From: Clostridiales bacterium
GTDB taxonomy: Bacteria; Bacillota; Clostridia; Peptostreptococcales; Acidaminobacteraceae
DNA length: 64,000 bases
Assembly (NCBI GenBank): GCA_030446305.1
Contig: JASUSA010000005.1
Location: 1-64,000 of the forward strand
Reading direction: 5' to 3'
Position 1 is the stretch's first letter. Each line of letters begins with the position of its first letter. Made by a program: the position numbers and the translations under genes. The notes beneath the pieces were generated by a model that was not told where the DNA came from, did no database searches, and saw nothing but the letters and a program-made list of their open reading frames with translations. This document shows, in pieces, positions 1 to 64,000 of this stretch.

Positions 1-147
1 GAAAAAATCGCCAGCTATGCAGAAGACGCTATGCGTCATTTTGTCGCAGGTGGTGTTCTCTCGGGCAGTTATGCACAAATCAATCCGACGACACCAACGA
101 GTCGAGCTGAATTCGTTCAAATCCTTTACAACCTGCTTAATCAATAA
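1..147 (+). CDS. SLH-domain protein, C-terminal fragment
   Basis: The window opens inside this gene; only the last 48 codons and the TAA are present. The translation (IASYAEDAMRHFVAGGVLSG, then NPTTPTSRAEFVQILYNLL) fits the end of an S-layer homology repeat, with the helix around the alternating A/I-A-Y residues, a GVLSG turn, and the closing SRAEFVQILYNLL helix. SLH repeats anchor exported proteins to pyruvylated secondary cell-wall polymers in Firmicutes. What the rest of the protein does cannot be told from here. A strong terminator lies about 60 bases downstream. Confidence 0.8.
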   Translation, partial: EKIASYAEDAMRHFVAGGVLSGSYAQINPTTPTSRAEFVQILYNLLNQ

Positions 148-209
148 TGTTCATGCCCTTTAAAATTAAAAATAGCATCTGTGATTAAACAGGATTAAAT
201 TTAAAAAAT

Positions 210-241
210 GGCGACATCTCAATGATGTCGCCGCTTTTTTT
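210..241 (+). terminator. Intrinsic terminator of the SLH gene
   Basis: A perfect 9-bp stem (GGCGACATC / GATGTCGCC) with a 5-base loop is followed by GC and a run of T residues on the plus strand. Confidence 0.9.
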
Positions 242-324
242 CTTCATTGTATTTTCATGTTTCAACCTCTGTAAAACGACATAAAAGTTCTAATTTTCTT
301 AAATGTGCCCATACCGAGTGCACA

Positions 325-363
325 TTAAAAAAGATGTCTCACCGCTTTATGGTGAAACATCTT
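325..363 (-). terminator. Intrinsic terminator of ilvE
   Basis: Read on the minus strand, AAGATGTTTCACC pairs with GGTGAGACATCTT around a short loop and is followed by TTTTTAATG. It lies about 110 bases past the ilvE stop and faces the SLH terminator, so the two convergent units are insulated. Bases 364-472 hold nothing else that I can see. Confidence 0.85.
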
Positions 364-472
364 AATAGCATAGTCTTTATTCGACTGTTATCACAGCATT
401 TCATAAAAACGCCGTCATTAACCAATACCATCCTGATTCGGAAAACTTTTTTCTCGTACCAGTATAGCCATA

Positions 473-1498
473 TTACTTAACTGTGTAAATCCAGCCTTCC
501 GGCGCTTCGACATCGCCAAACTGAATGCCCGTTAACGTATTGTAAAGCTCAGTTGTTACAGGACCCACCTCTGTTTCGCTGTAGAAAACATGGAGGCTGT
601 CTTTATAATCAATGCCACCAATTGGTGTGATAACAGCTGCCGTACCGCAAGCACCCGCTTCTGCAAATTCATCAATTTTGTCAATTGGGCAGTCACGTTC
701 TTCAACTTTCAGTTTTAAATAGTGCTCCGCGAGATACATTAGCGAATATTTTGTAATACTCGGCAAAATGGATGGTGATTTTGGCGTTACAAATACTTTA
801 TCTTTCGTAATGCCAAAGAAATTGGCTGCGCCGACTTCTTCAATTTTTGTATGTGTCATTGGATCCAAATAGATACAGTCAGCATAACCCTTTTCAGCCG
901 CTCTTTCATGTGGCATCAAGCTGCCGGCATAATTGCCGCCCACTTTTGCAGCACCAGTACCGTAAGGTGCTGCTCTGTCCATATCGGCAATCGTAAAGTT
1001 CACAGGTGTAAGACCACCTTTAAAATACGCGCCAACCGGCAGACAGAAAACACCGAAAAGGAATTTAGGCGCCGGTTTGACACCAATTGTGTCACCAATG
1101 CCAATCATAAAAGGTCTTAAATAAAGCGTTGCACCAAAACCATAAGGTGGTACATATTGTTCATTTGCTTTCACAACCTGCATACAGGCATCGACAAATT
1201 TTTCTACCGGAACAGATGGCATTAAAATACGCTCGCAGCTCTTCATCATGCGTTTCGCATTTTCATCCGGTCTAAACAGCTGAATGCTGCCGTCTTTTGT
1301 ACGATAAGCCTTTAAACCTTCAAAACATTGCTGTCCATAGTGCAATGCCGTAGAAGCTTCACTAATGGTAACCGTATTGTCGGTAACGAGCTTCCCATCA
1401 TCCCATTGACCGTTTTCCCATATGGATATGTAGCGATAATCTGTTTTAACATATGCAAAACCGAGGTTCGCCCAATCCCAATCTAAAGTCTTACTCAC
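473..1498 (-). CDS. ilvE: Branched-chain amino acid aminotransferase
   Basis: Class IV PLP aminotransferase that interconverts leucine, isoleucine and valine with their 2-oxo acids using glutamate/2-oxoglutarate; cytosolic. The sequence follows the long bacterial/eukaryotic BCAT type: [20 protein letters not shown] at the start, [24 protein letters not shown], the PLP-lysine region [14 protein letters not shown], and EVGAANFFG. The reading frame extends to a TTG at 1516, but a GTG at 1498 has AAAGGGG eight bases upstream and begins where relatives begin, so I chose it (341 aa). A TATAAT at 1686-1691 on this strand is a possible -10 with a poor -35. I found no T-box in the leader. Confidence 0.93.
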
Positions 1499-1778
1499 TT
1501 TGTCAGCCCCTTTCAAATCCTATCTTTATTTAGCTTGTGACATCTTTCTGACCGTTGAATGCCATTCTCGCATTCCGATTTAACAGCTGCAATCATCATT
1601 TATAAACGAATCGTTGCAATAAATGCAAAGAAAATCAAACTCAGCTTTACGCCGGCGCTTTCAACTGCCATCAGGCTCTAAAGTTATTATAGCCCAATCA
1701 CCGTGTGTTGACCAGTGAACTTTTACAATTCTGTCATATCCTTATCCCCAGTGAGCGGTGCCCTAGCTGCCAAAGAAC

Positions 1779-2702
1779 TTATGCCCTTAACCGCTTGGGA
1801 TCTGAGACACCCGACAACGCTGTATAGGTCAAGACACCGTCAACGACGTGAATGCGAATAGCACCAATCGATTCCAAATAAGCTAAATACGCTTTAATGC
1901 TGCGTTCAGCAACATAGTATTTGAATAGATTATCGCCTAAACCATATTGAACCCCTATGGCGCGCATCAATGCATCGAACGTCGTTTCAGGCGCCAAAAG
2001 CTTTAGTACCCCACGGTATTGCCGCCGGAAAAAGTCAACATTCCGATCGCAAAGCCCAGATAATTCATCTGGCATATAAACATGTTCACCATGCCCCAGG
2101 ACAAAATACTGACCCTTTAGATTTCGAATCCCTTCAATTGATTCAAAATGGTTTTTAAGTTGTATCACAACGCCGACTTTAGCCGTCTCCAGTCTTTTAT
2201 CATCCAATAATACATCTCCAATAAAGCAGACGCCGTCCGGCGTTGTGACAACTTGATGGTTGTACGTATGCCCCGGTGCTGTCATCAATCGAAAGGTATG
2301 CCCCAAAATTTCTAATGTTTCTTGCTTATTCAACATTGTATCAACCCGAAATTTATGCTTGCCATAAACCATTAGTCCTTCTGTTGCCGACGTCACAAAA
2401 GACATATAATATCTGCTGCTGTCTTCACAATAAAGATGATCAATATAAGGCATGGCAATTTCACATCCAAAATGTGTCTGCAATAAATAATTCCCACCTA
2501 CATGATCAATATGGCCGTGTGTATTCACAATGTAACGCACTGTGAGTGCCTGTTCAGTCAGCCATGTCAAAAGCGCCTCACTTTCGCGCACATGACCGGT
2601 ATCAATGAGGACGACCTCATGATCAGATAAAAAGTAAAGCCCCGCATTGGCGTATTTCATTACCAGCAGGGCTGTTTTTGATGTTAAAGCAATCAAACGC
2701 AT
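1779..2702 (-). CDS. MBL-fold metallohydrolase
   Basis: Metallo-beta-lactamase fold hydrolase of 307 aa, probably cytosolic. It has the dinuclear zinc motif THGHIDH (about residues 61-67), a second histidine in APGHTYNH, the bridging aspartate in CFIGDVLLDD and the late histidine in LGHGEHV. The last 90 residues are helical and resemble the winged-helix tail of some glyoxalase-II/LACTB2-like members. The substrate cannot be assigned; thioesterase-like or lactonase activity are both possible. It stands alone between ilvE and rsgA. The ATG has only a distant AAGGA upstream, so translation may be modest. Confidence 0.85.
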   Translation of the reverse strand: MRLIALTSKTALLVMKYANAGLYFLSDHEVVLIDTGHVRESEALLTWLTEQALTVRYIVNTHGHIDHVGGNYLLQTHFGCEIAMPYIDHLYCEDSSRYYMSFVTSATEGLMVYGKHKFRVDTMLNKQETLEILGHTFRLMTAPGHTYNHQVVTTPDGVCFIGDVLLDDKRLETAKVGVVIQLKNHFESIEGIRNLKGQYFVLGHGEHVYMPDELSGLCDRNVDFFRRQYRGVLKLLAPETTFDALMRAIGVQYGLGDNLFKYYVAERSIKAYLAYLESIGAIRIHVVDGVLTYTALSGVSDPKRLRA

Positions 2703-2734
2703 TCGAATCTGCCATCCTTCACTGTTTTGAAGCC

Positions 2735-2743
2735 ATTATAGCA
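2735..2743 (-). promoter_or_regulatory. Extended -10 element upstream of the MBL hydrolase
   Basis: On the minus strand TGCTATAAT is a perfect extended -10 about 35 bases before the start codon. No clear -35 is visible, as is usual for extended -10 promoters. Confidence 0.4.
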
Positions 2744-2785
2744 TACTCGCCGCTAATAAGCATTCTTTTGTGCGAAGTTCCGTGA

Positions 2786-2855
2786 TTGCCGCACATTTTC
2801 CTTATCGTCTTTCAGCACATTTTTTGTATCTTTTTTGCCGCACATTTTCCTTATC
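2786..2855. repeat. 21-bp direct repeat at the 3' end of rsgA
   Basis: The 21-base word beginning TTGCCGCACATTTTCC occurs at 2786-2806 and again, identical, at 2835-2855. The second copy overlaps the rsgA stop codon, so the first looks like a duplicated gene end. Confidence 0.8.
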
Positions 2856-4059
2856 ACTTTTTATGGTGTTTTTGCTTTCGATTGCGCATCGATTCAAGTT
2901 GTTGTTTCTTTCTGTCGAGAAATGCAATTTCACGCTGTAGTTTAAGATAGTGCGCATACCTTTCTTTCGTGAGCACCCCTGATTCAATTGCAGCTCTGAC
3001 CGCACACCCCGGCTCATTGCCATGGGTACAATTATTGAAACGGCAGTTCGCCGTCAGCGTGCTAATATCATCGAATGTTTGATCCAGCGTCTCTTCATCA
3101 GCCCAAAGCTGTACTTCGCGAACGCCCGGGGTATCAATAATCGCAAGACCGCTTACACCTTGCAGAAGCTGCGCTGCCGTTGTTGTATGCTTTCCCTTCG
3201 CAGTATGCTGCTGTGTTTCACCTGTCTTTTGTATTGGTGCTGACAAAAGTTTGTTGGTCAGTGTTGACTTGCCGACACCTGACGATCCAATCAAGACAAC
3301 GGTATCGGTAGGTGAAAGCTCTGCAGAAAGCGCATCAAATCCCGCATCCGTGACTGCACTGTACCCTATAACCGGAATGCCAAATGCAATGGCATTCACC
3401 GCCTCTAACAGCACTTCAGGCGTCGGGCAAAGATCAAGTTTGCTCATCACGATAATTGGCTGAGCCCCGCTGTTATAGGCAAGTGTTATAAACCGTTCAA
3501 TGCGCTTTAAATTGTAATTGCCGTCAAGTCCTGTCACAATAATGACTTTATCGACATTTGCAGCAATAACCTGTTCTTGTGTCGTCCCCAAACCGCCTGC
3601 CATTTTTTTGCCGCCTGTCTCTTTCTGTTTGCGAACAAATACACTTCGCCTTGGCTTAACAGACTCTATTCGACACTGCCCACCTTGCAAAAACACGAGA
3701 ACCCAATCACCAACTGCAGGGTAATCAATATTGCCAACAGCTTCATGCTTAAAACGCCCTGACAGCAAGGCATCAAACGTTTGATCTGCTACCTGTACAC
3801 GATAATGCCCTCTGTTTTTATAAATGACGCGGCCTTCTTCAAATGGCTGATTGAAAGGATCAAATACACGCTCATCACAGGCGGTTTCATCATTATGATT
3901 GCCTATTTCTTTTGACTTTATTTCAGAAGTATCTATTTCAGTATCTATTTCTTTTGACTCTGTTTCTTTTGACTCTGTTTCTTTTGACTCTGTTTCTTTT
4001 GACTCTATTTCTTTTGACTCTGTTTCTTTTGCATTCATACGTTCTTTATTGTCTATCAT
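2854..4059 (-). CDS. rsgA: Ribosome small-subunit-dependent GTPase A with repeat N-terminus
   Basis: Circularly permuted GTPase (YjeQ/RsgA) that checks late 30S subunit maturation. After an unusual N-terminal tail come the OB fold (GRVIYKNRGHYRVQV...), G4 MSKLD, the P-loop GSSGVGKST, G3 DTPG, and the C-terminal zinc knuckle CRFNNCTHGNEPGC. At 401 aa it is about 100 longer than usual. The extra part is about 60 charged residues built on a K-E-T-E-S pentapeptide, encoded by a 15-bp tandem repeat. GGAGG lies only four bases before the ATG; a second ATG at residue 8 is possible. Transcription probably enters through the leader at 4125-4369. Confidence 0.93.
   Translation of the reverse strand: MIDNKERMNAKETESKEIESKETESKETESKETESKEIDTEIDTSEIKSKEIGNHNDETACDERVFDPFNQPFEEGRVIYKNRGHYRVQVADQTFDALLSGRFKHEAVGNIDYPAVGDWVLVFLQGGQCRIESVKPRRSVFVRKQKETGGKKMAGGLGTTQEQVIAANVDKVIIVTGLDGNYNLKRIERFITLAYNSGAQPIIVMSKLDLCPTPEVLLEAVNAIAFGIPVIGYSAVTDAGFDALSAELSPTDTVVLIGSSGVGKSTLTNKLLSAPIQKTGETQQHTAKGKHTTTAAQLLQGVSGLAIIDTPGVREVQLWADEETLDQTFDDISTLTANCRFNNCTHGNEPGCAVRAAIESGVLTKERYAHYLKLQREIAFLDRKKQQLESMRNRKQKHHKK
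3944..4030 (-). repeat. 15-bp tandem repeat inside rsgA
   Basis: Almost six copies of the 15-base unit TCTRTTTCTTTTGAC (plus-strand reading, R = A or G) lie at 3944, 3959, 3974, 3989, 4004 and 4019. They encode KE(T/I)ES repeats. The unit is a multiple of three, so copy-number change keeps the frame. Confidence 0.95.
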
Positions 4060-4099
4060 TACGCCTCCATGTATGGGATATTATTTATCCCGGTTAATA

Positions 4100-4125
4100 A
4101 AAAATAAAACACGATTCCCATCGTG
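4100..4125 (-). terminator. Intrinsic terminator inside the rsgA leader
   Basis: Minus-strand CACGAT-GGGA-ATCGTG is a perfect 6-bp hairpin followed directly by TTTTATTTTTT. It lies about 40 bases before the rsgA start and downstream of the strong promoter at 4341-4369. Transcripts from that promoter must therefore pass it to reach rsgA. Confidence 0.8.
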
Positions 4126-4185
4126 CATCAAAAACCATGCTGAAAGGTTAAATCATCACTTGGCAATCGCCAAGGCAATATCCTG

Positions 4186-4218
4186 TTACGCCAAAATCAC
4201 CATTTCTAATTTTGTCAT
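4186..4218 (-). CDS. Possible 10-codon leader peptide upstream of rsgA
   Basis: AAAGGAG (4228-4234) is followed nine bases later by an ATG that opens a 10-codon frame, MTKLEMVILA, then TAA. An overlapping ATG at 4225 in another frame would give 25 residues (to 4148), but it sits only two bases from the Shine-Dalgarno. A CTTGGC-GATT-GCCAAG hairpin and then the terminator at 4100-4125 follow. The strong ribosome-binding site on a tiny frame inside a leader suggests a regulatory peptide. There is no family match, and it could be fortuitous. Confidence 0.35.
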   Translation of the reverse strand: MTKLEMVILA

Positions 4219-4340
4219 TATACATCACTCCTTTCAACATCATACATTAAGACGGTTCATCCAACTGTCATCTTTCATACAAACAGTTGATGCTATCGCA
4301 TTGCCATACACAAATAGCCAGTTAAATCATCAACACCGTT

Positions 4341-4369
4341 ATTGTACGCCATCACTTAGGCACTGTCAA
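4341..4369 (-). promoter_or_regulatory. Sigma-A type promoter of the rsgA leader
   Basis: TTGACA (4364-4369), a 17-base spacer and TACAAT (4341-4346) read on the minus strand. This is one of the best housekeeping promoters in the window. The predicted start near 4334 gives a leader of about 275 bases before rsgA. The gene-free stretch 4060-4447 is explained by this leader. Confidence 0.8.
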
Positions 4370-4447
4370 GCATCAATATTGCTACATGTCGGCATTACAT
4401 CTGCATAGACGCCGTCAGTAAGCACTTACCGCATACGGTTCTCAACG

Positions 4448-5203
4448 TTAAAGTGTAAAGTTCGCAATCAATTGCTTTGTGTATGGATGTTTGGGCGCTG
4501 TAAAAAGCGCTTTTTTATCTGTCAGTTCCACCATTTCGCCATCCTTCATAACCGCTATGCGGTTGCACATGTGTTTGATGACATTCAGGTCATGACTAAT
4601 AATAATATAGGTCAAATCCTGCTGTGCATGCAGTTTCATCAGCAAATTAATAATTTGTCCCTGTACCGAAACATCCAGTGCTGATACCGGCTCATCAAGC
4701 AGCAATAATTTTGGTTCAACAGCCAGCGCTCTTGCAATGCAAATACGCTGCAGCTGCCCGCCGCTGAACTGATTAATCTTCTTTATTTTATCAACAGGCG
4801 ACATTCCTACTGAAGACAGCAGGGTTTCAATACGCTCATCCTGTTCTGACCTAGTGAGTTTATGGTGTCTTTTGATGGCCGTTCGCAAAATTTTTTCCAC
4901 AGATGAAAGCGGGTCAAACACTTCATTAGACTGCTGCATCACAATTTGAACATCTTTTCGAAAAGGCGTTCCTATTCCGTCAAAAATCAGTTCGCCTGAT
5001 GTCGGCGCCTGTAATTTTAAAATCATTTCGCCAAGCGTCGTTTTACCTGAACCGGATTCCCCAATAATGCCCAAGATATCGCCGCGATAAACAGTCATAC
5101 TGACATCCTTGACCGCATCGATTAAGTGACCGCGTTTCAAGAGACTTGGCTTAACAAAAAACTGTTTTTTCAGATGATTAATCAATAAAATGCGCTCATG
5201 CAT
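4448..5203 (-). CDS. Peptide-type ABC transporter ATP-binding protein (OppF/DppF-like)
   Basis: Second ATPase of the four-gene transporter, cytosolic, predicted to pair with the OppD-like subunit at 5196-6185. It has Walker A GIIGESGSGKTTLGE, a Q-loop around IVMQQSNEVFDPLS, the ABC signature FSGGQLQRICIARAL, Walker B LLLLDEPVSALD and a switch histidine in IIISHDLNV. It lacks the C-terminal Fe-S/zinc-like cysteine tail found in many OppD/F proteins. The frame is open further upstream, but ATG 5203 has GGAGGG seven bases before it and overlaps the previous stop by eight bases. Last gene of the operon. Confidence 0.9.
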   Translation of the reverse strand: MHERILLINHLKKQFFVKPSLLKRGHLIDAVKDVSMTVYRGDILGIIGESGSGKTTLGEMILKLQAPTSGELIFDGIGTPFRKDVQIVMQQSNEVFDPLSSVEKILRTAIKRHHKLTRSEQDERIETLLSSVGMSPVDKIKKINQFSGGQLQRICIARALAVEPKLLLLDEPVSALDVSVQGQIINLLMKLHAQQDLTYIIISHDLNVIKHMCNRIAVMKDGEMVELTDKKALFTAPKHPYTKQLIANFTL

Positions 5204-6185
5204 GGGATGTCCCTCCGTCTTTTGTATCCAAATACGGGTGACAGCAGCGATAGCGTTCACCTCGATAGGTTTCCATAATTGGTATCATCGCTTCACAGCT
5301 TGTCGTTTTGCGTTCACAGCGTTCAGCAAAAGGACAGTTTTCTTTAAAATCCAGCGGGTTCAAAGGGTATCCCGCAAGCTCATAAAGCGTCGACGACATA
5401 TCTTTCAGCGATTCAGCACAGGCGATTAGTCCCCGTGTATAGGGATGTATCGACCCTGTCATCAGCGCCTGCGTTTCGCCTTCATCCATAACGAGTCCAC
5501 CGTACATCACGACGACGCGCTGCGTTATATGGTGAATAACATCAAAATCATGCGTCACAATAATCATGGCCGTTCCATATTTTTCATTAATCTGCTTAAG
5601 CAGCGTCATCATTTTCAATTTCAGCGTTGCATCAATGGCACTGGTCGGCTCATCAGCAATGATCACTTTTGGCTGTGCAACAAGCGCTAGTGCAAGGGCT
5701 ACGCGCTGCCCCTGCCCTCCACTGAGCTGGTATGGATACTGCTTTAGAAATGTCGTCTGGTTTTCGATACCCACGTCTGATAAGAGCTGATGTACATAGG
5801 ATGCATTATATGGCTTTCCGAGGACTTTAAACTGTTCCTGAAAATGGTACTGAATTGTCTTTCGCTGTGATAAGGACTGTTTAGGGTTCTGAAAAATATA
5901 GGCAATGGATTTACCTAGGATCTGGTGTCGCTTTTTCAGCGGCATTGTCAGCATGGATTCCCCTTCGTAAAGCAGCGTCCCACTGTCAATGCGATAGGGA
6001 TCTGCCGCCATAAGCCCGAGCATTGTCTTTAGCAGCACCGACTTGCCACTGCCTGATTCGCCAATAATACCGAGAACTTCTCCCTTTTCCAGCTTTAAAT
6101 CAATGCCGCGGATGACTTCGAGGTACTTTTCTGAAATTTTTAGCGATACGCGGTATGCCTTTAATGCAAGCAGCGGTTCTGACAT
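5196..6185 (-). CDS. Peptide-type ABC transporter ATP-binding protein (OppD/DppD-like)
   Basis: First ATPase of the pair. It shows Walker A GIIGESGSGKSVLLK, signature LSGGQGQRVALALAL, Walker B VIIADEPTSAID and the H-loop IIVTHDFDVI, then the OppD-type tail with the cysteine-containing segment CPFAERCERKTTSCEAM. About 329 aa, typical for OppD. ATG 6185 follows GAGGAGAAG at good spacing; the frame continues upstream for 15 basic residues without support. Seventy-seven bases separate it from the permease gene upstream. It is predicted to energise uptake together with the OppF-like subunit. Confidence 0.9.
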   Translation of the reverse strand: MSEPLLALKAYRVSLKISEKYLEVIRGIDLKLEKGEVLGIIGESGSGKSVLLKTMLGLMAADPYRIDSGTLLYEGESMLTMPLKKRHQILGKSIAYIFQNPKQSLSQRKTIQYHFQEQFKVLGKPYNASYVHQLLSDVGIENQTTFLKQYPYQLSGGQGQRVALALALVAQPKVIIADEPTSAIDATLKLKMMTLLKQINEKYGTAMIIVTHDFDVIHHITQRVVVMYGGLVMDEGETQALMTGSIHPYTRGLIACAESLKDMSSTLYELAGYPLNPLDFKENCPFAERCERKTTSCEAMIPIMETYRGERYRCCHPYLDTKDGGTSHA

Positions 6186-6262
6186 GTATCCACTTCTCCT
6201 CTTTCGTTTGCGATTAAACGTTAATTTCATTTGTAATTGACAATTTATGGCATCATACGCTG

Positions 6263-8440
6263 TTAGTAAAGTTCGAAGACGAGCGATTCTATCAGCAAAT
6301 TGCCAAATGCCTCAACGCGAATGCCTTCGTTTTTTGTTGGCGATGTCTGATAATTCAGATAGACCGTCGGAATACCCCATTTATAATAAAAAGGCTCTTT
6401 GGTGCGTCGTGCCAAAAACGCACTTGGATGATTACCGGCATCTTCAATGTTCTCAACCAACAAATTGGTAAAATTAGCAGCTACTGGCTTTGCATCAGAT
6501 ATGAGATGCTTGTCAATGGATAGTTCACCATTCAGCCCTTGCGAAAAATCAAGGTGCGTTAAATCAAGATAGCATTCGCTGTTCTTAATCTGATAATAAT
6601 ACTTTTGCCAGTATGCGCCTTTTCCGCCATCATCCTCTAATTGGCTGCCATCCCAAAAGATAACGATAATGCTCTTTGTCAATCGCGATTCATTGGCTTT
6701 AAGCGCCTGCAGCAAATTCATCACAAAATTAAAACGCCGCGTTCCCTCTTCACTGTCTTCATAATTCAAATCAAACCCCAGCAGCATCGCTTCCGGTTCA
6801 TTGACGTCAGGATTGCCTTGAATATAGCCAACGACATTGGTAAGCACCGTTTCGCCCTGCTGACTCTTGACTGTTAAATGCATCCGCTCCTTCATCAACG
6901 CCCGTTCATAGGTTTTTGGCAAACCAATGATGACGCCGTCTCCAACGCGTGTACCCAGATGTGAATACTGAGAGGGTTCATCCTCTAAAACAATAATGCC
7001 CAGTGCATTGGTCTCCTGCAAAACCTTTTGCGAGAAATTGAGCCAATAGGTTTCATCATAGAGTTCCGGATTTATAATGACAAATTTATGATTAATTTTT
7101 GCACGCTCCGTATTGGATAAACTGGTTAAATCCGACTGACGTGCATCATAGACATAGCCTGTTCCTTCAAAGGACTGATACGTATATGGAACGATCCCCT
7201 TGATCACCGTACTACCAATCTCACCTTCGATGCTTTCAATCCAATGGTATTGCAGTTTTTTATAGGGCTGTTCATAGGTTTCCAGCGCAGGAACAGGGTC
7301 AATTCCCAATCCAGTCAATCTGTTTACAATATAGGCGCGATGTGCCGCGTCACCTGGCAGTACCGTTTCCTGATCAAAAGCAGCACTTGGTACGCGAGAC
7401 ATTGAAAAATCATGGTAAGCCGTACCTGACATCACCATTGGCATGGTAATAATGGCGATTAACAGGAGAAATACAACCGCCCCTATCGTCGTCTCGCGCT
7501 TTGAAAACTGAAGTACTTTCATTTGCTTGAGTTTTCGACGTATGCCTTCTCCCAGCAGATTGAATCCTAATACGACGAAGAAAAATGCTGCCGCACTGGA
7601 AAAGACAATCCACGGCGCACTGCGTATTGCATTTTTTGCAGCACCCAGCATACTTGACCACTCTGGTTCATAACTCGTCGCTTTGCCGACGAGCACCCCT
7701 TGATCCGTTGAAGCGACAATTCGAAGATTGCCAATGTAGACATTAAAAATGCCAAGTTGCATCAACACGGTCAGCACGCGCGCAATTTCCATAAAGAACA
7801 TCACTGTCATTTCCGGCAGCAAATGCGGTAAAATGTTGCTAAAAATAATTTGCATCGGGTGTCTGCCAATGGCAATTTCACTTTTAATAAAGTCCTTCTG
7901 CCTTATGCGAATCACGCGGTCACGGACAACTTCACCTGTTCTTGCCCATTCAACAATTGTTAAAACAACAATAAAAACCATTGTTGACGCTGATTTTGAA
8001 AATGTTTTAAAATAGGGAATACTTAAGACGAGGATGCACAACAAGACTGGTGGAATACCGTTAAAGACATTGTTGAACTGTTCAATAACAACTTTTGACG
8101 CTGTGCGTTCATACCCCGCGCCAATGCCAAATATCAGTGCGAGTAAGAATCTAAGCAGTGTAACGGAAAGGGCGACCGACAGCGTCAAACGCGTTCCGTA
8201 AAGAATAAAGCTCAGCACATCCCTGCCTGAATCATCCGTTCCCAACAGATAGTCTTCATCTGGCTCAAACGGAGCAGTCCGAAAGACAAAAGCGCCTGAG
8301 GAATCCGTGTAGCTGTCCAGTGTATTGGTTGTATAAGGATTTTTATCTGTAAACACCCATGGAAAAAACATGATGATGAAGGTGACGAGCAGCATCAGTA
8401 TACCTGCAATCATAAACCCGTTTGTGTACTTCTTAATCAT
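6263..8440 (-). CDS. DppC-type ABC permease fused to a C-terminal pseudo-M28 domain
   Basis: A two-part protein of 725 aa. Residues 1-320 form a DppC-like permease: one N-terminal membrane helix, LGTDDSGRDVLSFILYGTRL, and an EAA coupling loop (SEIAIGRHPMQIIFSNILPH). An extra helix at about 325-347 should place the remaining 375 residues outside the cell. That part follows the M28 aminopeptidase pattern: LPGDAAHRAYIVNRLTGLG, a PA-like insert, LLGFDLNYEDS, FWDGSQLEDDGGKGAY and WGIPTVYLN. The metal ligands are missing, since the usual HxD and EE positions read FDLNY and SQ. Its ATG overlaps the previous stop (ATGA). It probably binds rather than cuts substrate; that is inference. Confidence 0.85.
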   Translation of the reverse strand: MIKKYTNGFMIAGILMLLVTFIIMFFPWVFTDKNPYTTNTLDSYTDSSGAFVFRTAPFEPDEDYLLGTDDSGRDVLSFILYGTRLTLSVALSVTLLRFLLALIFGIGAGYERTASKVVIEQFNNVFNGIPPVLLCILVLSIPYFKTFSKSASTMVFIVVLTIVEWARTGEVVRDRVIRIRQKDFIKSEIAIGRHPMQIIFSNILPHLLPEMTVMFFMEIARVLTVLMQLGIFNVYIGNLRIVASTDQGVLVGKATSYEPEWSSMLGAAKNAIRSAPWIVFSSAAAFFFVVLGFNLLGEGIRRKLKQMKVLQFSKRETTIGAVVFLLLIAIITMPMVMSGTAYHDFSMSRVPSAAFDQETVLPGDAAHRAYIVNRLTGLGIDPVPALETYEQPYKKLQYHWIESIEGEIGSTVIKGIVPYTYQSFEGTGYVYDARQSDLTSLSNTERAKINHKFVIINPELYDETYWLNFSQKVLQETNALGIIVLEDEPSQYSHLGTRVGDGVIIGLPKTYERALMKERMHLTVKSQQGETVLTNVVGYIQGNPDVNEPEAMLLGFDLNYEDSEEGTRRFNFVMNLLQALKANESRLTKSIIVIFWDGSQLEDDGGKGAYWQKYYYQIKNSECYLDLTHLDFSQGLNGELSIDKHLISDAKPVAANFTNLLVENIEDAGNHPSAFLARRTKEPFYYKWGIPTVYLNYQTSPTKNEGIRVEAFGNLLIESLVFELY

Positions 8441-10803
8441 GATTGCCTCCTCATCGGGTCAAACCAGTTATTGAGCATTCTAAAAAATGAGTTTGCAATA
8501 ATAAACATCAACCCCAGTATGACAGAAATGAGCAGCACATAAGTTGGATCATAGCGATTGATAATTAAATAGGCGCCAATGCCAACACAGGCATATAGAT
8601 ATTCAACAACCAGTAAATTCACCATAATCAGCCTTAAAATGGATGCCATCGACGTCAACAAATACGTTATCAGCATTGGCAGAACATGGTGCCACAGGAT
8701 GCGTTTTTGAGGTACCCCGCGTGCAATTTCACCCATGATAAAAGGTTCACCCATCAAGCGTTCGGTTTCCATTTGAATGATGCGAATAATATAGACCATC
8801 GGCACAATACACATCACAATGATTGGCATCACTGTCATTCGCATCACTTCAGGCGTAAAGGGACCAAGCCATCCGTGTTTGACGAGAATAATAATGGCAT
8901 AAATACCAAGCAGACTAATGAGGACATCTGGAATCGCATAGAGTACGATAACGACGAGATCGCCAAGTGTTCGTTTTTTAAGCCCTCTGCGCATACCGAT
9001 CAATAGACCCGCAACACTTGATATGCCTACGGTTGCCAGAAAACGTTTTAAGGTCCCCCAAAAACCGACATACAAGGCTGTTTTTAACGCCGGCGTCAAA
9101 TAAGATCCTGAATTCCCCACCAACTGCATCACGTAGTAAATCATGCGTCTGATATGCAGTGAAAAAACGTAATTCGTGTACTGACCACCATAATCCGCTT
9201 TGGTAATATTGCTCGGCACCAATAAGATAAACAGCATCAGAATCAGCATGACAACCGTTGGCACAATCACAATAAGCGCCTTTAGCAGCAGCTGATAAGG
9301 TGTTGAACGGTACAGCCGAACGAGAACACCAGACGACATGTGTTTGCCAATACTAATAAACGCCGATAGGCCAATAACCAGCCATAGTAAAAACGCAGTC
9401 ACTCTCAGTTGATAAGGTATATAATTAAGGTCTTTTGGCTTAAAATAAGCTTGTTTTAAAAGCCCTTTCAGTGCATCAACACCACTTTCGTAGGCATCGA
9501 TGTCCATCGTATCAATACGGTCTTGTGCCATGATATGTTCCATGGTACTCTCGTTGATATTCTGCGTCAGTAAAATGGATGGAACTGCCTTATCCGTCAA
9601 ATAGCTGCTGCCATCTGTGAGGAGCATATCCGCACGCCCCAGCGAAACATTAGAAGTTTCAAGATACTGGATAACCTTGCTCGCAAGTATTGCCGACATC
9701 TTATTGCCAGTGCTGCTGTAGCCGATATTGATATCAGAACCGCCCGGAAAGCCCATAACGCCAATCTCTATGTACTCACTGCCTTCAGGCATTTGTTTCA
9801 ATAAGTTTGCCACGCCAGCATCGCTGCTCGATCCGCCGTCTACAAAGGCAAAATACACATCGCATACCGGTTTGTGTGTCATCTCAGCCGCATATTTTAT
9901 CATTTCTGTAAGTGCAGACACACCCGTCAGGCGCTGCATCACATTTTGATAGCGATCCCCCAAGTAGTAGCCGACGCTATCGTAATAAGTATAAAAAACA
10001 ATTGGCCGCCCATGCCCCGCGCCTTTGATCTTGCCGACAATATTGTGCCCAGTTAAAACAGGGTAGGCATCGCTGACTTTAAGGGTTACATTTGAAATAC
10101 GTCCCGATACCGGACCGCTTTTAGCCGCACCGTCCAAAGGTTTTTGTGATGCCATTTCCTTTAACGTCGCGTAGGTTTCTTTCGTAATCTTGGCAAGGTA
10201 CAAATCGTCAGCGCGCTTTTGACCAAAATAAGGATTAAAAAAGAACTGCTCACGCTGTGGCGCATCTTCCATAATCACCAAGCCGCGCACATCATTCGCT
10301 CTGGCGTATTCTACAATTTCATCTGTCAGCTGATTAAATTTCGTTACAACGACCTTGCCGGACAAAAGTGACGGCTCCGTGCTGTAAAAACTGCTCTCCA
10401 GAAACAGCATATCACCTGTATAATTGATGGCGCCTGTATATTGATTGTAGTACGTCTGATAATCGGACATCATTTCAAAATTAAGTGTGTCCAAATCCGT
10501 ATGAATCATAAAAGTCGGTGCTTCATCATAACTGATTCCAACCATGTCAAAAGCCTGAACATAATTATCACCCTCCGGCTTAAGACCTGAACTGGCCATG
10601 GTTTCAAGCAGTGCGTTTTCAAATACCGCATGTCCTTCCGTCCCCACCTGACGCGTTGTCTTGTCTGCGTCGATAAGCGCGTAAACAGAAGGATGACCGC
10701 CTGCTTCAGCGACATGATCTTCACGCTTGAAAAGTACCCATGCCAATGACAGCGTTATGGTCAAAAATATGATGCTATAAAGTATTAAACGCTTTTGCCG
10801 CAT
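8437..10803 (-). CDS. Pseudo-M28 domain fused to a DppB-type ABC permease
   Basis: Mirror-image partner of the preceding fusion, 788 aa. One N-terminal helix (about residues 6-25) leads to an outside domain of about 430 residues with M28 aminopeptidase features: RQVGTEGHAVFENALLETM, a PA-like insert, GHNIVGKIKGAG, YTYYDSVG, and late DRIDTMDIDAYESGVDALK. Then comes a DppB permease with several helices and the EAA loop ARGVPQKRILWHHVLP. In active M28 enzymes the first motif is HyDS and the later one has EE; here they read YYDS and DGGS, so zinc binding is probably lost. ATG 10803 is preferred (GTGAGG six bases before) over ATG 10827. First gene of an operon with no separate binding protein. Confidence 0.85.
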   Translation of the reverse strand: MRQKRLILYSIIFLTITLSLAWVLFKREDHVAEAGGHPSVYALIDADKTTRQVGTEGHAVFENALLETMASSGLKPEGDNYVQAFDMVGISYDEAPTFMIHTDLDTLNFEMMSDYQTYYNQYTGAINYTGDMLFLESSFYSTEPSLLSGKVVVTKFNQLTDEIVEYARANDVRGLVIMEDAPQREQFFFNPYFGQKRADDLYLAKITKETYATLKEMASQKPLDGAAKSGPVSGRISNVTLKVSDAYPVLTGHNIVGKIKGAGHGRPIVFYTYYDSVGYYLGDRYQNVMQRLTGVSALTEMIKYAAEMTHKPVCDVYFAFVDGGSSSDAGVANLLKQMPEGSEYIEIGVMGFPGGSDINIGYSSTGNKMSAILASKVIQYLETSNVSLGRADMLLTDGSSYLTDKAVPSILLTQNINESTMEHIMAQDRIDTMDIDAYESGVDALKGLLKQAYFKPKDLNYIPYQLRVTAFLLWLVIGLSAFISIGKHMSSGVLVRLYRSTPYQLLLKALIVIVPTVVMLILMLFILLVPSNITKADYGGQYTNYVFSLHIRRMIYYVMQLVGNSGSYLTPALKTALYVGFWGTLKRFLATVGISSVAGLLIGMRRGLKKRTLGDLVVIVLYAIPDVLISLLGIYAIIILVKHGWLGPFTPEVMRMTVMPIIVMCIVPMVYIIRIIQMETERLMGEPFIMGEIARGVPQKRILWHHVLPMLITYLLTSMASILRLIMVNLLVVEYLYACVGIGAYLIINRYDPTYVLLISVILGLMFIIANSFFRMLNNWFDPMRRQS

Positions 10804-10842
10804 GCCTAACCTCACTTTAATGAGCATTATTAAAAAACTACC

Positions 10843-10860
10843 GTATAAAATTCTTTATAC
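10843..10860. promoter_or_regulatory. Palindrome upstream of the pseudo-M28 ABC operon
   Basis: GTATAAA-ATTC-TTTATAC is a perfect 7-bp inverted repeat 40 bases before the first gene of the transporter operon. It overlaps AT-rich -10-like words, so it may be an operator or part of the promoter. No regulator gene adjoins it. Confidence 0.4.
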
Positions 10861-10931
10861 AGCTTATTTTACGGGTTTTTAATAGAAAAATCTAGTAAAT
10901 ATAAAGTTTTTATAGCATTTTCCAATGAAAC

Positions 10932-10961
10932 TTGCATTTACCCCCTCTATTCCTTTAAGAT
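10932..10961 (+). promoter_or_regulatory. Candidate promoter of the flavoprotein gene
   Basis: TTGCAT, an 18-base spacer and TAAGAT precede the ATG at 11005 by about 45 bases. The fit is moderate. Confidence 0.35.
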
Positions 10962-11004
10962 AGAAGATGATAGTTTGATTATCAAAGTAAATTGAGGAGG
11001 CTCA

Positions 11005-12069
11005 ATGAAACTTCCATCTTTAAAAATCGGTGATCTCACCGTAAAATACCCCATCGTCCTGGGTGCCATGGGCGTTGGCGTCACAAGATCATCACTCGCT
11101 TCTGCCGTGACAAATGCCGGCGGGCTCGGTGTGATCTCAGGTGTTAATCTTGGATTCTCGGAACCTGATTTTCTGGATAACATGCTCGAAGCAAATCTGC
11201 GCGCTTTAAGACGTGAAATCAGGCGTGCAAAGGAATTGACAAAAGGCGGTGCTGTCGGCATCAATTTCATGGTCGCCATGAACACATATGCCGAACACGT
11301 TGTCGAGGCCGTCAAAGAAGGCATTGATTTCATTGCTTCAGGCGCCGGACTCCCGACAGAGCTACCGGCACTGGTCAAGGGCACAAAGACAAAAATTGCA
11401 CCGATCATCTCATCTTCAAAAGCCGCTGGACTCATTACAAAACTTTGGGATCGCAATTACAGTGTTATCCCTGATGCCATCATTTTAGAAGGTATCAAAG
11501 CGGGAGGCCATTTGGGATTTAAACCGAAGGAATTGCTTGAAGAGCGCTATGACATGGTTCAAACGCTCCACGATATTAAAGAAGTTTTAAAACCTTTTGA
11601 AGCAAAATACAACCGCAAAATCCCCATTATTGTTGCAGGGGGCATTTATGACAGCAACGATATAGAAGCCGTCATGCAAGCCGGCGGCGACGGCGTACAA
11701 ATGGCAACGCGTTTTGTCGCAACCGATGAATGTGATGCACACCAGCATTTTAAAGATGCTTATATTCAAGCAAAAAAGGAAGACGTTCAAATTATTATCA
11801 GCCCAGTCGGCCTTCCCGGAAGAGCGATTGGCAATCCATTTCTGGAAGCCGTCGCTTCCGGCAATAGGCCGCCGATCAAACGTTGTATCAATTGTTTAAA
11901 GACCTGCAATCTCAAGACAACGCCGTATTGTATTTCTCAGGCATTGGTCAATGCCGTCAGCGGCAATGTCGACGAGGGGCTTATTTTTTCCGGTGAAAAT
12001 GTCTATAAAGTTGATCGCATGTCAACCGTGCCTGAGATATTCCATGAGCTCATCGCGCCGTTTGAATAG
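11005..12069 (+). CDS. Nitronate monooxygenase / FabK-like flavoprotein
   Basis: FMN-dependent TIM-barrel enzyme of the 2-nitropropane dioxygenase/enoyl-ACP reductase II superfamily, 354 aa, cytosolic. Family marks are the N-terminal PIVLGAMGVGVTRSSLASAV, NAGGLGVISG, VGINFMVA, GIKAGGHLG with the FMN-phosphate contact and the second glycine loop IPIIVAGGIYDSNDIEAVMQ-AGGDGVQMATRF. The tail carries four cysteines (CINCLKTCNLKTTPYC), seen in a clostridial subgroup and suggestive of a metal or disulfide site. Fatty-acid genes are absent nearby, so a nitronate monooxygenase-type role is more likely than FabK. GAGGAGG precedes the ATG. Monocistronic, divergent from the ABC operon. Confidence 0.85.
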   Translation: MKLPSLKIGDLTVKYPIVLGAMGVGVTRSSLASAVTNAGGLGVISGVNLGFSEPDFLDNMLEANLRALRREIRRAKELTKGGAVGINFMVAMNTYAEHVVEAVKEGIDFIASGAGLPTELPALVKGTKTKIAPIISSSKAAGLITKLWDRNYSVIPDAIILEGIKAGGHLGFKPKELLEERYDMVQTLHDIKEVLKPFEAKYNRKIPIIVAGGIYDSNDIEAVMQAGGDGVQMATRFVATDECDAHQHFKDAYIQAKKEDVQIIISPVGLPGRAIGNPFLEAVASGNRPPIKRCINCLKTCNLKTTPYCISQALVNAVSGNVDEGLIFSGENVYKVDRMSTVPEIFHELIAPFE

Positions 12070-12162
12070 AAAAAAGAACGATTGGTGACATTAATCAAAC
12101 GGCAGTATTTCCAACCAAAGGAACACGATTAAAGTTCAAAACAGATCACATGACAATGCACA

Positions 12163-12202
12163 AAAAGGCTATCGCAATGTTCACTGCGATAGCCTTTTCA
12201 TT
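12163..12202 (+). terminator. Terminator of the flavoprotein gene (probably bidirectional)
   Basis: AAAAGGCTATCGCA pairs with TGCGATAGCCTTTT around an 8-base loop, followed by a T-rich stretch. The A-rich 5' side would also serve the minus strand. Confidence 0.85.
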
Positions 12203-12329
12203 TTGACAGTCCGTGCGTGGGCATACACGTGCCGTCTCCGTGTTTACACAATGTAAACACGATTATATGAAACTTGTGAGGAGAAAGCATCATTTGCGCA
12301 GTTGTGCGCAGCAGGGTCAAGTTTTTAAA

Positions 12330-12359
12330 ACACTTAAACACTTAAACACTTAACACTTA
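12330..12359. repeat. 8-bp tandem repeat next to the GH42 stop
   Basis: Three perfect copies of ACACTTAA (12330, 12338, 12346) and a partial fourth lie immediately after the stop codon of the minus-strand beta-galactosidase gene. Confidence 0.9.
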
Positions 12360-12361
12360 TA

Positions 12362-14311
12362 CTATTCATTCGCATCAACGGTTTCAAACCTGACTTCATA
12401 TGGCGAGAAACACTTATCCTCGAAACAGGTGTTTTCATGATTGTGATTGACCCAGACTGTCGCATCCCCTTTTTGAATGCACTCCAGCCCGGCCGGTGTT
12501 TTTCGGCTCTTTATCCCCTGTGCGCCAAGAACTCGCTCTGCTAAGTTCAGCATAATCGTTTCTGCAAAGCACGTTCCCAGATAATAAACAGCCCCTTTCC
12601 CATGGGTTTGCACGGTTAATGCAGCATATTGCTCAAACCCTGTGTCGCCGTAATGCCACAGCGCAGACGCCGAAACGGGAACAATGAGATCTCTACCGAT
12701 TGTACCGAATTCAGTTGTCTGTCGATCTTCATCACAGATCACTGGGCACGACAAACCTGCTCCCAGCGATTCGAATCCCTCCACTTGAATGCCGCAAAAC
12801 GCCGCAAAAGCATTGCTGCCAAAAAGCAGCTGATTATGGCGTCCCTTAATTCCGCTGCGAAAACCTGTTATTAGAATGCCGCCGTTTTCCACAAACCGCT
12901 TAAGCCATTGCAGCATCTGATCATCGACAATCTGCATGATTGGCATGACCAAAATGCGATAATCTGAAAATGTACCCGTCATCACCGCATTGATTGAACG
13001 CACATCAACAAATGTGTTATGCCGGTAAAAGGCATTGTAATAATGCGCCAGTAAGTCCGTATAATTGAGTGCATCACTCTGCGGCTGTGCATGCCATGAC
13101 CAGCGATTGTCATAATCGTAGCACAGTGCGACCGCTGCCTCAATTGGCGTCGTCAAAACGCTTTCATTGGTGTTTGCCAATTTAAAACAAGTTATTACTT
13201 CATTCAGCTTTTGATTATCACGATTATCTGCATCGAGTATGCCCTGGCAGAACTGTTCAGCACCATGCGTCATCCCGCGCCATCGAAAGTATAAAAGCGC
13301 CTCACTGCCATGTGCCAAGGCATGCAGCGACCACATAAGCGCTTGATTCTCACGGGGCATATAACCAATATAGTCATGTCCCTGAGCGCCCATAATCGCC
13401 TCGACGACCCAGAACGGCCGATGCTTTAAGCCGCGCATATAGGACAATGCCATTGTAATGTGCGCCGGTGATATTGGCGCCTTTAAACCGCCCCATACGG
13501 GATAGTGGTCATACCCGATCATGTCAAATACTTCTGAAAACCTCACTTGGTCAAATGCGCGGTCAAAGTAACCGCCGTACAGATTATGCAATACGCGCTG
13601 ATGTTTGCCGCAATGCTGTCTAACAACATTCGTGAGACCGTCGACGTACTGATAGATGCTCTCTGAACGAAATCGTGCCCAGTCCAGCGCCAATCCGGGA
13701 TTGTGCTGCGTAATCGTCGGCGTCGGCATTGGCACTTCTTCAAAATCATTATAAGTCTGCCCCCAGAAGACAGTTCCATAAGCTTCATTTAATGCATGAA
13801 TATGACCATACTTTGTCATCAGGAAATCATGAAAGACATGATGACAAGTTTTACAATAGCACTGATCGCTGCCCTCATGGCCGATCTCATTATCGATCTG
13901 CCATGCAATAATGGCTTTTTCATCTCGATAATGTGTGACTAGCGCCTTCGTGATTGCTTTTGCCTTTTCGCGGTACACGTCTATATTGTAGCAATACAGA
14001 CGCCTGCCGCCAAAAGCATGCTGAATGCCAAAGGCTGTTGTCGCAATTATCTCAGGATGGCGCTTGGCAAGCCATGCTGGGAATGTCGCCGTCGGCGTCC
14101 CAAAGATAATATGAATATCCGCTGCTTTCAGCAGTTGAACAACGTGATCAAAATATGAAAAGTCATATTGGCCTTCTGTTGGCTCCATGAGGTGCCACGC
14201 AAATTCACCAATTCGAACCGTGTTGACCCCAGCAGTCTTCATCCGTTCAATATCTTCTGCAATCATGGTTTCAGGCCAGTGTTCAGGATAGTAATCAACA
14301 CCTAATATCAT
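12362..14311 (-). CDS. Beta-galactosidase, glycoside hydrolase family 42
   Basis: Hydrolyses terminal beta-galactosides, probably imported oligosaccharides. It is 649 aa with no signal peptide, so cytosolic. GH42 marks: MILGVDYYPEHWPE start, the acid/base glutamate in WQIDNEIGHEGS, nucleophile glutamate in FWVVEAIMGAQGH, and the zinc cysteines (one before the catalytic barrel end and CYCKTCH). The trimerisation domain (about 390-600) and small C-terminal domain follow. It lies downstream of the MglBAC-type transporter in the same direction, which fits galactoside catabolism. The ATG has only GGGG upstream, and a strong hairpin with a U-tract lies 20 bases before it, so read-through is needed. 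Confidence 0.93.
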   Translation of the reverse strand: MILGVDYYPEHWPETMIAEDIERMKTAGVNTVRIGEFAWHLMEPTEGQYDFSYFDHVVQLLKAADIHIIFGTPTATFPAWLAKRHPEIIATTAFGIQHAFGGRRLYCYNIDVYREKAKAITKALVTHYRDEKAIIAWQIDNEIGHEGSDQCYCKTCHHVFHDFLMTKYGHIHALNEAYGTVFWGQTYNDFEEVPMPTPTITQHNPGLALDWARFRSESIYQYVDGLTNVVRQHCGKHQRVLHNLYGGYFDRAFDQVRFSEVFDMIGYDHYPVWGGLKAPISPAHITMALSYMRGLKHRPFWVVEAIMGAQGHDYIGYMPRENQALMWSLHALAHGSEALLYFRWRGMTHGAEQFCQGILDADNRDNQKLNEVITCFKLANTNESVLTTPIEAAVALCYDYDNRWSWHAQPQSDALNYTDLLAHYYNAFYRHNTFVDVRSINAVMTGTFSDYRILVMPIMQIVDDQMLQWLKRFVENGGILITGFRSGIKGRHNQLLFGSNAFAAFCGIQVEGFESLGAGLSCPVICDEDRQTTEFGTIGRDLIVPVSASALWHYGDTGFEQYAALTVQTHGKGAVYYLGTCFAETIMLNLAERVLGAQGIKSRKTPAGLECIQKGDATVWVNHNHENTCFEDKCFSPYEVRFETVDANE

Positions 14312-14331
14312 CGCAATACCCCATTTTTCAG

Positions 14332-14400
14332 AAAAGGCACCCGGCGATCAAATCAGCCGGTTTAAATCTATCACCTGCAATCACGCCGGATGCCTTTTTT
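14332..14400 (-). terminator. Long terminator hairpin between mglC and the GH42 gene
   Basis: GGCATCCGGCG pairs with CGCCGGGTGCC across a 38-base loop and is followed by TTTTT on the minus strand. On the plus strand it also ends in TTTTTT. It ends 20 bases before the GH42 start, leaving no room for a promoter between them. Confidence 0.75.
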
Positions 14401-14510
14401 AATTGCATCATTTTCGCCTAACCTTGTTTATTGTTTCTGCCTTTTCTGCTTACCATTCAGCATTTTTATCATAGAGAACCGCCGCTATCTGTATCGCTTA
14501 TCAAAAGCCA

Positions 14511-15548
14511 TTACTTGCGCTTAATATATTTACGGTTGTCAATGGCGACCGCTGTGATAATAATCAAACCTTTGATGACGTATTGAAGGTATGGATTGAC
14601 ACCGATAAAGTTAAGCCCATAGGCAATGAGCTGAAAAATCAAAACCCCTGTAACAATGCCTGCAATACTCCCGATGCCGCCAGAGAAAGACAAACCGCCG
14701 ACTATACAGGCAGAGATGGCATCCAATTCGTACATATTACCGGTATTGTTCGTCGCAGAGCCAATACGAGCAGCTTCCAGTGAACCGCCGAGTCCATAGA
14801 GCAACCCCGCCAGCGTATAGACCATAATCAGCATTTTAGCGACGTCAACACCTGAAACCGCTGCCGCTTCAGGATTGCCACCGACTGCAAATAAATTCTT
14901 TCCAAATTTCGTCTTATTCCACAGCACCCACATCAGTGCCACTGCAACAACCGCATAGATGACGAGGTATGGAATAATAATACCCTGTATCTCAAAATAG
15001 CCTTGCGCAATGTTGGCAAATCGCGGATCAAGGCCGCCAATAGGCTGGGCGCCATAAGGCGGGCGATCGTAGTAGATAGAATTGACACCGTAAACAATAA
15101 CCATCATCCCCAGTGTCGCGATAAATGGATCCACTTTAAACTTTGCGACCACAACCCCATTGATAAAGCTGAACAGTCCCGTTATGAGCATTACCAGCAA
15201 GATTGGAACGATTACCGGCAGCGCGGGCAAATCCGGATACATACGGTATGCATAAGCCGGTGCCTGCAGCAGCGATGCAGAGATAACTGCGGCGAGACCA
15301 ACCTGACGCCCCAATGAAAGGTCTGTCCCCTTTGCGACGATAATGGTTCCAACGCCAAGTGCAAAAATGGTTCGCGTTGAAGCCTGTGCAAAGATATTGC
15401 GAATATTCGTCAATGAAATAAATCTTGGATCAATGACGACAATGACAATCATCAGTAAAAAGAGTACGAAAAAAATAACATTATTCATGACATAATCAAG
15501 AAACTTCTTTAAATAATCAATGGATTTATGATCCGTTTTTTCACTCAT
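14511..15548 (-). CDS. mglC: Galactose/methyl-galactoside ABC transporter permease
   Basis: Membrane subunit of a CUT2-family monosaccharide importer, 345 aa with about 8-10 hydrophobic helices. Close MglC features include TIFALGVGTIIVAKGTDLSL, GRQVGLAAVI, FINGVVVAKFKVDPFIATLG, AVGGNPEAAAVSGV and YELDAISACIVGGLSFSGG. GGGGAGGG precedes the ATG, 15 bases after the mglA stop. It forms a transporter with the MglA-type ATPase and MglB-type binding protein upstream; the order mglB-mglA-mglC is the classical one. Confidence 0.93.
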   Translation of the reverse strand: MSEKTDHKSIDYLKKFLDYVMNNVIFFVLFLLMIVIVVIDPRFISLTNIRNIFAQASTRTIFALGVGTIIVAKGTDLSLGRQVGLAAVISASLLQAPAYAYRMYPDLPALPVIVPILLVMLITGLFSFINGVVVAKFKVDPFIATLGMMVIVYGVNSIYYDRPPYGAQPIGGLDPRFANIAQGYFEIQGIIIPYLVIYAVVAVALMWVLWNKTKFGKNLFAVGGNPEAAAVSGVDVAKMLIMVYTLAGLLYGLGGSLEAARIGSATNNTGNMYELDAISACIVGGLSFSGGIGSIAGIVTGVLIFQLIAYGLNFIGVNPYLQYVIKGLIIITAVAIDNRKYIKRK

Positions 15549-15563
15549 ATCTTTTGCCCTCCC

Positions 15564-17072
15564 CTATAAATATTTTGCTGACAACCTGAGAATTTCTTCC
15601 TGCGTCGTCGTAGCCGTTTCAACGATACCTGCTAATCTGCCATTGCTCATAACGAGAATGCGATCTGTAATGCCAAGGAGTTCGGGCATTTCAGATGACA
15701 CCATTACCACTGCTTTCCCCTTGTCTGCAAGGTTGATCATGAGCTGGTAGATATCGTACTTCGCACCGACGTCAATACCGCGGGTCGGTTCATCCATCAG
15801 GAGGACATCTGGTTCTGTCAAAAGCCATCTGCCGATAATAACCTTTTGCTGATTACCACCGGAAAGTGACATAATACGCGTCTTCTTACTTGGAGTTTTT
15901 ACACTCATACTGTCAATTACCCAATCCGTATCACGTCCGATATTGCTTTCATCCAAAAGACCCGTTTTGGAAATATAAGCATCAATGTTGGCAATCACCG
16001 CGTTAAAACTTATATCTTGATTGGGGAAAATACCGGTTGCACGCCGTTCTTCTGTCACAAGTGCAAAACCATTTTTAATCGCATCGTGCGGCGATTTAAA
16101 TTTGACAGCTTTGCCAAACAGCGAAATCGTTCCTTCTCCAATTTGACGATCGCCAAAAAGTGCCTCGAGCAAATCCGTTCGCTTTGAGCCGACCAGACCT
16201 GCAACACCTAAAATTTCACCTTTTCGCAAATCAAAAGATACCGATTTGATAGAGGGCTGATATTGTGCCGTAATGTTATCGACACTCAATATCACTTCAG
16301 ACGGATGGTTGCTCTTTGGCGGGAAACGATGCGTTAAATCACGCCCTACCATGAGATTGATAATCTCATCCGTTGTAATGTCATCAATTCGCCGCGTCGC
16401 AATCCATTTGCCATCTCGCATAATGGTTACTTCATCACATATTTTCCCGATTTCCTCCATCTTATGAGAGATGTAAATGACCGAAACGCCGCGGTCTTTG
16501 AGTGCATTTATAATCTTAAAGAGATGACTGACTTCCTTTTCCGTCAATGATGAAGTCGGTTCATCCATAACGATCAGCTTCGAATTATACGAAACTGCCT
16601 TTGCGATTTCAACCATTTGACTTTCGGAAACGGGCAATTCACCTGCTTTTGTTCTCGGATCCAGTTTAATATCAAGCTCTTCAAATATTTTTAGTGTATC
16701 CTGATACATCTTTTCCTCATCAATAAACAAGCCCTTTTTCGGAAAACGACCGAGCCAGATATTGTCCATGATCCGCGTTGATCTCACTTGATTGAGTTCT
16801 TGATGCACCATTGAAACCCCATTGTCAAGCGCTTCTCTCGACGAGGTAAAGTTCACCTGCTCACCTTCTAAAAAAATATCACCTTCGTCCTTGTGGTATA
16901 TGCCAAAAAGACACTTCATCAGCGTCGACTTTCCAGCGCCGTTCTCGCCCATCAGGGCATGAACACTGCCTTTTCTAATTTTCAGCTCAACGCTGTCCAG
17001 AGCCTTAACGCCGGGAAACGATTTGGAAATATTCTGCATTTCCAATAGATACGTACTCGTTTGATCTGCCAA
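15564..17072 (-). CDS. mglA: Galactose/methyl-galactoside ABC transporter ATPase
   Basis: Double-domain sugar ABC ATPase of the RbsA/MglA type, 502 aa. The first cassette has Walker [20 protein letters not shown], signature [15 protein letters not shown] and Walker [12 protein letters not shown]. The second has the degenerate Walker [20 protein letters not shown] usual in this family, signature [15 protein letters not shown] and Walker [13 protein letters not shown]. The start is a TTG (17072) with GGAGG nine bases upstream. A hairpin terminator separates it from mglB, which should make MglA less abundant than the binding protein. Confidence 0.93.
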
Positions 17073-17191
17073 GGACCTTCGCCTCCTTTCCCCAATTCAT
17101 TTCATACACCCGCATACATAAGCATCATTTGCATATTGTGTCTGTTCACTGCTCTCATACCCACGTTTTGAACCGCACCACAACATTTATT

Positions 17192-17226
17192 CAAAAAATT
17201 CGAGATGCAAAAGCTGCATCTCGAAT
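17192..17226 (-). terminator. Attenuating hairpin between mglB and mglA
   Basis: ATTCGAGATGCA and TGCATCTCGAAT form a perfect 12-bp stem with a 5-base loop, followed by TTTTTTGA on the minus strand. It lies just after the mglB stop, a common place for a partial terminator that keeps binding protein in excess. Confidence 0.85.
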
Positions 17227-17237
17227 AAAGTTGGTGT

Positions 17238-18299
17238 CTATTTGTATGCTTCCTCACCAAACGCGATATTATCCATTGTTACAGCGACGTAAGGGACACG
17301 GACAGCTTTTGTATCATCTAACGTCCATGATGTGCCATCTAGAGGATCTTTCCCCATTGCGACATTGTATGCGAGTTCGAAAGTTGCTTTTCCTTGGTTT
17401 TTCGCATCGTTGAGTACTGTACCAGCCATTTTGTTGCCTTTAATCTGTTCAAGTGCATCCGGAATGGCATCAACGCCAAAGACAGGCATGTATTTACCGC
17501 TGTCAAAATAGCCGTTTGCTGTCAGAGATTGAATAGCACCAAGTGCCATACCGTCGTTGTTTGCAATGACAACTTCTATGTCATCACCGTGTTTTGCAAT
17601 CCACGCATCCATTAATTCTTTGCCTTTAACACTATCCCACATACCTGTTTGCAGTTCGAGTTCATTGACTTGAATACCTGCTGCTACAACTGTGTCAACA
17701 GCGTATTTTGTTCTGGCTTCTGCATCCGGATGTCCCGGTTCGCCTTTGAGGAGAACATAGTTCATCACGCCGTCGCCATTGCGATCCCAATCTGCATTGT
17801 CCTGCCACATTTGTGAAATTAATTCGCCTTGAATAACACCGGATTCCGATGAAGTCGTTCCAACGTACCATGCTTTGTCATAGCTTGCAAGTACAGTCGC
17901 GTCAGGCTCTTTATTGAAGAACACCACTGGGATGTCAGCTGCTTTCGCCTTTGTAATAATCGCATCTGCAGCTTGAGGATCAACTAAGTTAATCGCCAGT
18001 GCTTTAGCGCCTTTTGAAATCATTGTATCCACTTGATCATTTTGCGTTGCTTGAGAATTTTGTGAATCATTCATGCTGAGCTCTACTTTATCACCGGCTT
18101 CAGTTTCTATCGCCCTGCGTACAAAAGACATGAAGTTGTCATCGTACTTGTAAATTGTGACACCGATCATTGGCTTTTCAGCCGCTGCATCCGATGCACC
18201 GCCGGACGAAGATGAACCTGATGCCGCAGGCGTTGAACTACATGCCGCCATTGACAAAACCATCACGATAACCAATAACATCGATAAAAATTTTCTCAT
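17238..18299 (-). CDS. mglB: Galactose-binding lipoprotein of the Mgl transporter
   Basis: Extracytoplasmic sugar receptor, 353 aa. The signal peptide ends in lipobox LSMAAC (Cys about residue 20), followed by a Ser/Gly/Ala-rich linker. The mature protein starts PMIGVTIYKYDDNFMSFVRR and shows the MglB pattern: AINLVDPQAADAIITKA, PVVFFNKEP, VLLKGEPGHPDAEART, VIANNDGMALGAI and PVFGVDAIPDALEQI. These are the segments that line the glucose/galactose pocket and, in E. coli MglB, the calcium site. GGGGAGATGG precedes the ATG. It follows the LacI-type regulator gene by 60 bases. Confidence 0.93.
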   Translation of the reverse strand: MRKFLSMLLVIVMVLSMAACSSTPAASGSSSSGGASDAAAEKPMIGVTIYKYDDNFMSFVRRAIETEAGDKVELSMNDSQNSQATQNDQVDTMISKGAKALAINLVDPQAADAIITKAKAADIPVVFFNKEPDATVLASYDKAWYVGTTSSESGVIQGELISQMWQDNADWDRNGDGVMNYVLLKGEPGHPDAEARTKYAVDTVVAAGIQVNELELQTGMWDSVKGKELMDAWIAKHGDDIEVVIANNDGMALGAIQSLTANGYFDSGKYMPVFGVDAIPDALEQIKGNKMAGTVLNDAKNQGKATFELAYNVAMGKDPLDGTSWTLDDTKAVRVPYVAVTMDNIAFGEEAYK

Positions 18300-18359
18300 T
18301 TTTCCATCTCCCCAAAATTTTAATTGTTATCGCACCGGCTTTGATGATTCGACCTGAGA

Positions 18360-19385
<1,026 letters not shown>

Positions 19386-19399
19386 TCATCTATCGAAAA

Positions 19400-19452
19400 T
19401 TTAGTAAATATTTTTACGTTACATATTTCTATTGTAATGTTTTTTTACTAAA
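19400..19452. promoter_or_regulatory. Nested palindromes upstream of the LacI-type gene
   Basis: TTTAGTAAA (19400-19408) and its complement TTTACTAAA (19444-19452) enclose an inner inverted repeat ACGTTACA-N9-TGTAATGT (19416-19440). The inner repeat overlaps a TACAAT -10-like word on the minus strand. Location and symmetry fit autoregulation by the LacI-type protein. The rest of the gene-free stretch 19453-19633 shows nothing I can assign. Confidence 0.5.
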
Positions 19453-19633
19453 AAGTCTTCAAAATCTCGAAATTTCAACGCTGACGAAGAAAAACCGTAC
19501 AGCTCCATCCTCCATTTTTTTAAATTCTCGTTTCACTTCATCAAAATTTTACCCAAATTTTACAGTGAAGTCACTTCAATTATTTAACCAATTGGTTCGC
19601 GAAAACATCCATTTTGACATTGTTTATGTATAC

Positions 19634-19676
19634 AAACAAAAACAAGGACAAATTTAAACTTAAATTTGTCCTTGTT
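19634..19676 (-). terminator. Terminator of the sensor operon
   Basis: A perfect 16-bp stem (AACAAGGACAAATTTA and its complement) with a 4-base loop is followed by TTTTGTTTG on the minus strand, 77 bases past the last gene of the operon. Confidence 0.85.
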
Positions 19677-19752
19677 GGGCAATATCTTATCTTGTCTTTT
19701 ATGCTAAAGCCACTGTAATCGAGCCCCTCACCTTATGCATCAGCATATTGCA

Positions 19753-20868
19753 TTATTCAAGCAAGTTGCGGTAGACGTCTTCCCGCGTGTGAAAACCGCT
19801 TTCAATGACGATCTCATCTATGGTTTCCTTGACGACAACATTTGTACTGAGCTTAATAAATGGGATATTGCTAAAGCCATTATAAATTGTATCCCCCTGC
19901 CATCTCGCCATTTGATTGTTCATCAGCAGATCGACACCATCGATACACGCAACAGCCAGCCGGCTAATCGGCTTGTAGATCGTTGCAAGCTGTGATCCTT
20001 CTACAACGCGCTGACAGGCAGAGAGCTCAGCATCTTGCCCAACGACGAGCACATCACCTGCCAAACGCCACTTTGAAAGCATTTCTACTGCGCCGCCGGC
20101 TAATACATCGTTACCACAAATAACGCCGTCAAAAACTTCCCCGCGGTTAATCCATTTTTCAACTGCTGTAATCGCATATTTTTCACGCCATTCTGAAGCC
20201 CAGACTTCGTCAATAATCTCCACGGAGCCATTGGCAATGTACGGTGTCAGCACATTGTAAAATCCCGTATTGAGCATTGCAGAATTATTGTCTTTCGGAT
20301 CGCCGTTGACAATGAGCAGTCGATAAGGCTGTTTGGGCGTCCCAAAATCCTGCATCATTGCAGAATCGTTTGAAGAATCAGCTTCATTCGCAACACTTCG
20401 CGGCTCACGGTTTTCAAGTGCCGCCATAAGCGTCACTGCCATTTGTTCGCCAATGCCAATATTGTCAAAAGAGAGATACAGATCAATTTCGGATTGCTTC
20501 ATCAGCCGATCGTAGGCGATCACTTTGATACCTGCATCTTTTGCTTCATTAATCACATCAGCCAATGCCACCACATCGTTTGGAACGACCACCAATACAT
20601 CCACACGTTCCTTTATGAGCTTTTTGATTTGAGCCGTCTGCTTTTCCAGATCTTCATTGGCAATCTCAACACGAACCGCATAGCCTCTTTCTTCAGCTTC
20701 GGCCATGAGTATTTCCAGCTCTCGCTGCCATCTTTCCACCACAAAAGAATCAAAGGAAATGCCGATGATGATCTGCTGATCTTCTGAATTATGCTGCCTT
20801 TGACTGCTGCCAATGCCAATGAGCAGCAGCAAAAGGCACAAAACCATTGCGAGCCCGTATTTTTTCAT
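19753..20868 (-). CDS. Anchored sugar-binding protein (XylF/RbsB type)
   Basis: 371-aa type-1 periplasmic-binding-fold protein. The N-terminus (YGLAMVLCLLLLLIGIGSS) is a membrane helix or signal without a usable lipobox cysteine, so it may stay anchored. The body resembles xylose/ribose receptors: IIIGISFDSFVVERWQRELE, LVVVPNDVVALADVINEAK, IKVIAYDRL, FDGVICGNDVLAGGAVE and VVGQDAELSACQRV. It is the last gene of an operon with a histidine kinase and response regulator and overlaps the regulator stop by four bases. No permease accompanies it. A role as sensor co-receptor rather than transporter part is the best inference. Confidence 0.82.
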   Translation of the reverse strand: MKKYGLAMVLCLLLLLIGIGSSQRQHNSEDQQIIIGISFDSFVVERWQRELEILMAEAEERGYAVRVEIANEDLEKQTAQIKKLIKERVDVLVVVPNDVVALADVINEAKDAGIKVIAYDRLMKQSEIDLYLSFDNIGIGEQMAVTLMAALENREPRSVANEADSSNDSAMMQDFGTPKQPYRLLIVNGDPKDNNSAMLNTGFYNVLTPYIANGSVEIIDEVWASEWREKYAITAVEKWINRGEVFDGVICGNDVLAGGAVEMLSKWRLAGDVLVVGQDAELSACQRVVEGSQLATIYKPISRLAVACIDGVDLLMNNQMARWQGDTIYNGFSNIPFIKLSTNVVVKETIDEIVIESGFHTREDVYRNLLE

Positions 20869-22433
20869 TTGCCGACCATCCTCTGATAATCTCTGGGGGT
20901 AATGCCCTCATACTTTTTAAATGTGCGGATAAAATAACTGGTATCGTTATAACCGACATCGTAACCCACGGTCTTAATGCTGGTTTCAGGCTGACGAAGC
21001 TGCCTTTTGGCTTCTTCTATCCGCAGTTCATTAATATATTCTTTAAAGGTGATGCCCGTATCATCCTTTATGAGTTTTGAAAGATACTGCGGGGTAACTT
21101 TGATCTCATCTGCAAGGGCTTCCAGTGAAATTTCCGTTTTAAATCGCTTCTGAATCTTCTCCACAGCGGCAAGTGTAATATCATTGTATTCGCCGCGGCG
21201 TATTCTTGAATAGAGTTCAAAATAGTCTTTCACCACGCGTTCAAAATGCTGTATTTTCGCAACCGGTGTCTTGGCAATCATCTCCAACAAATCGCCTTTG
21301 TCAAAATACGTCGCAGAGGGAATGACATTTGCGGTAAAGCAAATATGTCTAATCAATATGTGAAGTTCCACCAAACTCGCCTCAGCATGACCAAGTGTCG
21401 CTGGCTGTTTCAGCAATTGCATAAACTCAAACTCAAAATGCCTGAGCGACGGCTTAAATCGCTTCCGCTTTGTATAAAAATCTTCGTAAAGCGCGAGAAA
21501 TGCCTCATCAAAAGCTTCGGTAGACATGTTTTCCAAATTGCCATAGCACATGCAAACAGCTTCTTCTGACTGTCTGAGCACCAACATTGACGCTTCATAG
21601 GACTGACTGATGTTTTCAATCATTTCAGTCGTGCCAATGCCAATGCGGAGCTTTAAACCGAAGCGCTCCATCAGCGCCCGCTGTAGCTGCTGCCAAAATG
21701 GCATCCCCTGGTCGCGGGAATCCTTTTCAGTATAAATAAAAATCCGATTGAGAAACGGACTGCTCACCAGCGCGGAGCATTTAAATTTCAAACGTGTTTT
21801 TAGATCTTCGCTGCAATGATTAATCTGCTGATGATAGGCATTGATCGCTTCCATGCTCGCTGAAAAATCAATACTTGCAAACTCAATACACACAAAGTAT
21901 CCTTTCTCAAAAGCAATATCCAGCAGCGCACGATAATGTATAATATGTTTCATATAATTTCGATTCAGGGCGATGGAATTGAAAAAATTGCTTTCGACCA
22001 AGCCCACAGACTGATAGTATCGCTCCATGTTGTCAATTTCACTGTTTCGCTTTTCCGCCTCTTCATCAATTTTATGAACGGTCGTCCGGATGATGTCAAT
22101 GAGTTTTTGTTTCGTCAGCGGTTTTAGAACATATTCTTCAACGCCATATTTTACAGCTTCTTTAGCATATTCAAAATGGTCATATGCCGAGACAATAATA
22201 ATCTTCGACTGCTGATCCTGTTTGCGAATATGTTCAATAAACTCTAAGCCATTCATGCCGGGCATTTTAATATCCGTCATGATGATCTGGGGCTTAAACT
22301 GATCCATCTTAATCAGGGCTTCACGTGCATTTTGAGCAGTCTCAATCAAAATATCCTCTAAATTAGATTGAATAAGTTTTTTGGATGATTCGAGTACAAT
22401 TGCTTCATCGTCTACGACTAAAATTCTCACCAT
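20865..22433 (-). CDS. AraC-type response regulator (YesN family)
   Basis: 522-aa DNA-binding response regulator. The receiver domain starts MVRILVVDDEAIVLESS, with the phosphorylatable Asp in IIMTDIKMPGMNGLEF and the lysine in YVLKPL. A long middle segment follows. The C-terminal AraC domain has two helix-turn-helix units (EISLEALADEIKVTPQYLSK and KTVGYDVGYNDTSYFIRTFK) and the ending GITPRDYQRM. ATG 22433 is five bases past the kinase stop with GGAGG nine bases upstream, and it begins exactly at the receiver domain. It is the partner of the YesM-type kinase. AraC proteins commonly bind paired direct repeats, like those at 24920-24961. Confidence 0.92.
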   Translation of the reverse strand: MVRILVVDDEAIVLESSKKLIQSNLEDILIETAQNAREALIKMDQFKPQIIMTDIKMPGMNGLEFIEHIRKQDQQSKIIIVSAYDHFEYAKEAVKYGVEEYVLKPLTKQKLIDIIRTTVHKIDEEAEKRNSEIDNMERYYQSVGLVESNFFNSIALNRNYMKHIIHYRALLDIAFEKGYFVCIEFASIDFSASMEAINAYHQQINHCSEDLKTRLKFKCSALVSSPFLNRIFIYTEKDSRDQGMPFWQQLQRALMERFGLKLRIGIGTTEMIENISQSYEASMLVLRQSEEAVCMCYGNLENMSTEAFDEAFLALYEDFYTKRKRFKPSLRHFEFEFMQLLKQPATLGHAEASLVELHILIRHICFTANVIPSATYFDKGDLLEMIAKTPVAKIQHFERVVKDYFELYSRIRRGEYNDITLAAVEKIQKRFKTEISLEALADEIKVTPQYLSKLIKDDTGITFKEYINELRIEEAKRQLRQPETSIKTVGYDVGYNDTSYFIRTFKKYEGITPRDYQRMVGK

Positions 22434-22437
22434 TTGC

Positions 22438-23934
22438 CTACGCCTCCATTGGTATTTTGATAATGACCCTCGTAAAACAGTTTTTTTCACTTTCAAATCG
22501 CATAACGTCATGCAGTTCAAAAGACTGCCTAAGCCGTTCATAGACATTTTCAAGTCCAAGTCCCGTCGTATGCCCTTTTGTCTTTATCGGTTTTTTATGA
22601 AAATCGCCACTGTTCAAAAGCGCCAGTGTCGAAGCATCCATTCCTTCGCCGTTATCTTCAATTGTGATGACGGCAAAATCACCATCACGCCGCACCGCAA
22701 TATCAATACGGCCCTCAGTCGTCTTTTGCTCAAAGCCGTGAATCAGTGCATTTTCGATAATAGGCTGTAAAATAATTGGCGGCATGCCGGCACTACACGC
22801 CTGTTCATCCACTTCAAACTGCATGTGAAGACTCTCGCCAAAACGAACTTTCATCAGTGCATAGTAGTTTTTGGCATTGTCAATTTCATCGCCCAATGTC
22901 ACGAGCTTATCGAGGCGCTGAATATTATACCGGAACAGTTTTCCCAAATGATCCAAAAATGCCGCTGTACGGTCGGCACCTTCAATATAGGCAAGCTGCA
23001 TGCCGGCATTGAGCGTGTTAAAGAGAAAGTGCGGATTAATCTGCGATTGAAGGGCCATTATCTCCGCTTGCCGCAGTAAATTTTGCATTTTCAGTTTCTC
23101 TGTTTCTGAGATGCGCAGCTTATTTTCCGTCTCCACCTTACCTTCCAGCTCATTGATATACTGGTTGATATTATGTGCCATGTCGTAAAACGCCGTTTTC
23201 AATACTTCAGCTTCCTGAAAATGATGGCCGTGAATTTTTTTAACATTGTACTGGCCTCTTGAAATCGCATCAGCGCGTCGGCTCAATTCTTCAATGGGCT
23301 GCGTGACATTTGTCGAGAAACTGTAAACAAAGGTAAAACTCAAGACGATAATCAGAACGACGATAATCATCAGCGTCAATTGGATCACCTTCATCTTATC
23401 CGTCAGCGCCAAATAATTTTCTAAATTGCTTTGGAATTCCTCTGTTTCAAGATGTGTCACCTTTGTGTTGATATAACTGCTGTAATCCTTTAGCGTCGCC
23501 AGCGTTTCCAAATACCGTTCCGTGTTTCGCGCGCGCTTGTAATCAATGGACGCATCTGCGGTTTTGAGGTAGGCTTCTACAATTAAGTGGATGTCGTACA
23601 ATTGCAGCTGAGTACTGTTGTCGGATTTTACCGCATCCAACTGCTCGTTAAGCGTTATAAGCGTCTCCTTGATATCCAAATAGTTTACCAAACTGTCCGA
23701 ACTCTTTGTGCTTAGATAATCTTCCAACGTCGTTTCAAATGCCGTCATCTGCTGCATCATTTTATCGAGTACGATACTGGTGGTAAACATGTCGTTTATC
23801 TGATTATTAATCCTGGACGTCATATAGAAAGTAAAGGTAAAGCCTGTAACAAAGCACGTCAGCACGACAATGATAAATGTAAAAACTTTACGCTTTAGCG
23901 TATTGTAAATAAAAAGCTGCTTAAACTTTTCCAT
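22438..23934 (-). CDS. Sensor histidine kinase (YesM/LytS type)
   Basis: 498-aa membrane kinase. Two helices (about residues 16-37 and 186-208) flank a mostly helical outside domain, followed by HAMP (about 210-262), a coiled coil, the His_kinase motif LQSQINPHFLFNTLN with the phospho-histidine, and HATPase boxes ENALIHGF, EDNGEGM and TGLGLENVYERL. GGAG lies five bases before the ATG, three bases after the preceding stop. Encoded between two sugar-binding proteins, it resembles the XylFII-LytS arrangement of Clostridium, in which an anchored binding protein presents sugar to the kinase. Confidence 0.92.
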   Translation of the reverse strand: MEKFKQLFIYNTLKRKVFTFIIVVLTCFVTGFTFTFYMTSRINNQINDMFTTSIVLDKMMQQMTAFETTLEDYLSTKSSDSLVNYLDIKETLITLNEQLDAVKSDNSTQLQLYDIHLIVEAYLKTADASIDYKRARNTERYLETLATLKDYSSYINTKVTHLETEEFQSNLENYLALTDKMKVIQLTLMIIVVLIIVLSFTFVYSFSTNVTQPIEELSRRADAISRGQYNVKKIHGHHFQEAEVLKTAFYDMAHNINQYINELEGKVETENKLRISETEKLKMQNLLRQAEIMALQSQINPHFLFNTLNAGMQLAYIEGADRTAAFLDHLGKLFRYNIQRLDKLVTLGDEIDNAKNYYALMKVRFGESLHMQFEVDEQACSAGMPPIILQPIIENALIHGFEQKTTEGRIDIAVRRDGDFAVITIEDNGEGMDASTLALLNSGDFHKKPIKTKGHTTGLGLENVYERLRQSFELHDVMRFESEKNCFTRVIIKIPMEA

Positions 23935-23936
23935 AA

Positions 23937-24890
23937 TTACTCCGCATCCGGCAATCGAATTTCAATGGGAATGTTGACATAGGACGTAATTTCTTCACCA
24001 TTTAATAGCTGGTTTAAATAAGCGATGGACATATAGCCCAGCTGCTGATAATCTTCAATGAGTGTCGCCGATATAATACCCTGATCTAAGCTGTCATCCA
24101 ATTCAGGCGTGTCGCCACCAGCGATTATTTTCAGTACGCCAACTTTGTTTTTGTCAACCAGAACCCTTGCAGCCCTAACGGCGTCAACGGGATCTGTACA
24201 AATGACAACGGCGATGTTCGGATAGTTTTTTAAGACATCATCAATGATAATTTCAGCCCGTATCTGTTTCGCATAGCCTACATAGGCCACAGCACCTTCG
24301 TCTACTTCGCCAACGGTATCATAAATACCGCCCAGAAAATTATTGGGGCTAAAGGTTTCGCCTTGCTCATATTCAGGGCCAAGAACAATGCCCACATCCG
24401 GCTGTTGTTTGGATGTCAGCGAAAGTGCTATTTTTGCCGCCTGCCTGCCCATATTGTATTTATTGGTACCGACGTAAACATCCCGACCGGTATTTGGCGC
24501 ATCATTCCCCGCTGTTACAACGAAAATATCCTCTGATTTTAACTGGTCAATCCAAGGTGCTGCTGCCGCATTTTGATCGAGCTTTAAAATGACGCCATCG
24601 ACATCGGTTAGTTTAATCATATCAAAAATGGCTTCTACCGATTCGGATTGGGCGTCATAGGTTTCGAATACCGTGTCAAAATCTTTAAGTGACCCTTGAA
24701 TCCCCTGTACGAATTGATCCGTGCCATAACTGTCAACCGTGTCACTAATCAATGCCACATGGTATTGACGCTCCACCGATGCATTGCGCTTCATGATATT
24801 AAGCGCCTCTACTTGGTTGTACGCGTAGACAGAAAGCGTTATGATCAGAATAATGATAAAGACTTCAATCAATTGGATGATATATTTCAT
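23937..24890 (-). CDS. Membrane-anchored sugar-binding sensor protein
   Basis: 317 aa, first gene of the sensor operon. An N-terminal helix (IIQLIEVFIIILIITLSVYA) without a cleavage motif or lipobox anchors a type-1 binding fold: YHVALISDTVDSYGTDQFVQ, DVDGVILKLDQ, DVYVGTNKYNMGRQAA, IAVVICTDPVDAVRAARV and IIAGGDTPELDDSL. It lacks transporter partners and is followed three bases later by the kinase. By analogy to XylFII it probably binds a sugar and modulates the kinase outside the membrane. AGGTGA lies before the ATG, with paired direct repeats further upstream. Confidence 0.85.
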   Translation of the reverse strand: MKYIIQLIEVFIIILIITLSVYAYNQVEALNIMKRNASVERQYHVALISDTVDSYGTDQFVQGIQGSLKDFDTVFETYDAQSESVEAIFDMIKLTDVDGVILKLDQNAAAAPWIDQLKSEDIFVVTAGNDAPNTGRDVYVGTNKYNMGRQAAKIALSLTSKQQPDVGIVLGPEYEQGETFSPNNFLGGIYDTVGEVDEGAVAYVGYAKQIRAEIIIDDVLKNYPNIAVVICTDPVDAVRAARVLVDKNKVGVLKIIAGGDTPELDDSLDQGIISATLIEDYQQLGYMSIAYLNQLLNGEEITSYVNIPIEIRLPDAE

Positions 24891-24919
24891 GCGTCACCTG
24901 CATTTCGCGTCCCGCTGCG

Positions 24920-24961
24920 CTTTTATGTATCGGTTAAAACAACTTTTATGTATCCGTTAAA
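24920..24961 (-). promoter_or_regulatory. Paired 19-bp direct repeats upstream of the sensor operon
   Basis: The word TTTAAC(C/G)GATACATAAAAG (minus-strand reading) occurs at 24943-24961 and 24920-24938, differing at one base and spaced 23 bases start to start, about two helical turns. It lies 30-70 bases before the first gene. This geometry is typical of AraC-family binding sites, so autoregulation by the YesN-type regulator is plausible. Confidence 0.6.
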
Positions 24962-25114
24962 CCAATCTAACGCGAGAACGTTATTTGAACGTCTGCTCAA
25001 TTTACAAATCCAGACAATTTCATTATAATAGAGTCAATCGAAGAATACAAACACGTTCTTATACATCATCTTAAAGCTGTGCAGCGGCTCATCTTTTCGC
25101 TGCAGGAGGTAATC

Positions 25115-25837
25115 ATGGAAAAAATTGAACAACTCGGCGCTTGGATTAATGAATCGCGCTCAACTGTGTTTTTCGGCGGTGCCGGCACATCAACTGAGAG
25201 CAACGTTCCGGATTTCAGGTCAGAAAACGGCCTCTATCAAGTTGATTTTCAAGGCATTCGCCCCGAAGAAGTTTTAAGTCGCGATTTCTTTTTCGATCAC
25301 ACGGATCTCTTTTACAAATTTCTTAAAACCTATCTCCTCAAATCAGACATACAGCCTCATAAAGGGCATCGCGCTCTGGTTTCGCTTGAACGCCAAGGCA
25401 AGCTTGACGCCATTATTACACAAAACATTGACGGCCTCCACCAGATGGCCGGGTCAAAAAATGTTTTTGAAATCCACGGCACACTTGCAAGATACCACTG
25501 TATCAAATGCCATGCGCCCTATACATCGGCTGTTCTTTCGGAACAGTCAGCACTTATCCCCACGTGTACCAAGTGCGGCGGCAATTTGAAACCTGATGTT
25601 GTGCTCTATCAGGAAGGCCTTGACGACACGGTCGTCCGCGGTGCAATCAATGCCATTGCGAATGCTGATTTGCTCATCGTCTGCGGCACATCACTCGTCG
25701 TCTATCCCGCAGCGGGGTTTCTGCAATATTTTAGAGGCAAGCGCCTTGTTTTGATCAATCGCGATGAAACACCTTATGACAGCAGAGCCGATCTTGTTAT
25801 TCGCGCGCCGTTTGGCGAAGTGTTTGGGGCGATTTGA
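25115..25837 (+). CDS. NAD-dependent protein deacylase, sirtuin family
   Basis: Sir2/CobB-type enzyme that removes acyl groups from lysine using NAD+; cytosolic, 240 aa. It shows the NAD-binding GGAGTSTESNVPDFRS, catalytic-core TQNIDGLHQMAG with the following histidine in EIHGT, two zinc-binding pairs (CIKCHAPY and CTKCGG), VVLYQEGL and CGTSLVVYPAAG. ATG 25115 follows GGAGG by five bases; upstream in-frame codons are unsupported. It stands alone between the sensor operon and a weak terminator-like hairpin at 25912-25966. Confidence 0.93.
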   Translation: MEKIEQLGAWINESRSTVFFGGAGTSTESNVPDFRSENGLYQVDFQGIRPEEVLSRDFFFDHTDLFYKFLKTYLLKSDIQPHKGHRALVSLERQGKLDAIITQNIDGLHQMAGSKNVFEIHGTLARYHCIKCHAPYTSAVLSEQSALIPTCTKCGGNLKPDVVLYQEGLDDTVVRGAINAIANADLLIVCGTSLVVYPAAGFLQYFRGKRLVLINRDETPYDSRADLVIRAPFGEVFGAI

Positions 25838-25911
25838 AACTGACAGATAAATAAGGAAATTACCTCATCCCTTACTGATAAGAAATGATAAATATCGAAC
25901 ACACGCATCAA

Positions 25912-25966
25912 AAAACCTGTGCCCAATTGATGAAACGATTAACGTTCAACAGTGGGGACAGGTTTT
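25912..25966 (+). terminator. Possible terminator after the sirtuin gene
   Basis: AAAACCTGTGCCC can pair with GGGGACAGGTTTT over a 29-base loop, followed by ATAAT rather than a full U-tract. The call is weak. Nothing else is visible in 25838-26071. Confidence 0.45.
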
Positions 25967-26071
25967 ATAATGACCTTGTCAATGCAGTTATTGCCATGCC
26001 CGATCAAATAAACAGGCTGCATCCTTTTGTCGCATGATTTATCTTTTGGTAAACAAGACGGTACAATCCTA

Positions 26072-26887
26072 TCACTGTTTCAGCAGTTGTCCCATTTTAT
26101 TGAGGATGCTATGCTGATCAATCCCATCCTTTGGATAAGTAACAAATGTATTGAGCAATGCAAACCCTTTTAAATTTGCATTGTTTTCCTGCATGGTAGC
26201 GAAAAGCATTTTTAATTTGCCATCGACGATTTCAGTCTCATTAATGCCGCAAAATGGGAAAAAACTGACAAAGCCGCGGGGCCCGTATTGAATTAATAAA
26301 TCTGTATCCCAGTAATGCTGACGAATACGATTGATAATACGCGATCCGTCTTCATAATTGAGATCCTTGTCCGTGATATTTTGCCCTATGGGCTGAATAA
26401 CACTGAGGCCGATGCTCAGTTCATATCTGCCTTTTTGTGCCTTCCTGAGTTCACCGGACAAATAGGTGTTTAAATCAAAGACAATCTGATTGAGGTATAC
26501 TTCTTCTGTCTTTGCATTTTCAACAGCCTGTAAATTCTTCATAACCCGTTCAACGAAGACATCGTCATCGCTGGACTTCAGGATATAATCTTTGGCACCA
26601 AGCTTCAAACCGCTCACCAGTGTCGAACGCGTCACAGACGACGTATAGATAATAAGCGGCGTGAAAGGATGATTCGCCATGTAGTTTTCAAACCAATTGG
26701 AGATGCCGTCAGAATCAAAGTTAACATCTGCCAAAATCAAATCAAATCGCGTACCGTTTTCATTTGACAAATAATTCAGTTGAGCCTGTGATCCCGCTTC
26801 AATCACGTCAATCTTAAAAGCTTTCAATATTCGAATCACTTTTGATCGAATGTATTGCGCCTCATCGTATACCAACACCCTAAACAC
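26072..26887 (-). CDS. Orphan receiver protein with degenerate GGDEF-like domain
   Basis: 271 aa. Residues 1-120 form a receiver domain (VFRVLVYDEAQYIRSKVIRI; probable phospho-Asp in DLILADVNF; lysine in KDYILKSS). The rest has the helix/strand order of a diguanylate cyclase domain (YELSIGLSVIQPIG, DTDLLIQYGPRGFVSFFPF, FALLNTFVTYPKDG), but GGDEF is replaced by YGPRGF, so no cyclase activity is expected. The frame reaches a TTG at 26911; GTG 26887 has AGGGGG six bases before it and starts exactly at the receiver fold. No kinase adjoins. It may bind a ligand or partner through the dead cyclase fold; function unknown. Confidence 0.7.
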   Translation of the reverse strand: MFRVLVYDEAQYIRSKVIRILKAFKIDVIEAGSQAQLNYLSNENGTRFDLILADVNFDSDGISNWFENYMANHPFTPLIIYTSSVTRSTLVSGLKLGAKDYILKSSDDDVFVERVMKNLQAVENAKTEEVYLNQIVFDLNTYLSGELRKAQKGRYELSIGLSVIQPIGQNITDKDLNYEDGSRIINRIRQHYWDTDLLIQYGPRGFVSFFPFCGINETEIVDGKLKMLFATMQENNANLKGFALLNTFVTYPKDGIDQHSILNKMGQLLKQ

Positions 26888-27014
26888 GAACAGCCCCCTA
26901 ATACTTCCCAATCAGTGCCCATGACACCCGTTCATCTGATGTTTAATCACCCATCTGCTTAAGTTTTTCAACCCTTTTGCACAACATTCACATCAAACAA
27001 ATGGTTTCTTGGTT

Positions 27015-27929
27015 TTATATACCCATTTTAAGCGGCCAATCATACATAAAATTGAGGGTTTGAATGGCGGCACCACTGGCGCCCTTGCCCAAATTATCGA
27101 GTTTAATGGTAAAGAGGTACTGCGTTTCATTGCCGTGAATATCAATTTGAAAATCATTCCCAAAATCAACAGTCTCTGTATTTAGAACACCTGTATCGTT
27201 CAAACCAATTTTAGCAAATTCGCTGTTTTGGTAATATGCACTGTAGATCGCAAGCAGTTCATCGCGGTTAACCGCTTTTTTAAGTTCACCGGTCTCCAGC
27301 GGCAGGCTCAATACAATGCCGCGTTTATAGGCGCCGACGACAGGCATAAACATCGGTTTGTGATCAAGTCCCAAATGCTTCATGATTTCGGGAATGTGTT
27401 TATGGTTCAGCGTCATTGCATAATGTCTCGGCGGCAGGGTTTCACCGGATTCAAATTCATTAATCATCGCTTTGCCGCCGCCTGAATAACCTGTAATCGA
27501 ATAGAGTTTAAGGAGGCTTTGGGGATCGAGAAGGCCTGCGGCGATAAGTGGCTTAATCAATAAAATTGCCGCCGTTGCGTGACATCCCGGATTGGCAATA
27601 CGCCTTGATGATTTAATAGCCTCAGCCTGTGCGGCTGACAATTCCTGCAACCCGTAACACCATGCATCATCTGTTCGATAAGCCGTGCTGGTATCAATGA
27701 TGACCACTTGATCATTTTCGATCATGGCTACAGCTTCACGGCTTCCCGCATCCGGAAGACATAAAATTGCAACGTCACAGTTATTTAGCATTTCTTTTCG
27801 AACAGCCGGATCGTGTCGCTGTTCAAAGGGCATTTCAACAAGCGACAAATATGGATGCCTTTCAATATACTTTTGAATTTCGAGCCCCGTCGTCCCGTGT
27901 TGGCCGTCAACATAAACGCGTTTTATCAT
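27015..27929 (-). CDS. argC: N-acetyl-gamma-glutamyl-phosphate reductase
   Basis: Third step of arginine biosynthesis: NADPH-dependent reduction of N-acetylglutamyl phosphate to the semialdehyde. At 304 aa this is the short type-2 form. It has the dinucleotide site VDGQHGTTGLEIQ, the catalytic cysteine in ANPGCHATAAILL, YSGGGKAMI and the late histidine HKHIPEI. ATG 27929 is preferred: an in-frame GTG at 27938 lies inside the Shine-Dalgarno GAGGTGA. No other arg gene is in the window. Its promoter overlaps the upstream terminator. Confidence 0.93.
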   Translation of the reverse strand: MIKRVYVDGQHGTTGLEIQKYIERHPYLSLVEMPFEQRHDPAVRKEMLNNCDVAILCLPDAGSREAVAMIENDQVVIIDTSTAYRTDDAWCYGLQELSAAQAEAIKSSRRIANPGCHATAAILLIKPLIAAGLLDPQSLLKLYSITGYSGGGKAMINEFESGETLPPRHYAMTLNHKHIPEIMKHLGLDHKPMFMPVVGAYKRGIVLSLPLETGELKKAVNRDELLAIYSAYYQNSEFAKIGLNDTGVLNTETVDFGNDFQIDIHGNETQYLFTIKLDNLGKGASGAAIQTLNFMYDWPLKMGI

Positions 27930-27970
27930 ATCACTCACCTCGAATGTATTTTTATTCGTTAATATGTAAT

Positions 27971-27999
27971 ATTATACTAAAAATGACGTTGTGTTTCAA
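27971..27999 (-). promoter_or_regulatory. Promoter of argC
   Basis: TTGAAA (27994-27999), exactly 17 bases, then TATAAT (27971-27976) on the minus strand, about 40 bases before the ATG. The -35 lies in the loop of the terminator hairpin at 27979-28009. Confidence 0.75.
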
Positions 28000-28009
28000 C
28001 GTCATTTTT
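27979..28009 (-). terminator. Terminator of the ndk-NUDIX operon
   Basis: AAAAATGACGTTG pairs perfectly with CAACGTCATTTTT over a 5-base loop, giving a U-tract on either strand. It follows the NUDIX gene by about 35 bases. Confidence 0.85.
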
Positions 28010-28044
28010 ACAGGTGGCACAAATTGCCGCTATTCGCTATTCGC

Positions 28045-28734
28045 TTACCCTTTCCTCTGAAACACCGGTGTTTTGCGCACCATTCTTAAAACACTCCATT
28101 CGTTGGTATATGATTCCACTTGATTGAGCGGAATCCATTTAAGCTGTTTTGATTCGCGGTTTATATGCGTTTTGGCATTCGAATCCGCAAGAAACATAAA
28201 GCGAATATCATAATGCACATGTACCGGCGTCATGCCATAAGCTGGAATATCGTGGACATCAAGGTCGAAGATCGCATCACTTACCAGCTTTATCGACAAA
28301 AGGCCCGACTCTTCCAGCGCCTCTCGATGTGCTGCCTCAATGATCGTCTCGCCTATTTCCGTATGCCCCCCAAGCTGTAGCCATCGATTGAGCTTAAAGT
28401 GATGTGTCAGCAGCGTCTGTGTTCTCGCCGCATCCGTCAGCCACGCTGAGGCCGTTATATGCCCCGCCTGATTTGTTTTGCCAAACGGCTGATGCGTCGC
28501 TCTTAAAAATGCCAGCATGCGCATTTTTGCAGCGACTTCATCTTCATATATCGGTTCATAGCATTCAAGCATTTCGATAAGCGCTCTAGATGCAAGTTCT
28601 GTCCAAATCATCGATTGCTCATCTTCTGCATGTTTCATTGTTTTCTGATCCTCTATTGCTTTCATATTTTCAATTTCTATTTTATTTTCAATTTCTATTT
28701 TATTTTCAATTTCATTCGCATTTTTTTGCTTCAA
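28045..28734 (-). CDS. NUDIX hydrolase with repetitive N-terminus
   Basis: Hydrolyses a nucleoside diphosphate-linked compound; substrate unknown. The NUDIX box is complete: GGHTEIGETIIEAAHREALE plus ESGL (about residues 115-140). The first 40 residues are a charged tail with an EIENKI hexapeptide repeated from 18-bp DNA repeats. The frame starts at a TTG (28734) with AAGGA nine bases upstream; a later ATG (MKAIEDQ...) would remove the repeats, so the start is uncertain. It is the last gene of the operon membrane protein-ndk-nitroreductase-NUDIX and ends before a strong terminator. Confidence 0.88.
   Translation of the reverse strand: MKQKNANEIENKIEIENKIEIENMKAIEDQKTMKHAEDEQSMIWTELASRALIEMLECYEPIYEDEVAAKMRMLAFLRATHQPFGKTNQAGHITASAWLTDAARTQTLLTHHFKLNRWLQLGGHTEIGETIIEAAHREALEESGLLSIKLVSDAIFDLDVHDIPAYGMTPVHVHYDIRFMFLADSNAKTHINRESKQLKWIPLNQVESYTNEWSVLRMVRKTPVFQRKG
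28671..28713 (-). repeat. 18-bp tandem repeat in the NUDIX gene
   Basis: Two perfect copies of the 18-base unit CAATTTCTATTTTATTTT (plus-strand reading, 28671 and 28689) and a seven-base partial third copy encode the repeated EIENKI segment. The unit keeps the reading frame. Confidence 0.9.
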
Positions 28735-28810
28735 TCGTCATAATCCTTATAAAACACGTCCATTGCCGCATTGTATTTGTCCCTGCAAACAGCAAGGTAT
28801 TGATACGATA

Positions 28811-29677
28811 TTAATACGATGATAGGCATGCGGTGGCAATAAACTCGCATTGCTCATCCGGCACCTTAATTGTCGGCACTTCATTTAAAACCCATTTAAG
28901 ATCGTGGCCGAGTTCTGTAACAGAAGCCTCAAAGTGATACATGGCAATGCCAATATCCAAATACTGCATATCAAAATTGAGTTTGTTCCCGTAATTGGGC
29001 GTATGCGCCAAGTAGAAGTGAACGCAGTTTTTATCACGGTCAAATACCAGACGCCAAGGCTGCTTATTTGAAGCAGAAGGACCTCTGCGAACCATTTCAA
29101 AGACCATATCGTAGACGCCTGCAGCTTCATGGCTTAACGGCGTGTCAAAATCATTCTGGAAAAAGAGCATCTCCCAAGGCAGCCGCGTATCAGACTGCGC
29201 CATTTTCCGCATTGCCGATTCGATGAGCCGCTGTCCTGGTTTTGCATAGCCTATTGGTGAAATTGCAGGAATCAACTTGCTCGTGTGCACATCAAATTTT
29301 TCATAAAACAAATTGCGCTTAAATGTACCCCCAAGCCAGCAACTGCCAATGTTTAAATGCTGCATAAAGATAATGAGCTTTTCAAATAAGTAACCCAAGT
29401 CGATCAAATGCTCACGGCTGTCTTTACACGCTGCAATAATAAAGGCCGACGCATTTTTCACAACGCCATACGTCCCTATCTTTTCCCCTTTTGTTGTAAT
29501 GTTGTTGCTGACTCTGGAATAAAAAAATTCAACTCTGTTGCCAAACGGCCCCATTTCGTAGTAAATATGATGCAGATACTGTTTGATTTCAGCGACGTGT
29601 TCCTGAGACAGCGCCTCTGTTGTAAATGTTCTGACAGAGCGTCTGTTCTTAATCGCCTCGATTTTGGAAAATTGCAT
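28811..29677 (-). CDS. Nitroreductase family protein
   Basis: 288-aa protein with two half-domains typical of the TM1586-like nitroreductase group. It opens with IEAIKNRRSVRTFTTEAL, then has a GTYGVVKNASAFIIAACKDS segment and SCWLGGTFKRN, and repeats the flavin-binding theme in MVRRGPSASNKQPWRLVFD. These bind FMN and reduce nitro- or quinone-type substrates with NAD(P)H; the true substrate is unknown. CTAGGAGG precedes the ATG. It lies 35 bases downstream of ndk in the same operon. Confidence 0.88.
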   Translation of the reverse strand: MQFSKIEAIKNRRSVRTFTTEALSQEHVAEIKQYLHHIYYEMGPFGNRVEFFYSRVSNNITTKGEKIGTYGVVKNASAFIIAACKDSREHLIDLGYLFEKLIIFMQHLNIGSCWLGGTFKRNLFYEKFDVHTSKLIPAISPIGYAKPGQRLIESAMRKMAQSDTRLPWEMLFFQNDFDTPLSHEAAGVYDMVFEMVRRGPSASNKQPWRLVFDRDKNCVHFYLAHTPNYGNKLNFDMQYLDIGIAMYHFEASVTELGHDLKWVLNEVPTIKVPDEQCEFIATACLSSY

Positions 29678-29712
29678 CTTGTGCCTCCTAGTTCATCGCC
29701 ATCGTAAACCCC

Positions 29713-30123
29713 TTAAAGTCCAAACCAAATATCGATCTCTCTTTTAGCGCTTTCAGGCGAATCTGACCCATGTACGAGATTAGCCGTTAAATCCACGCCA
29801 AAATCACCGCGAATCGTGCCCATTTCGGCATCTAAAAACTTTGTTGCACCATTTATCTTTCTTACCTGTGCAACGGCGTTCGGCCCTGTAATCGTCATGA
29901 CGACAACGTCACCAGACATCATAAAAGCCAATAAATTTTCAAAAAATGATTTCCCTTCATGCTCGGCATAGTGCTTGGCAAGTGTGTCTCTTGAAGGTGT
30001 CAGCATCATCATCTTGGTAATCGTCAGCTGTTTTGCTTCATAGCGTTTGATGATTTCGCCAATTAACCCTCGTTTTACTGCATCCGGCTTGAGAATGACG
30101 AGCGTTTTTTCTAACTGTGCCAT
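29713..30123 (-). CDS. ndk: Nucleoside diphosphate kinase
   Basis: 136-aa kinase that balances nucleoside triphosphate pools by phosphoryl transfer through a histidine. Typical sequence: EKTLVILKPDAVKRGLIGEI, NGATKFLDAEMGTIRGDFG and the active-site segment NLVHGSDSPESAKREI. Normal length for the family. The ATG directly follows the TAA of the upstream membrane-protein gene, and GAGGAGG lies inside that gene's last codons, implying coupled translation. Confidence 0.96.
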   Translation of the reverse strand: MAQLEKTLVILKPDAVKRGLIGEIIKRYEAKQLTITKMMMLTPSRDTLAKHYAEHEGKSFFENLLAFMMSGDVVVMTITGPNAVAQVRKINGATKFLDAEMGTIRGDFGVDLTANLVHGSDSPESAKREIDIWFGL

Positions 30124-30816
30124 TTAAACCTCCTCTATGGGGTGATCTATAAAAGTTTCTGGTGCCAAATTATTTGCCGATTTTTGATATGCGCGGCGCC
30201 TGCCGGGACTTTCCGCAATTGCAGCCATCATGCCGCTCAGCTCCGCAGTGTGCAGATTGCTGTTATCCTGTTGTCGCAGTGATGCCACTGTTTCAGCCGT
30301 TACTGCATCGGACTTGAGGATTAAAAGCTGAACATTGCGTGTTTCAATTTCGTCAGTTGCTTCAGCTGCCAGTCGATTAACCTTCGCCATCGTCGCTTCG
30401 TCCATCGTTTCCCCGAGCGCCAGCCTCGCGTGCAAGTTCATCACTTCGCGCCACCTTCGAAGCCTTTTTAGATAATAGACCTGCTGGTCATCTCGAACCG
30501 CTTCAAATTCGCCATGATAATATGCGGTCAGTAGCTTTGTTATGCCCGAAACTTCTTTTGCAATCTGGCGGTAAAGTAGTTGTTTAGATAAATTATCCGT
30601 CAGTTCTTGTACTGTATCAAATGAAACACATACAAAAATGCGCTGTAAAATCGAATCAAAATAGCGCATGCCCTCACGGTATTCAACCCAGTACATCCCT
30701 GCTATGGCAAGTGTAATTGTTGCACCGCCTCTGCCAATTTGACCGTGTACGGCCATGCTGAGACCCACTGCTAAAAAACCGAGGCTTATCAGCCCTTTTG
30801 TCATTTTTTTTGTCAA
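30124..30816 (-). CDS. Uncharacterised membrane-anchored protein upstream of ndk
   Basis: 230 aa that I do not recognise. One or two hydrophobic helices near the N-terminus (GLISLGFLAVGLSMAVHG and GGATITLAIAGMYWVEY) are followed by a soluble, mostly helical cytosolic part with a charged region (QVYYLKRLRRWREVMNLHAR), several ETMDEAT/EATDEIE stretches and no cysteine-rich or nucleotide-binding motif. The start is a TTG (30816) with GAGGGGTGA before it; an ATG five codons later is possible. Its last codons hold the ndk ribosome-binding site, so the two are tightly coupled. Confidence 0.7.
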   Translation of the reverse strand: MTKKMTKGLISLGFLAVGLSMAVHGQIGRGGATITLAIAGMYWVEYREGMRYFDSILQRIFVCVSFDTVQELTDNLSKQLLYRQIAKEVSGITKLLTAYYHGEFEAVRDDQQVYYLKRLRRWREVMNLHARLALGETMDEATMAKVNRLAAEATDEIETRNVQLLILKSDAVTAETVASLRQQDNSNLHTAELSGMMAAIAESPGRRRAYQKSANNLAPETFIDHPIEEV

Positions 30817-30878
30817 TTTGTCACCCCTCGAATACGTCCCAATTTCTTGCCGTCATCTTGTTTACGGCATCTCTCACT

Positions 30879-30887
30879 ATTATAACA
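30879..30887 (-). promoter_or_regulatory. Extended -10 upstream of the membrane protein-ndk operon
   Basis: TGTTATAAT on the minus strand, about 63 bases before the first start codon. A TTGCAA lies upstream at a 19-base spacing. Confidence 0.45.
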
Positions 30888-30903
30888 TTTTGTATACAGC
30901 ATT

Positions 30904-30932
30904 TTGCAAAAATATGATTTCTGCGATTAGAT
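30904..30932 (+). promoter_or_regulatory. Candidate promoter of the cobalamin adenosyltransferase gene
   Basis: TTGCAA, 17 bases, TTAGAT on the plus strand, 55 bases before the ATG. I saw no cobalamin riboswitch in this short leader. Confidence 0.35.
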
Positions 30933-30986
30933 TTCTGAAAAAAGGTTATAAGAGAAAATAGAAAATGTATTGTTGGAGGCAATTTT

Positions 30987-31523
30987 ATGAAAATATATAC
31001 TAAAACTGGCGATAAGGGACAGACGAGTTTATACGACGGTCACCGCGTTCCCAAAAACGACATCCGTGTTGAAAGTTACGGTACAATTGATGAGCTCAAC
31101 GCCTCTATCGGCGTCGCAAGGCAGTATTGCCGCGACGCTTCTGTCAAGGAAGCGCTTTTCCGCATTCAACGCCTTCTTTTTAATGTTGCGGGGATGCTGG
31201 CAACAAAAGATTCCAGTCAGTTTCCCGAACCCATTACAGAAGATGAAGTTCGCTGGCTCGAACAGACCATTGACTATTATCTCGATAAGATGAACCGCGA
31301 TGAAGTTTTTCAGTTTATCATCCCAGGCAGCAATTTTTTCAGTGCATCGATGCACGTCTCTCGAACAATCTGCCGGAGAGCTGAACGCAGAATGCTTACA
31401 CTAGCCGAGCAGGAGCCGATTCCAGAAGCGCTTATGAAGTTTATCAACAGGCTGTCAGACACGCTTTATACCATCGCACGATATAGTGAAACTGAGCTCA
31501 ATCTGGTAAATTTCAAAAAGTAA
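30987..31523 (+). CDS. Cob(I)alamin adenosyltransferase, PduO type
   Basis: 178-aa enzyme that transfers the adenosyl group of ATP to cob(I)alamin, making coenzyme B12. Family motifs: the N-terminal ATP-binding KIYTKTGDKGQTSLYDG, then SYGTIDELNASIGVAR, and the helical signature VSRTICRRAERRM with the ATP-contacting arginines. No B12-dependent enzyme lies beside it, but adenosylcobalamin mutases are common in amino-acid-fermenting Clostridia. GGAGG precedes the ATG. The ADP-ribosylglycohydrolase gene follows 92 bases later on the same strand. Confidence 0.93.
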   Translation: MKIYTKTGDKGQTSLYDGHRVPKNDIRVESYGTIDELNASIGVARQYCRDASVKEALFRIQRLLFNVAGMLATKDSSQFPEPITEDEVRWLEQTIDYYLDKMNRDEVFQFIIPGSNFFSASMHVSRTICRRAERRMLTLAEQEPIPEALMKFINRLSDTLYTIARYSETELNLVNFKK

Positions 31524-31615
31524 CATAACTGGAAATGATGATTACCGCTTCATTTCAGCGAAATCTTTTGACACCTTATGACACTTTGTCACCATTACGT
31601 CACGAGGAGGACTGT

Positions 31616-32500
31616 ATGGATAAACTGAGAGGTCTTTTATTCGGCGCAATGATCGGCGATGCCTTTGCATTGCCTGCGCATTGGATTTACGATATAAATC
31701 AGCTTCGCGAGACATTTTCAGATTATACTGCATACAGGCCGGCAATTCGACATCCCTTCCATCAAAATAAACCAAAGGGAACACAGACGCACTATGGCGA
31801 TCAGGCGCTTCTGCTGCTTCGAAGCATCGCTTCAGGAGAAGGCTTTTTACTTGAAACATACCGTCAACACTGGCTGCATATGATGACAAACTATGAGGGC
31901 TATCTGGACAAAGCGACGACAAACAGTTTGCCGCAGCTCAGATCTGGTTTGAAAACCGGTTCTGCCTCAGATGACCTTGGCGGGTTCGTCATGTGCGCCC
32001 CGTTGATTACATATCATTTTGACGACATTGCACTCTTTGACAATTTGCATGCAGCTATTCGCATGACCCATGATTCTCCGACACTGCTTTCAGCCGCAGA
32101 CTTTATCACATGCGTTCTTATGGAACTCGTCATCGGTAAAACATTAATTGAATCCTTAGACGAAATTGCAGCCAATCATGATGCCGGTGCCGCATGGCTG
32201 GCACTTGCGCGCAAACACATGAATGGCGATACCGCTGACAGCATCCGTGAAATCGGCCAAAGCTGTGCCATGGCATTTGCCTTGCCAAGCGCACTGGTCA
32301 TCGTGCTAAAGCATCCTGATGATTTCATGGGCGCTATGCGCGACAACGTCCTTGCAGGCGGCGATTCAGCAGCACGCGGCATGTTGATCGGCATGCTCCT
32401 CGGTGCCTCAATGGGCATTCAGGGCATACCACAGCAACTTATTGACAACATTGCTTGCCGCGATCTGCTCATGAGCTTTACAAAACACAACCGTGTTTGA
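31616..32500 (+). CDS. ADP-ribosylglycohydrolase family protein
   Basis: 294-aa all-helical ADP-ribosyl hydrolase fold (DraG/ARH type). It has MDKLRGLLFGAMIGDAFALP, the paired acidic metal site in MTHDSPTLLSAADFI and the late GGDSAARGMLIGMLLGAS, the usual place of two Mg-binding residues. It may remove ADP-ribose from proteins, or act on related substrates such as ADP-ribosylated small molecules. The frame extends 27 codons upstream, but ATG 31616 has GAGGAGG at proper spacing and begins at the conserved fold. Confidence 0.88.
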   Translation: MDKLRGLLFGAMIGDAFALPAHWIYDINQLRETFSDYTAYRPAIRHPFHQNKPKGTQTHYGDQALLLLRSIASGEGFLLETYRQHWLHMMTNYEGYLDKATTNSLPQLRSGLKTGSASDDLGGFVMCAPLITYHFDDIALFDNLHAAIRMTHDSPTLLSAADFITCVLMELVIGKTLIESLDEIAANHDAGAAWLALARKHMNGDTADSIREIGQSCAMAFALPSALVIVLKHPDDFMGAMRDNVLAGGDSAARGMLIGMLLGASMGIQGIPQQLIDNIACRDLLMSFTKHNRV

Positions 32501-32517
32501 TCCATTTGCTTATGCCC

Positions 32518-32582
32518 CCGATACACCTTATGCAAACACATAGGCTCATATGTGTGACAATATGCGTGTATCGGTTTTTTTT
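32518..32582 (+). terminator. Terminator after the ADP-ribosylglycohydrolase gene
   Basis: CCGATACAC pairs with GTGTATCGG, enclosing an inner CACATA/TATGTG hairpin, and is followed by eight T residues on the plus strand. Confidence 0.88.
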
Positions 32583-32590
32583 CGTTTTTT

Positions 32591-34282
32591 TTAATGTGCT
32601 TTAAACGTTTCTTCCGTTGCAAAAGGCAATACGATTTTAAAGGTTGTACCCTTTCCTGCTTCACTCTCCACTGTAATCCAACCATTGTGTTTTGCCATAA
32701 TATCCTGACTGAGTGCCAATCCAAGCCCACTGCCCTTTCCGATGGGTTTTGTTGTAAATCCCTGATCAAAAACACGCGCCATCGTCTGTTCGGACATGCC
32801 GATGCCGTCATCTGCAATTTCAATTATTACGCGCTCATCCTCCTGATACAGCTTAATCCAAATATGTCCTGTATGCTCAATGGCGTCAATCGCATTGGTA
32901 ATTATATTCATAAAGACCTGATTTAACAGGGATGCATAGCACATAACCGCGGGCAGCGGTTCGTATGTCTTGACGATTTCAATGCGGCTTTTCCATAGAT
33001 TAGAAGTTAGCAGCAGCACACTGTCAATGCCTTCACTCAGATCTGCTGCTTGAAAATTAGACTGATCAATTCGTGAAAACTGTTTGATATTGCGTATGAT
33101 TTCAATCACGCGATCTGCTGCCTCAACCACCATTTGATTAGTGGTTTTAATCTTTGCCGTCTGCTTATGAATGCGCGCGATATCTTCAATTCCCTCAAGC
33201 TGTTCCAATACCATATCCGCCATCTGCGCATTCGAGCGAATTGCGCCGATGGGCGTATTGATTTCATGAACAATGGCGGCGGTAATTTGGCCGACAGAAG
33301 CCATTTTTTCATTTTGAATCAATTGTTTTTGCTGCGTTTCAATAATTTCACGATTTTTGACGAGTTCCTCATTTTGAACCGTTAACTCCTCATTTTGATT
33401 TTCAAGTGTGCTTTGCAGTATTCTGAATTTATCGTGAATGGCATTGGAACTCGCAATCATTTCAGCAATCTCTTCCGGTGGCATCTTGATGCCAAGTGTA
33501 TAACGGCTCACTTCATCTGTCTGGTGTGAAGCGATGCGTTTTAGCTGATGATTGAGCTGGCGAATAGGCCGCATGATGCCTTTTGACATCATCATACTGA
33601 CAATTTTCACAATGAGAATAGAGAGCAAGGACATGACGATGAGCGTTGCAATATAAGGTACCAGCACAATCTGCAGCATCTGCGGGTCCATGGCAATACT
33701 GAGTTCGCCAATCTGCATGCCATCTGCATCCACAATCGCCAATCGCTTGCGATGTGTATTAATCATGGTATATACTCTACTGTCCGTGTCGACATTTTCA
33801 GATTTTGTTAAGCTGAGCGTTTGATCCCCCATCGTCACCGTAATATTGCAAATATCCATATTGACCATATAGGCTTCTAGAAAGTCATTGATATTGTCGT
33901 AAATTTCACCTGAAATAAGCAGCAGTCGTTTCTTGTCATTTTCATTTTCGACAACGATCACCGCATCTGAATCATCCATGACGATTTCGTCGGGAATCGT
34001 CATGGCAACATCGTTCTCGCTCTCGAGATTCTGAATGATTTCATCCACTGAATAGTTCATCGTAAACGCTTGATTAATCATTGCCTTTGATGTGGTACTC
34101 TCTCGTGTCGCCTCATACTTTTTAACGATATCATCCGCTGCTGACTTGGTTATAAAATATGTCACAGGGTATAAAGTCAAAAAGAAAACCGGTATAATAA
34201 TTGCAAAAATGATAATAAGCGTCAATAGATTCGCAATAAACATCGATCCTTCAATTTTTCGTTTAATTGTATGTTTCATCAT
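32591..34282 (-). CDS. Membrane sensor histidine kinase
   Basis: 563 aa. Helices at about 14-42 and 205-230 flank an outside sensor of about 160 residues. HAMP follows, then a heptad coiled coil (LENQNEELTVQNEELVKNRE), HisKA with phospho-histidine in AAIVHEINTPIGAIRSNAQ, and the ATPase boxes NIITNAIDAIEHTGH, DDGIGMS and GKGSGLGLALS. The HEINTP variant is seen in kinases that pair with stand-alone output regulators. It is divergent from the REC-HD-GYP gene at 34396, the likely partner. GAGGG precedes overlapping ATGs at 34282 and 34279. The signal sensed is unknown. Confidence 0.92.
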   Translation of the reverse strand: MMKHTIKRKIEGSMFIANLLTLIIIFAIIIPVFFLTLYPVTYFITKSAADDIVKKYEATRESTTSKAMINQAFTMNYSVDEIIQNLESENDVAMTIPDEIVMDDSDAVIVVENENDKKRLLLISGEIYDNINDFLEAYMVNMDICNITVTMGDQTLSLTKSENVDTDSRVYTMINTHRKRLAIVDADGMQIGELSIAMDPQMLQIVLVPYIATLIVMSLLSILIVKIVSMMMSKGIMRPIRQLNHQLKRIASHQTDEVSRYTLGIKMPPEEIAEMIASSNAIHDKFRILQSTLENQNEELTVQNEELVKNREIIETQQKQLIQNEKMASVGQITAAIVHEINTPIGAIRSNAQMADMVLEQLEGIEDIARIHKQTAKIKTTNQMVVEAADRVIEIIRNIKQFSRIDQSNFQAADLSEGIDSVLLLTSNLWKSRIEIVKTYEPLPAVMCYASLLNQVFMNIITNAIDAIEHTGHIWIKLYQEDERVIIEIADDGIGMSEQTMARVFDQGFTTKPIGKGSGLGLALSQDIMAKHNGWITVESEAGKGTTFKIVLPFATEETFKAH

Positions 34283-34395
34283 AGCCCTCGCTGATTATTC
34301 TATGTTAAAATGGAATTGCATTACTGACCTTATTATACCCTAATTAAGGCTGTGATTGCTACAAACTTAACCCCGCAGAATATAGGAGTCTCTAA

Positions 34396-35478
34396 ATGCG
34401 TAAAATTATCATCGTCGATGACGAGCCCATGATTACCAATACCCTTTCAACCCTAATCGAATTGATGCTCGACTATACCGTATATACCTTCAACAGTCCC
34501 GCAGACGTCCTCAGCAGTGCAGTCGTCAAAGATGAACACATCGATCTCATTATTTCGGACTTCATTATGCCAGGCATGAATGGGCTGGAACTACTCTCCG
34601 CCATTAAAGCACTGCAGCCGCATATTGTCACCATTCTCCTGACAGGTTATTCCGATAAAGAAAGCGCCATTCGAAGTATCAATGATTTGGGGCTCTACTA
34701 TTACCTTGAAAAACCTTGGGACAATAATGAACTCATTAAAATCATACAAAACGGTATTGAAAAAACTGAACTTGAAACGGCACTCCATCAAAAAATAACC
34801 GTTATTGAAAAGAAAAATCAGGAGATATCAAGGCTCTATGAACTCCTTAGGCGTGATTTCAACCGCGAAATGGACAATGTGCTCGAGCTGGTACTCAGTC
34901 TGTCAAACGTCATTGAAGCAAAGGACCAATATACAGACGGCCACACAAGGCGCGTCGCCGATCTTGCCATTGCACTTGCCAAACGCTTAAAGTTAAGCGA
35001 AGCACAGATTCGCAATATCGAGATTGGCGCCATTATACACGATATCGGCAAAGTCGCTACACCTGAAGTCATCTTAAACAAACCGGGCAAGCTCACCTAT
35101 GATGAATTTGAAATTATGAAGGAACATTCTGAAGCAGGCGCTCATATCATCATGCCCATTTCAACGCTCAGTGACTGCGTGCCGATTGTCCGCTCTCACC
35201 ACGAAAAACTTGACGGTTCAGGTTATCCCTACGGCATTAAGGGTGATGAGATCAACATCGAAACCCGCATTGTTGCCATTTCAGATATTTTCGATGCCCT
35301 TTATACAGATCGTCCTTATCGAGAAGCAATGCCCTTTGAAGACATTAAGGCTATTTTAGACCATGATGCCGACAGCGGCAAGCTCGACCTTACGATTTTA
35401 AAGATTCTATACGATCTGCACCGCGAAGGCGTCATTGATGCGATTTACATGGGTTCTGAGGATATCTACCGCGCTTAA
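34396..35478 (+). CDS. Response regulator with HD-GYP c-di-GMP phosphodiesterase domain
   Basis: 360-aa RpfG-like protein. The receiver (IIIVDDEPMITNTLS; Asp in LIISDFIMPGMNG; lysine in YLEKPWDNNEL) is joined by a coiled coil to HD-GYP with HTRRVADLAIALAKRL, GAIIHDIGKVATPE, HSEAGAHI, and the full HHEKLDGSGYPYGIKGDEI. All metal-binding HD residues are present, so it should degrade c-di-GMP when phosphorylated. The probable kinase is the divergent gene at 32591-34282. AGGAG precedes the ATG. Confidence 0.93.
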   Translation: MRKIIIVDDEPMITNTLSTLIELMLDYTVYTFNSPADVLSSAVVKDEHIDLIISDFIMPGMNGLELLSAIKALQPHIVTILLTGYSDKESAIRSINDLGLYYYLEKPWDNNELIKIIQNGIEKTELETALHQKITVIEKKNQEISRLYELLRRDFNREMDNVLELVLSLSNVIEAKDQYTDGHTRRVADLAIALAKRLKLSEAQIRNIEIGAIIHDIGKVATPEVILNKPGKLTYDEFEIMKEHSEAGAHIIMPISTLSDCVPIVRSHHEKLDGSGYPYGIKGDEINIETRIVAISDIFDALYTDRPYREAMPFEDIKAILDHDADSGKLDLTILKILYDLHREGVIDAIYMGSEDIYRA

Positions 35479-35511
35479 CCAAAAGCGCTTAGAGAAAGTA
35501 TGAGGCGCATA

Positions 35512-36396
35512 ATGTTCACTTTAAAACGTTTAAATCAGGCTTATGAGCAAGCAGAGCACTACGCCATTGACAACACGACAAAGCTTATTTTCTTTAGTGA
35601 CGTGCATCGGGGTGACAACAGCCTCTCCGATGAATTTGCACATAATCAGAACCTGTATTTTTTCGCTTTGAAGCATTATTATGCCAATGGGTTTACCTAT
35701 GTTGAAGTCGGAGACGGCGATGAACTCTGGGAACACAGCAAATTCGAAGTTATTCGCTATGCGCACAGCGACGTCTACATCCTGCTCAGGCTCTTCTTTG
35801 ACCAACAGCGTTTTATCATGCTCTATGGCAATCATAATATTGCCTTTAAACACCAGCATCATATTGAACAAATGCTTTTCTCTTTTTATGATGAATACAC
35901 CTTATTTACCGATCGCCTGTTCCCCAATATTAAAGTACACGAAGGGGTCGTTTTTCATCATGTTGAAAGTGACCGCGAAATCTTTGTCGTTCACGGCCAC
36001 CAAGGTGACTTTATCAATGATCAGGTTTGGCCAATCATGAAATTCCTCAACCGTCATTTCTGGCGCTATCTTCATGTGGTCGGTTTTCACAATCCAGCCA
36101 GTCCGGCAAAAAATGCGCACAAGCGTCATAAAATCGAGCGAAATTACAACAAATGGCTTGCGCTTAATGATAAACTGCTCATTGCAGGGCACACACATCG
36201 GCCAAAATTTCCAAAACATGATGAACGGCCTTATTTCAATACCGGCTGCTGTATTCATCCGCGAAATATCACGGGGATAGAAATTGAAAACGGCGAAATT
36301 TCGCTAATCGAATGGCGTATCACACCCGATCTCGAAGGCAACTTGAAAATCAGACGCCGCGTGGTTCACGGCCCGGTTCCAATCGCAACGTTTTAG
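35512..36396 (+). CDS. Calcineurin-like metallophosphoesterase
   Basis: About 294 aa, cytosolic. The five metallophosphatase motifs occur in order: FFSDVHRGD, VGDGDELW (variant of GDxxD), GNHN, VVHGHQGD and AGHTHRP. These hold two metal ions. The natural substrate is unknown; the family includes protein phosphatases and nucleotide or UDP-sugar hydrolases such as LpxH-like proteins. ATG 35512 has GAGG six bases upstream; an ATG at 35500 is also in frame with a weaker site. It lies 33 bases after the HD-GYP regulator and may be co-transcribed. Confidence 0.87.
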   Translation: MFTLKRLNQAYEQAEHYAIDNTTKLIFFSDVHRGDNSLSDEFAHNQNLYFFALKHYYANGFTYVEVGDGDELWEHSKFEVIRYAHSDVYILLRLFFDQQRFIMLYGNHNIAFKHQHHIEQMLFSFYDEYTLFTDRLFPNIKVHEGVVFHHVESDREIFVVHGHQGDFINDQVWPIMKFLNRHFWRYLHVVGFHNPASPAKNAHKRHKIERNYNKWLALNDKLLIAGHTHRPKFPKHDERPYFNTGCCIHPRNITGIEIENGEISLIEWRITPDLEGNLKIRRRVVHGPVPIATF

Positions 36397-36422
36397 GCGA
36401 TTAAGGAAATTTTCTCAATTAA

Positions 36423-36460
36423 AAAACAGCTTCAACCATTTCTTTGGTGAGGCTGTTTTA
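36423..36460 (+). terminator. Terminator after the phosphoesterase gene
   Basis: AAACAGCTTCAACC pairs with GGTGAGGCTGTTT (with mismatches) and ends in TTTTATTATT on the plus strand. Confidence 0.75.
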
Positions 36461-36526
36461 TTATTGGCATTTCAAATGCTGTATCTTCTATAATGACTTT
36501 TACACTAACTTTTTAATATAACCTTA

Positions 36527-36606
36527 TGCTTTAATGCTTTAATATTTTAATGCTTTAATATTTTAATGCTTTAATATTTTAATCCTTTAATGCTTTAATG
36601 CTTTAA
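36527..36606. repeat. Array of ten 8-bp repeats between convergent genes
   Basis: Ten head-to-tail octamers: TGCTTTAA (six), TATTTTAA (three, alternating with TGCTTTAA) and TCCTTTAA (one), exactly in 8-base register, followed by a degenerate copy. The array ends 18 bases from the stop codon of the minus-strand HD-GYP gene. It is non-coding, and each unit contains TTAA. Confidence 0.95.
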
Positions 36607-36623
36607 TGTTTTCGGCACTGAAT

Positions 36624-38459
36624 CTATACGGTTTTAAGACGATCATACAGGTCGCTAAAAGCATTAAAGTGCCGTGCCAAACTGTCAATAATCATTGGAT
36701 CAAAATGCGTGCCGCGTCCTTTTAAAATCATCGACCAAGCCCTTTCAAAGCTGTATGCATCTTTGTACGGCCTTACATTGGTCAGTGCATCAAAGACATC
36801 CGCAATTGCGACAATTCGTGCCGAAAGCGGAATTTGCTCTCCAGCGAGTCCTTCCGGGTATCCAGTACCATCATAGTGTTCATGATGCGATTTTGCAATT
36901 TCACGTGCAATTTTAAAATAATCGCTGCGATCCACATACATCCCTGCTGTCATATTGACGAGAACGTCAAAACCAATAAGTGTATGCTTTTGAATAACCT
37001 CAAATTCTTCTTTTGTCAATTTGCCCGGTTTATTTAAGATGGTTTCACTTATGCCAACTTTTCCAATATCGTGAAGCGGACTAAATTTCAGTATTTTATC
37101 AATGTACGCCTCATCTACCTGCTGTAAATATAGCGCATCATTATACAGGCATTCCGAAACGAATTTCGCATAGATGCTCATACGGTCGATATGATTGCCC
37201 GTCACATAGTCTTTTGATTCAACAATTTTAGCAAAACCTTTAACGGAAGCCAGAATGAGATCATCAAAGACAAAACTCTTTTCAAAGGCAATGGCCAGCG
37301 ACGTTGTCAAGCTGTCAACAAACTGCATATGCGCTTCATTATAGGCATCTTTATGCTTTGATGAGAAGAAAATAACGCCAATGACCTGCTGATCTACCAG
37401 CAGCGGCACTGTCATGGATGCCTTAATCCCCTCTTTGACAATAATTTTTGTCGATTCAGATTTTGGATGCGATTCAAGATAGGCCTCTAAATCATTAATG
37501 ATTCTTATTTTCCTACTGCGAATAACATCCGCAATGGAGGAACGCGAAAGCGGCTCTTGATAATTTCGTCCCATCAGCGCCGCATAATCCGCCCTTGCGC
37601 GAAGCGCTCGAATATATTGCCCGTCTTCTGAAATAATTGCAATGGCAAATCGGTTATAGGGCAAAAATGGTTTACACGCACGGAAGACGAAATCCATTAC
37701 TTCGTCAAAATCCTTTTGTGCATATATTTTTGAATTAAGTTCTGTTATCATGGAAATACGTTCCGTAAAATGGTTTAATTTTTCTGCAAAAATACCGAGT
37801 TCATGCCGCATGCCCATTTCAATCTTCGGTGGCGACATCTGATTGTTGGCCAATCTCGCATCGATGAGTCCGCTGAATTTTTTTAGCGGCTTCAACAATT
37901 GCATATCGACAATGATAAAGATCAAAACGAGTACCAGAAGGTCATAAAAAACCATGATTCCATTTAGAAAACCCGATTTAACGTTGTTTTCACGAATCAC
38001 GACAATCGAATCCTGACGTATTTGAGCAATATACACCTTTAACTGCTCGATGTCATCAATCGTTGATGCGATCAGCACTTCATCAAATGTATCATCGTCA
38101 TTCATGCGCGTTTCGAGTTCGTCTATTTGTTTCGCAATGATTGCCACATTGCCAGTGTCAATTTCAGCATCGTAGATACCATTGCGCTCAGCGCGATCCA
38201 ATCCCGCTCGAAGGTTTTCGATTTCACTGTCAATCATACCGCGAATATCATGATGCATGTCGTCAATAACAAAGTATTTGTAATAGTTTTTCTCGATTTC
38301 ATCCAGTGAAGATACCATCGCAATACTGGCACTGACATAGCCATTATAAGAAACAACCGTTTTTTCATAATAGGATATACGGTATAATAGTATAAATAGT
38401 AAAAGCCCCGAAACAATCATAAGGGCTACAAATGTTTTTCGCAATGATATTTGCTGCAT
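36624..38459 (-). CDS. Membrane GAF/HD-GYP domain protein
   Basis: 611 aa. Two helices (about 10-28 and 168-188) flank an outside helical domain of about 140 residues. A GAF-like domain (about 240-380: AIAIISEDGQYIRALRA, SMTVPLLVDQQVIGVIFFSS) leads to HD-GYP with GNHIDRMSIYAKFVSE, SPLHDIGKVGISE, HTLIGFDVL and SHHEHYDGTGYPEGLAGEQI. The catalytic HD and GYP residues are intact, so c-di-GMP hydrolysis is expected. GGAG lies five bases before the ATG. No partner gene in the same direction. Confidence 0.9.
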   Translation of the reverse strand: MQQISLRKTFVALMIVSGLLLFILLYRISYYEKTVVSYNGYVSASIAMVSSLDEIEKNYYKYFVIDDMHHDIRGMIDSEIENLRAGLDRAERNGIYDAEIDTGNVAIIAKQIDELETRMNDDDTFDEVLIASTIDDIEQLKVYIAQIRQDSIVVIRENNVKSGFLNGIMVFYDLLVLVLIFIIVDMQLLKPLKKFSGLIDARLANNQMSPPKIEMGMRHELGIFAEKLNHFTERISMITELNSKIYAQKDFDEVMDFVFRACKPFLPYNRFAIAIISEDGQYIRALRARADYAALMGRNYQEPLSRSSIADVIRSRKIRIINDLEAYLESHPKSESTKIIVKEGIKASMTVPLLVDQQVIGVIFFSSKHKDAYNEAHMQFVDSLTTSLAIAFEKSFVFDDLILASVKGFAKIVESKDYVTGNHIDRMSIYAKFVSECLYNDALYLQQVDEAYIDKILKFSPLHDIGKVGISETILNKPGKLTKEEFEVIQKHTLIGFDVLVNMTAGMYVDRSDYFKIAREIAKSHHEHYDGTGYPEGLAGEQIPLSARIVAIADVFDALTNVRPYKDAYSFERAWSMILKGRGTHFDPMIIDSLARHFNAFSDLYDRLKTV

Positions 38460-38683
38460 AATAACTCCATTGGTTCGTTTTCTTCTGCATCGTAAACAAT
38501 TTTATCGGCATCTTAAATGCCTCACTTTTATTGTAACACATCCTGCGAAGGGTAAAAAGCAAATTTACGTCATCATGCGCCATCCTAATTGAATGGAATC
38601 AGACCCTTCGGCTCTAACCGCCAAAATATTGCTGTTTGAAAAGCCGCATCACCAATATGACAAAACTGAAAGAGGAAAAATAC

Positions 38684-38887
38684 ATGCTTCCAAAAGACCC
38701 TTACATTCTACTGAGCTATATCAACACAAAACTCAGGGACTTCTATCCCTCGCTAGAAGCACTCTGTGACGATTTAAACATCGCGCCAACCGAACTTTGC
38801 GAACAACTTAATGCAATTGGCTATGTCTATCGTAAAGATTTGCGCCAATTCCTTTCCGTAGCAGCACAAGCGCATCCTTCTCTTTAA
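38684..38887 (+). CDS. DUF4250 family small protein
   Basis: 67-aa protein of a small clostridial family of unknown function. The core matches the family: LPKDPYILLSYINTKLRDFY, SLEALCDDLNI and QLNAIGYVYRKDLRQF. It is soluble, probably a compact three-helix protein resembling a winged or degenerate helix-turn-helix. ATG 38684 has AGAGG eight bases upstream; the frame continues 16 codons further up without support. Its last 80 bases overlap the 3' end of the convergent EAL-domain gene, an uncommon tail-to-tail arrangement. Confidence 0.85.
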   Translation: MLPKDPYILLSYINTKLRDFYPSLEALCDDLNIAPTELCEQLNAIGYVYRKDLRQFLSVAAQAHPSL

Positions 38888-41243
38888 GCGGTTTTGCAAA
38901 AAAATACCCTTGAAAACGACTGCAGCCAAAAGTGATGAGCTGTTCGAGCTGACCTTCAGTCTCTATACCTTCGGCAATAACTTGGAGATCCAGTTGACTG
39001 CCAAGTTTTAGCATCGTTTCTACCAAGCTGAGCACCTTGCTTCTTACCATCATGCCATCAATAAAAGTACGGTCAATTTTCAATGTGCTAATCGGCAATT
39101 CGGCCAATTGACTCAGTGAAGAATAACCTGTGCCAAAATCGTCTAAGTGAATTTCTATAGATGCTTTGCGAAAAGCCTGCAGATTGTCACTGACTTCATC
39201 AATATACTTCGCAATTGCAGATTCTGTAATCTCTATTGCAACCTGAATCCCCTCTTGTCGCGCTCTGACAATTTTATCAATAATCCGTCGTATGTGTTCC
39301 GTATTCAGCAAATCAATATAGGATACATTGACGGCAATTCCTATATTGCGATAACCATTTTTGGCGATTTCCCTGCCAAATTTAATTGCCTTGTCTAATA
39401 CAATTTCATCAATTCTGTGAATCTCTCCCAGTTCTTCAGCGAGTCCAATAAAGACATCCGGCGAAATCATGCCGTAATTGGGATGATGCAGCCTCACCAG
39501 CGCCTCAAAACCAAATACACGAAAACTTCCATCTCCATCATGCATAATCTGCGGTTGATAAAAAACCTCAAAAAGGGATTCAATCATCGCCGTTCTAAGA
39601 TAGGCAGATATTTCCTTTATGAACACTTTTCGATTAAAATAATCCCAGTCAAACGCTTTTAGCTTGCCATAATAATGTGTCTCATCACAAAACGTTCGGG
39701 TTTCTTCAAGACGATCGAGTATGGTTTCAGTTGTCTCGTTGCCGCGATATTCATAATACGGAAACATGAGGGTGCACTGAACATCGACATTGAAAATATG
39801 AATCGGCCTTTCGTACTGCCTTGACAAGGTATTCACACCATCGACCAGCGCATCATAGTATTGATCCTTCTGTAAAACCAAAACACCGAAAGTACCGGCT
39901 TGAATTACACTGAAAATCGAAAACAAGCCGAATATATTTTTAATATCATTCCCAAGTTGATACTGAAGTGCTTCAATTACTTTTTTCCCATAAACCTGCA
40001 TCAGTTTATCATAACGTGCAATGCTGACATAAAAGACCAAAAGACTTTCATTTGACGTCAGCATATATTTTTTCATGGTTTCTGTAAAATAGTCGGCATT
40101 TAAAAAGCCCGTAATCGGATCGTGGAAGGCGTAAAACTCAACTTTTTCCTGCTCAATTTTTCGCTGATGGATATCGAGGATTGAGCCTGTCACGCGCTGA
40201 AGTCGGTGAAAATCGTCAATATCTGCCATGGCGTTAAAAAGAAACCATTTCAGGTACCCCTGCTTATCCGCTATTTGAATTTCAAGTGAAATAACGCGAT
40301 CATCAGGCCATACTGCCGCACTGCTGAAATACATTTCAATGCTTTTATGTATTAGCGGCATATGATCAAACCATTCTACAGCCAAACGATTCGATTCTGA
40401 TTCAGAATAAGCCAACAACTCGCAAAACCGCTTGGATAAAAACCAAACTTTTGTAATTGGATAATAATCGAAAAAACCTTCACAACTGGCTTCAAGAACG
40501 CGTTCATACCGCTTTTCTGACGTCTCCAGCCGCCAGCGATATTCATCCAGTGTCTCATAGTTCTGTTTTATAGACAGTTCTGCCTGACGCACATTATCAT
40601 AAAGTGTTCGAATTTCCTCATTTTGTGTTTCAAGATCCTCTTTTGCAAGGTAGAGATCTTCAATTTGCCGGTGTATAAGGCGTTCGTTCTCAACAAGATA
40701 ACACAGTGCCACAACAATAAGTGCAAACATTGAAAGACCGGCAAACATATTGTTTTCAACCATGTTGAGAAATGGATTATTCGGTGCAATAACCATTGTA
40801 GAAACGATATTAGATATCCCAACGATAATTGTCATCAGCGCTAACGACACATAGCGATGTGGCCGCTTATAAAAATAATGGCGATAGACTTCAGCGATGA
40901 TTATCGTGAGCAGTGTGGACACAAAGCTCTCGATGACATTGCCGCGCTGAATCAGTAAAATATAAGCATTGATCATACCAAAGGGAATCAATGCCGTATT
41001 GAGGTCGTAACAGACAATCGCCAAAATCAAAATGGCAAACCGTCCGTCAGCCATATCCTGTATCGCAGTAAGATCAACGAGCACCATGAGAAAAATTGCG
41101 ATAGACCCCAGCATAAGCCCTCGTCGAATCGGTGTTTCTGCACGCTTTAGCGATAATGGACGATATTTAATTTGAAGGTAAATTAGCGAAAACAACAGTC
41201 CATAAGCGAAAAAAGCGGTGAGTATATAGCTAAATCCAATCAT
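38808..41243 (-). CDS. Membrane PAS/degenerate-GGDEF/EAL domain protein
   Basis: About 811 aa. Five to seven N-terminal helices resemble the 5TM/7TM sensor regions of LytS- or MASE-type proteins. A coiled coil (about 205-260), a PAS domain, a GGDEF-fold region whose signature reads AGTFGVL (inactive as cyclase) and an EAL domain follow. The EAL part looks active: FEALVRLHHP, NVSYIDLL, EITESAI, DDFGTGYSS, LKIDRTFI and AEGIET. Predicted c-di-GMP phosphodiesterase. ATG 41243 follows AGGGGG by five bases. The gene end overlaps DUF4250 on the other strand. Confidence 0.9.
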   Translation of the reverse strand: MIGFSYILTAFFAYGLLFSLIYLQIKYRPLSLKRAETPIRRGLMLGSIAIFLMVLVDLTAIQDMADGRFAILILAIVCYDLNTALIPFGMINAYILLIQRGNVIESFVSTLLTIIIAEVYRHYFYKRPHRYVSLALMTIIVGISNIVSTMVIAPNNPFLNMVENNMFAGLSMFALIVVALCYLVENERLIHRQIEDLYLAKEDLETQNEEIRTLYDNVRQAELSIKQNYETLDEYRWRLETSEKRYERVLEASCEGFFDYYPITKVWFLSKRFCELLAYSESESNRLAVEWFDHMPLIHKSIEMYFSSAAVWPDDRVISLEIQIADKQGYLKWFLFNAMADIDDFHRLQRVTGSILDIHQRKIEQEKVEFYAFHDPITGFLNADYFTETMKKYMLTSNESLLVFYVSIARYDKLMQVYGKKVIEALQYQLGNDIKNIFGLFSIFSVIQAGTFGVLVLQKDQYYDALVDGVNTLSRQYERPIHIFNVDVQCTLMFPYYEYRGNETTETILDRLEETRTFCDETHYYGKLKAFDWDYFNRKVFIKEISAYLRTAMIESLFEVFYQPQIMHDGDGSFRVFGFEALVRLHHPNYGMISPDVFIGLAEELGEIHRIDEIVLDKAIKFGREIAKNGYRNIGIAVNVSYIDLLNTEHIRRIIDKIVRARQEGIQVAIEITESAIAKYIDEVSDNLQAFRKASIEIHLDDFGTGYSSLSQLAELPISTLKIDRTFIDGMMVRSKVLSLVETMLKLGSQLDLQVIAEGIETEGQLEQLITFGCSRFQGYFFAKPLKEKDALVLLRKGIGANLYDRHSQLH

Positions 41244-41353
41244 AATAACCCCCTGCTGGTATTGTCTTATATATACCCGTTTGAACACGCATCAATCCAA
41301 TGTTTCTTATCTCAACAATTTCAAAACCTTCTGACAGGCTATATGATTGGCAG

Positions 41354-41391
41354 AAAAAAGCCGACTCAATGAGGAACCTCATGAGTCGGCT
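41354..41391 (-). terminator. Terminator of the first sigma-54 operon
   Basis: AGCCGACTC...GAGTCGGCT with inner ATGAGG/CCTCAT arms forms a nearly perfect long stem, followed by TTTTTTCTG on the minus strand, about 40 bases past the SDR gene. Confidence 0.9.
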
Positions 41392-41432
41392 AATTGTATG
41401 GTTGAGTTAGTTATTGCATATGATGGTTACAT

Positions 41433-42152
41433 CTAGAGTCTTAAACCACCGTTGACGGACAAATTGTGACCCGTGACAAATGACGATTCATCACTTGCTA
41501 AGAAAAGAACTGCATTTGCGATTTCTTGGGGCTCGCCAAGTCTGCCGAGCATCGTTTTTTGTCTGATCGGATCAAGTACTTTATCAGGGACTGTCTTCAT
41601 CATCTCGGTGTTGACATAACCAGGTGCAACACTGTTGCAGCGAACGGCAGCGCCTTTGCGTGCAAATTCTTTTGCCCATGTTTTCGCCATGCCGATAACA
41701 CCTGCTTTTGTAGCCGCATAGTTGGACTGACCGACATTACCATACTCACCAACAACTGAAGCGATGTTAATGATGCTGCCTTTGCCAATTTCCATCATGT
41801 GCGGGCCAATTGCCTGTGCCATGTTAAAGACACCTTTAAGGTTAACGTTGATAACCATGTCCCACATGTCTTCTGTCATCTTGTTAATCAATGCATCTCT
41901 TGTAATCCCTGCATTGTTGACGAGAATATCAATGTGACCATATGCCGCAACTGTTTCTTCGACGAACTTCGCAATGGCATCTCTGTCTGTAATATTCAAT
42001 TTGTAACCTTTGATCATTTCCGTATCAAAAGTTGCCTCTTGCATATCAACAGCAATTACTTTTGCGCCCTCTTTCGCAAAAGTTTCAGAAATAGCTCGGC
42101 CAATACCCTGCGCGCCACCTGTGACAACTGCTACTTTTCCTTCTAATCTCAT
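41433..42152 (-). CDS. SDR oxidoreductase, FabG / acetoacetyl-CoA reductase type
   Basis: Classical short-chain dehydrogenase, about 240 aa. It has cofactor loop VVTGGAQGIGRAI, NNAG in DILVNNAGITRDALINKM, catalytic Ser in IINIASVVGEYG and the Tyr/Lys pair in YAATKAGVIG. In sequence it is FabG/PhaB-like. The context (CoA-transferase and GntP permease) suggests interconversion of 3-hydroxybutyryl-CoA and acetoacetyl-CoA rather than fatty-acid synthesis; that is inference. ATG 42152 has AAGGAG eight bases before it; the longer GTG frame adds only three codons. Last gene of the sigma-54 operon. Confidence 0.9.
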   Translation of the reverse strand: MRLEGKVAVVTGGAQGIGRAISETFAKEGAKVIAVDMQEATFDTEMIKGYKLNITDRDAIAKFVEETVAAYGHIDILVNNAGITRDALINKMTEDMWDMVINVNLKGVFNMAQAIGPHMMEIGKGSIINIASVVGEYGNVGQSNYAATKAGVIGMAKTWAKEFARKGAAVRCNSVAPGYVNTEMMKTVPDKVLDPIRQKTMLGRLGEPQEIANAVLFLASDESSFVTGHNLSVNGGLRL

Positions 42153-42181
42153 TATACTCACTCCTTATTTATAATGCGAGT

Positions 42182-42208
42182 GTACCGACAGCAGACAGCT
42201 GCCGGCAC
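42182..42208 (-). other. Intergenic RNA hairpin between the CoA-transferase and SDR genes
   Basis: GTGCCGGCAGC and GCTGTCGGTAC pair fully (two G-U pairs) around TGTCT. No U-tract follows, so it is more likely an mRNA stability or processing element than a terminator. Confidence 0.55.
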
Positions 42209-42226
42209 GCTCTATGGTTGATCATT

Positions 42227-43771
42227 TTATAATTTTAAATTCATTACTTCTGGTCTGAAGATTCTCTCATCCATTATCTTGAGATCTTTTGCAATCGCTG
42301 GTTTGAATTCCATCTGTGCCAATATATCTTTCTCAAGATCCACGCCTGGAGCGATTTCAGTAAGGGTTAATCCCTCTTCTGTCAGTTCAAATACCGCTCT
42401 CTCCGTAACATAAATAACGGGTTGCTTAATTTCATAAGCATATTCGCCGGAGAATGTAACCTGTTCACAAGCTTCATTGAACTTTTTCGCTCTACCTTCG
42501 TTTGCTATAACGAGTTTGCCATCTTCAACTGCGATTTCCAAACCACCTGCTGTAAAGGTGCCGCAATAGACAACCTTTTTCGCATTTTGAGAAATATTGA
42601 TGAAGCCACCGCATCCAGGTACTTTAATCCCAAACTTGGACACATTGACATTGCCTTTCTTGTCGCATTGTGCAAGACCGAGGAATGTCACGTCCAAACC
42701 GCCGCCATCGTAAAAATCGAACTGATACGGCTGGTCAATAATCATATCCGGATTGATTGCTGCACCAAAGCTTTGACCACCGGCTGGTATGCCGCCGATT
42801 GTACCTGCTTCAGTCGTCAAGATCAGACCCTCAATGCCCTCTTCAGCTGCTACCATGGAAACGCCTTCGGGCATCCCTATACCCAAGTTCATAATGGCGT
42901 TTTCCTTTAATTCCATTGCGGCTCTACGCGCGATGATCTTGCGCTCGTTTAGCGGCAATGCAGGTATGCTTTTCATTGGAATTCTGATGTCTTGACTGTA
43001 AGACGGATTATACTGCTCTGCAAAAGTCTGCATGTGTTCAGAAGGATCTGCTTCCACAATGGCATCAACATAAATACCTGGTAATTTGACGAGTTTGTGG
43101 TTCAGCGTACCATCTGCAACAACTTTTTCAACTTGCAGGATTACGACACCGCCTGAATTTTTAACAGCTTGAGCGATCGACAACATTTCGAGGCTCGCTG
43201 CTTCTCTTTCAAATGTACAGTTGCCAAATGAATCTGCATAGGTTCCTCTGACAAGTGCAACATCTACTGGAAATGCTTTATAAAATAGCCATTCTTCGTT
43301 ATTCAGTGTCACGACTTCGACTAAATCTTCCGTCGCGCTCTTGTTAATTTTTCCGCCTTCTAGTCTAGGGTCAACGAAGGTTTTAAGACCAACCTTCGTA
43401 ATAACCCCAGGTGTTCCCGCGGCGATTGCTCTAAAGAGATGAGAAATTGCGCCCTGTGGAAAATTGTAGGCTTCTATTTTTTCATCGAGTGCCAGCTTGC
43501 CTAATTTAGGTGCCAGCCCCCAGTGTCCACCAACAACTTTTTTCACAAGCCCTTCATGACCAAAGTGATTTAGACCTCTGTTCTTGCCATCGCCTTGCCC
43601 TGCTGCATAGACCAACGTTAAATCGCGTGGATGTCCCTCTTTTAAAAATGCGTCTTCGATCCCTCTGCTCAATGCTTCAGGATGCATATTCCCTACAAAA
43701 CCACCAGATGCAAGCGTTGCGCCATCTTTGATCATGGCGATTGCCGATTCAAGTGTCATCACTTTATTCAT
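42227..43771 (-). CDS. Propionate/acetate-type acyl-CoA transferase (family I)
   Basis: 514-aa fused alpha-beta CoA-transferase of the Pct/YdiF type. It transfers CoA between acetyl- or propionyl-CoA and short fatty or hydroxy acids through a glutamyl-CoA intermediate. The N-terminal half has [20 protein letters not shown] and oxyanion-type [16 protein letters not shown]; the C-terminal half has [12 protein letters not shown] and the catalytic Glu321 in [20 protein letters not shown] precedes the ATG. It sits between a GntP-type permease and an SDR enzyme, so the imported acid is probably activated here. Lactate or 3-hydroxybutyrate are candidate substrates. Confidence 0.92.
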
Positions 43772-43803
43772 GATAGCCTCCTAATATTTAAATCAACTGT
43801 TTC

Positions 43804-45159
43804 TTAAACAAGACCTGTTGTCAGATAGACGATTGACGTTACAACAACAGAGATGAGCGGTAATACCATCGTCAATACCGCAATGTCGCCATAGCTTTCT
43901 TTATGCGTTAATTTACATACGGAAAGCAACGTGATAACGGCACCACAGTGTGGCAGTGAATCAAGACCACCGGAAGCTAAGAGCATAATTCTGTGCAGTG
44001 CCTCTGGGTTGATCCCCATTGACATGAATTCGTCTGATAAAACTTCGAGTGCAATGGCTGTACCACCGGAAGACGAACCAACGATACCAGCGAGTAATGT
44101 CGTAGAAATTGCGACTTTAAAGATTGATGGAATTGACATTGCAACGATCATGCCCTTAACAGTTGTAAATGCTGCAAGCGACTTGATAACGCCGCCGTAA
44201 CCAACTTCTGAACCAGTGTTGAAGATTGGCAGAAGGGCACCAACTGCACCGTCAAACATAACTTTATTGGTATTGACAAGGTATTTTCTCATGGCGATCA
44301 AAATAAAGACAACTGAAATTGAAAGACCGAGAACAACTGGCCAAGTCCCATTGACTTTGCCGCCAACAGCTTCATATTTTGCAATGACAGAAGGCATTGT
44401 GAAATACAATTTTGTAAAGACGTAGTTAAGCACGAATACCATCGCAATTGGCGCAAATGATAATCCAATATTTGGCAAATCGCCTTCAAAGTCATGTAAT
44501 CCTTCGTTTTCATGGTTACCATAGCCTTCACCCGCCGCATTGGCTTGGGCAGCTCTTCTGTTTAACCACCAAACGCCGCCGAAGAACATAATGGCTGCTG
44601 CAATGATCCCAAGAATTGGACCTGCGTAAATATCTGTGCCGAAGTAAACGGTCGGCATTGTGTTAAGGTATTGCGGTGAACCAGGAAGTGCTGTCATTGT
44701 GAAGGAGAAAGCACCACTGGCAATTGCTGCAGGCAATAAACGTTTTGGTACATCTGCTTCTTTGTAGAGCATTGCGCCGATTGGATACATTGCGAAAACG
44801 ACAACGAACAGTGAAACCCCACCATATGTCAACAGACCCGTTGCCACGATAACCGCTGCAATCGCATGTTTTTTACCAAACTTCGAAGAAATAAAGTGTG
44901 CAATTGTAGTTGCAGCACCTGTAACGCCCATGAGTTTACCAAAGATTGCGCCTGCTAAAAAGACAGGATAATATGAAGAAATATAGCCTGTTGCTGCTGG
45001 CATGAAGATATTGGAAAGTGCGTAAAGCGGTGGAATTTCACCTGACATAAGCGCTGCCAACATCGCGAGAATTGGTGCTAAGATCAAAACGGTAATGCCT
45101 CGATAAGCAAAATACATTAAACATACTAAAGTTAATATAATCGAGAGTACACCTAACAT
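43804..45159 (-). CDS. GntP family permease
   Basis: 451-aa secondary transporter with about 12 hydrophobic helices. The family includes gluconate:H+ symporters and D-beta-hydroxybutyrate permeases. Recognisable segments are GYISSYYPVFLAGAIFGKLM, GVSLFVVVFAMYPIGAML, GALLPIFNTGSEVGYGGVI and the well-conserved LASGGLDSLPHCGAVITLL. Next to a CoA-transferase and an acetoacetyl-CoA reductase-type enzyme, 3-hydroxybutyrate is the most attractive substrate, but gluconate-like acids are not excluded. GGGGG precedes the ATG. Confidence 0.88.
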   Translation of the reverse strand: MLGVLSIILTLVCLMYFAYRGITVLILAPILAMLAALMSGEIPPLYALSNIFMPAATGYISSYYPVFLAGAIFGKLMGVTGAATTIAHFISSKFGKKHAIAAVIVATGLLTYGGVSLFVVVFAMYPIGAMLYKEADVPKRLLPAAIASGAFSFTMTALPGSPQYLNTMPTVYFGTDIYAGPILGIIAAAIMFFGGVWWLNRRAAQANAAGEGYGNHENEGLHDFEGDLPNIGLSFAPIAMVFVLNYVFTKLYFTMPSVIAKYEAVGGKVNGTWPVVLGLSISVVFILIAMRKYLVNTNKVMFDGAVGALLPIFNTGSEVGYGGVIKSLAAFTTVKGMIVAMSIPSIFKVAISTTLLAGIVGSSSGGTAIALEVLSDEFMSMGINPEALHRIMLLASGGLDSLPHCGAVITLLSVCKLTHKESYGDIAVLTMVLPLISVVVTSIVYLTTGLV

Positions 45160-45169
45160 CTAAATCCCC

Positions 45170-45661
45170 CTAACTGATCAATAATTGAATAATGACATAA
45201 AATGTGTAAGTCATCGACACTAAAATGGTCGCGTACATTAAGTAGAAAATGGTAAAAATGAATTTACGGCCTTTTTCAAGCACTTCAACATGTTTTGGTA
45301 CCATTTTCTCAGCGACATCCGGTTGTTTTGAATCATGAATGACATTGCCAATCATTCTGAGAAGCAAATACGTTGCCGCCATTAGGCTCACTAAATAAAT
45401 CATACTGAGTTGGATGCCGGCAGATTTTTCAATAATGGAAACAATCGTCGTTATGGCAATTAACGGCGCAAACCAGTAATCCATCTTGAATGCACGATAA
45501 TCCTGTTGATACATCTCAGTGAGAAGCATCCTGACCACGAGCACTGCCAAGTGCATGTACTTGTACTCCTGCGGCCAATAAATCTGCTGCGTTAACGTAA
45601 AGATTAGCAACGCCTGATAGACCAAGTTCAAAATACGTGGTTTCATAATCGCTCCCATCAT
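45170..45661 (-). CDS. Uncharacterised small membrane protein, first gene of sigma-54 operon
   Basis: 163 aa with four hydrophobic stretches (about 9-27, 34-50, 62-108 as two helices, and 134-160) and a basic loop near DSKQPDVAEKMVPKHVEVLE. I recognise no domain. It is ten bases upstream of the GntP gene and is the first gene after the -24/-12 promoter, so it may assist or regulate the permease. AGGAGG lies 11 bases before ATG 45661, rather far; ATG 45658 is next to it. Confidence 0.75.
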   Translation of the reverse strand: MMGAIMKPRILNLVYQALLIFTLTQQIYWPQEYKYMHLAVLVVRMLLTEMYQQDYRAFKMDYWFAPLIAITTIVSIIEKSAGIQLSMIYLVSLMAATYLLLRMIGNVIHDSKQPDVAEKMVPKHVEVLEKGRKFIFTIFYLMYATILVSMTYTFYVIIQLLIS

Positions 45662-45718
45662 AAAAAGCCAAACCTCCTAAACATAATAATAATCATTCAC
45701 CTCCACTCTTATTTAATA

Positions 45719-45734
45719 TGCAATACACATGCCA
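45719..45734 (-). promoter_or_regulatory. Sigma-54 promoter of the GntP/CoA-transferase operon
   Basis: TGGCATGTGTATTGCA on the minus strand fits the consensus TGGCAYRNNNNTTGCW at every fixed position. The expected transcription start is near 45709, about 50 bases before the first gene. The divergent-side neighbour encodes a sigma-54 activator, which strongly supports the call. Confidence 0.88.
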
Positions 45735-45830
45735 ACTTTACGAACAATTATTTACCCAATTTTACAGTGAAATGACCATTTTTTACGTTTTTTTGGCAAA
45801 AAAATCCTTATGTACAACAAAAAAACAAAA

Positions 45831-45856
45831 AAAGTGTAAAAATAAATTTACACTTT
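45831..45856 (-). terminator. Palindrome: terminator of the activator gene and possible activator site
   Basis: AAAGTGTAAA-N6-TTTACACTTT is a perfect 10-bp inverted repeat. On the minus strand seven T residues follow, so it can terminate the activator gene that ends at 45965. Its core TGTAAA-N6-TTTACA recurs at 45918-45935 and lies about 100 bases upstream of the -24/-12 promoter, as an enhancer site would. Confidence 0.7.
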
Positions 45857-45917
45857 CTTTTCGCTTTTTTTCCACTATGTCAATCAAACATTACAGATAT
45901 GTCGAAGCATCACCCAC

Positions 45918-45935
45918 TGTAAATATAAGTTTACA
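45918..45935. promoter_or_regulatory. Candidate activator-binding palindrome
   Basis: TGTAAA-N6-TTTACA repeats the core of the palindrome at 45835-45852, 83 bases away (close to eight helical turns), upstream of the sigma-54 promoter. The rest of 45662-45964 shows only AT-rich sequence. Confidence 0.5.
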
Positions 45936-45964
45936 ATTTGCAAGTGTGCAATTTCTGGTCACTT

Positions 45965-47725
45965 CTATTTCAAGTCGAATTTCTCTAATTTTTTATGCAG
46001 CGCCATCCTTGAAATTCCAAGGTCTTCAGCGGTTCTGGTCTTATTGCCTTTGAAGTATAAAAGTCTTTCTAAAATAATTTTTTTCTCGACATTTTCCATC
46101 ACCACGCGTAGCGGATCGCCTACATAATCGTCTTCAGTCGCCTTAAGCTGCATCGGCAAATGGTACGGTTGAATGTATTCTTCACCTTCAATGATGTTGT
46201 AAGCGCGTTCAATCACGTTTCGGAGCTCTCTAATATTCCCTTTCCATTGATAAGATGTCAACAAAAGTTGCGCTTTTTCTGAAACACCTTTAATTTTGCC
46301 GTGATTTTGACGGTTCAGCGTTTCTAAAAAATGCTTCGATAAAAGAATGATATCCTCTTTGCGATCTCTCAGCGGCGGTATTGAGAGATTAATGACATTC
46401 AGTCTGTAATAAAGGTCTTCACGGAAGGTTTTTTCCTCAACCATTTCCCTGAGATTTTTATTGGTCGCCGCTATAACGCGCACATCAATCTGCTTCGGTC
46501 GGTTAGAACCCACGCGTTCCACTTCGCCTTCCTGAATGACGCGCAAGATTTTCGCCTGCATTTGCAGTGGCATGTCGCCGATCTCATCGAGGAAAATCGT
46601 TCCTTGGTCAGCCAATTCAAACTTCCCAATCTTTCCGTTTTTATCGGCACCGGTAAATGCACCTTTTTCATACCCAAATAATTCCGATTCTAACAAGTGC
46701 TCAGGAATTGCCGCACAGTTGACAGAAACAAACGGCATCTCAGAACGCTGACTTTCGTTGTGAATAGCATGTGCAAACAATTCCTTGCCAGTGCCGCTCT
46801 CACCTTGAATAAGCACATTCGAGCGCGTATGGGCAATTTTCCGCACATACTGCTTGAGCTTGTCCATCTGCAAATTGCCGGTGATGATGTGATCCAGCGT
46901 ATACTTGGCACGGTGCAGATTGCTAATTTCCGATTTTAAATTACGCAGTTCCTGTTCAATTTTATTGTATTTTTTATTGATATTGTGAAGTTCTGAAACA
47001 TTTCTGAAAATAACCTTACCAATGGCACCTGCGAGTTTACCATCCACATAATAGGGAATCCGAGTTGCCACCATATAATCGCCGCGAATCTCCTGAAAGT
47101 CATTGATTTCCGGAATTCCCGTTTTTGCTACAATATGCATCCGTGTATTTTCAATAATATCCGTGACGTGCTTGCCGATAACAGCATCATCTTCGCGGCC
47201 TAAAAATCGCTTGTATGCATCAGACAGCATGGTAATATAACCGTCCTTATTGACGACGACAATGCCATCGTAGGCCAGTTCCAAGACTGTTTTTAAAATG
47301 GCCATCTCACTGCGTTCAGCCTCAAATCTCAAATTAAGGTTCTCAAATTTTGTGATATCGTCAAAGATTGCAATGGCACCTACAAGTTTGCCGTCTAAAT
47401 AGAATGGGAGCCGCGACGTAATGCAGATATGATTGCGAACGATTATGCGAACATCCCGTTCGGCAGTTTCTGTTTTCACAATGCGCTCGAGCTCAGATTC
47501 GGCATAGACTTCAAGAATATACCGATCTGTTGCATATTCCTTTGTTAAATCCAAAAGTTCCAACGCTCTGACATTGATAAATTTAACAACACCCTTTAAA
47601 TCAATAATGATAATCGCATTGCGCATTTCATCAAAAATAGCACTGTTTTCGTGAAAATAATCAAATAGTGTCACCAAATCCCCCTCATCTGCAATCCTCA
47701 CACTTTTCAGTATGGTTTCTCGCAT
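45965..47725 (-). CDS. Sigma-54-dependent activator with two PAS domains
   Basis: 586-aa enhancer-binding protein. Two PAS domains (about 20-110 and 140-240) are followed by a linker coiled coil and the AAA+ domain (about 285-520): Walker A IQGESGTGKELFAHAIH, the sigma-54 contact GAFTGADKNGK, Walker B TIFLDEIGDM and the R-finger region LYYRLNVI. A Fis-type helix-turn-helix ends the protein (NKTRTAEDLGISRMALHKKL). No receiver domain, so a ligand is probably sensed by PAS. Its ATG overlaps the xth stop by one base. It most likely drives the operon that begins at 45661. Confidence 0.93.
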   Translation of the reverse strand: MRETILKSVRIADEGDLVTLFDYFHENSAIFDEMRNAIIIIDLKGVVKFINVRALELLDLTKEYATDRYILEVYAESELERIVKTETAERDVRIIVRNHICITSRLPFYLDGKLVGAIAIFDDITKFENLNLRFEAERSEMAILKTVLELAYDGIVVVNKDGYITMLSDAYKRFLGREDDAVIGKHVTDIIENTRMHIVAKTGIPEINDFQEIRGDYMVATRIPYYVDGKLAGAIGKVIFRNVSELHNINKKYNKIEQELRNLKSEISNLHRAKYTLDHIITGNLQMDKLKQYVRKIAHTRSNVLIQGESGTGKELFAHAIHNESQRSEMPFVSVNCAAIPEHLLESELFGYEKGAFTGADKNGKIGKFELADQGTIFLDEIGDMPLQMQAKILRVIQEGEVERVGSNRPKQIDVRVIAATNKNLREMVEEKTFREDLYYRLNVINLSIPPLRDRKEDIILLSKHFLETLNRQNHGKIKGVSEKAQLLLTSYQWKGNIRELRNVIERAYNIIEGEEYIQPYHLPMQLKATEDDYVGDPLRVVMENVEKKIILERLLYFKGNKTRTAEDLGISRMALHKKLEKFDLK

Positions 47726-48477
47726 TAAAAAACATCCAATAAGATCGGACAGTGGTCACTGCCCATAATTTCAGCATGAATTGCCGCTTCATTTAACTTG
47801 TCTTCAAGAGACGCCGACGTAATAAAGTAGTCGATACGCCATCCGGTATTGTTTTCTCTTGCTTTGCCCATATAAGACCACCATGTGTAAGCGCCCTCCA
47901 GATCAGGATAAAAATATCTGAAAGTATCAATAAAACCATTTTCCAGCATGATTGAAATCTTGTTGCGCTCTTCATCTGTGAAGCCCGCATTTCTTCGATT
48001 TGTCTTTGGATTTTTAAGGTCAATCTCTCGATGCGCAACGTTGAGATCGCCACAGACAATAACCGGTTTGGTTTCTTCGAGTTTTTTCAAATACGCCAAA
48101 AATGCATCTTCCCATGTCATGCGATAGTCAAGGCGAAGCAAATCGCGCTTGCTGTTCGGCGTGTAGACATTGACCAGATAGAATGATTCATAAGCGAGTG
48201 TCAGTACGCGTCCCTCGTGATCATGTTCTTCGATGCCAATCCCCTGCGTAACTGAAATCGGCGTATGTTTCGTAAAGATCGCCGTTCCTGAATATCCCTT
48301 CTTTTCGGCAGAATACCAGTATTGCTCGTAACCGACGAGTTCAAGTTCAAGCTGCCCTTCCTGCATCTTCGTTTCCTGAATGCAAAAAAAGTCCGCGTCA
48401 ACTGACTGAAAATAGTCTAAAAACCCTTTTTTAACACAAGCTCTGATGCCGTTGACATTCCATGAAATAAACTTCAT
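47725..48477 (-). CDS. xth: Exodeoxyribonuclease III / AP endonuclease
   Basis: 250-aa Mg-dependent AP endonuclease of the ExoIII/ExoA type, acting in base-excision repair. It shows MKFISWNVNGIRACVKKGF, the metal glutamate in FCIQETKMQ, VYTPNS, the catalytic GDLNVAHREIDL, AYTWWSYMGKARENNTGWRI and the closing GSDHCPI. Normal length. GGGAGG precedes the ATG. The sigma-54 activator gene starts on its stop codon, an odd pairing that may simply share a promoter. Confidence 0.95.
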   Translation of the reverse strand: MKFISWNVNGIRACVKKGFLDYFQSVDADFFCIQETKMQEGQLELELVGYEQYWYSAEKKGYSGTAIFTKHTPISVTQGIGIEEHDHEGRVLTLAYESFYLVNVYTPNSKRDLLRLDYRMTWEDAFLAYLKKLEETKPVIVCGDLNVAHREIDLKNPKTNRRNAGFTDEERNKISIMLENGFIDTFRYFYPDLEGAYTWWSYMGKARENNTGWRIDYFITSASLEDKLNEAAIHAEIMGSDHCPILLDVF

Positions 48478-48740
48478 CGCGCCTCCCTTGTATCAATTTA
48501 TTTACAGTTATCATTTATAACCTTTTTCTTTCGGTAAAAAAATCAATTATTAAAGTATACAGCGTTTATTCAGATGATAAAATACGCTTTAACTGCCAAC
48601 TAAGCGATACGTTTGTATCGTTTAGTTTACATCCATGCACCTGCTCATAACTATTTAAATTATAACACAATAATGAGAAAGTCGTGCTAAATTTACAAAA
48701 AATACGCTTAATGCACCTATCTGCAATACCTCTAGGGGCA
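48478..48740. other. Gene-free stretch between xth and the sodA terminator
   Basis: No convincing coding region. It holds an A/T-rich xth promoter region (minus-strand TATACT near 48556) and a perfect palindrome CGATAC-GTTT-GTATCG at 48605-48620 that could be an operator. A 65-codon minus-strand frame (48566-48763) has no ribosome-binding site and I do not accept it. Confidence 0.5.
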
Positions 48741-48793
48741 AAAAGAAAGCGACTCATACACATTCGCTATCATGGCGAACGGTTTACGTCGCT
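48741..48793 (-). terminator. Terminator of sodA
   Basis: AGCGAC...GTCGCT with an inner TTCGC/GCGAA hairpin is followed by TTCTTTTT on the minus strand, about 70 bases past the sodA stop. Confidence 0.8.
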
Positions 48794-48860
48794 CCCTTAA
48801 CAAGCCGATACTTCATACACTGCGGCTTAAAAACAATCTTTAAAAAAGCACTGATAAAAA

Positions 48861-49457
48861 TCAGAATTTTGAGGCTGCCTTATCCCAGTCGACGACTTCA
48901 AAGAAGGCATCCAGATATTCTGCTCTGCGATTTTGGTATTTTAAATAATAAGCATGCTCCCATACATCCACGCCGAGGATAATTGATTTTCCTTCTGAAA
49001 CAGGTGAATCCTGATTTGGTGTGCTAACAACTTTCAGTTTACCGTCATCTGCAATCAGCCAAGCCCATCCACTGCCAAACTGTTTCAACGCAGCTGCCTT
49101 AAAGGTTTCTTTAAAACGATCAAAACTCCCAAAGTCGCGGTTAATGGCATCCATCAATGCACCTTTTGGTGTGCCGCCGCCGGAAGGTGAGATCATTTCC
49201 CAAAACAGCTTGTGGTTATAATAGCCGCCGCCATTGTTGCGGACGGCACCGCGAATCGCTTCCGGCAATTGATCAAGTTCCTGAAGCAAGCTTTCAATTG
49301 TCTTGTCCTGTAGCGCAGGATAAGCTTCAAGTGCGGCATTTAAATTATTGGTATAGCCGGCATGATGCTTTGAATGGTGCACTTCCATTGTCTTTGCATC
49401 TATATGTGGTTCCAATGCGTCATACGCATAATTCAGTGTTGGTAATACAAATTTCAT
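48861..49457 (-). CDS. sodA: Superoxide dismutase, Fe/Mn type
   Basis: 198-aa dismutase that protects against superoxide; cytosolic. Metal ligands and signatures are in place: [19 protein letters not shown] (first His pair), [24 protein letters not shown] and the C-terminal [19 protein letters not shown] with the Asp and His ligands. Whether it uses iron, manganese or either cannot be settled by eye. AAGGAGG precedes the ATG. A Fur-like box overlaps its predicted -35 element. Confidence 0.96.
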
Positions 49458-49547
49458 AAGTTGCCTCCTTAGGTCAATTAACTTAATTGTCTGTGATGAA
49501 AACTAACGTTATTGAAATGAGTCAGTCATCACTTTAGCTCGTCATGA

Positions 49548-49575
49548 AGTATATATCCCAAATTTTAATTGATAA
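49548..49575 (-). promoter_or_regulatory. Predicted promoter of sodA
   Basis: TTATCA (49570-49575), 16 bases, TATACT (49548-49553) on the minus strand. The -35 is weak by itself but coincides with the Fur-like box. Confidence 0.45.
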
Positions 49576-49584
49576 TCATTTTCA
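49570..49584. promoter_or_regulatory. Fur/PerR-like operator before sodA
   Basis: TGATAATCATTTTCA matches the Gram-positive Fur 7-1-7 core TGATAATNATTATCA at all but one position. It covers the sodA -35 and the last codon of the CDF gene. PerR, Zur and MntR sites are similar, so the metal cannot be named. Confidence 0.6.
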
Positions 49585-50538
49585 TTTGTCTTTTTTTGAA
49601 TTTTTTGCTTTTTCTTTTGCAAGGTAGTATAAATACTCCTCGTGAATATATGGTTCCAAGTGTATTGTTATGATGCTGTCCGGGCCAAATTTTGCAAAGA
49701 GCGCCTCCTCAATATGTGTCGCAATATCGTGTGCCTGCGTAATCTTCATATTTTCGTCCACCATGATATGAAACTCAATGGCAACGCGATTGCCAAGTTT
49801 TCTGGCTCTAATTTCATGATAAGTGATAACGGCAGGTGTATCTTCCAGAATTTTGCGAATTTGATCCATTTTCTCCTGTGGAAGTGCCGATTCCATTAAT
49901 TCGTTAAGCGCCGGCATAAAAATTTCAAATGCTACTTTCAGGATAAAAATTGAAACGATTACAGATGCAATGGGATCAAGTATGGTCCATTGATTGCCAA
50001 GGAGTATCGCCCCGCCAATGCCGATAGAAGTGCCAATTGACGAAAAGGCATCCGATCGATGATGCCATGCATTCGCTTTTACCGCATCACTGTTGATCTG
50101 TTCAGCAACCTTTGAAGTTCGCCTGTACAAATATTCCTTTACAACAATAGATACGCCTGCGGCAAGTAGTGCAATTGGCTCCGGCGGTGAAATAACGTCA
50201 CCATGGAAACTCCCATAAATATTGGCAATCCCCGATTTAAAAATATTGTACCCGACAATTGCCAACATGATGCTAATAATGATTGTCGCCAGTGTTTCAT
50301 ATTTTCCATGACCATATGTATGATCGTCATCTTCAGGTTTTTCCGTAATTTTAAAGCCGACGAGTACGACGATATCTGTTAAAAAATCAGAAAGAGAGTG
50401 TATGCCATCGGCCAGCATCGCTTGGCTGTGGCCAACATAACCTGCCGCCAATTTAAAAAATGTCAGCCCACCATTTGCCCAGAAACCCAAAAGTGTAATT
50501 TTTTTTGCCGCTTGACTTCTCAATAATTCTTTTTTCAT
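49582..50538 (-). CDS. Cation diffusion facilitator family metal exporter
   Basis: 318-aa CDF protein with six helices and a cytosolic C-terminal domain. Metal-site aspartates and histidines lie in ADGIHSLSDFLTDIVVLVGF (helix 2) and AWHHRSDAFSSIGTSIG (helix 5). The C-terminal domain carries HEIRARKLGNRVAIEFHIMV and AHDIATHIEEAL. The HxxxD plus HxxxD sets fit the Zn/Fe (FieF-like) or Mn-type subgroups. The tail ends in a lysine-rich stretch. The start has only GGGG upstream. It lies upstream of sodA on the same strand, with a Fur-like box at the junction. Confidence 0.92.
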   Translation of the reverse strand: MKKELLRSQAAKKITLLGFWANGGLTFFKLAAGYVGHSQAMLADGIHSLSDFLTDIVVLVGFKITEKPEDDDHTYGHGKYETLATIIISIMLAIVGYNIFKSGIANIYGSFHGDVISPPEPIALLAAGVSIVVKEYLYRRTSKVAEQINSDAVKANAWHHRSDAFSSIGTSIGIGGAILLGNQWTILDPIASVIVSIFILKVAFEIFMPALNELMESALPQEKMDQIRKILEDTPAVITYHEIRARKLGNRVAIEFHIMVDENMKITQAHDIATHIEEALFAKFGPDSIITIHLEPYIHEEYLYYLAKEKAKNSKKDK

Positions 50539-50631
50539 TCAAATGCCCCATTCTCAATTTATTGCCAAACAAATAAAACCCCTTATGGTCATATGTTTGG
50601 CATATATTGTCATATCATTTGCAAATGCTAT

Positions 50632-50668
50632 AAAAAAACCCCATGGCCATTAGGTCCATAGGTGTTTT
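50632..50668 (-). terminator. Terminator of the methyltransferase gene
   Basis: CCTATGG pairs with CCATGGG around a 9-base loop and is followed by GTTTTTTTAT on the minus strand. Confidence 0.7.
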
Positions 50669-50744
50669 CCATCGTTGTTGTCAGATCATACAATAAGTCA
50701 TTGTACATCACCTTCGTAAATTGTCATCATTAAAATGCCGTCGG

Positions 50745-51470
50745 TTATTTCGCAATCACCACGAGCGACATGGATTCAAGCGCTTTAAACGGCGATAAAT
50801 CAAATCCGCCATAAATGGCAATATCCTTGAAACCGGCAAGTTTTAGCATATCGACTAAATTTTCGCATTTCAGCGGCAGCAATGTCGTCAACTGATTGCT
50901 GTGGTAATCTCCAACTTCTAGAATACCATTAAACAAAATACGATGATTTTCAAAGTCATGTGTATAATGTCGTTTAAACGTGAGTCCTGCCCGTTTGTTC
51001 ACAATCGTCGGCAGTTTTAACACAAAGTGATAAATCACGCGATCGTAATTGACAATTTGAATTAGCAGTCTCCCGCCGGGATTCAATACCCGCTTCATGC
51101 CCTTAATACATTTTTGAACTTCTTCAAAGCTGCCAAGATGTACAATGGAATTGCCAATATTGATAATGGCATCGTAGCGTTCGTCAACACTTTCTGCAAC
51201 ATCTCTCATATTGAATTGTTTTACTTCCACTGGAAAATCAAGTAACTGATTTTTTGTACTCAGTTTTTGGATCATCGAATCATCCAAATCTGAAGCGGTC
51301 ACCTGATAGCCCTTCTCTGCAAGCGCAAGACTATAACTGCCCGTCCCGCAGGCTAAGTCGAGTATTTTTGCTGGCGGATCGCCTGCAACACTCGTCATAA
51401 CACAAAGCTGTTTGACGCCCAATGGAAAAATATCGTCGTAATAAGCTGCAATTGCTTCATAAAATTTCAT
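50745..51470 (-). CDS. SAM-dependent class I methyltransferase
   Basis: 241-aa cytosolic methyltransferase. The SAM motif I is KILDLACGTGSYSLALAEKG, followed by the acidic VTASDLDDSMI, FNMRDVAE, and motif-IV-like AIINIGNSIVHLG. Substrate unknown. It is not a clear UbiE/MenG by signature, but it lies beside a cluster with UbiD, UbiA and UbiX proteins, so a quinone-methylation role deserves testing. ATG 51470 has GGAG six bases upstream and begins where the fold begins. It follows the binding-protein gene on the same strand. Confidence 0.87.
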   Translation of the reverse strand: MKFYEAIAAYYDDIFPLGVKQLCVMTSVAGDPPAKILDLACGTGSYSLALAEKGYQVTASDLDDSMIQKLSTKNQLLDFPVEVKQFNMRDVAESVDERYDAIINIGNSIVHLGSFEEVQKCIKGMKRVLNPGGRLLIQIVNYDRVIYHFVLKLPTIVNKRAGLTFKRHYTHDFENHRILFNGILEVGDYHSNQLTTLLPLKCENLVDMLKLAGFKDIAIYGGFDLSPFKALESMSLVVIAK

Positions 51471-51526
51471 GTCTAACTCCCGCGTCACGCCTCATGCCAT
51501 GACTATTCCTTAACAAACATTATATG

Positions 51527-52489
51527 TTAAAAATCTGCATTCGGCAAATACTTCGTAAAGGAAATTGATTCAAAATCATACTTTTGTTCTGTGAGACCGC
51601 GTTCATACATCCAGTCAGACGTAATTTCAAACGTCACTGAATCAGGTGCGGCAATTGCCTTGTAAGTTGGCAATACAGATGTATTTCTCAGCACCTCACT
51701 AAAACCGAGGACTTCAACCAACCGGTCATAAATTGCATCGGATCCATTGTCATTCAACCATGCTGCTGCATCGTTATAGGCTTTGAAGATTGCTTTTGAA
51801 ACAGCCTCGTCTGATGCCAGCGCATCGCTAAAAACCAAAATGCCCGGTGACAAGCCGTAAGTTGACATCGTGCCAATCACTTCACCGCCATCAATCATTG
51901 CCGTACTAGCCAGCGGCTCAGGCAGCGTTGCAGCTTTTAATTTACCCGATTTGAGCATTTCAAGTCTTACTGGCATCTGAGGAATTGCAATAGGCTGTAT
52001 CCTTTGACTAATCCCCTGCTGTTTCGCAATATAATCTGTTGCAAAATCGATAACGGTATTTGAAGAAACACCCACACTGGCAGACGCCAATTGATTAAAA
52101 GATGCTATCGTTAAATCAGGTGATGTGATCATCAAATAATCACCATCAGTCTGCGCCACCATTTTAACCGGCAAATCTGCATCGTTATAAAAAATAATCG
52201 ACAGCATATCTGCCATCGTTGCATCCAAATTACCCGTTTGAAGCGCGGCATCTCGATCAAGCGCGCTCTTAAAGACGACGATTTCAACGTCTACGCCGGC
52301 TTCTTCATAAAACCCTTTTTCCGAAGCAATAAAAAAAGGAACCGCGCCGACATCGGACATGACACCAATTTTAAGTTTTTCATGCTGCCCTGCATCCTGG
52401 TTTCCCTGTTCATTCGTATCACTGCCTGCACAACCTGCAAACAGAACCAGCGCCACTAGGCCAATCAGTATATATTTAAATGTCTTCAT
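51527..52489 (-). CDS. ABC transporter substrate-binding lipoprotein (NMT1/SsuA type)
   Basis: 320-aa extracytoplasmic receptor. The signal peptide ends in lipobox VLFAGC. The mature part has the NMT1/THI5-SsuA pattern: KIGVMSDVGAVPFFIASEKG, GVDVEIVVFKSALDRDAALQ, LDATMADML and MPVRLEMLKSGKLKAATLPE. This fold binds small aromatic, sulfonate or pyrimidine-type ligands. It is divergent from the UbiD-UbiA-UbiX-ATPase-permease operon and should complete that transporter. GGAGG lies before the ATG. Confidence 0.88.
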   Translation of the reverse strand: MKTFKYILIGLVALVLFAGCAGSDTNEQGNQDAGQHEKLKIGVMSDVGAVPFFIASEKGFYEEAGVDVEIVVFKSALDRDAALQTGNLDATMADMLSIIFYNDADLPVKMVAQTDGDYLMITSPDLTIASFNQLASASVGVSSNTVIDFATDYIAKQQGISQRIQPIAIPQMPVRLEMLKSGKLKAATLPEPLASTAMIDGGEVIGTMSTYGLSPGILVFSDALASDEAVSKAIFKAYNDAAAWLNDNGSDAIYDRLVEVLGFSEVLRNTSVLPTYKAIAAPDSVTFEITSDWMYERGLTEQKYDFESISFTKYLPNADF

Positions 52490-52563
52490 ATTGCCTCCAA
52501 AAAAGTATTCGCAGTCACCATTTTATCACAGATAACTTGCTCGGTCTACGCCAATTGCCATCG

Positions 52564-52592
52564 TTGACATCAACTTTCAAAATTATTACAAT
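52564..52592 (+). promoter_or_regulatory. Promoter of the UbiD-UbiA-UbiX-ABC operon
   Basis: TTGACA, exactly 17 bases, TACAAT on the plus strand. The expected start near 52599 leaves a very short leader that contains the GGAGG of the first gene. Confidence 0.8.
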
Positions 52593-52613
52593 GAATATAA
52601 ATTGGAGGAAATA

Positions 52614-54356
52614 ATGACCTATAGAGACTTAACATCATATATGAGGGCTTTAGAGCAACGCGGTTGGCTCAAAACAATAGAGAGAGAAGTTGACCCCGAG
52701 CTGGAAATTACAGAAATAACGGACCGTATTTCGAAGCAAATCGGTCCCGCTTTATTGTTTAAACACGTTAAGGGATCGCCATACCCACTCGTCATCAATT
52801 TGATGGGAACGTACGAACGCCTGTCACTTGGGCTCGGCGTCGAATCGCTGGATGATATTGCAAAGCGAATCACAGGCTATCTGGATGTGAAATCCTACAG
52901 CACTTTAATCGGCAAAATCAAGGCAATTCCATCATTGGCGCCGCTTCCTTTTATTTTTCCAAGACGCGTGCGGCACGGCGCATGCCAGGAAGTTATTGAA
53001 GCACCCGATTTGGACACACTGCCCATTATCAAATGCTGGCCGCAGGATGGCGGCAAATACATCACACTGCCATTGGTCTTTACCAAGGACCCTGAAACCG
53101 GTCAGCAAAATGTCGGTATGTACCGCCTTCAGGTATACGATGCTCAGACCACCGGCATGCACTGGCACCTGCATAAAGACGGTAGAGAAATCTATGAAAA
53201 ATATCGAAAAATCGGCAGGCGTATGCCCGTTTCTGTCGCAATTGGCTGTGATCCGACCATTATCTATTCGGCGACAGCGCCACTGCCGAAGATGATTGAT
53301 GAAATGATTTTCGCAGGTTTTCTAAAGAATAGGCCTGTTAAAATGGTTAAATCCATCACAAACGATATTCTCGTCCCAGCTGATGCTGAATTTATATTAG
53401 AAGGCTATGTCGATCTCAATGAAAAGCGCCGCGAAGGACCGTTTGGCGATCATACAGGATACTATTCCCTTGAGGGCGATTACCCGGTTTTCCATCTTGA
53501 GAAGATTACACACAAACGCCATCCCGTTTATCCAACGACAATTGTTGGCAAACCACCGATGGAAGATTGCTACCTCGGCAAAGCAACCGAGCGAATCTTC
53601 TTACCGCTGTTAAAACTGCAATGCCCGGAAATCGTTGATATGGACTTTCCGCTGGAAGGTGTTTTTCACAACTGCGCCATCGTTTCAATAAAAAAAGCGT
53701 TTCCGCTTCACGGCAATAAAATACTCAGTGCACTTTGGGGCCTCGGGCAAATGATGTACACAAAGATGATCATTATCGTCGATGATGATATTGCCATTCA
53801 CGATTATTCAAACGTCGTCCGTACCTTGCTGGCAAATGCGACAAAACCGTCACACTTTATTTTGTCAGAAGGGCCGCTCGACGCCTTGGATCATGCCTCT
53901 AACCGTCCCCTTCAGGGCTTTAGGCTCGGCATTGATGCAACGCGAAAACTGCCGTCGGAAGATTCCGGCAAACCGCTCTCAGTCGATATCATAGAAAAAG
54001 CACTTTCATCAATCGGCACAGATGAACTCGCGATTCAAACCTTTGATAAGCAAAACGGCATCACTGCCAAGGTCTATTTATCCCAGCAGCAGTCAAGACA
54101 TCATGTACTCGTGCTCGTCGACAATTGGATTGATCCTAAAAACCTATCCACTGTCGCATGGAAAATTTTTAACAATATCGATCCAAAACGCGATCTCATG
54201 ATTCACACACGACCAGACGGCTATCTGTTTATCGGCATTGATGCAACGAAAAAAGGACCTGAAGACGGGCTGGAAAGACCTTGGCCCGATGATATTGTCA
54301 TGTCTGACGAGGTTATTGCCAGTGTATCTGAGAGGTGGCAATCTTATGGTCTTTAA
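52614..54356 (+). CDS. UbiD-family decarboxylase (MqnL-like)
   Basis: 580-aa prenylated-FMN-dependent aromatic acid decarboxylase. UbiD marks include MYRLQVYDAQTTGMHWHLHK, the conserved Arg/Glu segment EKRREGPFGDHTGYYSLEGD, LPLLKLQCPEIVDM and a C-terminal RPDGYLFIGIDATKK. The length fits the menaquinone-pathway (futalosine) branch rather than E. coli UbiD (about 500 aa). prFMN would come from the UbiX protein two genes on. ATG 52614 has GGAGG at five bases. Expected reaction: removal of the carboxylate from a prenylated naphthoate or benzoate. Other aromatic acids are possible. Confidence 0.88.
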   Translation: MTYRDLTSYMRALEQRGWLKTIEREVDPELEITEITDRISKQIGPALLFKHVKGSPYPLVINLMGTYERLSLGLGVESLDDIAKRITGYLDVKSYSTLIGKIKAIPSLAPLPFIFPRRVRHGACQEVIEAPDLDTLPIIKCWPQDGGKYITLPLVFTKDPETGQQNVGMYRLQVYDAQTTGMHWHLHKDGREIYEKYRKIGRRMPVSVAIGCDPTIIYSATAPLPKMIDEMIFAGFLKNRPVKMVKSITNDILVPADAEFILEGYVDLNEKRREGPFGDHTGYYSLEGDYPVFHLEKITHKRHPVYPTTIVGKPPMEDCYLGKATERIFLPLLKLQCPEIVDMDFPLEGVFHNCAIVSIKKAFPLHGNKILSALWGLGQMMYTKMIIIVDDDIAIHDYSNVVRTLLANATKPSHFILSEGPLDALDHASNRPLQGFRLGIDATRKLPSEDSGKPLSVDIIEKALSSIGTDELAIQTFDKQNGITAKVYLSQQQSRHHVLVLVDNWIDPKNLSTVAWKIFNNIDPKRDLMIHTRPDGYLFIGIDATKKGPEDGLERPWPDDIVMSDEVIASVSERWQSYGL

Positions 54357-55218
54357 AAATGCAATCAACCGCCTCCATCGCTATGGTGAGCTCGTAATGT
54401 TCTCTCATACACTTTTCTCACTGCCATTTGCAATGATCGCCATGTTTTTAGCAGCAAAAGGGCTGCCGGATGCCATAACCTTTTTTTGGATTCTCGTGGC
54501 ACTCTTTGCCGGACGCAACGGTGCCAATGCACTGAACCGATACGTTGATGCGCGATTTGATGCACTCAATCCGCGAACTGCAAGTCGACATATCCCAGTT
54601 GGAAGTGTCAAGCCAAAAGAAGCCTTGATTCTCACTGGCATTGCCTATATCATCTTCGTCTTCGCCGCTGCGATGCTCAACCCAATCTGTCTCTATTTAT
54701 CGCCGGTTGCGCTTTTGCTTTTTACACTTTATTCCTATACAAAACGCTTTACATGGCTATGCCATCAAATTCTTGGCATTACATGTGCCGGGGCGCCAGT
54801 TGGCGCTTGGCTTGCCGTTACAGGCAGCTTTTCACTGACGCCGCTAATACTTGCAGCCGTGGTAACCCTGTGGATTTCTGGTTTTGACATTCTCTACGGG
54901 ACACAGGACATTGCATTTGACAGGGCACAGGGGCTTTATTCCATTCCCGCACGATTTGGTTTAAAGGGCGCATTGTCTATTGCACGCGCAAGTCATTTTA
55001 TAATGTGGCTGCTCCTCTTGCTGCTGACGTTTCAATCGCCGCTGCTATCCGTGACAACGCGCATTGGTGTCTTATGCAGTGGTCTTCTGTTGATCGTCGA
55101 ACACCTCAGCGTTGATCCTGCACATCGTCAGAAAATGAATTTTGCATCTTATCACCTCAATCAGATTATATCTGTCATGCTCTTTATTTCAGTAACACTG
55201 GATATATTTATCTTTTAA
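54346..55218 (+). CDS. UbiA-family prenyltransferase (MqnP-like)
   Basis: 290-aa integral membrane protein with eight to nine helices. The two Mg-pyrophosphate motifs are ALNRYVDARFDALNPRT and GFDILYGTQDIAFDRAQGLY, followed by SIPARFG. The second motif is the form seen in the futalosine-pathway MqnP/UbiA group. It should attach a polyprenyl chain to an aromatic acid in the membrane. ATG 54346 overlaps the UbiD end by 11 bases and has AGAGGTGG upstream. Confidence 0.9.
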   Translation: MVFKNAINRLHRYGELVMFSHTLFSLPFAMIAMFLAAKGLPDAITFFWILVALFAGRNGANALNRYVDARFDALNPRTASRHIPVGSVKPKEALILTGIAYIIFVFAAAMLNPICLYLSPVALLLFTLYSYTKRFTWLCHQILGITCAGAPVGAWLAVTGSFSLTPLILAAVVTLWISGFDILYGTQDIAFDRAQGLYSIPARFGLKGALSIARASHFIMWLLLLLLTFQSPLLSVTTRIGVLCSGLLLIVEHLSVDPAHRQKMNFASYHLNQIISVMLFISVTLDIFIF

Positions 55219-55268
55219 CTTTTACAGCACATTGCATCATTTCCTTACCGATCAAAGGAGGCCTACAT

Positions 55269-55850
55269 TTGAAAAAAATCATTATTGGAATCACCGGTGC
55301 CAGCGGAAGCATCCTGGCACAATATCTTATAAAGGGCATATCAGCACACGACGTGGCATGTCACTGCGTCTTAACCGGCAATGGCGAACGCGTCTTCGAA
55401 TATGAAACCGGCCAGTCTTTTGATGATTTCATCAAATCATTGGGGGAAACAAGCTGTGCCATTGTCAAACATGATAATGACAACCTCTTTGCGCCAATCG
55501 CCAGCGGTTCATATGGGTTTGATGCCATGATCATCATTCCCTGCAGCATGGGTTCCCTAGCCAAAATCGCACATGGCTATGCGGACAGCCTCTTGCTCAG
55601 AGCTGCAGATGTCTGCATTAAAGAGAAGCTACCCCTCCTTGTAGTCCCCAGAGAAACGCCGCTCTCTGTCATCCACTTACGAAATATGCTGACCCTTAGC
55701 GAAGCAGGTGCTACCATTATGCCGCCAATGCCCGCCTATTATCAGCATCCAACCACCGTTTCAGAAATCACTTGGCTTACCGTCGGCCGTATCATGGAAA
55801 AAATCGGCATTCCAAATGAATACCATCAAACGTGGCAAGGAGCAAAATAA
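55269..55850 (+). CDS. UbiX-family flavin prenyltransferase (MqnM-like)
   Basis: 193-aa enzyme that makes prenylated FMN, the cofactor of the UbiD decarboxylase in the same operon. Marks: IIIGITGASGSILAQYLIKG, IIPCSMGSLAKIAHGYADSL, VVPRETPLSVIHLRNM and the phosphate-binding YYQHPTTVSE. The start is a TTG (55269) preceded by AAAGGAGG. Cytosolic dodecamer in known members. Confidence 0.94.
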   Translation: MKKIIIGITGASGSILAQYLIKGISAHDVACHCVLTGNGERVFEYETGQSFDDFIKSLGETSCAIVKHDNDNLFAPIASGSYGFDAMIIIPCSMGSLAKIAHGYADSLLLRAADVCIKEKLPLLVVPRETPLSVIHLRNMLTLSEAGATIMPPMPAYYQHPTTVSEITWLTVGRIMEKIGIPNEYHQTWQGAK

Positions 55851-56581
55851 TGGCCGCAATCTGTTTTGATCATTTTAAAATTCAGTATGCAGCCAAAACC
55901 GTCTTGGCAATTGATTCGCTGACGCTGACACCTGAAAAAATCTATGCCGTCATCGGTCCCTCCGGCTGCGGTAAAACAACCATGCTCTACGCACTGTCTG
56001 GACTGCTGCCCCACGCTGCAAAAGCCAGCGGCACACTGCGCAACGACGTTATGGATTCGACACATATCGTCCTTCAAGATTTTGGACTCCTCCCCTGGAA
56101 GACCGTTCTTGAAAATGTCATGCTTCCAATGGTTCTTAAAAACAGCGTCACCCATGAACACATACAGTCAGCACGAGCGCTGTTAAAATGGTTCAAGTTG
56201 GCCGATTTCGAAAGCGCTTATCCTTTAACGCTGAGCGGCGGTCAGAAACAGCGTGTCGCTTTGGCACGCGCGTGGCTGACATCACCAAAACTCCTGTTAA
56301 TGGACGAGCCGTTCTCCGCCTTGGATGCCATCACACGTGAAACGCTGCAGGATGAGGTGAAAAATCTTTATCATCAATCACCAAAATCAGTGGTGATCGT
56401 CACACATAGCATTGAAGAAGCCGCTTTTTTAGGCGAGTCTATTATTATCCTCTCAGCAGATGGCACCCTCTCTGAGGTCGTGGAAAATCCTTCGTTCACA
56501 CTTCAAAATGCAAGGTCGACGACTGATTTCTACACCATGTGCTACGAACTGCGCAAACGCATGAAGGCGGTGCATTTATGA
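55850..56581 (+). CDS. ABC transporter ATPase (NitT/SsuB/TauB type)
   Basis: 243-aa nucleotide-binding subunit. Walker A VIGPSGCGKTTMLYALSG, signature LSGGQKQRVALARAW, Walker B LLLMDEPFSALDAITR and H-loop IVTHSIEEAAFLG. It groups with the nitrate/sulfonate/pyrimidine import family, matching the NMT1-type receptor at 51527. The ATG overlaps the UbiX stop by one base (TAATG), so it is translationally linked to quinone-type enzymes. Confidence 0.9.
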   Translation: MAAICFDHFKIQYAAKTVLAIDSLTLTPEKIYAVIGPSGCGKTTMLYALSGLLPHAAKASGTLRNDVMDSTHIVLQDFGLLPWKTVLENVMLPMVLKNSVTHEHIQSARALLKWFKLADFESAYPLTLSGGQKQRVALARAWLTSPKLLLMDEPFSALDAITRETLQDEVKNLYHQSPKSVVIVTHSIEEAAFLGESIIILSADGTLSEVVENPSFTLQNARSTTDFYTMCYELRKRMKAVHL

Positions 56582-57309
56582 AGAAAAAACAAATACTCTA
56601 TAGCAGTGTTACCATCTTTGTCTTATGGCTTGCATTGGCACTCCTTGACCGTCGCGGTATTATTCCGCCGCCCGGCAACGTCATCTTTTATATGTCCACA
56701 CACTGGGCGCGTTTGATGCAGCATCTCTCAATGAGCTTTTTCCGCATTTGCATCGCTATTTTTGCCACCATGATCTGCGGAACGGCTGTTGGCATTCTTT
56801 CTGCGAGACATACAAAAGCAGATGTCATCATTACACCGCTGCTCTACGCGTTTTATCCCGTTCCCAAAATTGCTTTTTTACCGCTGCTCATGCTCTTTTT
56901 CGGACTGGGCAATACCTCAAAGATTCTACTCGTTGGCCTTATTTTATTTTTTCAAATCGCCATTGCCGTTAGGGACGGGGTCAAGCACATCCCCGAAGGT
57001 TATTTTTTAACGGTAAGACCTTTTCATCCAAATACCTTGCAGCTTTATCGCCATGTCATCCTGCCGGCACTTTTGCCACAGCTTTTTACGGCATTGCGTG
57101 TCAGTGTCGGCACGAGTATATCCGTCCTCTTCTTCGCCGAGAATTTTGCAACGCAGTACGGCATTGGCTATTTTATCATGGACAGCTGGCTCAAACTTGA
57201 TTACAGCGCTATGTTTGCAGGTATTATTGCCATTAGCTTTATGGGCGCCTTCATCTTTCTCCTGATTGACTTATCCGAAAAACATTTCTGTCGATGGCGG
57301 TTATTGTAA
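56578..57309 (+). CDS. ABC transporter permease (NitT/SsuC type)
   Basis: 243-aa membrane subunit with about six helices and an EAA coupling loop (FHPNTLQLYRHVILPALLPQ). Other family-like features are LLYAFYPVPKIAFLPLLMLF, FFGLGNTSKILLVGL and the ending around LDYSAMFAGIIAISFMG. The ATG overlaps the ATPase stop (ATGA). With the receptor and ATPase it forms a complete importer. Last gene of the operon. Confidence 0.9.
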   Translation: MKKKQILYSSVTIFVLWLALALLDRRGIIPPPGNVIFYMSTHWARLMQHLSMSFFRICIAIFATMICGTAVGILSARHTKADVIITPLLYAFYPVPKIAFLPLLMLFFGLGNTSKILLVGLILFFQIAIAVRDGVKHIPEGYFLTVRPFHPNTLQLYRHVILPALLPQLFTALRVSVGTSISVLFFAENFATQYGIGYFIMDSWLKLDYSAMFAGIIAISFMGAFIFLLIDLSEKHFCRWRLL

Positions 57310-57346
57310 TGGCAACCAACGATAGAGCCACATTGTTCATGGTGTA

Positions 57347-57394
57347 AAAAAAGCCGCCTTCAACGGGCATCGCGCTCGTTAAAAGTGGCTTTTA
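57347..57394 (+). terminator. Bidirectional terminator between the ABC and PanE-like genes
   Basis: AAAAGCCGCCTTCAACG pairs with CGTTAAAAGTGGCTTTT (few mismatches) with a GC loop; T-rich on both strands, between convergent genes. Confidence 0.8.
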
Positions 57395-57417
57395 CGATTC
57401 TAGAACACTACAAAGCA

Positions 57418-58332
57418 TTAAGCTAAATTGACATAATTTGCTTCAATCGCTTTTATCATTTTATAGAGGACTTCGTTCATCGGCACAGGAATACCGTATG
57501 CTTTCCCGAGGTCAATCATCTTGCCGGCGAGCATATCGACTTCTGTGATTCGCTTCGCGTCTACATCCTGCAGCATTGATGTTTTGTTGCCTTTACCGAG
57601 TGTATCGAGAATGGCCATAAAAGTCGGTATCGCCTCTTCCCCAAGTTGCACACCCACTGCAGCTGCAACGTCAATGACTTCCTGCATTGTCTGATGCATA
57701 AGTGCCTGCGCCTGCGGATTCGTTTGAAATAAACCGTATGGTCCCCTTAGCACTGCAGAAACCTGATTGATCCCAACGTTGACGAGGAATTTCCACCAAA
57801 GTTCTTTTAATATTTCTGCTTTAATTTCATAGGCAATTGCGCCTGCGTCCAATACCTCTGATACGGTTTCCAGTCTGCTCTGCGCTTCTGGAAATCCAGC
57901 TCCAAAAATAATCTTGCCATTATTGGTATAATTGATTTCATTGCCTATCCTCAAAGCGTCAATTGCAACGACAAAGGCGTGGATAATCTGAGCGCGACCA
58001 TAGGTTTTTGATAAAATTTCTTCTGAATCAATGCCGTTAAGAAGCGAAACAATTGTTGTATCCGCATTTACAAACGGCTTTATGATCTCTGCAGCCTCAG
58101 GCAGCTGATTGTATTTTACAGATACCAAAATAACATCAAGTGGCGCATGCGGCACGTCAGGTGTTAAGACATCAAAATGATACGTTTTGTGATTGACGAC
58201 AACACCACTCGTTTCATAGCGTTTTCTTCTGGATGCATCGACAATTACTTTGATGGGAATACCCTTATCAATCATTCGTGCGCCGATTGTAGCGCCAATG
58301 GCGCCAAATCCTATGTAACCTACAGTTTTCAC
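57418..58332 (-). CDS. Ketopantoate reductase family protein (PanE/ApbA)
   Basis: 304-aa NADPH-dependent reductase. Nucleotide loop TVGYIGFGAIGATIGARM, then VSVKYNQLPEAAEII, SLLNGIDSEE, the catalytic lysine in ILKELWWKFLVNVGINQVSA and late TSMLQDVDAKRITEVDMLAG. It may reduce 2-dehydropantoate (pantothenate route) or a related 2-oxo acid, as this family often does. GTG 58332 has AAAGAGGTGG five bases before it; the longer frame adds three codons. No other pan gene is nearby. Confidence 0.87.
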   Translation of the reverse strand: MKTVGYIGFGAIGATIGARMIDKGIPIKVIVDASRRKRYETSGVVVNHKTYHFDVLTPDVPHAPLDVILVSVKYNQLPEAAEIIKPFVNADTTIVSLLNGIDSEEILSKTYGRAQIIHAFVVAIDALRIGNEINYTNNGKIIFGAGFPEAQSRLETVSEVLDAGAIAYEIKAEILKELWWKFLVNVGINQVSAVLRGPYGLFQTNPQAQALMHQTMQEVIDVAAAVGVQLGEEAIPTFMAILDTLGKGNKTSMLQDVDAKRITEVDMLAGKMIDLGKAYGIPVPMNEVLYKMIKAIEANYVNLA

Positions 58333-58459
58333 GGTAACCACCTCTTTCTATTTTCAATTCCTGAATATCAGAACGACATCCATTATTATCAAACATCATA
58401 CAGCTATTATAGTGACTATTATACTGAATAAACCATAGTGGGTCAATTGATACTTGATG

Positions 58460-58516
58460 CAAAAACAAAAACCCAGCAGCTGCATGTGCTTTCGGCTATG
58501 CAATACTGAGTTTTTG
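58460..58516 (-). terminator. Terminator of the second sigma-54 activator gene
   Basis: AAAACTCAGTATTGCAT pairs with ATGCAGCTGCTGGGTTTT (some mismatches), then TTTTTGTTTTTG on the minus strand. Confidence 0.75.
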
Positions 58517-58518
58517 AA

Positions 58519-59928
58519 TTAGGCATCTTCATCAATCCCCAATTTATTCATCTTTTTATAAAGTGCCGTCCGATGAATGCCAAGCATCACTGCCGCTTCT
58601 GTACGATTGCCGTGGCATTTGTCCAGTGCATCCAGAATGATCTGGCGTTCTACATCCTGCATCATATGTTTGAGATCGCCTTCAAGCGGCAGCGAAAGCG
58701 GATTAAATTCACTGTTTTGATGCGAATTTTGTCGAAATTTTGAAATGTAGTCCGGTAGACTCGATGCAATAATCGTCTTTGCATTGGTTAAACTCACGGC
58801 GCTCTCAATGACGTTGCGAAGCTCGCGAATGTTGCCCGGCCATTGGTACTGTTCGAGACAGTGCAGCGCTTCACGCGAAAACTGTGTTGGGCAGTTAGGA
58901 TAATCTGCCGCAAAATGCTTCAGAAAATGATTGGCCAGCATTGGCACATCTCTTTTGCGTTCCGCCAGTGGCGGCAGTGAAATCGTCACCACATTTAATC
59001 GATAGTAAAGGTCACTGCGAAAACGACCGTTTACCACCATTTCACGTAAATTCTCGTTACTGGCTGATAAAAAGCGAATATCCAGCGGAATGCGTTCGTT
59101 GCCGCCAATGCGTTCCAACTCTCTTTCTTCGATGACCCTTAATAGTTTTGCCTGCATTTCATAAGGCATTGAACTCAGCTCATCTAAAAAAATAGTCCCG
59201 CCATTCGCAAGCTCAAATTTGCCGATTTTGCCATGACTGGATGCGCCGGTAAATGCGCCCGGTTCATAACCAAAGAGTTCTGACTCAAACAAATCCTTGG
59301 GAATACCCGCGCAGTTAATCTTGACAAAGGGGCCATACCGCCGATAACTCGCTTCGTGAATTGCGTGTGAAAAGTATTCTTTTCCCGTACCACTTCTGCC
59401 TTCAATGTATACGCTGGAGTTCGTCTCAGCCGCTTTTTTGGCAATGCCAATCATCATCAGCATCTGAGGATCATTGGTCAGAATTTGTTCAAAGGAATAC
59501 TTCGCCTGATTGAGCCGTGGCAAATCCTGTTTATATTTTTTAATGTGCACCTTCATTTGATCGAGGTGTTCTACCATGTGCTTTACTTCTGATACGTCTT
59601 TGAAGAGTATCGTCCCAACGGCACCCACGACAACACCATTTCTGAGAATGGGAATTCTCGATGTAATGACATTGTGACCTTTAATCGTCTGCACATCGCC
59701 TATTTCAGGGTGTCCAGTTTTTAAAACGATGTGAAGACGCGTATTTTCAATTACTTCGGTGACGTGTTTTCCCATGACCTCTTCTTCTTTCACGTCCAAA
59801 AATTTTTCATATTTAAATTTGATAATGAAACCATCTTTATCGACGATAATCAGCCCTTCATAAGCTTTTTCGATAAATTCGTCGATGATTTCCATCTCCC
59901 ATTTTAATTGCGCATACGTCTTCTCCAC
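58519..59928 (-). CDS. Sigma-54-dependent activator with one PAS domain
   Basis: 469-aa enhancer-binding protein. One PAS domain (about 10-115), a short linker, then AAA+ (about 165-400): Walker A IEGRSGTGKEYFSHAIH, contact loop GAFTGASSHGKIGK, Walker B TIFLDELSSM and LYYRLNVV. The Fis-type helix-turn-helix is NRTEAAVMLGIHRTALYKKM. No receiver domain. It lies downstream of atoE on the same strand and most likely activates the -24/-12 promoter before atoD. It is shorter by one PAS than its counterpart at 45965. Confidence 0.92.
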   Translation of the reverse strand: MEKTYAQLKWEMEIIDEFIEKAYEGLIIVDKDGFIIKFKYEKFLDVKEEEVMGKHVTEVIENTRLHIVLKTGHPEIGDVQTIKGHNVITSRIPILRNGVVVGAVGTILFKDVSEVKHMVEHLDQMKVHIKKYKQDLPRLNQAKYSFEQILTNDPQMLMMIGIAKKAAETNSSVYIEGRSGTGKEYFSHAIHEASYRRYGPFVKINCAGIPKDLFESELFGYEPGAFTGASSHGKIGKFELANGGTIFLDELSSMPYEMQAKLLRVIEERELERIGGNERIPLDIRFLSASNENLREMVVNGRFRSDLYYRLNVVTISLPPLAERKRDVPMLANHFLKHFAADYPNCPTQFSREALHCLEQYQWPGNIRELRNVIESAVSLTNAKTIIASSLPDYISKFRQNSHQNSEFNPLSLPLEGDLKHMMQDVERQIILDALDKCHGNRTEAAVMLGIHRTALYKKMNKLGIDEDA

Positions 59929-60011
59929 ATCTTACTCCTGTTCTGTTCGACGTTTTTATTTATTGTATCAAAATTCAAAATCATTGACAGTAAAAAGATG
60001 ATGCATGAACA

Positions 60012-60038
60012 GAAAGCCTGCCGATATGGCAGGCTTTC
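60012..60038 (-). terminator. Terminator of the ato operon
   Basis: GAAAGCCTGCC and GGCAGGCTTTC form a perfect 11-bp stem with a 5-base loop, followed by a weak T-rich stretch on the minus strand. Confidence 0.7.
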
Positions 60039-60089
60039 AACCATTGTATGAACATACGTAAATGTATTAACATACAAAATTAATTAACA

Positions 60090-61445
60090 TCATAGGAACA
60101 TCAAGCCCAAGGCGATAATAACACCTGTGTAGAGCAAGTCAATAACACAGAAGCCCATGATATCACGTGCCCCGAGATTTGCAATGCCAAGTGCCGGCAG
60201 TGCCCAGAACGGTTGGATCATATTCGTCCACGCATCACCCCATGCAATAGCCATCGCTGTCTTAGCGGTACTGACGCCGAGTTCAACACTGGCAGGCATC
60301 ATGATTGGTGCTTGAACAGCCCATTGACCACCGCCTGAAGGTACGAAGAAATTGACAACGCCTGCACTTAGGAAAGTGAACAGCGGATAAGTCGTTTGTG
60401 TAGAAATCGCTACGAAAAATTGAGAAATTTCACCTGCCAAGGATGCACCAGTCGCTGCGCTGACACCTGTCATCATCCCCATGATCCCCGCATAGAATGG
60501 GAATTGAAGAATAATGCCGGCTGTGCCTTTGGCCGCTGCAGAAATGGCATCCAAGAATCGTCTTGGCGTCTTGTGCAGGAGAATACCGAGGAACAAGAAT
60601 AAGAAGTTAACGATGTTAAGGTTGAGTTCGAATCCATTTGTCGCAAAATAATAAATGATATAAACGAGACCCATGGCACCAATCAGCATTGAGAGTACCA
60701 TGCTGTTTTCCATTTTATCAGCAAAGGTATCGCCATGTTTAATGGTTTCAACTGTTTCGTTGTCATCTTCCAACAATTTAGGATCAACAACGATCACCTC
60801 ATCCTCACTTGGGTGCATAAACCGATTGAGGAATGGCATCGTAATGAGAATAATTCCGAATATAACTAAATTGAATGGTGCAAAGATCGTCTGTGAAGTA
60901 CTGATTGGATCAATAACGGCATTGTTTGTCGCTTTGGCTAATTCAGCACCCGCTGTCGCAACTTTAAGTGGAATAGAACCTGATATACCGGAGTGCCATA
61001 CGACGAAACCAGAATATGCCGATGCTATCAGCAGTCGATAATCCACACCTTTAACCACACGTGCAAGTTCTTTTGCATAGAGTGCGCCGACGACAAGACC
61101 AAATCCCCAGTTGATCCAGCATGCAATTGTCGATACAAATGTAACGGCGAGGATTGCTTGAAGCGGTGTTTTACATGGTCGTGCAAGTGCCTGCAAAATA
61201 TTTTTGACAACTTTTGTACTCGCCAGTGTATGACCGGTTACAAGTACCAGTGCCATTTGCATTGAGAATGCTAACAAACTCCAAAATCCGCCTGCCCAGT
61301 GGCCGATCATCGCCATTGGCGATTGTGAAGTTGAAATCATGCCGGCAACAAATACGATGAGTGTTAAAATAACACAGAATAAAAATGGATCCGGCAAATA
61401 GTTTTGAACAAGTTTGACACAACCACGTGTAAACTTTTTAAACAT
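60090..61445 (-). CDS. atoE: Short-chain fatty acid transporter
   Basis: 451-aa carrier with about 11-12 helices. AtoE-like segments: YLPDPFLFCVILTLIVFVAG, HWAGGFWSLLAFSMQMALVL, CWINWGFGLVVGALYAKELA, YSGFVVWHSGISGSIPL, FVPSGGGQWAVQAPIM and AWGDAWTNMIQPFWALP. It should import acetoacetate, butyrate or similar short acids. ATG 61445 follows AGGAGG; the frame adds 11 codons upstream without a site. It is downstream of atoDA with a hairpin in the gap. Confidence 0.92.
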   Translation of the reverse strand: MFKKFTRGCVKLVQNYLPDPFLFCVILTLIVFVAGMISTSQSPMAMIGHWAGGFWSLLAFSMQMALVLVTGHTLASTKVVKNILQALARPCKTPLQAILAVTFVSTIACWINWGFGLVVGALYAKELARVVKGVDYRLLIASAYSGFVVWHSGISGSIPLKVATAGAELAKATNNAVIDPISTSQTIFAPFNLVIFGIILITMPFLNRFMHPSEDEVIVVDPKLLEDDNETVETIKHGDTFADKMENSMVLSMLIGAMGLVYIIYYFATNGFELNLNIVNFLFLFLGILLHKTPRRFLDAISAAAKGTAGIILQFPFYAGIMGMMTGVSAATGASLAGEISQFFVAISTQTTYPLFTFLSAGVVNFFVPSGGGQWAVQAPIMMPASVELGVSTAKTAMAIAWGDAWTNMIQPFWALPALGIANLGARDIMGFCVIDLLYTGVIIALGLMFL

Positions 61446-61543
61446 AGAATCCCTCCTAATAATATAATGATGACACATCTATGAGATCAGCACCTAAAAA
61501 CATTATTTTGAAATACTGTAGATTGCCATGCATCATTTCAGGT

Positions 61544-61591
61544 GCCGGCATCCCAGCGCATACATAATTGTATAACGCTATGAATGCCGGC
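61544..61591 (-). other. Intergenic RNA hairpin between atoA and atoE
   Basis: GCCGGCAT and ATGCCGGC pair perfectly, with further AGCG/GCGC pairing inside. No U-tract follows, so it may stabilise or separate the mRNA parts. The rest of 61446-61677 is empty. Confidence 0.55.
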
Positions 61592-61677
61592 TCCCTTCAT
61601 CAGCTTGACAATTCAGCAATTCTAATCACAGTCACACGATCAAAGCCCTTACTATGAATAGCTTTGAATAGCAATGA

Positions 61678-62325
61678 CTAGACCATTGGCTTCAGGTTAT
61701 CTGAAATCAACAAATTGGCTTCTGTCGCTGCCTTTATTTCATCTAATGCATATTCAGGATTGTACTCTACGAGCAATAAACCTTCTTCAGTCACTTCCAT
61801 GACGCCCATTTCAGTGATGATTTTACTTACCTTTTTCGCCCCCGTCAAAGGTAAGTCGCATTTCTTAAGAATTTTCGGTGTGCCCTTTTGCGTGTGCTGC
61901 ATTGCAACAATCACTTGTTTTGCACCACCGACGAGATCCATTGCACCGCCCATTCCAGGAACGAGCTTACCAGGGATCATCCAGTTTGCCAGATTACCTT
62001 CTTCGTCTACTTGCAATGCGCCTAATACCGTCGCATCAAGATGTCCGCCTCTGATGATAGCAAATGACATCGCACTGTCGAAAAATGATCCGCCAGGCAT
62101 AATGGTAACAGGTAATCCGCCGGCATTTACGAGATCAGGGTCTATTTCTTCGCCTGATTGTGCCGGTCCAATGCCTGTGAAGCCATTTTCAGAGTGTAAA
62201 ACGATTTCAACATCATCTGGTACATAGTTGGCTACTAAAGTTGGCAACCCAATTCCGAGGTTTACCACATCGCCGTCTTTAAATTCTTTTGCTACTCTTT
62301 TGGCAATTAATTCTTTAACATCCAT
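61678..62325 (-). CDS. atoA: 3-oxoacid / acetoacetate CoA-transferase subunit B
   Basis: 215-aa beta subunit. It carries the catalytic glutamate in [20 protein letters not shown], preceded by [20 protein letters not shown], and [40 protein letters not shown]. With the alpha subunit it moves CoA from acetyl- or butyryl-CoA to acetoacetate or butyrate. AGGAGG precedes the ATG, 11 bases after the alpha subunit stop. Confidence 0.94.
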
Positions 62326-62336
62326 CGCTATACCTC

Positions 62337-62984
62337 CTATGCTTTCACAATATAGTTGACAAATAAACCTGGCGTCATCACAAGATGCGGATCAAGTTCA
62401 CCAGTTTTAACAACTTCTTCTGCTTCTACGATTACCGTTGATGCAGCCATTGCCATCATAGGATTGAAATTGCGGGTTGCTTCATTGTAAAAAACATTGC
62501 CTTTTTCATCCACTTTTGAACCGTAGATCAATGCGAGATCTGCTTTTAGCGCTTTTTCAAGCAGATAGGTCTTTCCATCAATAATCAGATGATCTTTGCC
62601 TTCTGCAATTGGTGTTCCAACGCCGATTGGTGTCAATACGCCACCTAAGCCAGAACCGCCTGAGCGAATTTGCTCAGCGAGTGTGCCCTGCGGTGTCAGC
62701 ACAACTTCCATTTTACCTTCGTTCATAAGCTGGCCTGAAACCTTATTGGTTCCAATGTGTGTAACAATTGCTTTTTTAACTTGACCATTGACGACGAGTT
62801 TGCCGATTCCTTTGTCTACAAAGCTCGTATCATTCGCGATAATGGTCAAATCGCGAACATTTTTAGCCACGAGTGCATCGATGATCTTATTCGGGCCTCC
62901 GCATGCTAAAAAACCTCCGATCATGATTGTCATTCCATCTTTGACTTGAGAAACTGCTTCCTCGATCGTAATTTGCTTGTTCAT
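62337..62984 (-). CDS. atoD: 3-oxoacid / acetoacetate CoA-transferase subunit A
   Basis: 215-aa alpha subunit with the family pattern [56 protein letters not shown] and [23 protein letters not shown] 62984 has AGGAGG at seven bases; a frame of 48 further codons upstream reads into the promoter region and is not real. First gene after the sigma-54 promoter at 63105. Confidence 0.94.
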
Positions 62985-63104
62985 TATAATACCTCCTGTT
63001 ACGCAGTATCCCGCAAATACCCTACGCCTATTCAGGCGCCCTCTCAAACGTTTTAAACTGCTTTCTTTCTCTAGATACAGCTTAAATGGTACACTTAAAT
63101 AATT

Positions 63105-63120
63105 AGCAATTATCATGCCA
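63105..63120 (-). promoter_or_regulatory. Sigma-54 promoter of the atoDAE operon
   Basis: TGGCATGATAATTGCT on the minus strand fits TGGCAYRNNNNTTGCW at every fixed position, with an expected start near 63094, about 110 bases before atoD. Confidence 0.87.
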
Positions 63121-63600
63121 ATACGCAAGTTTTCATTTTAGTAACCGTGCAACCATTGGAAAATGACTATTTTTTAACAAAAACATTTTTCAGACCGTTT
63201 CACCGATACTGTATCTGATGGTAACAAGCCTCAATTATGTAGCCATACAGATACAAATCGTTTGATTTTCTTTTAACAATCCCTTAAATGTAGCTAACGA
63301 ACTACATATCCTATGCGTTTATCGTAAATTATTGTTTACAATTTTACAGATTCGAATACATTGTGACGCCATCTTTGTACAATTACCCTATCTTATCCTC
63401 TCAAAACAATTTAGCATCTTCACCATAAAACATCTGCCGAATAACCCTCTATCATCTAATTTATCTATGCATGTATTGCATCTGTATGTGCCATTATTCG
63501 CCATTATATGTGCCATTGTATTCGCCGTACAAGTTACCATAACGGCCATACAAGTTACCATAACGATTGAGTCTAATCACCATCTATCTCTATCATGGAA
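63121..63600. promoter_or_regulatory. Gene-free upstream region of atoDAE with candidate activator sites
   Basis: GTAAA-N6-TTTAC lies at 63324-63339, the same geometry as the sites before the first sigma-54 operon, about 205 bases from the promoter. An inverted repeat TGTATCTGATGG / CCATACAGATACA lies at 63210-63255. A 21-bp tandem repeat (GCC(G/A)TACAAGTTACCATAACG) lies at 63524-63565. A 118-codon plus-strand frame here lacks a ribosome-binding site and is not accepted. Confidence 0.5.
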
Positions 63601-63632
63601 AGAAGCCCTCGGCACAATTGCCGAGGGCTTCT
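63601..63632 (-). terminator. Terminator downstream of the decarboxylase beta gene
   Basis: AGAAGCCCTCGGCA and its perfect complement enclose CAAT/ATTG; T-rich on the minus strand (CTTCTTTCC). It is about 145 bases past the stop of the partial gene at the window edge. Confidence 0.75.
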
Positions 63633-63775
63633 CGAGGCTAATAACAATGAACTCATGTATTGGAAGTCACACAAACCTTATACAGTAGGTTGTATGAACA
63701 ATTACAAAAGACTGATTAAGCAATTGCCTAAACACGACGCATTAACGCCTAAATCACATTCTCGCACTTTTTCTT

Positions 63776-64000
63776 TTAAAATCCTGAGAACAGCGACAGC
63801 ATAACCCCAGCCGATACGGCGGAGCCAATAACCCCTGCAACATTCGGTCCCATGGCATGCATGAGCAGGAAGTTGCTTGGATTTTCTTTCTGTCCTACGA
63901 CCTGCGATACGCGGGCTGCCATTGGTACCGCTGATACGCCTGCTGAACCAATCAGTGGGTTAATTGGATCTTTTGTCAGCTTGTTCATCAGTTTTGCCAA
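63776..64000 (-). CDS. Na+-translocating decarboxylase beta subunit, C-terminal fragment
   Basis: The gene runs off the right edge; only the last 74 residues are seen. [58 protein letters not shown] are hallmark sequences of OadB/GcdB/MmdB, the membrane subunit that couples carboxylic acid decarboxylation to Na+ export. Oxaloacetate, glutaconyl-CoA or methylmalonyl-CoA decarboxylase cannot be told apart from this tail. Beside CoA-transferase genes it fits amino-acid or dicarboxylate fermentation. Confidence 0.92.

Follow-up and report, generated by a model that had tools for sequence, protein, structure and literature searches.

The locus we describe, which lies in the window (the 64,000-nucleotide stretch of contig JASUSA010000005.1 analysed here) of a fermenting relative of Fusibacter paucivorans, probably encodes an import-coupled late futalosine pathway, in which 1,4-dihydroxy-6-naphthoate, or a naphthoate close to it, is taken up by an ABC importer for the formation of demethylmenaquinone. 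The lipoprotein receptor would capture a dihydroxynaphthoate outside the cell, most probably 1,4-dihydroxy-6-naphthoate from neighbours that use the futalosine pathway and release it, and the ATPase-permease pair would bring it into the cell. The UbiA-type enzyme (MqnP) would then put on the polyprenyl tail, supplied by the DmkB of contig C123, and the UbiD-type enzyme (MqnL) would remove the ring carboxylate with prFMN from UbiX, giving demethylmenaquinone. The quinone would enter membrane electron transfer, plausibly by the Ndh2-EetA-EetB-DmkB module of C123. The first-pass annotation had proposed the import of a naphthoate-type acid, the presence of the late futalosine steps only and the co-transcription of the importer, and all of this is strongly supported by the gene absences and the Clostridia-wide neighbourhood reported below.

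Organization of the locus

The UbiD, UbiA, UbiX, ATPase and permease genes form one operon, from which the NMT1-type receptor gene diverges (Table 1). UbiD and UbiA overlap by 11 nt, UbiX and the ATPase by 1 nt, and the ATPase and the permease by 4 nt; the gene order and the three overlaps had been read from the sequence exactly to the base. The UbiX gene starts with a TTG codon, downstream of AAAGGAGG. The promoter-like element ahead of UbiD (TTGACA-17-TACAAT at 52564-52592, + strand) matches 11 of the 12 consensus positions, a kind of match which in such scans alone amounts to background (14 found versus 13 expected), and its -35 hexamer is invariant in 8 relatives.

Table 1. Coordinates in the window of the genes and of the intergenic region of the locus.
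Feature	Position	Strand	Description
Methyltransferase gene	50745..51488	-	SAM methyltransferase; all curated matches far below cut-off; adjoins the receptor
Receptor gene	51527..52489	-	Lipoprotein, NMT1/SsuA-like periplasmic-binding fold; PF13379/PF09084; proposed naphthoate receptor
Divergent intergenic region	52490..52613		Sigma-70-like promoter ahead of UbiD
UbiD gene	52614..54356	+	UbiD-type prFMN decarboxylase, MqnL; TIGR03701
UbiA gene	54346..55218	+	UbiA-type prenyltransferase, MqnP-like; PF01040
UbiX gene	55269..55850	+	Flavin prenyltransferase (MqnM); PF02441, PRK06029
ATPase gene	55850..56581	+	ABC importer ATPase, taurine/nitrate type; PF00005 (ABC_tran)
Permease gene	56578..57309	+	ABC importer permease, TauC/SsuC-like; PF00528 (BPD_transp_1)

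The quinone enzymes

The UbiD protein, the sole UbiD of its genome, contains the PF01977, PF20695 and PF20696 domains and scores 629 bits against the MqnL model TIGR03701, above the curated cut-off of 495.9; its EGPFGDHTGYY motif aligns with E. coli UbiD. Its length (580 aa), taken at first as a hallmark of MqnL, does not have this value, most MqnL of other Clostridia families being of about 480 aa. By sequence, the UbiA protein can be called MqnP-like only, since it is closest to the MqnP models yet falls under their cut-offs: its best MqnP score, 302.1 bits against the exception-type model MqnP_DT, is below the cut-off of 430. It reaches 108 bits with the ubiquinone-type UbiA model and passes the broader UbiA-like model TIGR01475 (281 bits, cut-off 180.8). 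Both Asp-rich motifs are intact, and the UbiA motifs quoted earlier are present in the sequence. UbiX passes PRK06029 (205.5 bits, cut-off 188) and TIGR00421 (185.6 bits, cut-off 108.9) and has homologues with solved structures; it is the predicted maker of the prFMN for UbiD.

The methyltransferase probably does not belong to the conserved system. It was suggested to close the pathway, a role which is not supported in view of its score of 41 bits against the MenG/UbiE model TIGR01934 (cut-off 158.35) and of its restriction to the genus, where it is kept in two of the nine cluster genomes, those of the window and of one same-genus relative. The best MenG/UbiE score in the whole genome is 72 bits under the same cut-off.

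The receptor and the transporter

The ATPase, the BPD_transp_1 permease and the lipoprotein binding protein are encoded together, as in binding-protein-dependent ABC importers. The closest named families of all three are of the taurine/alkanesulfonate type (TauABC, SsuABC), but the scores are far below the curated cut-offs and the partners are quinone enzymes, not sulfonate-using ones. The permease is 49-59% identical to those of cluster relatives outside the genus, the ATPase has a conserved place in the operon, and the receptors of 27 cluster loci, among them that of the window (NMT1/NMT1_2 families, lipobox LFAGC), make up a single homologous group.

The AlphaFold model of the receptor (mean pLDDT 88) has SsuA, CmpA, PqqT, Thi5 and MqnD/MqnA as fold neighbours, and we rejected it as a guide to the substrate because so common a fold does not discriminate between substrates, binders of sulfonates, bicarbonate and thiamin precursors fitting equally well or better. 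PqqT binds the carboxylated quinone cofactor PQQ and, to our knowledge, has no UbiD or UbiA partners. This NMT1/SsuA-like receptor (PDB 9b1u) has the same fold (VIA Z 23.7, 268 residues, rmsd 3.0), which is also common to many other specificities, but the identity is only 14% and higher scores are reached by members of the fold class with other specificities.

Absence of precursor synthesis

PF02621, the family of both MqnA and MqnD, has no match in the genome (assembly 90.55% complete), so that a complete futalosine pathway was not found there. The best MenD score is 81.6 bits against a cut-off of 244.2, and none of the 41 family genomes has a MenD over this cut-off. Because both MqnA/MqnD and a MenD-grade protein are missing from the genome, both known routes to dihydroxynaphthoate are incomplete. 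The PF02621 matches in the cluster genomes are weak, and we do not accept them as MqnA or MqnD: all those read are lipoprotein binding proteins with a signal peptide and a lipobox, which mostly adjoin a permease of their own, with an ATPase also nearby. This rejection covers the matches read individually, to which that of genome G015 (26 bits) and some other weak ones do not belong.

A second UbiA, MenA-like, is encoded on contig C108, and because of its existence a parallel DHNA route is possible. It was not retained as part of the unit, being MenA-like and found also in many genomes of the family that do not have the cluster. Of the complete pathway with its own UbiA and UbiD that had been named as the counter-case, the genome thus holds the UbiA, but no MqnA/MqnD, second UbiD or MenD over the cut-off.

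Conservation of the cluster

The same six genes are contiguous and in the same order in all eight other family genomes that have this UbiD, and therefore the arrangement is not due to chance. The co-occurrence expected for seven genes thus holds for six of them, the methyltransferase being excepted. A receptor scan of 84,980 species gave 14 loci, partly in the same genomes, with UbiX, the ATPase and the permease in all 14, UbiA in 13 and UbiD in 12, two loci being cut by contig ends; in two of the 14, the genes are rearranged and the receptor gene lies within the operon.

In 391 drawn Clostridia genomes, we found 21 further MqnL loci. UbiA is adjacent to MqnL in all of them, and 19 contain members of this receptor/ATPase/permease set, arranged in various orders; one of the two others ends at a contig edge. 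No convincing MqnA/MqnD was found in the genomes of these 19 loci, two of which are single-contig genomes without a match. No receptor is recognisable beside L115 and L116, and no ATPase/permease is adjacent at L118-L120. At L110 and L112, where UbiX is not adjacent, UbiA is followed by the transporter, which therefore tracks the prenyl-acceptor step, not the flavin step. The distance matrices of the receptor (r 0.88) and the permease (r 0.90) match that of UbiA, which supports joint inheritance but is also compatible with plain vertical descent.

A U32-family protein and a class-III aminotransferase are encoded beside the cluster in 10 loci; the pair is missing at the window locus and at most others.

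Alternative explanations

We consider it unlikely that the importer supplies UbiA and UbiD with a different aromatic acid that can be prenylated, be it 1,4-dihydroxy-2-naphthoate, 4-hydroxybenzoate or some unknown head group of a quinone. MenA removes the carboxylate of DHNA during prenylation and needs no UbiD, which would be superfluous if DHNA were the substrate; moreover, the UbiD is of MqnL grade and the UbiA scores far higher on MqnP_DT than on the ubiquinone-type model. What speaks for such an acid is that UbiA stays under the MqnP exception cut-offs, that the genome has the MenA-like enzyme and that DHNA is a demonstrated cross-fed precursor (PMC10746273, PMC5738691).

That riboflavin or another flavin precursor is imported, for prFMN and the flavin-based electron-transfer proteins, seems to us improbable, although UbiX consumes FMN, the linked electron-transfer genes require flavins and vitamin-precursor binders exist among NMT1-type receptors. 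No FMN or TPP riboswitch was found in the 16 cluster loci scanned, which argues against riboflavin or thiamin import; where UbiX is not adjacent, the transporter is still found with UbiA, no such transporter lies beside the UbiD paralogues L125 and L126, which are not of the MqnL group and also need prFMN, and the source of the naphthoate would be left unexplained.

Slightly more improbable still is a non-orthologous replacement of MqnA-D by enzymes that would make dihydroxynaphthoate in the cell, the transporter doing something else. It would give the same lack of precursor-making enzymes over a wide clade, and the U32/aminotransferase pair could be counted in its favour where it recurs, but not at the window locus; against it, UbiD-UbiA almost always has an importer beside it rather than biosynthetic enzymes. 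Finally, a chance grouping or a catabolic aromatic decarboxylation operon is hardly credible: UbiD and UbiX also work in catabolic decarboxylases, and the remote UbiD-UbiX loci L013-L015 have no transporter, but about ten families keep the cluster, rearranged yet never separated and always with a membrane prenyltransferase.

Discussion

The late futalosine pathway MqnP-MqnL-MqnM was predicted in PMC4746308. The same three enzyme families stand here in one operon, with a UbiD over the MqnL cut-off, but MqnA and MqnD are missing and an ABC importer lies within the operon. DHNA is scavenged by lactic acid bacteria and gut quinone auxotrophs (PMC10746273, PMC5738691), in which, as would be the case here, an external soluble naphthoate becomes a membrane quinone and the early steps are missing; they use MenA chemistry with an importer that has not been identified, whereas the present locus combines UbiA/UbiD chemistry with what would be a dedicated importer. 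According to PMC4746308 and PMC5738691, importers of menaquinone precursors should exist but had not been described, and our literature search, most subscription journals being outside its scope, found no description of this one. The operon is a concrete candidate, with one receptor gene, and it is carried by the cultured type strain Fusibacter paucivorans DSM 12116.

Six MqnL loci adjoin Ndh2/EetA/EetB/DmkB/ApbE genes of flavin-based extracellular electron transfer, and the genome studied here has its Ndh2-EetA-EetB-DmkB operon on C123, away from the cluster. This operon resembles the Listeria locus (ndh2, eetA, eetB, dmkA, dmkB, fmnB, pplA), but the head group in Listeria is DHNA (PMC9973259), whereas MqnP-MqnL with an importer is found here.

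In Clostridia as a whole, MqnP and MqnL could serve mainly an obligate salvage through a dedicated 1,4-dihydroxy-6-naphthoate ABC importer, the first for a menaquinone head-group precursor. Fermenters would then depend for their quinone on futalosine-pathway neighbours, in the service of flavin-based extracellular electron transfer, and the U32-hydroxylase-like protein and the aminotransferase may modify the quinone in some lineages; for this broader proposal we regard the chances as even. If the operon does encode such an importer, this would explain why many Clostridia have the final menaquinone genes without the initial ones, and it would predict a naphthoate cross-feeding between futalosine-pathway bacteria and fermenters, linked to extracellular electron transfer.

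Results

The open reading frames, gene families and overlaps that the first-pass annotation had assigned to the cluster were all confirmed in the window sequence.

Features of the cluster in the window
Feature	Coordinates	Remark
Methyltransferase	50745-51488	behind receptor
Receptor, NMT1-type lipoprotein	51527-52489	divergent from UbiD operon
UbiD	52614-54356	11-nt overlap with UbiA
UbiA	54346-55218	11-nt overlap with UbiD
UbiX	55269-55850	1-nt overlap with ATPase
ATPase	55850-56581	overlaps of 1 nt with UbiX and 4 nt with permease
Permease	56578-57309	4-nt overlap with ATPase

A promoter-like TTGACA-17-TACAAT, whose -35 box is invariant across eight aligned genomes, precedes UbiD. In the draft genome (3.40 Mb, completeness 90.55%, contamination 3.96%) the window corresponds to contig C90, and the nearest named relative, Fusibacter paucivorans DSM 12116, has the same locus on its contig, with cluster genes 82-91% identical. 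CoA-transferases, organic-acid permease-like proteins and two PrdR/AtoC-like sigma-54 activators (42227-47725 and 58519-62325) suggest that acyl-CoA fermentation genes surround the cluster.

UbiD reaches 629 bits against TIGR03701, the MqnL decarboxylase of the menaquinone pathway (cut-off 495.9), and UbiX exceeds the cut-off of its models. For UbiA the best model is MqnP, although its 302 bits fall short of the strict 430-bit cut-off; with the ubiquinone-type model UbiA reaches only 108 bits. The methyltransferase, which in the first-pass annotation was a possible closing step of the pathway, matched no model above cut-off; over the whole genome the highest MenG/UbiE score was 72 bits, versus a cut-off of 158. 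Because of these UbiD, UbiA and UbiX identities and the lack of a MenG/UbiE-grade methyltransferase, the operon is read as encoding a prenylation and a decarboxylation, whose product is likely demethylmenaquinone.

UbiD of this type occurs in 9 of the 41 Acidaminobacteraceae genomes, and in all nine the receptor, UbiD, UbiA, UbiX, ATPase and permease are contiguous and identically arranged. Of the seven genes whose co-occurrence in relatives the first-pass annotation proposed to check, six go together; the methyltransferase, among the eight genomes other than that of the window, is confined to the one of the same genus. In genomes from other genera, UbiD and UbiA share about 65-71% identity with their window counterparts, the permease 49-59% and the receptor 43-47%.

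When 84,980 species genomes were scanned with a receptor profile, 14 loci were found, partly in family genomes already counted, with UbiX, ATPase and permease genes in all 14, UbiA in 13 and UbiD in 12; both loci without UbiD are broken off by contig ends. The receptor gene of L053 and L056 is not divergent but sits within a co-directional operon. An independent MqnL-model search in a draw of 391 Clostridia genomes gave 21 further MqnL-grade loci from about ten families (one protein being cut by a contig end), with UbiA adjacent in every one and members of the receptor/ATPase/permease set in 19; of the other two, one stops at a contig edge just past UbiX, and in the second UbiA is damaged and close to a contig end. 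At L110 and L112, UbiA is followed by the transporter and UbiX is not adjacent. Two UbiD paralogues below the MqnL cut-off (L125, L126) have neither UbiA nor transporter. Gene order varies and the association is kept, as would be expected if the genes form a functional unit.

In three species belonging to a single genus (L118, L119, L120), UbiD-UbiA is followed by a protein of ~1135 aa and next by the receptor, with ATPase and permease not adjacent. A U32-family protein (TrhP/UbiU-like, about 620-740 aa) and a class-III aminotransferase form a recurrent pair beside the cluster in several families (L020, L021, L022, L023, L044, L050, L108, L112, L113, L114), within the operon itself at L112:12185-15600; L117 has the U32 protein without the aminotransferase, and the pair was not found at the window locus.

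By the criterion of the first-pass annotation, absence of mqnA-D and menA-F would support salvage. PF02621, the Pfam family common to MqnA and MqnD (PMC3914697), was not found in the genome, which has a single UbiD, and MenD stays below cut-off in all 41 family genomes; a second UbiA, a MenA/DmkA-like prenyltransferase, is present (C108:1132-2139). Since this enzyme is MenA-like and family genomes that lack the cluster have it too, a separate DHNA-based salvage route, in a genome with no MenD-grade protein, is possible. Across the 391-genome draw the top PF02621 score was 47 bits, and two single-contig assemblies carrying the cluster (G077, G219) have zero match; poor assembly therefore does not explain the absence. 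The four matches above cut-off were rejected as MqnA/MqnD: all are lipoprotein binding proteins, at least three adjoining their own ABC genes. Widespread lipoproteins of this kind with ABC genes, weak on the MqnA/MqnD model (L027-L031, L101, L129-L132), bear a KGP(T/S)-x-MG motif and are easily mistaken for menaquinone enzymes.

Discussion

The model we propose, which we consider probable, is that the transporter would import 1,4-dihydroxy-6-naphthoate, which MqnP would prenylate before MqnL, with prFMN, would decarboxylate the product. AlphaFold predicts the receptor with confidence (mean pLDDT 88) as a binding protein of two lobes, and its fold neighbours include SsuA, CmpA, NrtA, Thi5 and the PQQ receptor PqqT and, at lower rank, MqnD and MqnA; this predicted fold is compatible with a carboxylated aromatic ligand and does not single one out. 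Residues S75, R79, D80, Q84, D94, S142, T145 and R175, invariant across 27 cluster receptors, are consistent with one common ligand. The import of a different aromatic head group, rather unlikely in our opinion, is the main alternative because enzyme identity is the sole basis for the substrate. An imported flavin is less probable still: FMN/TPP riboswitches were not found in the 16 loci scanned, and the transporter goes with UbiA, not with UbiX. Internal production of the dihydroxynaphthoate by an unknown route seems unlikely as well.

Importers of soluble menaquinone precursors were expected to exist and to await annotation (PMC4746308), and transporters for such precursors had not been described (PMC5738691); our literature search found no later report of one. 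The cluster enzymes themselves belong to a known kind. What appears to be new is their coupling to an importer, the spread of this form in Clostridia that lack MqnA/D, and its link with genes of extracellular electron transfer.

In the genome studied here, a quinone-using electron-transfer module, the Ndh2-EetA-EetB-DmkB operon (C123:2389-6204), matches the core genes of the Listeria flavin-based extracellular electron transfer system (PMC9973259), and its last gene is one of the two polyprenyl synthases of the genome. In six loci from several families (L104, L105, L106, L115, L116, L117), the cluster itself adjoins some of the genes for polyprenyl synthase, ApbE, FMN-binding lipoprotein, Ndh2, NusG_II (EetA) and Hpre_diP_synt_I (EetB). 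This adjacency points to flavin-based extracellular electron transfer as the use of the salvaged quinone, at least in those lineages.
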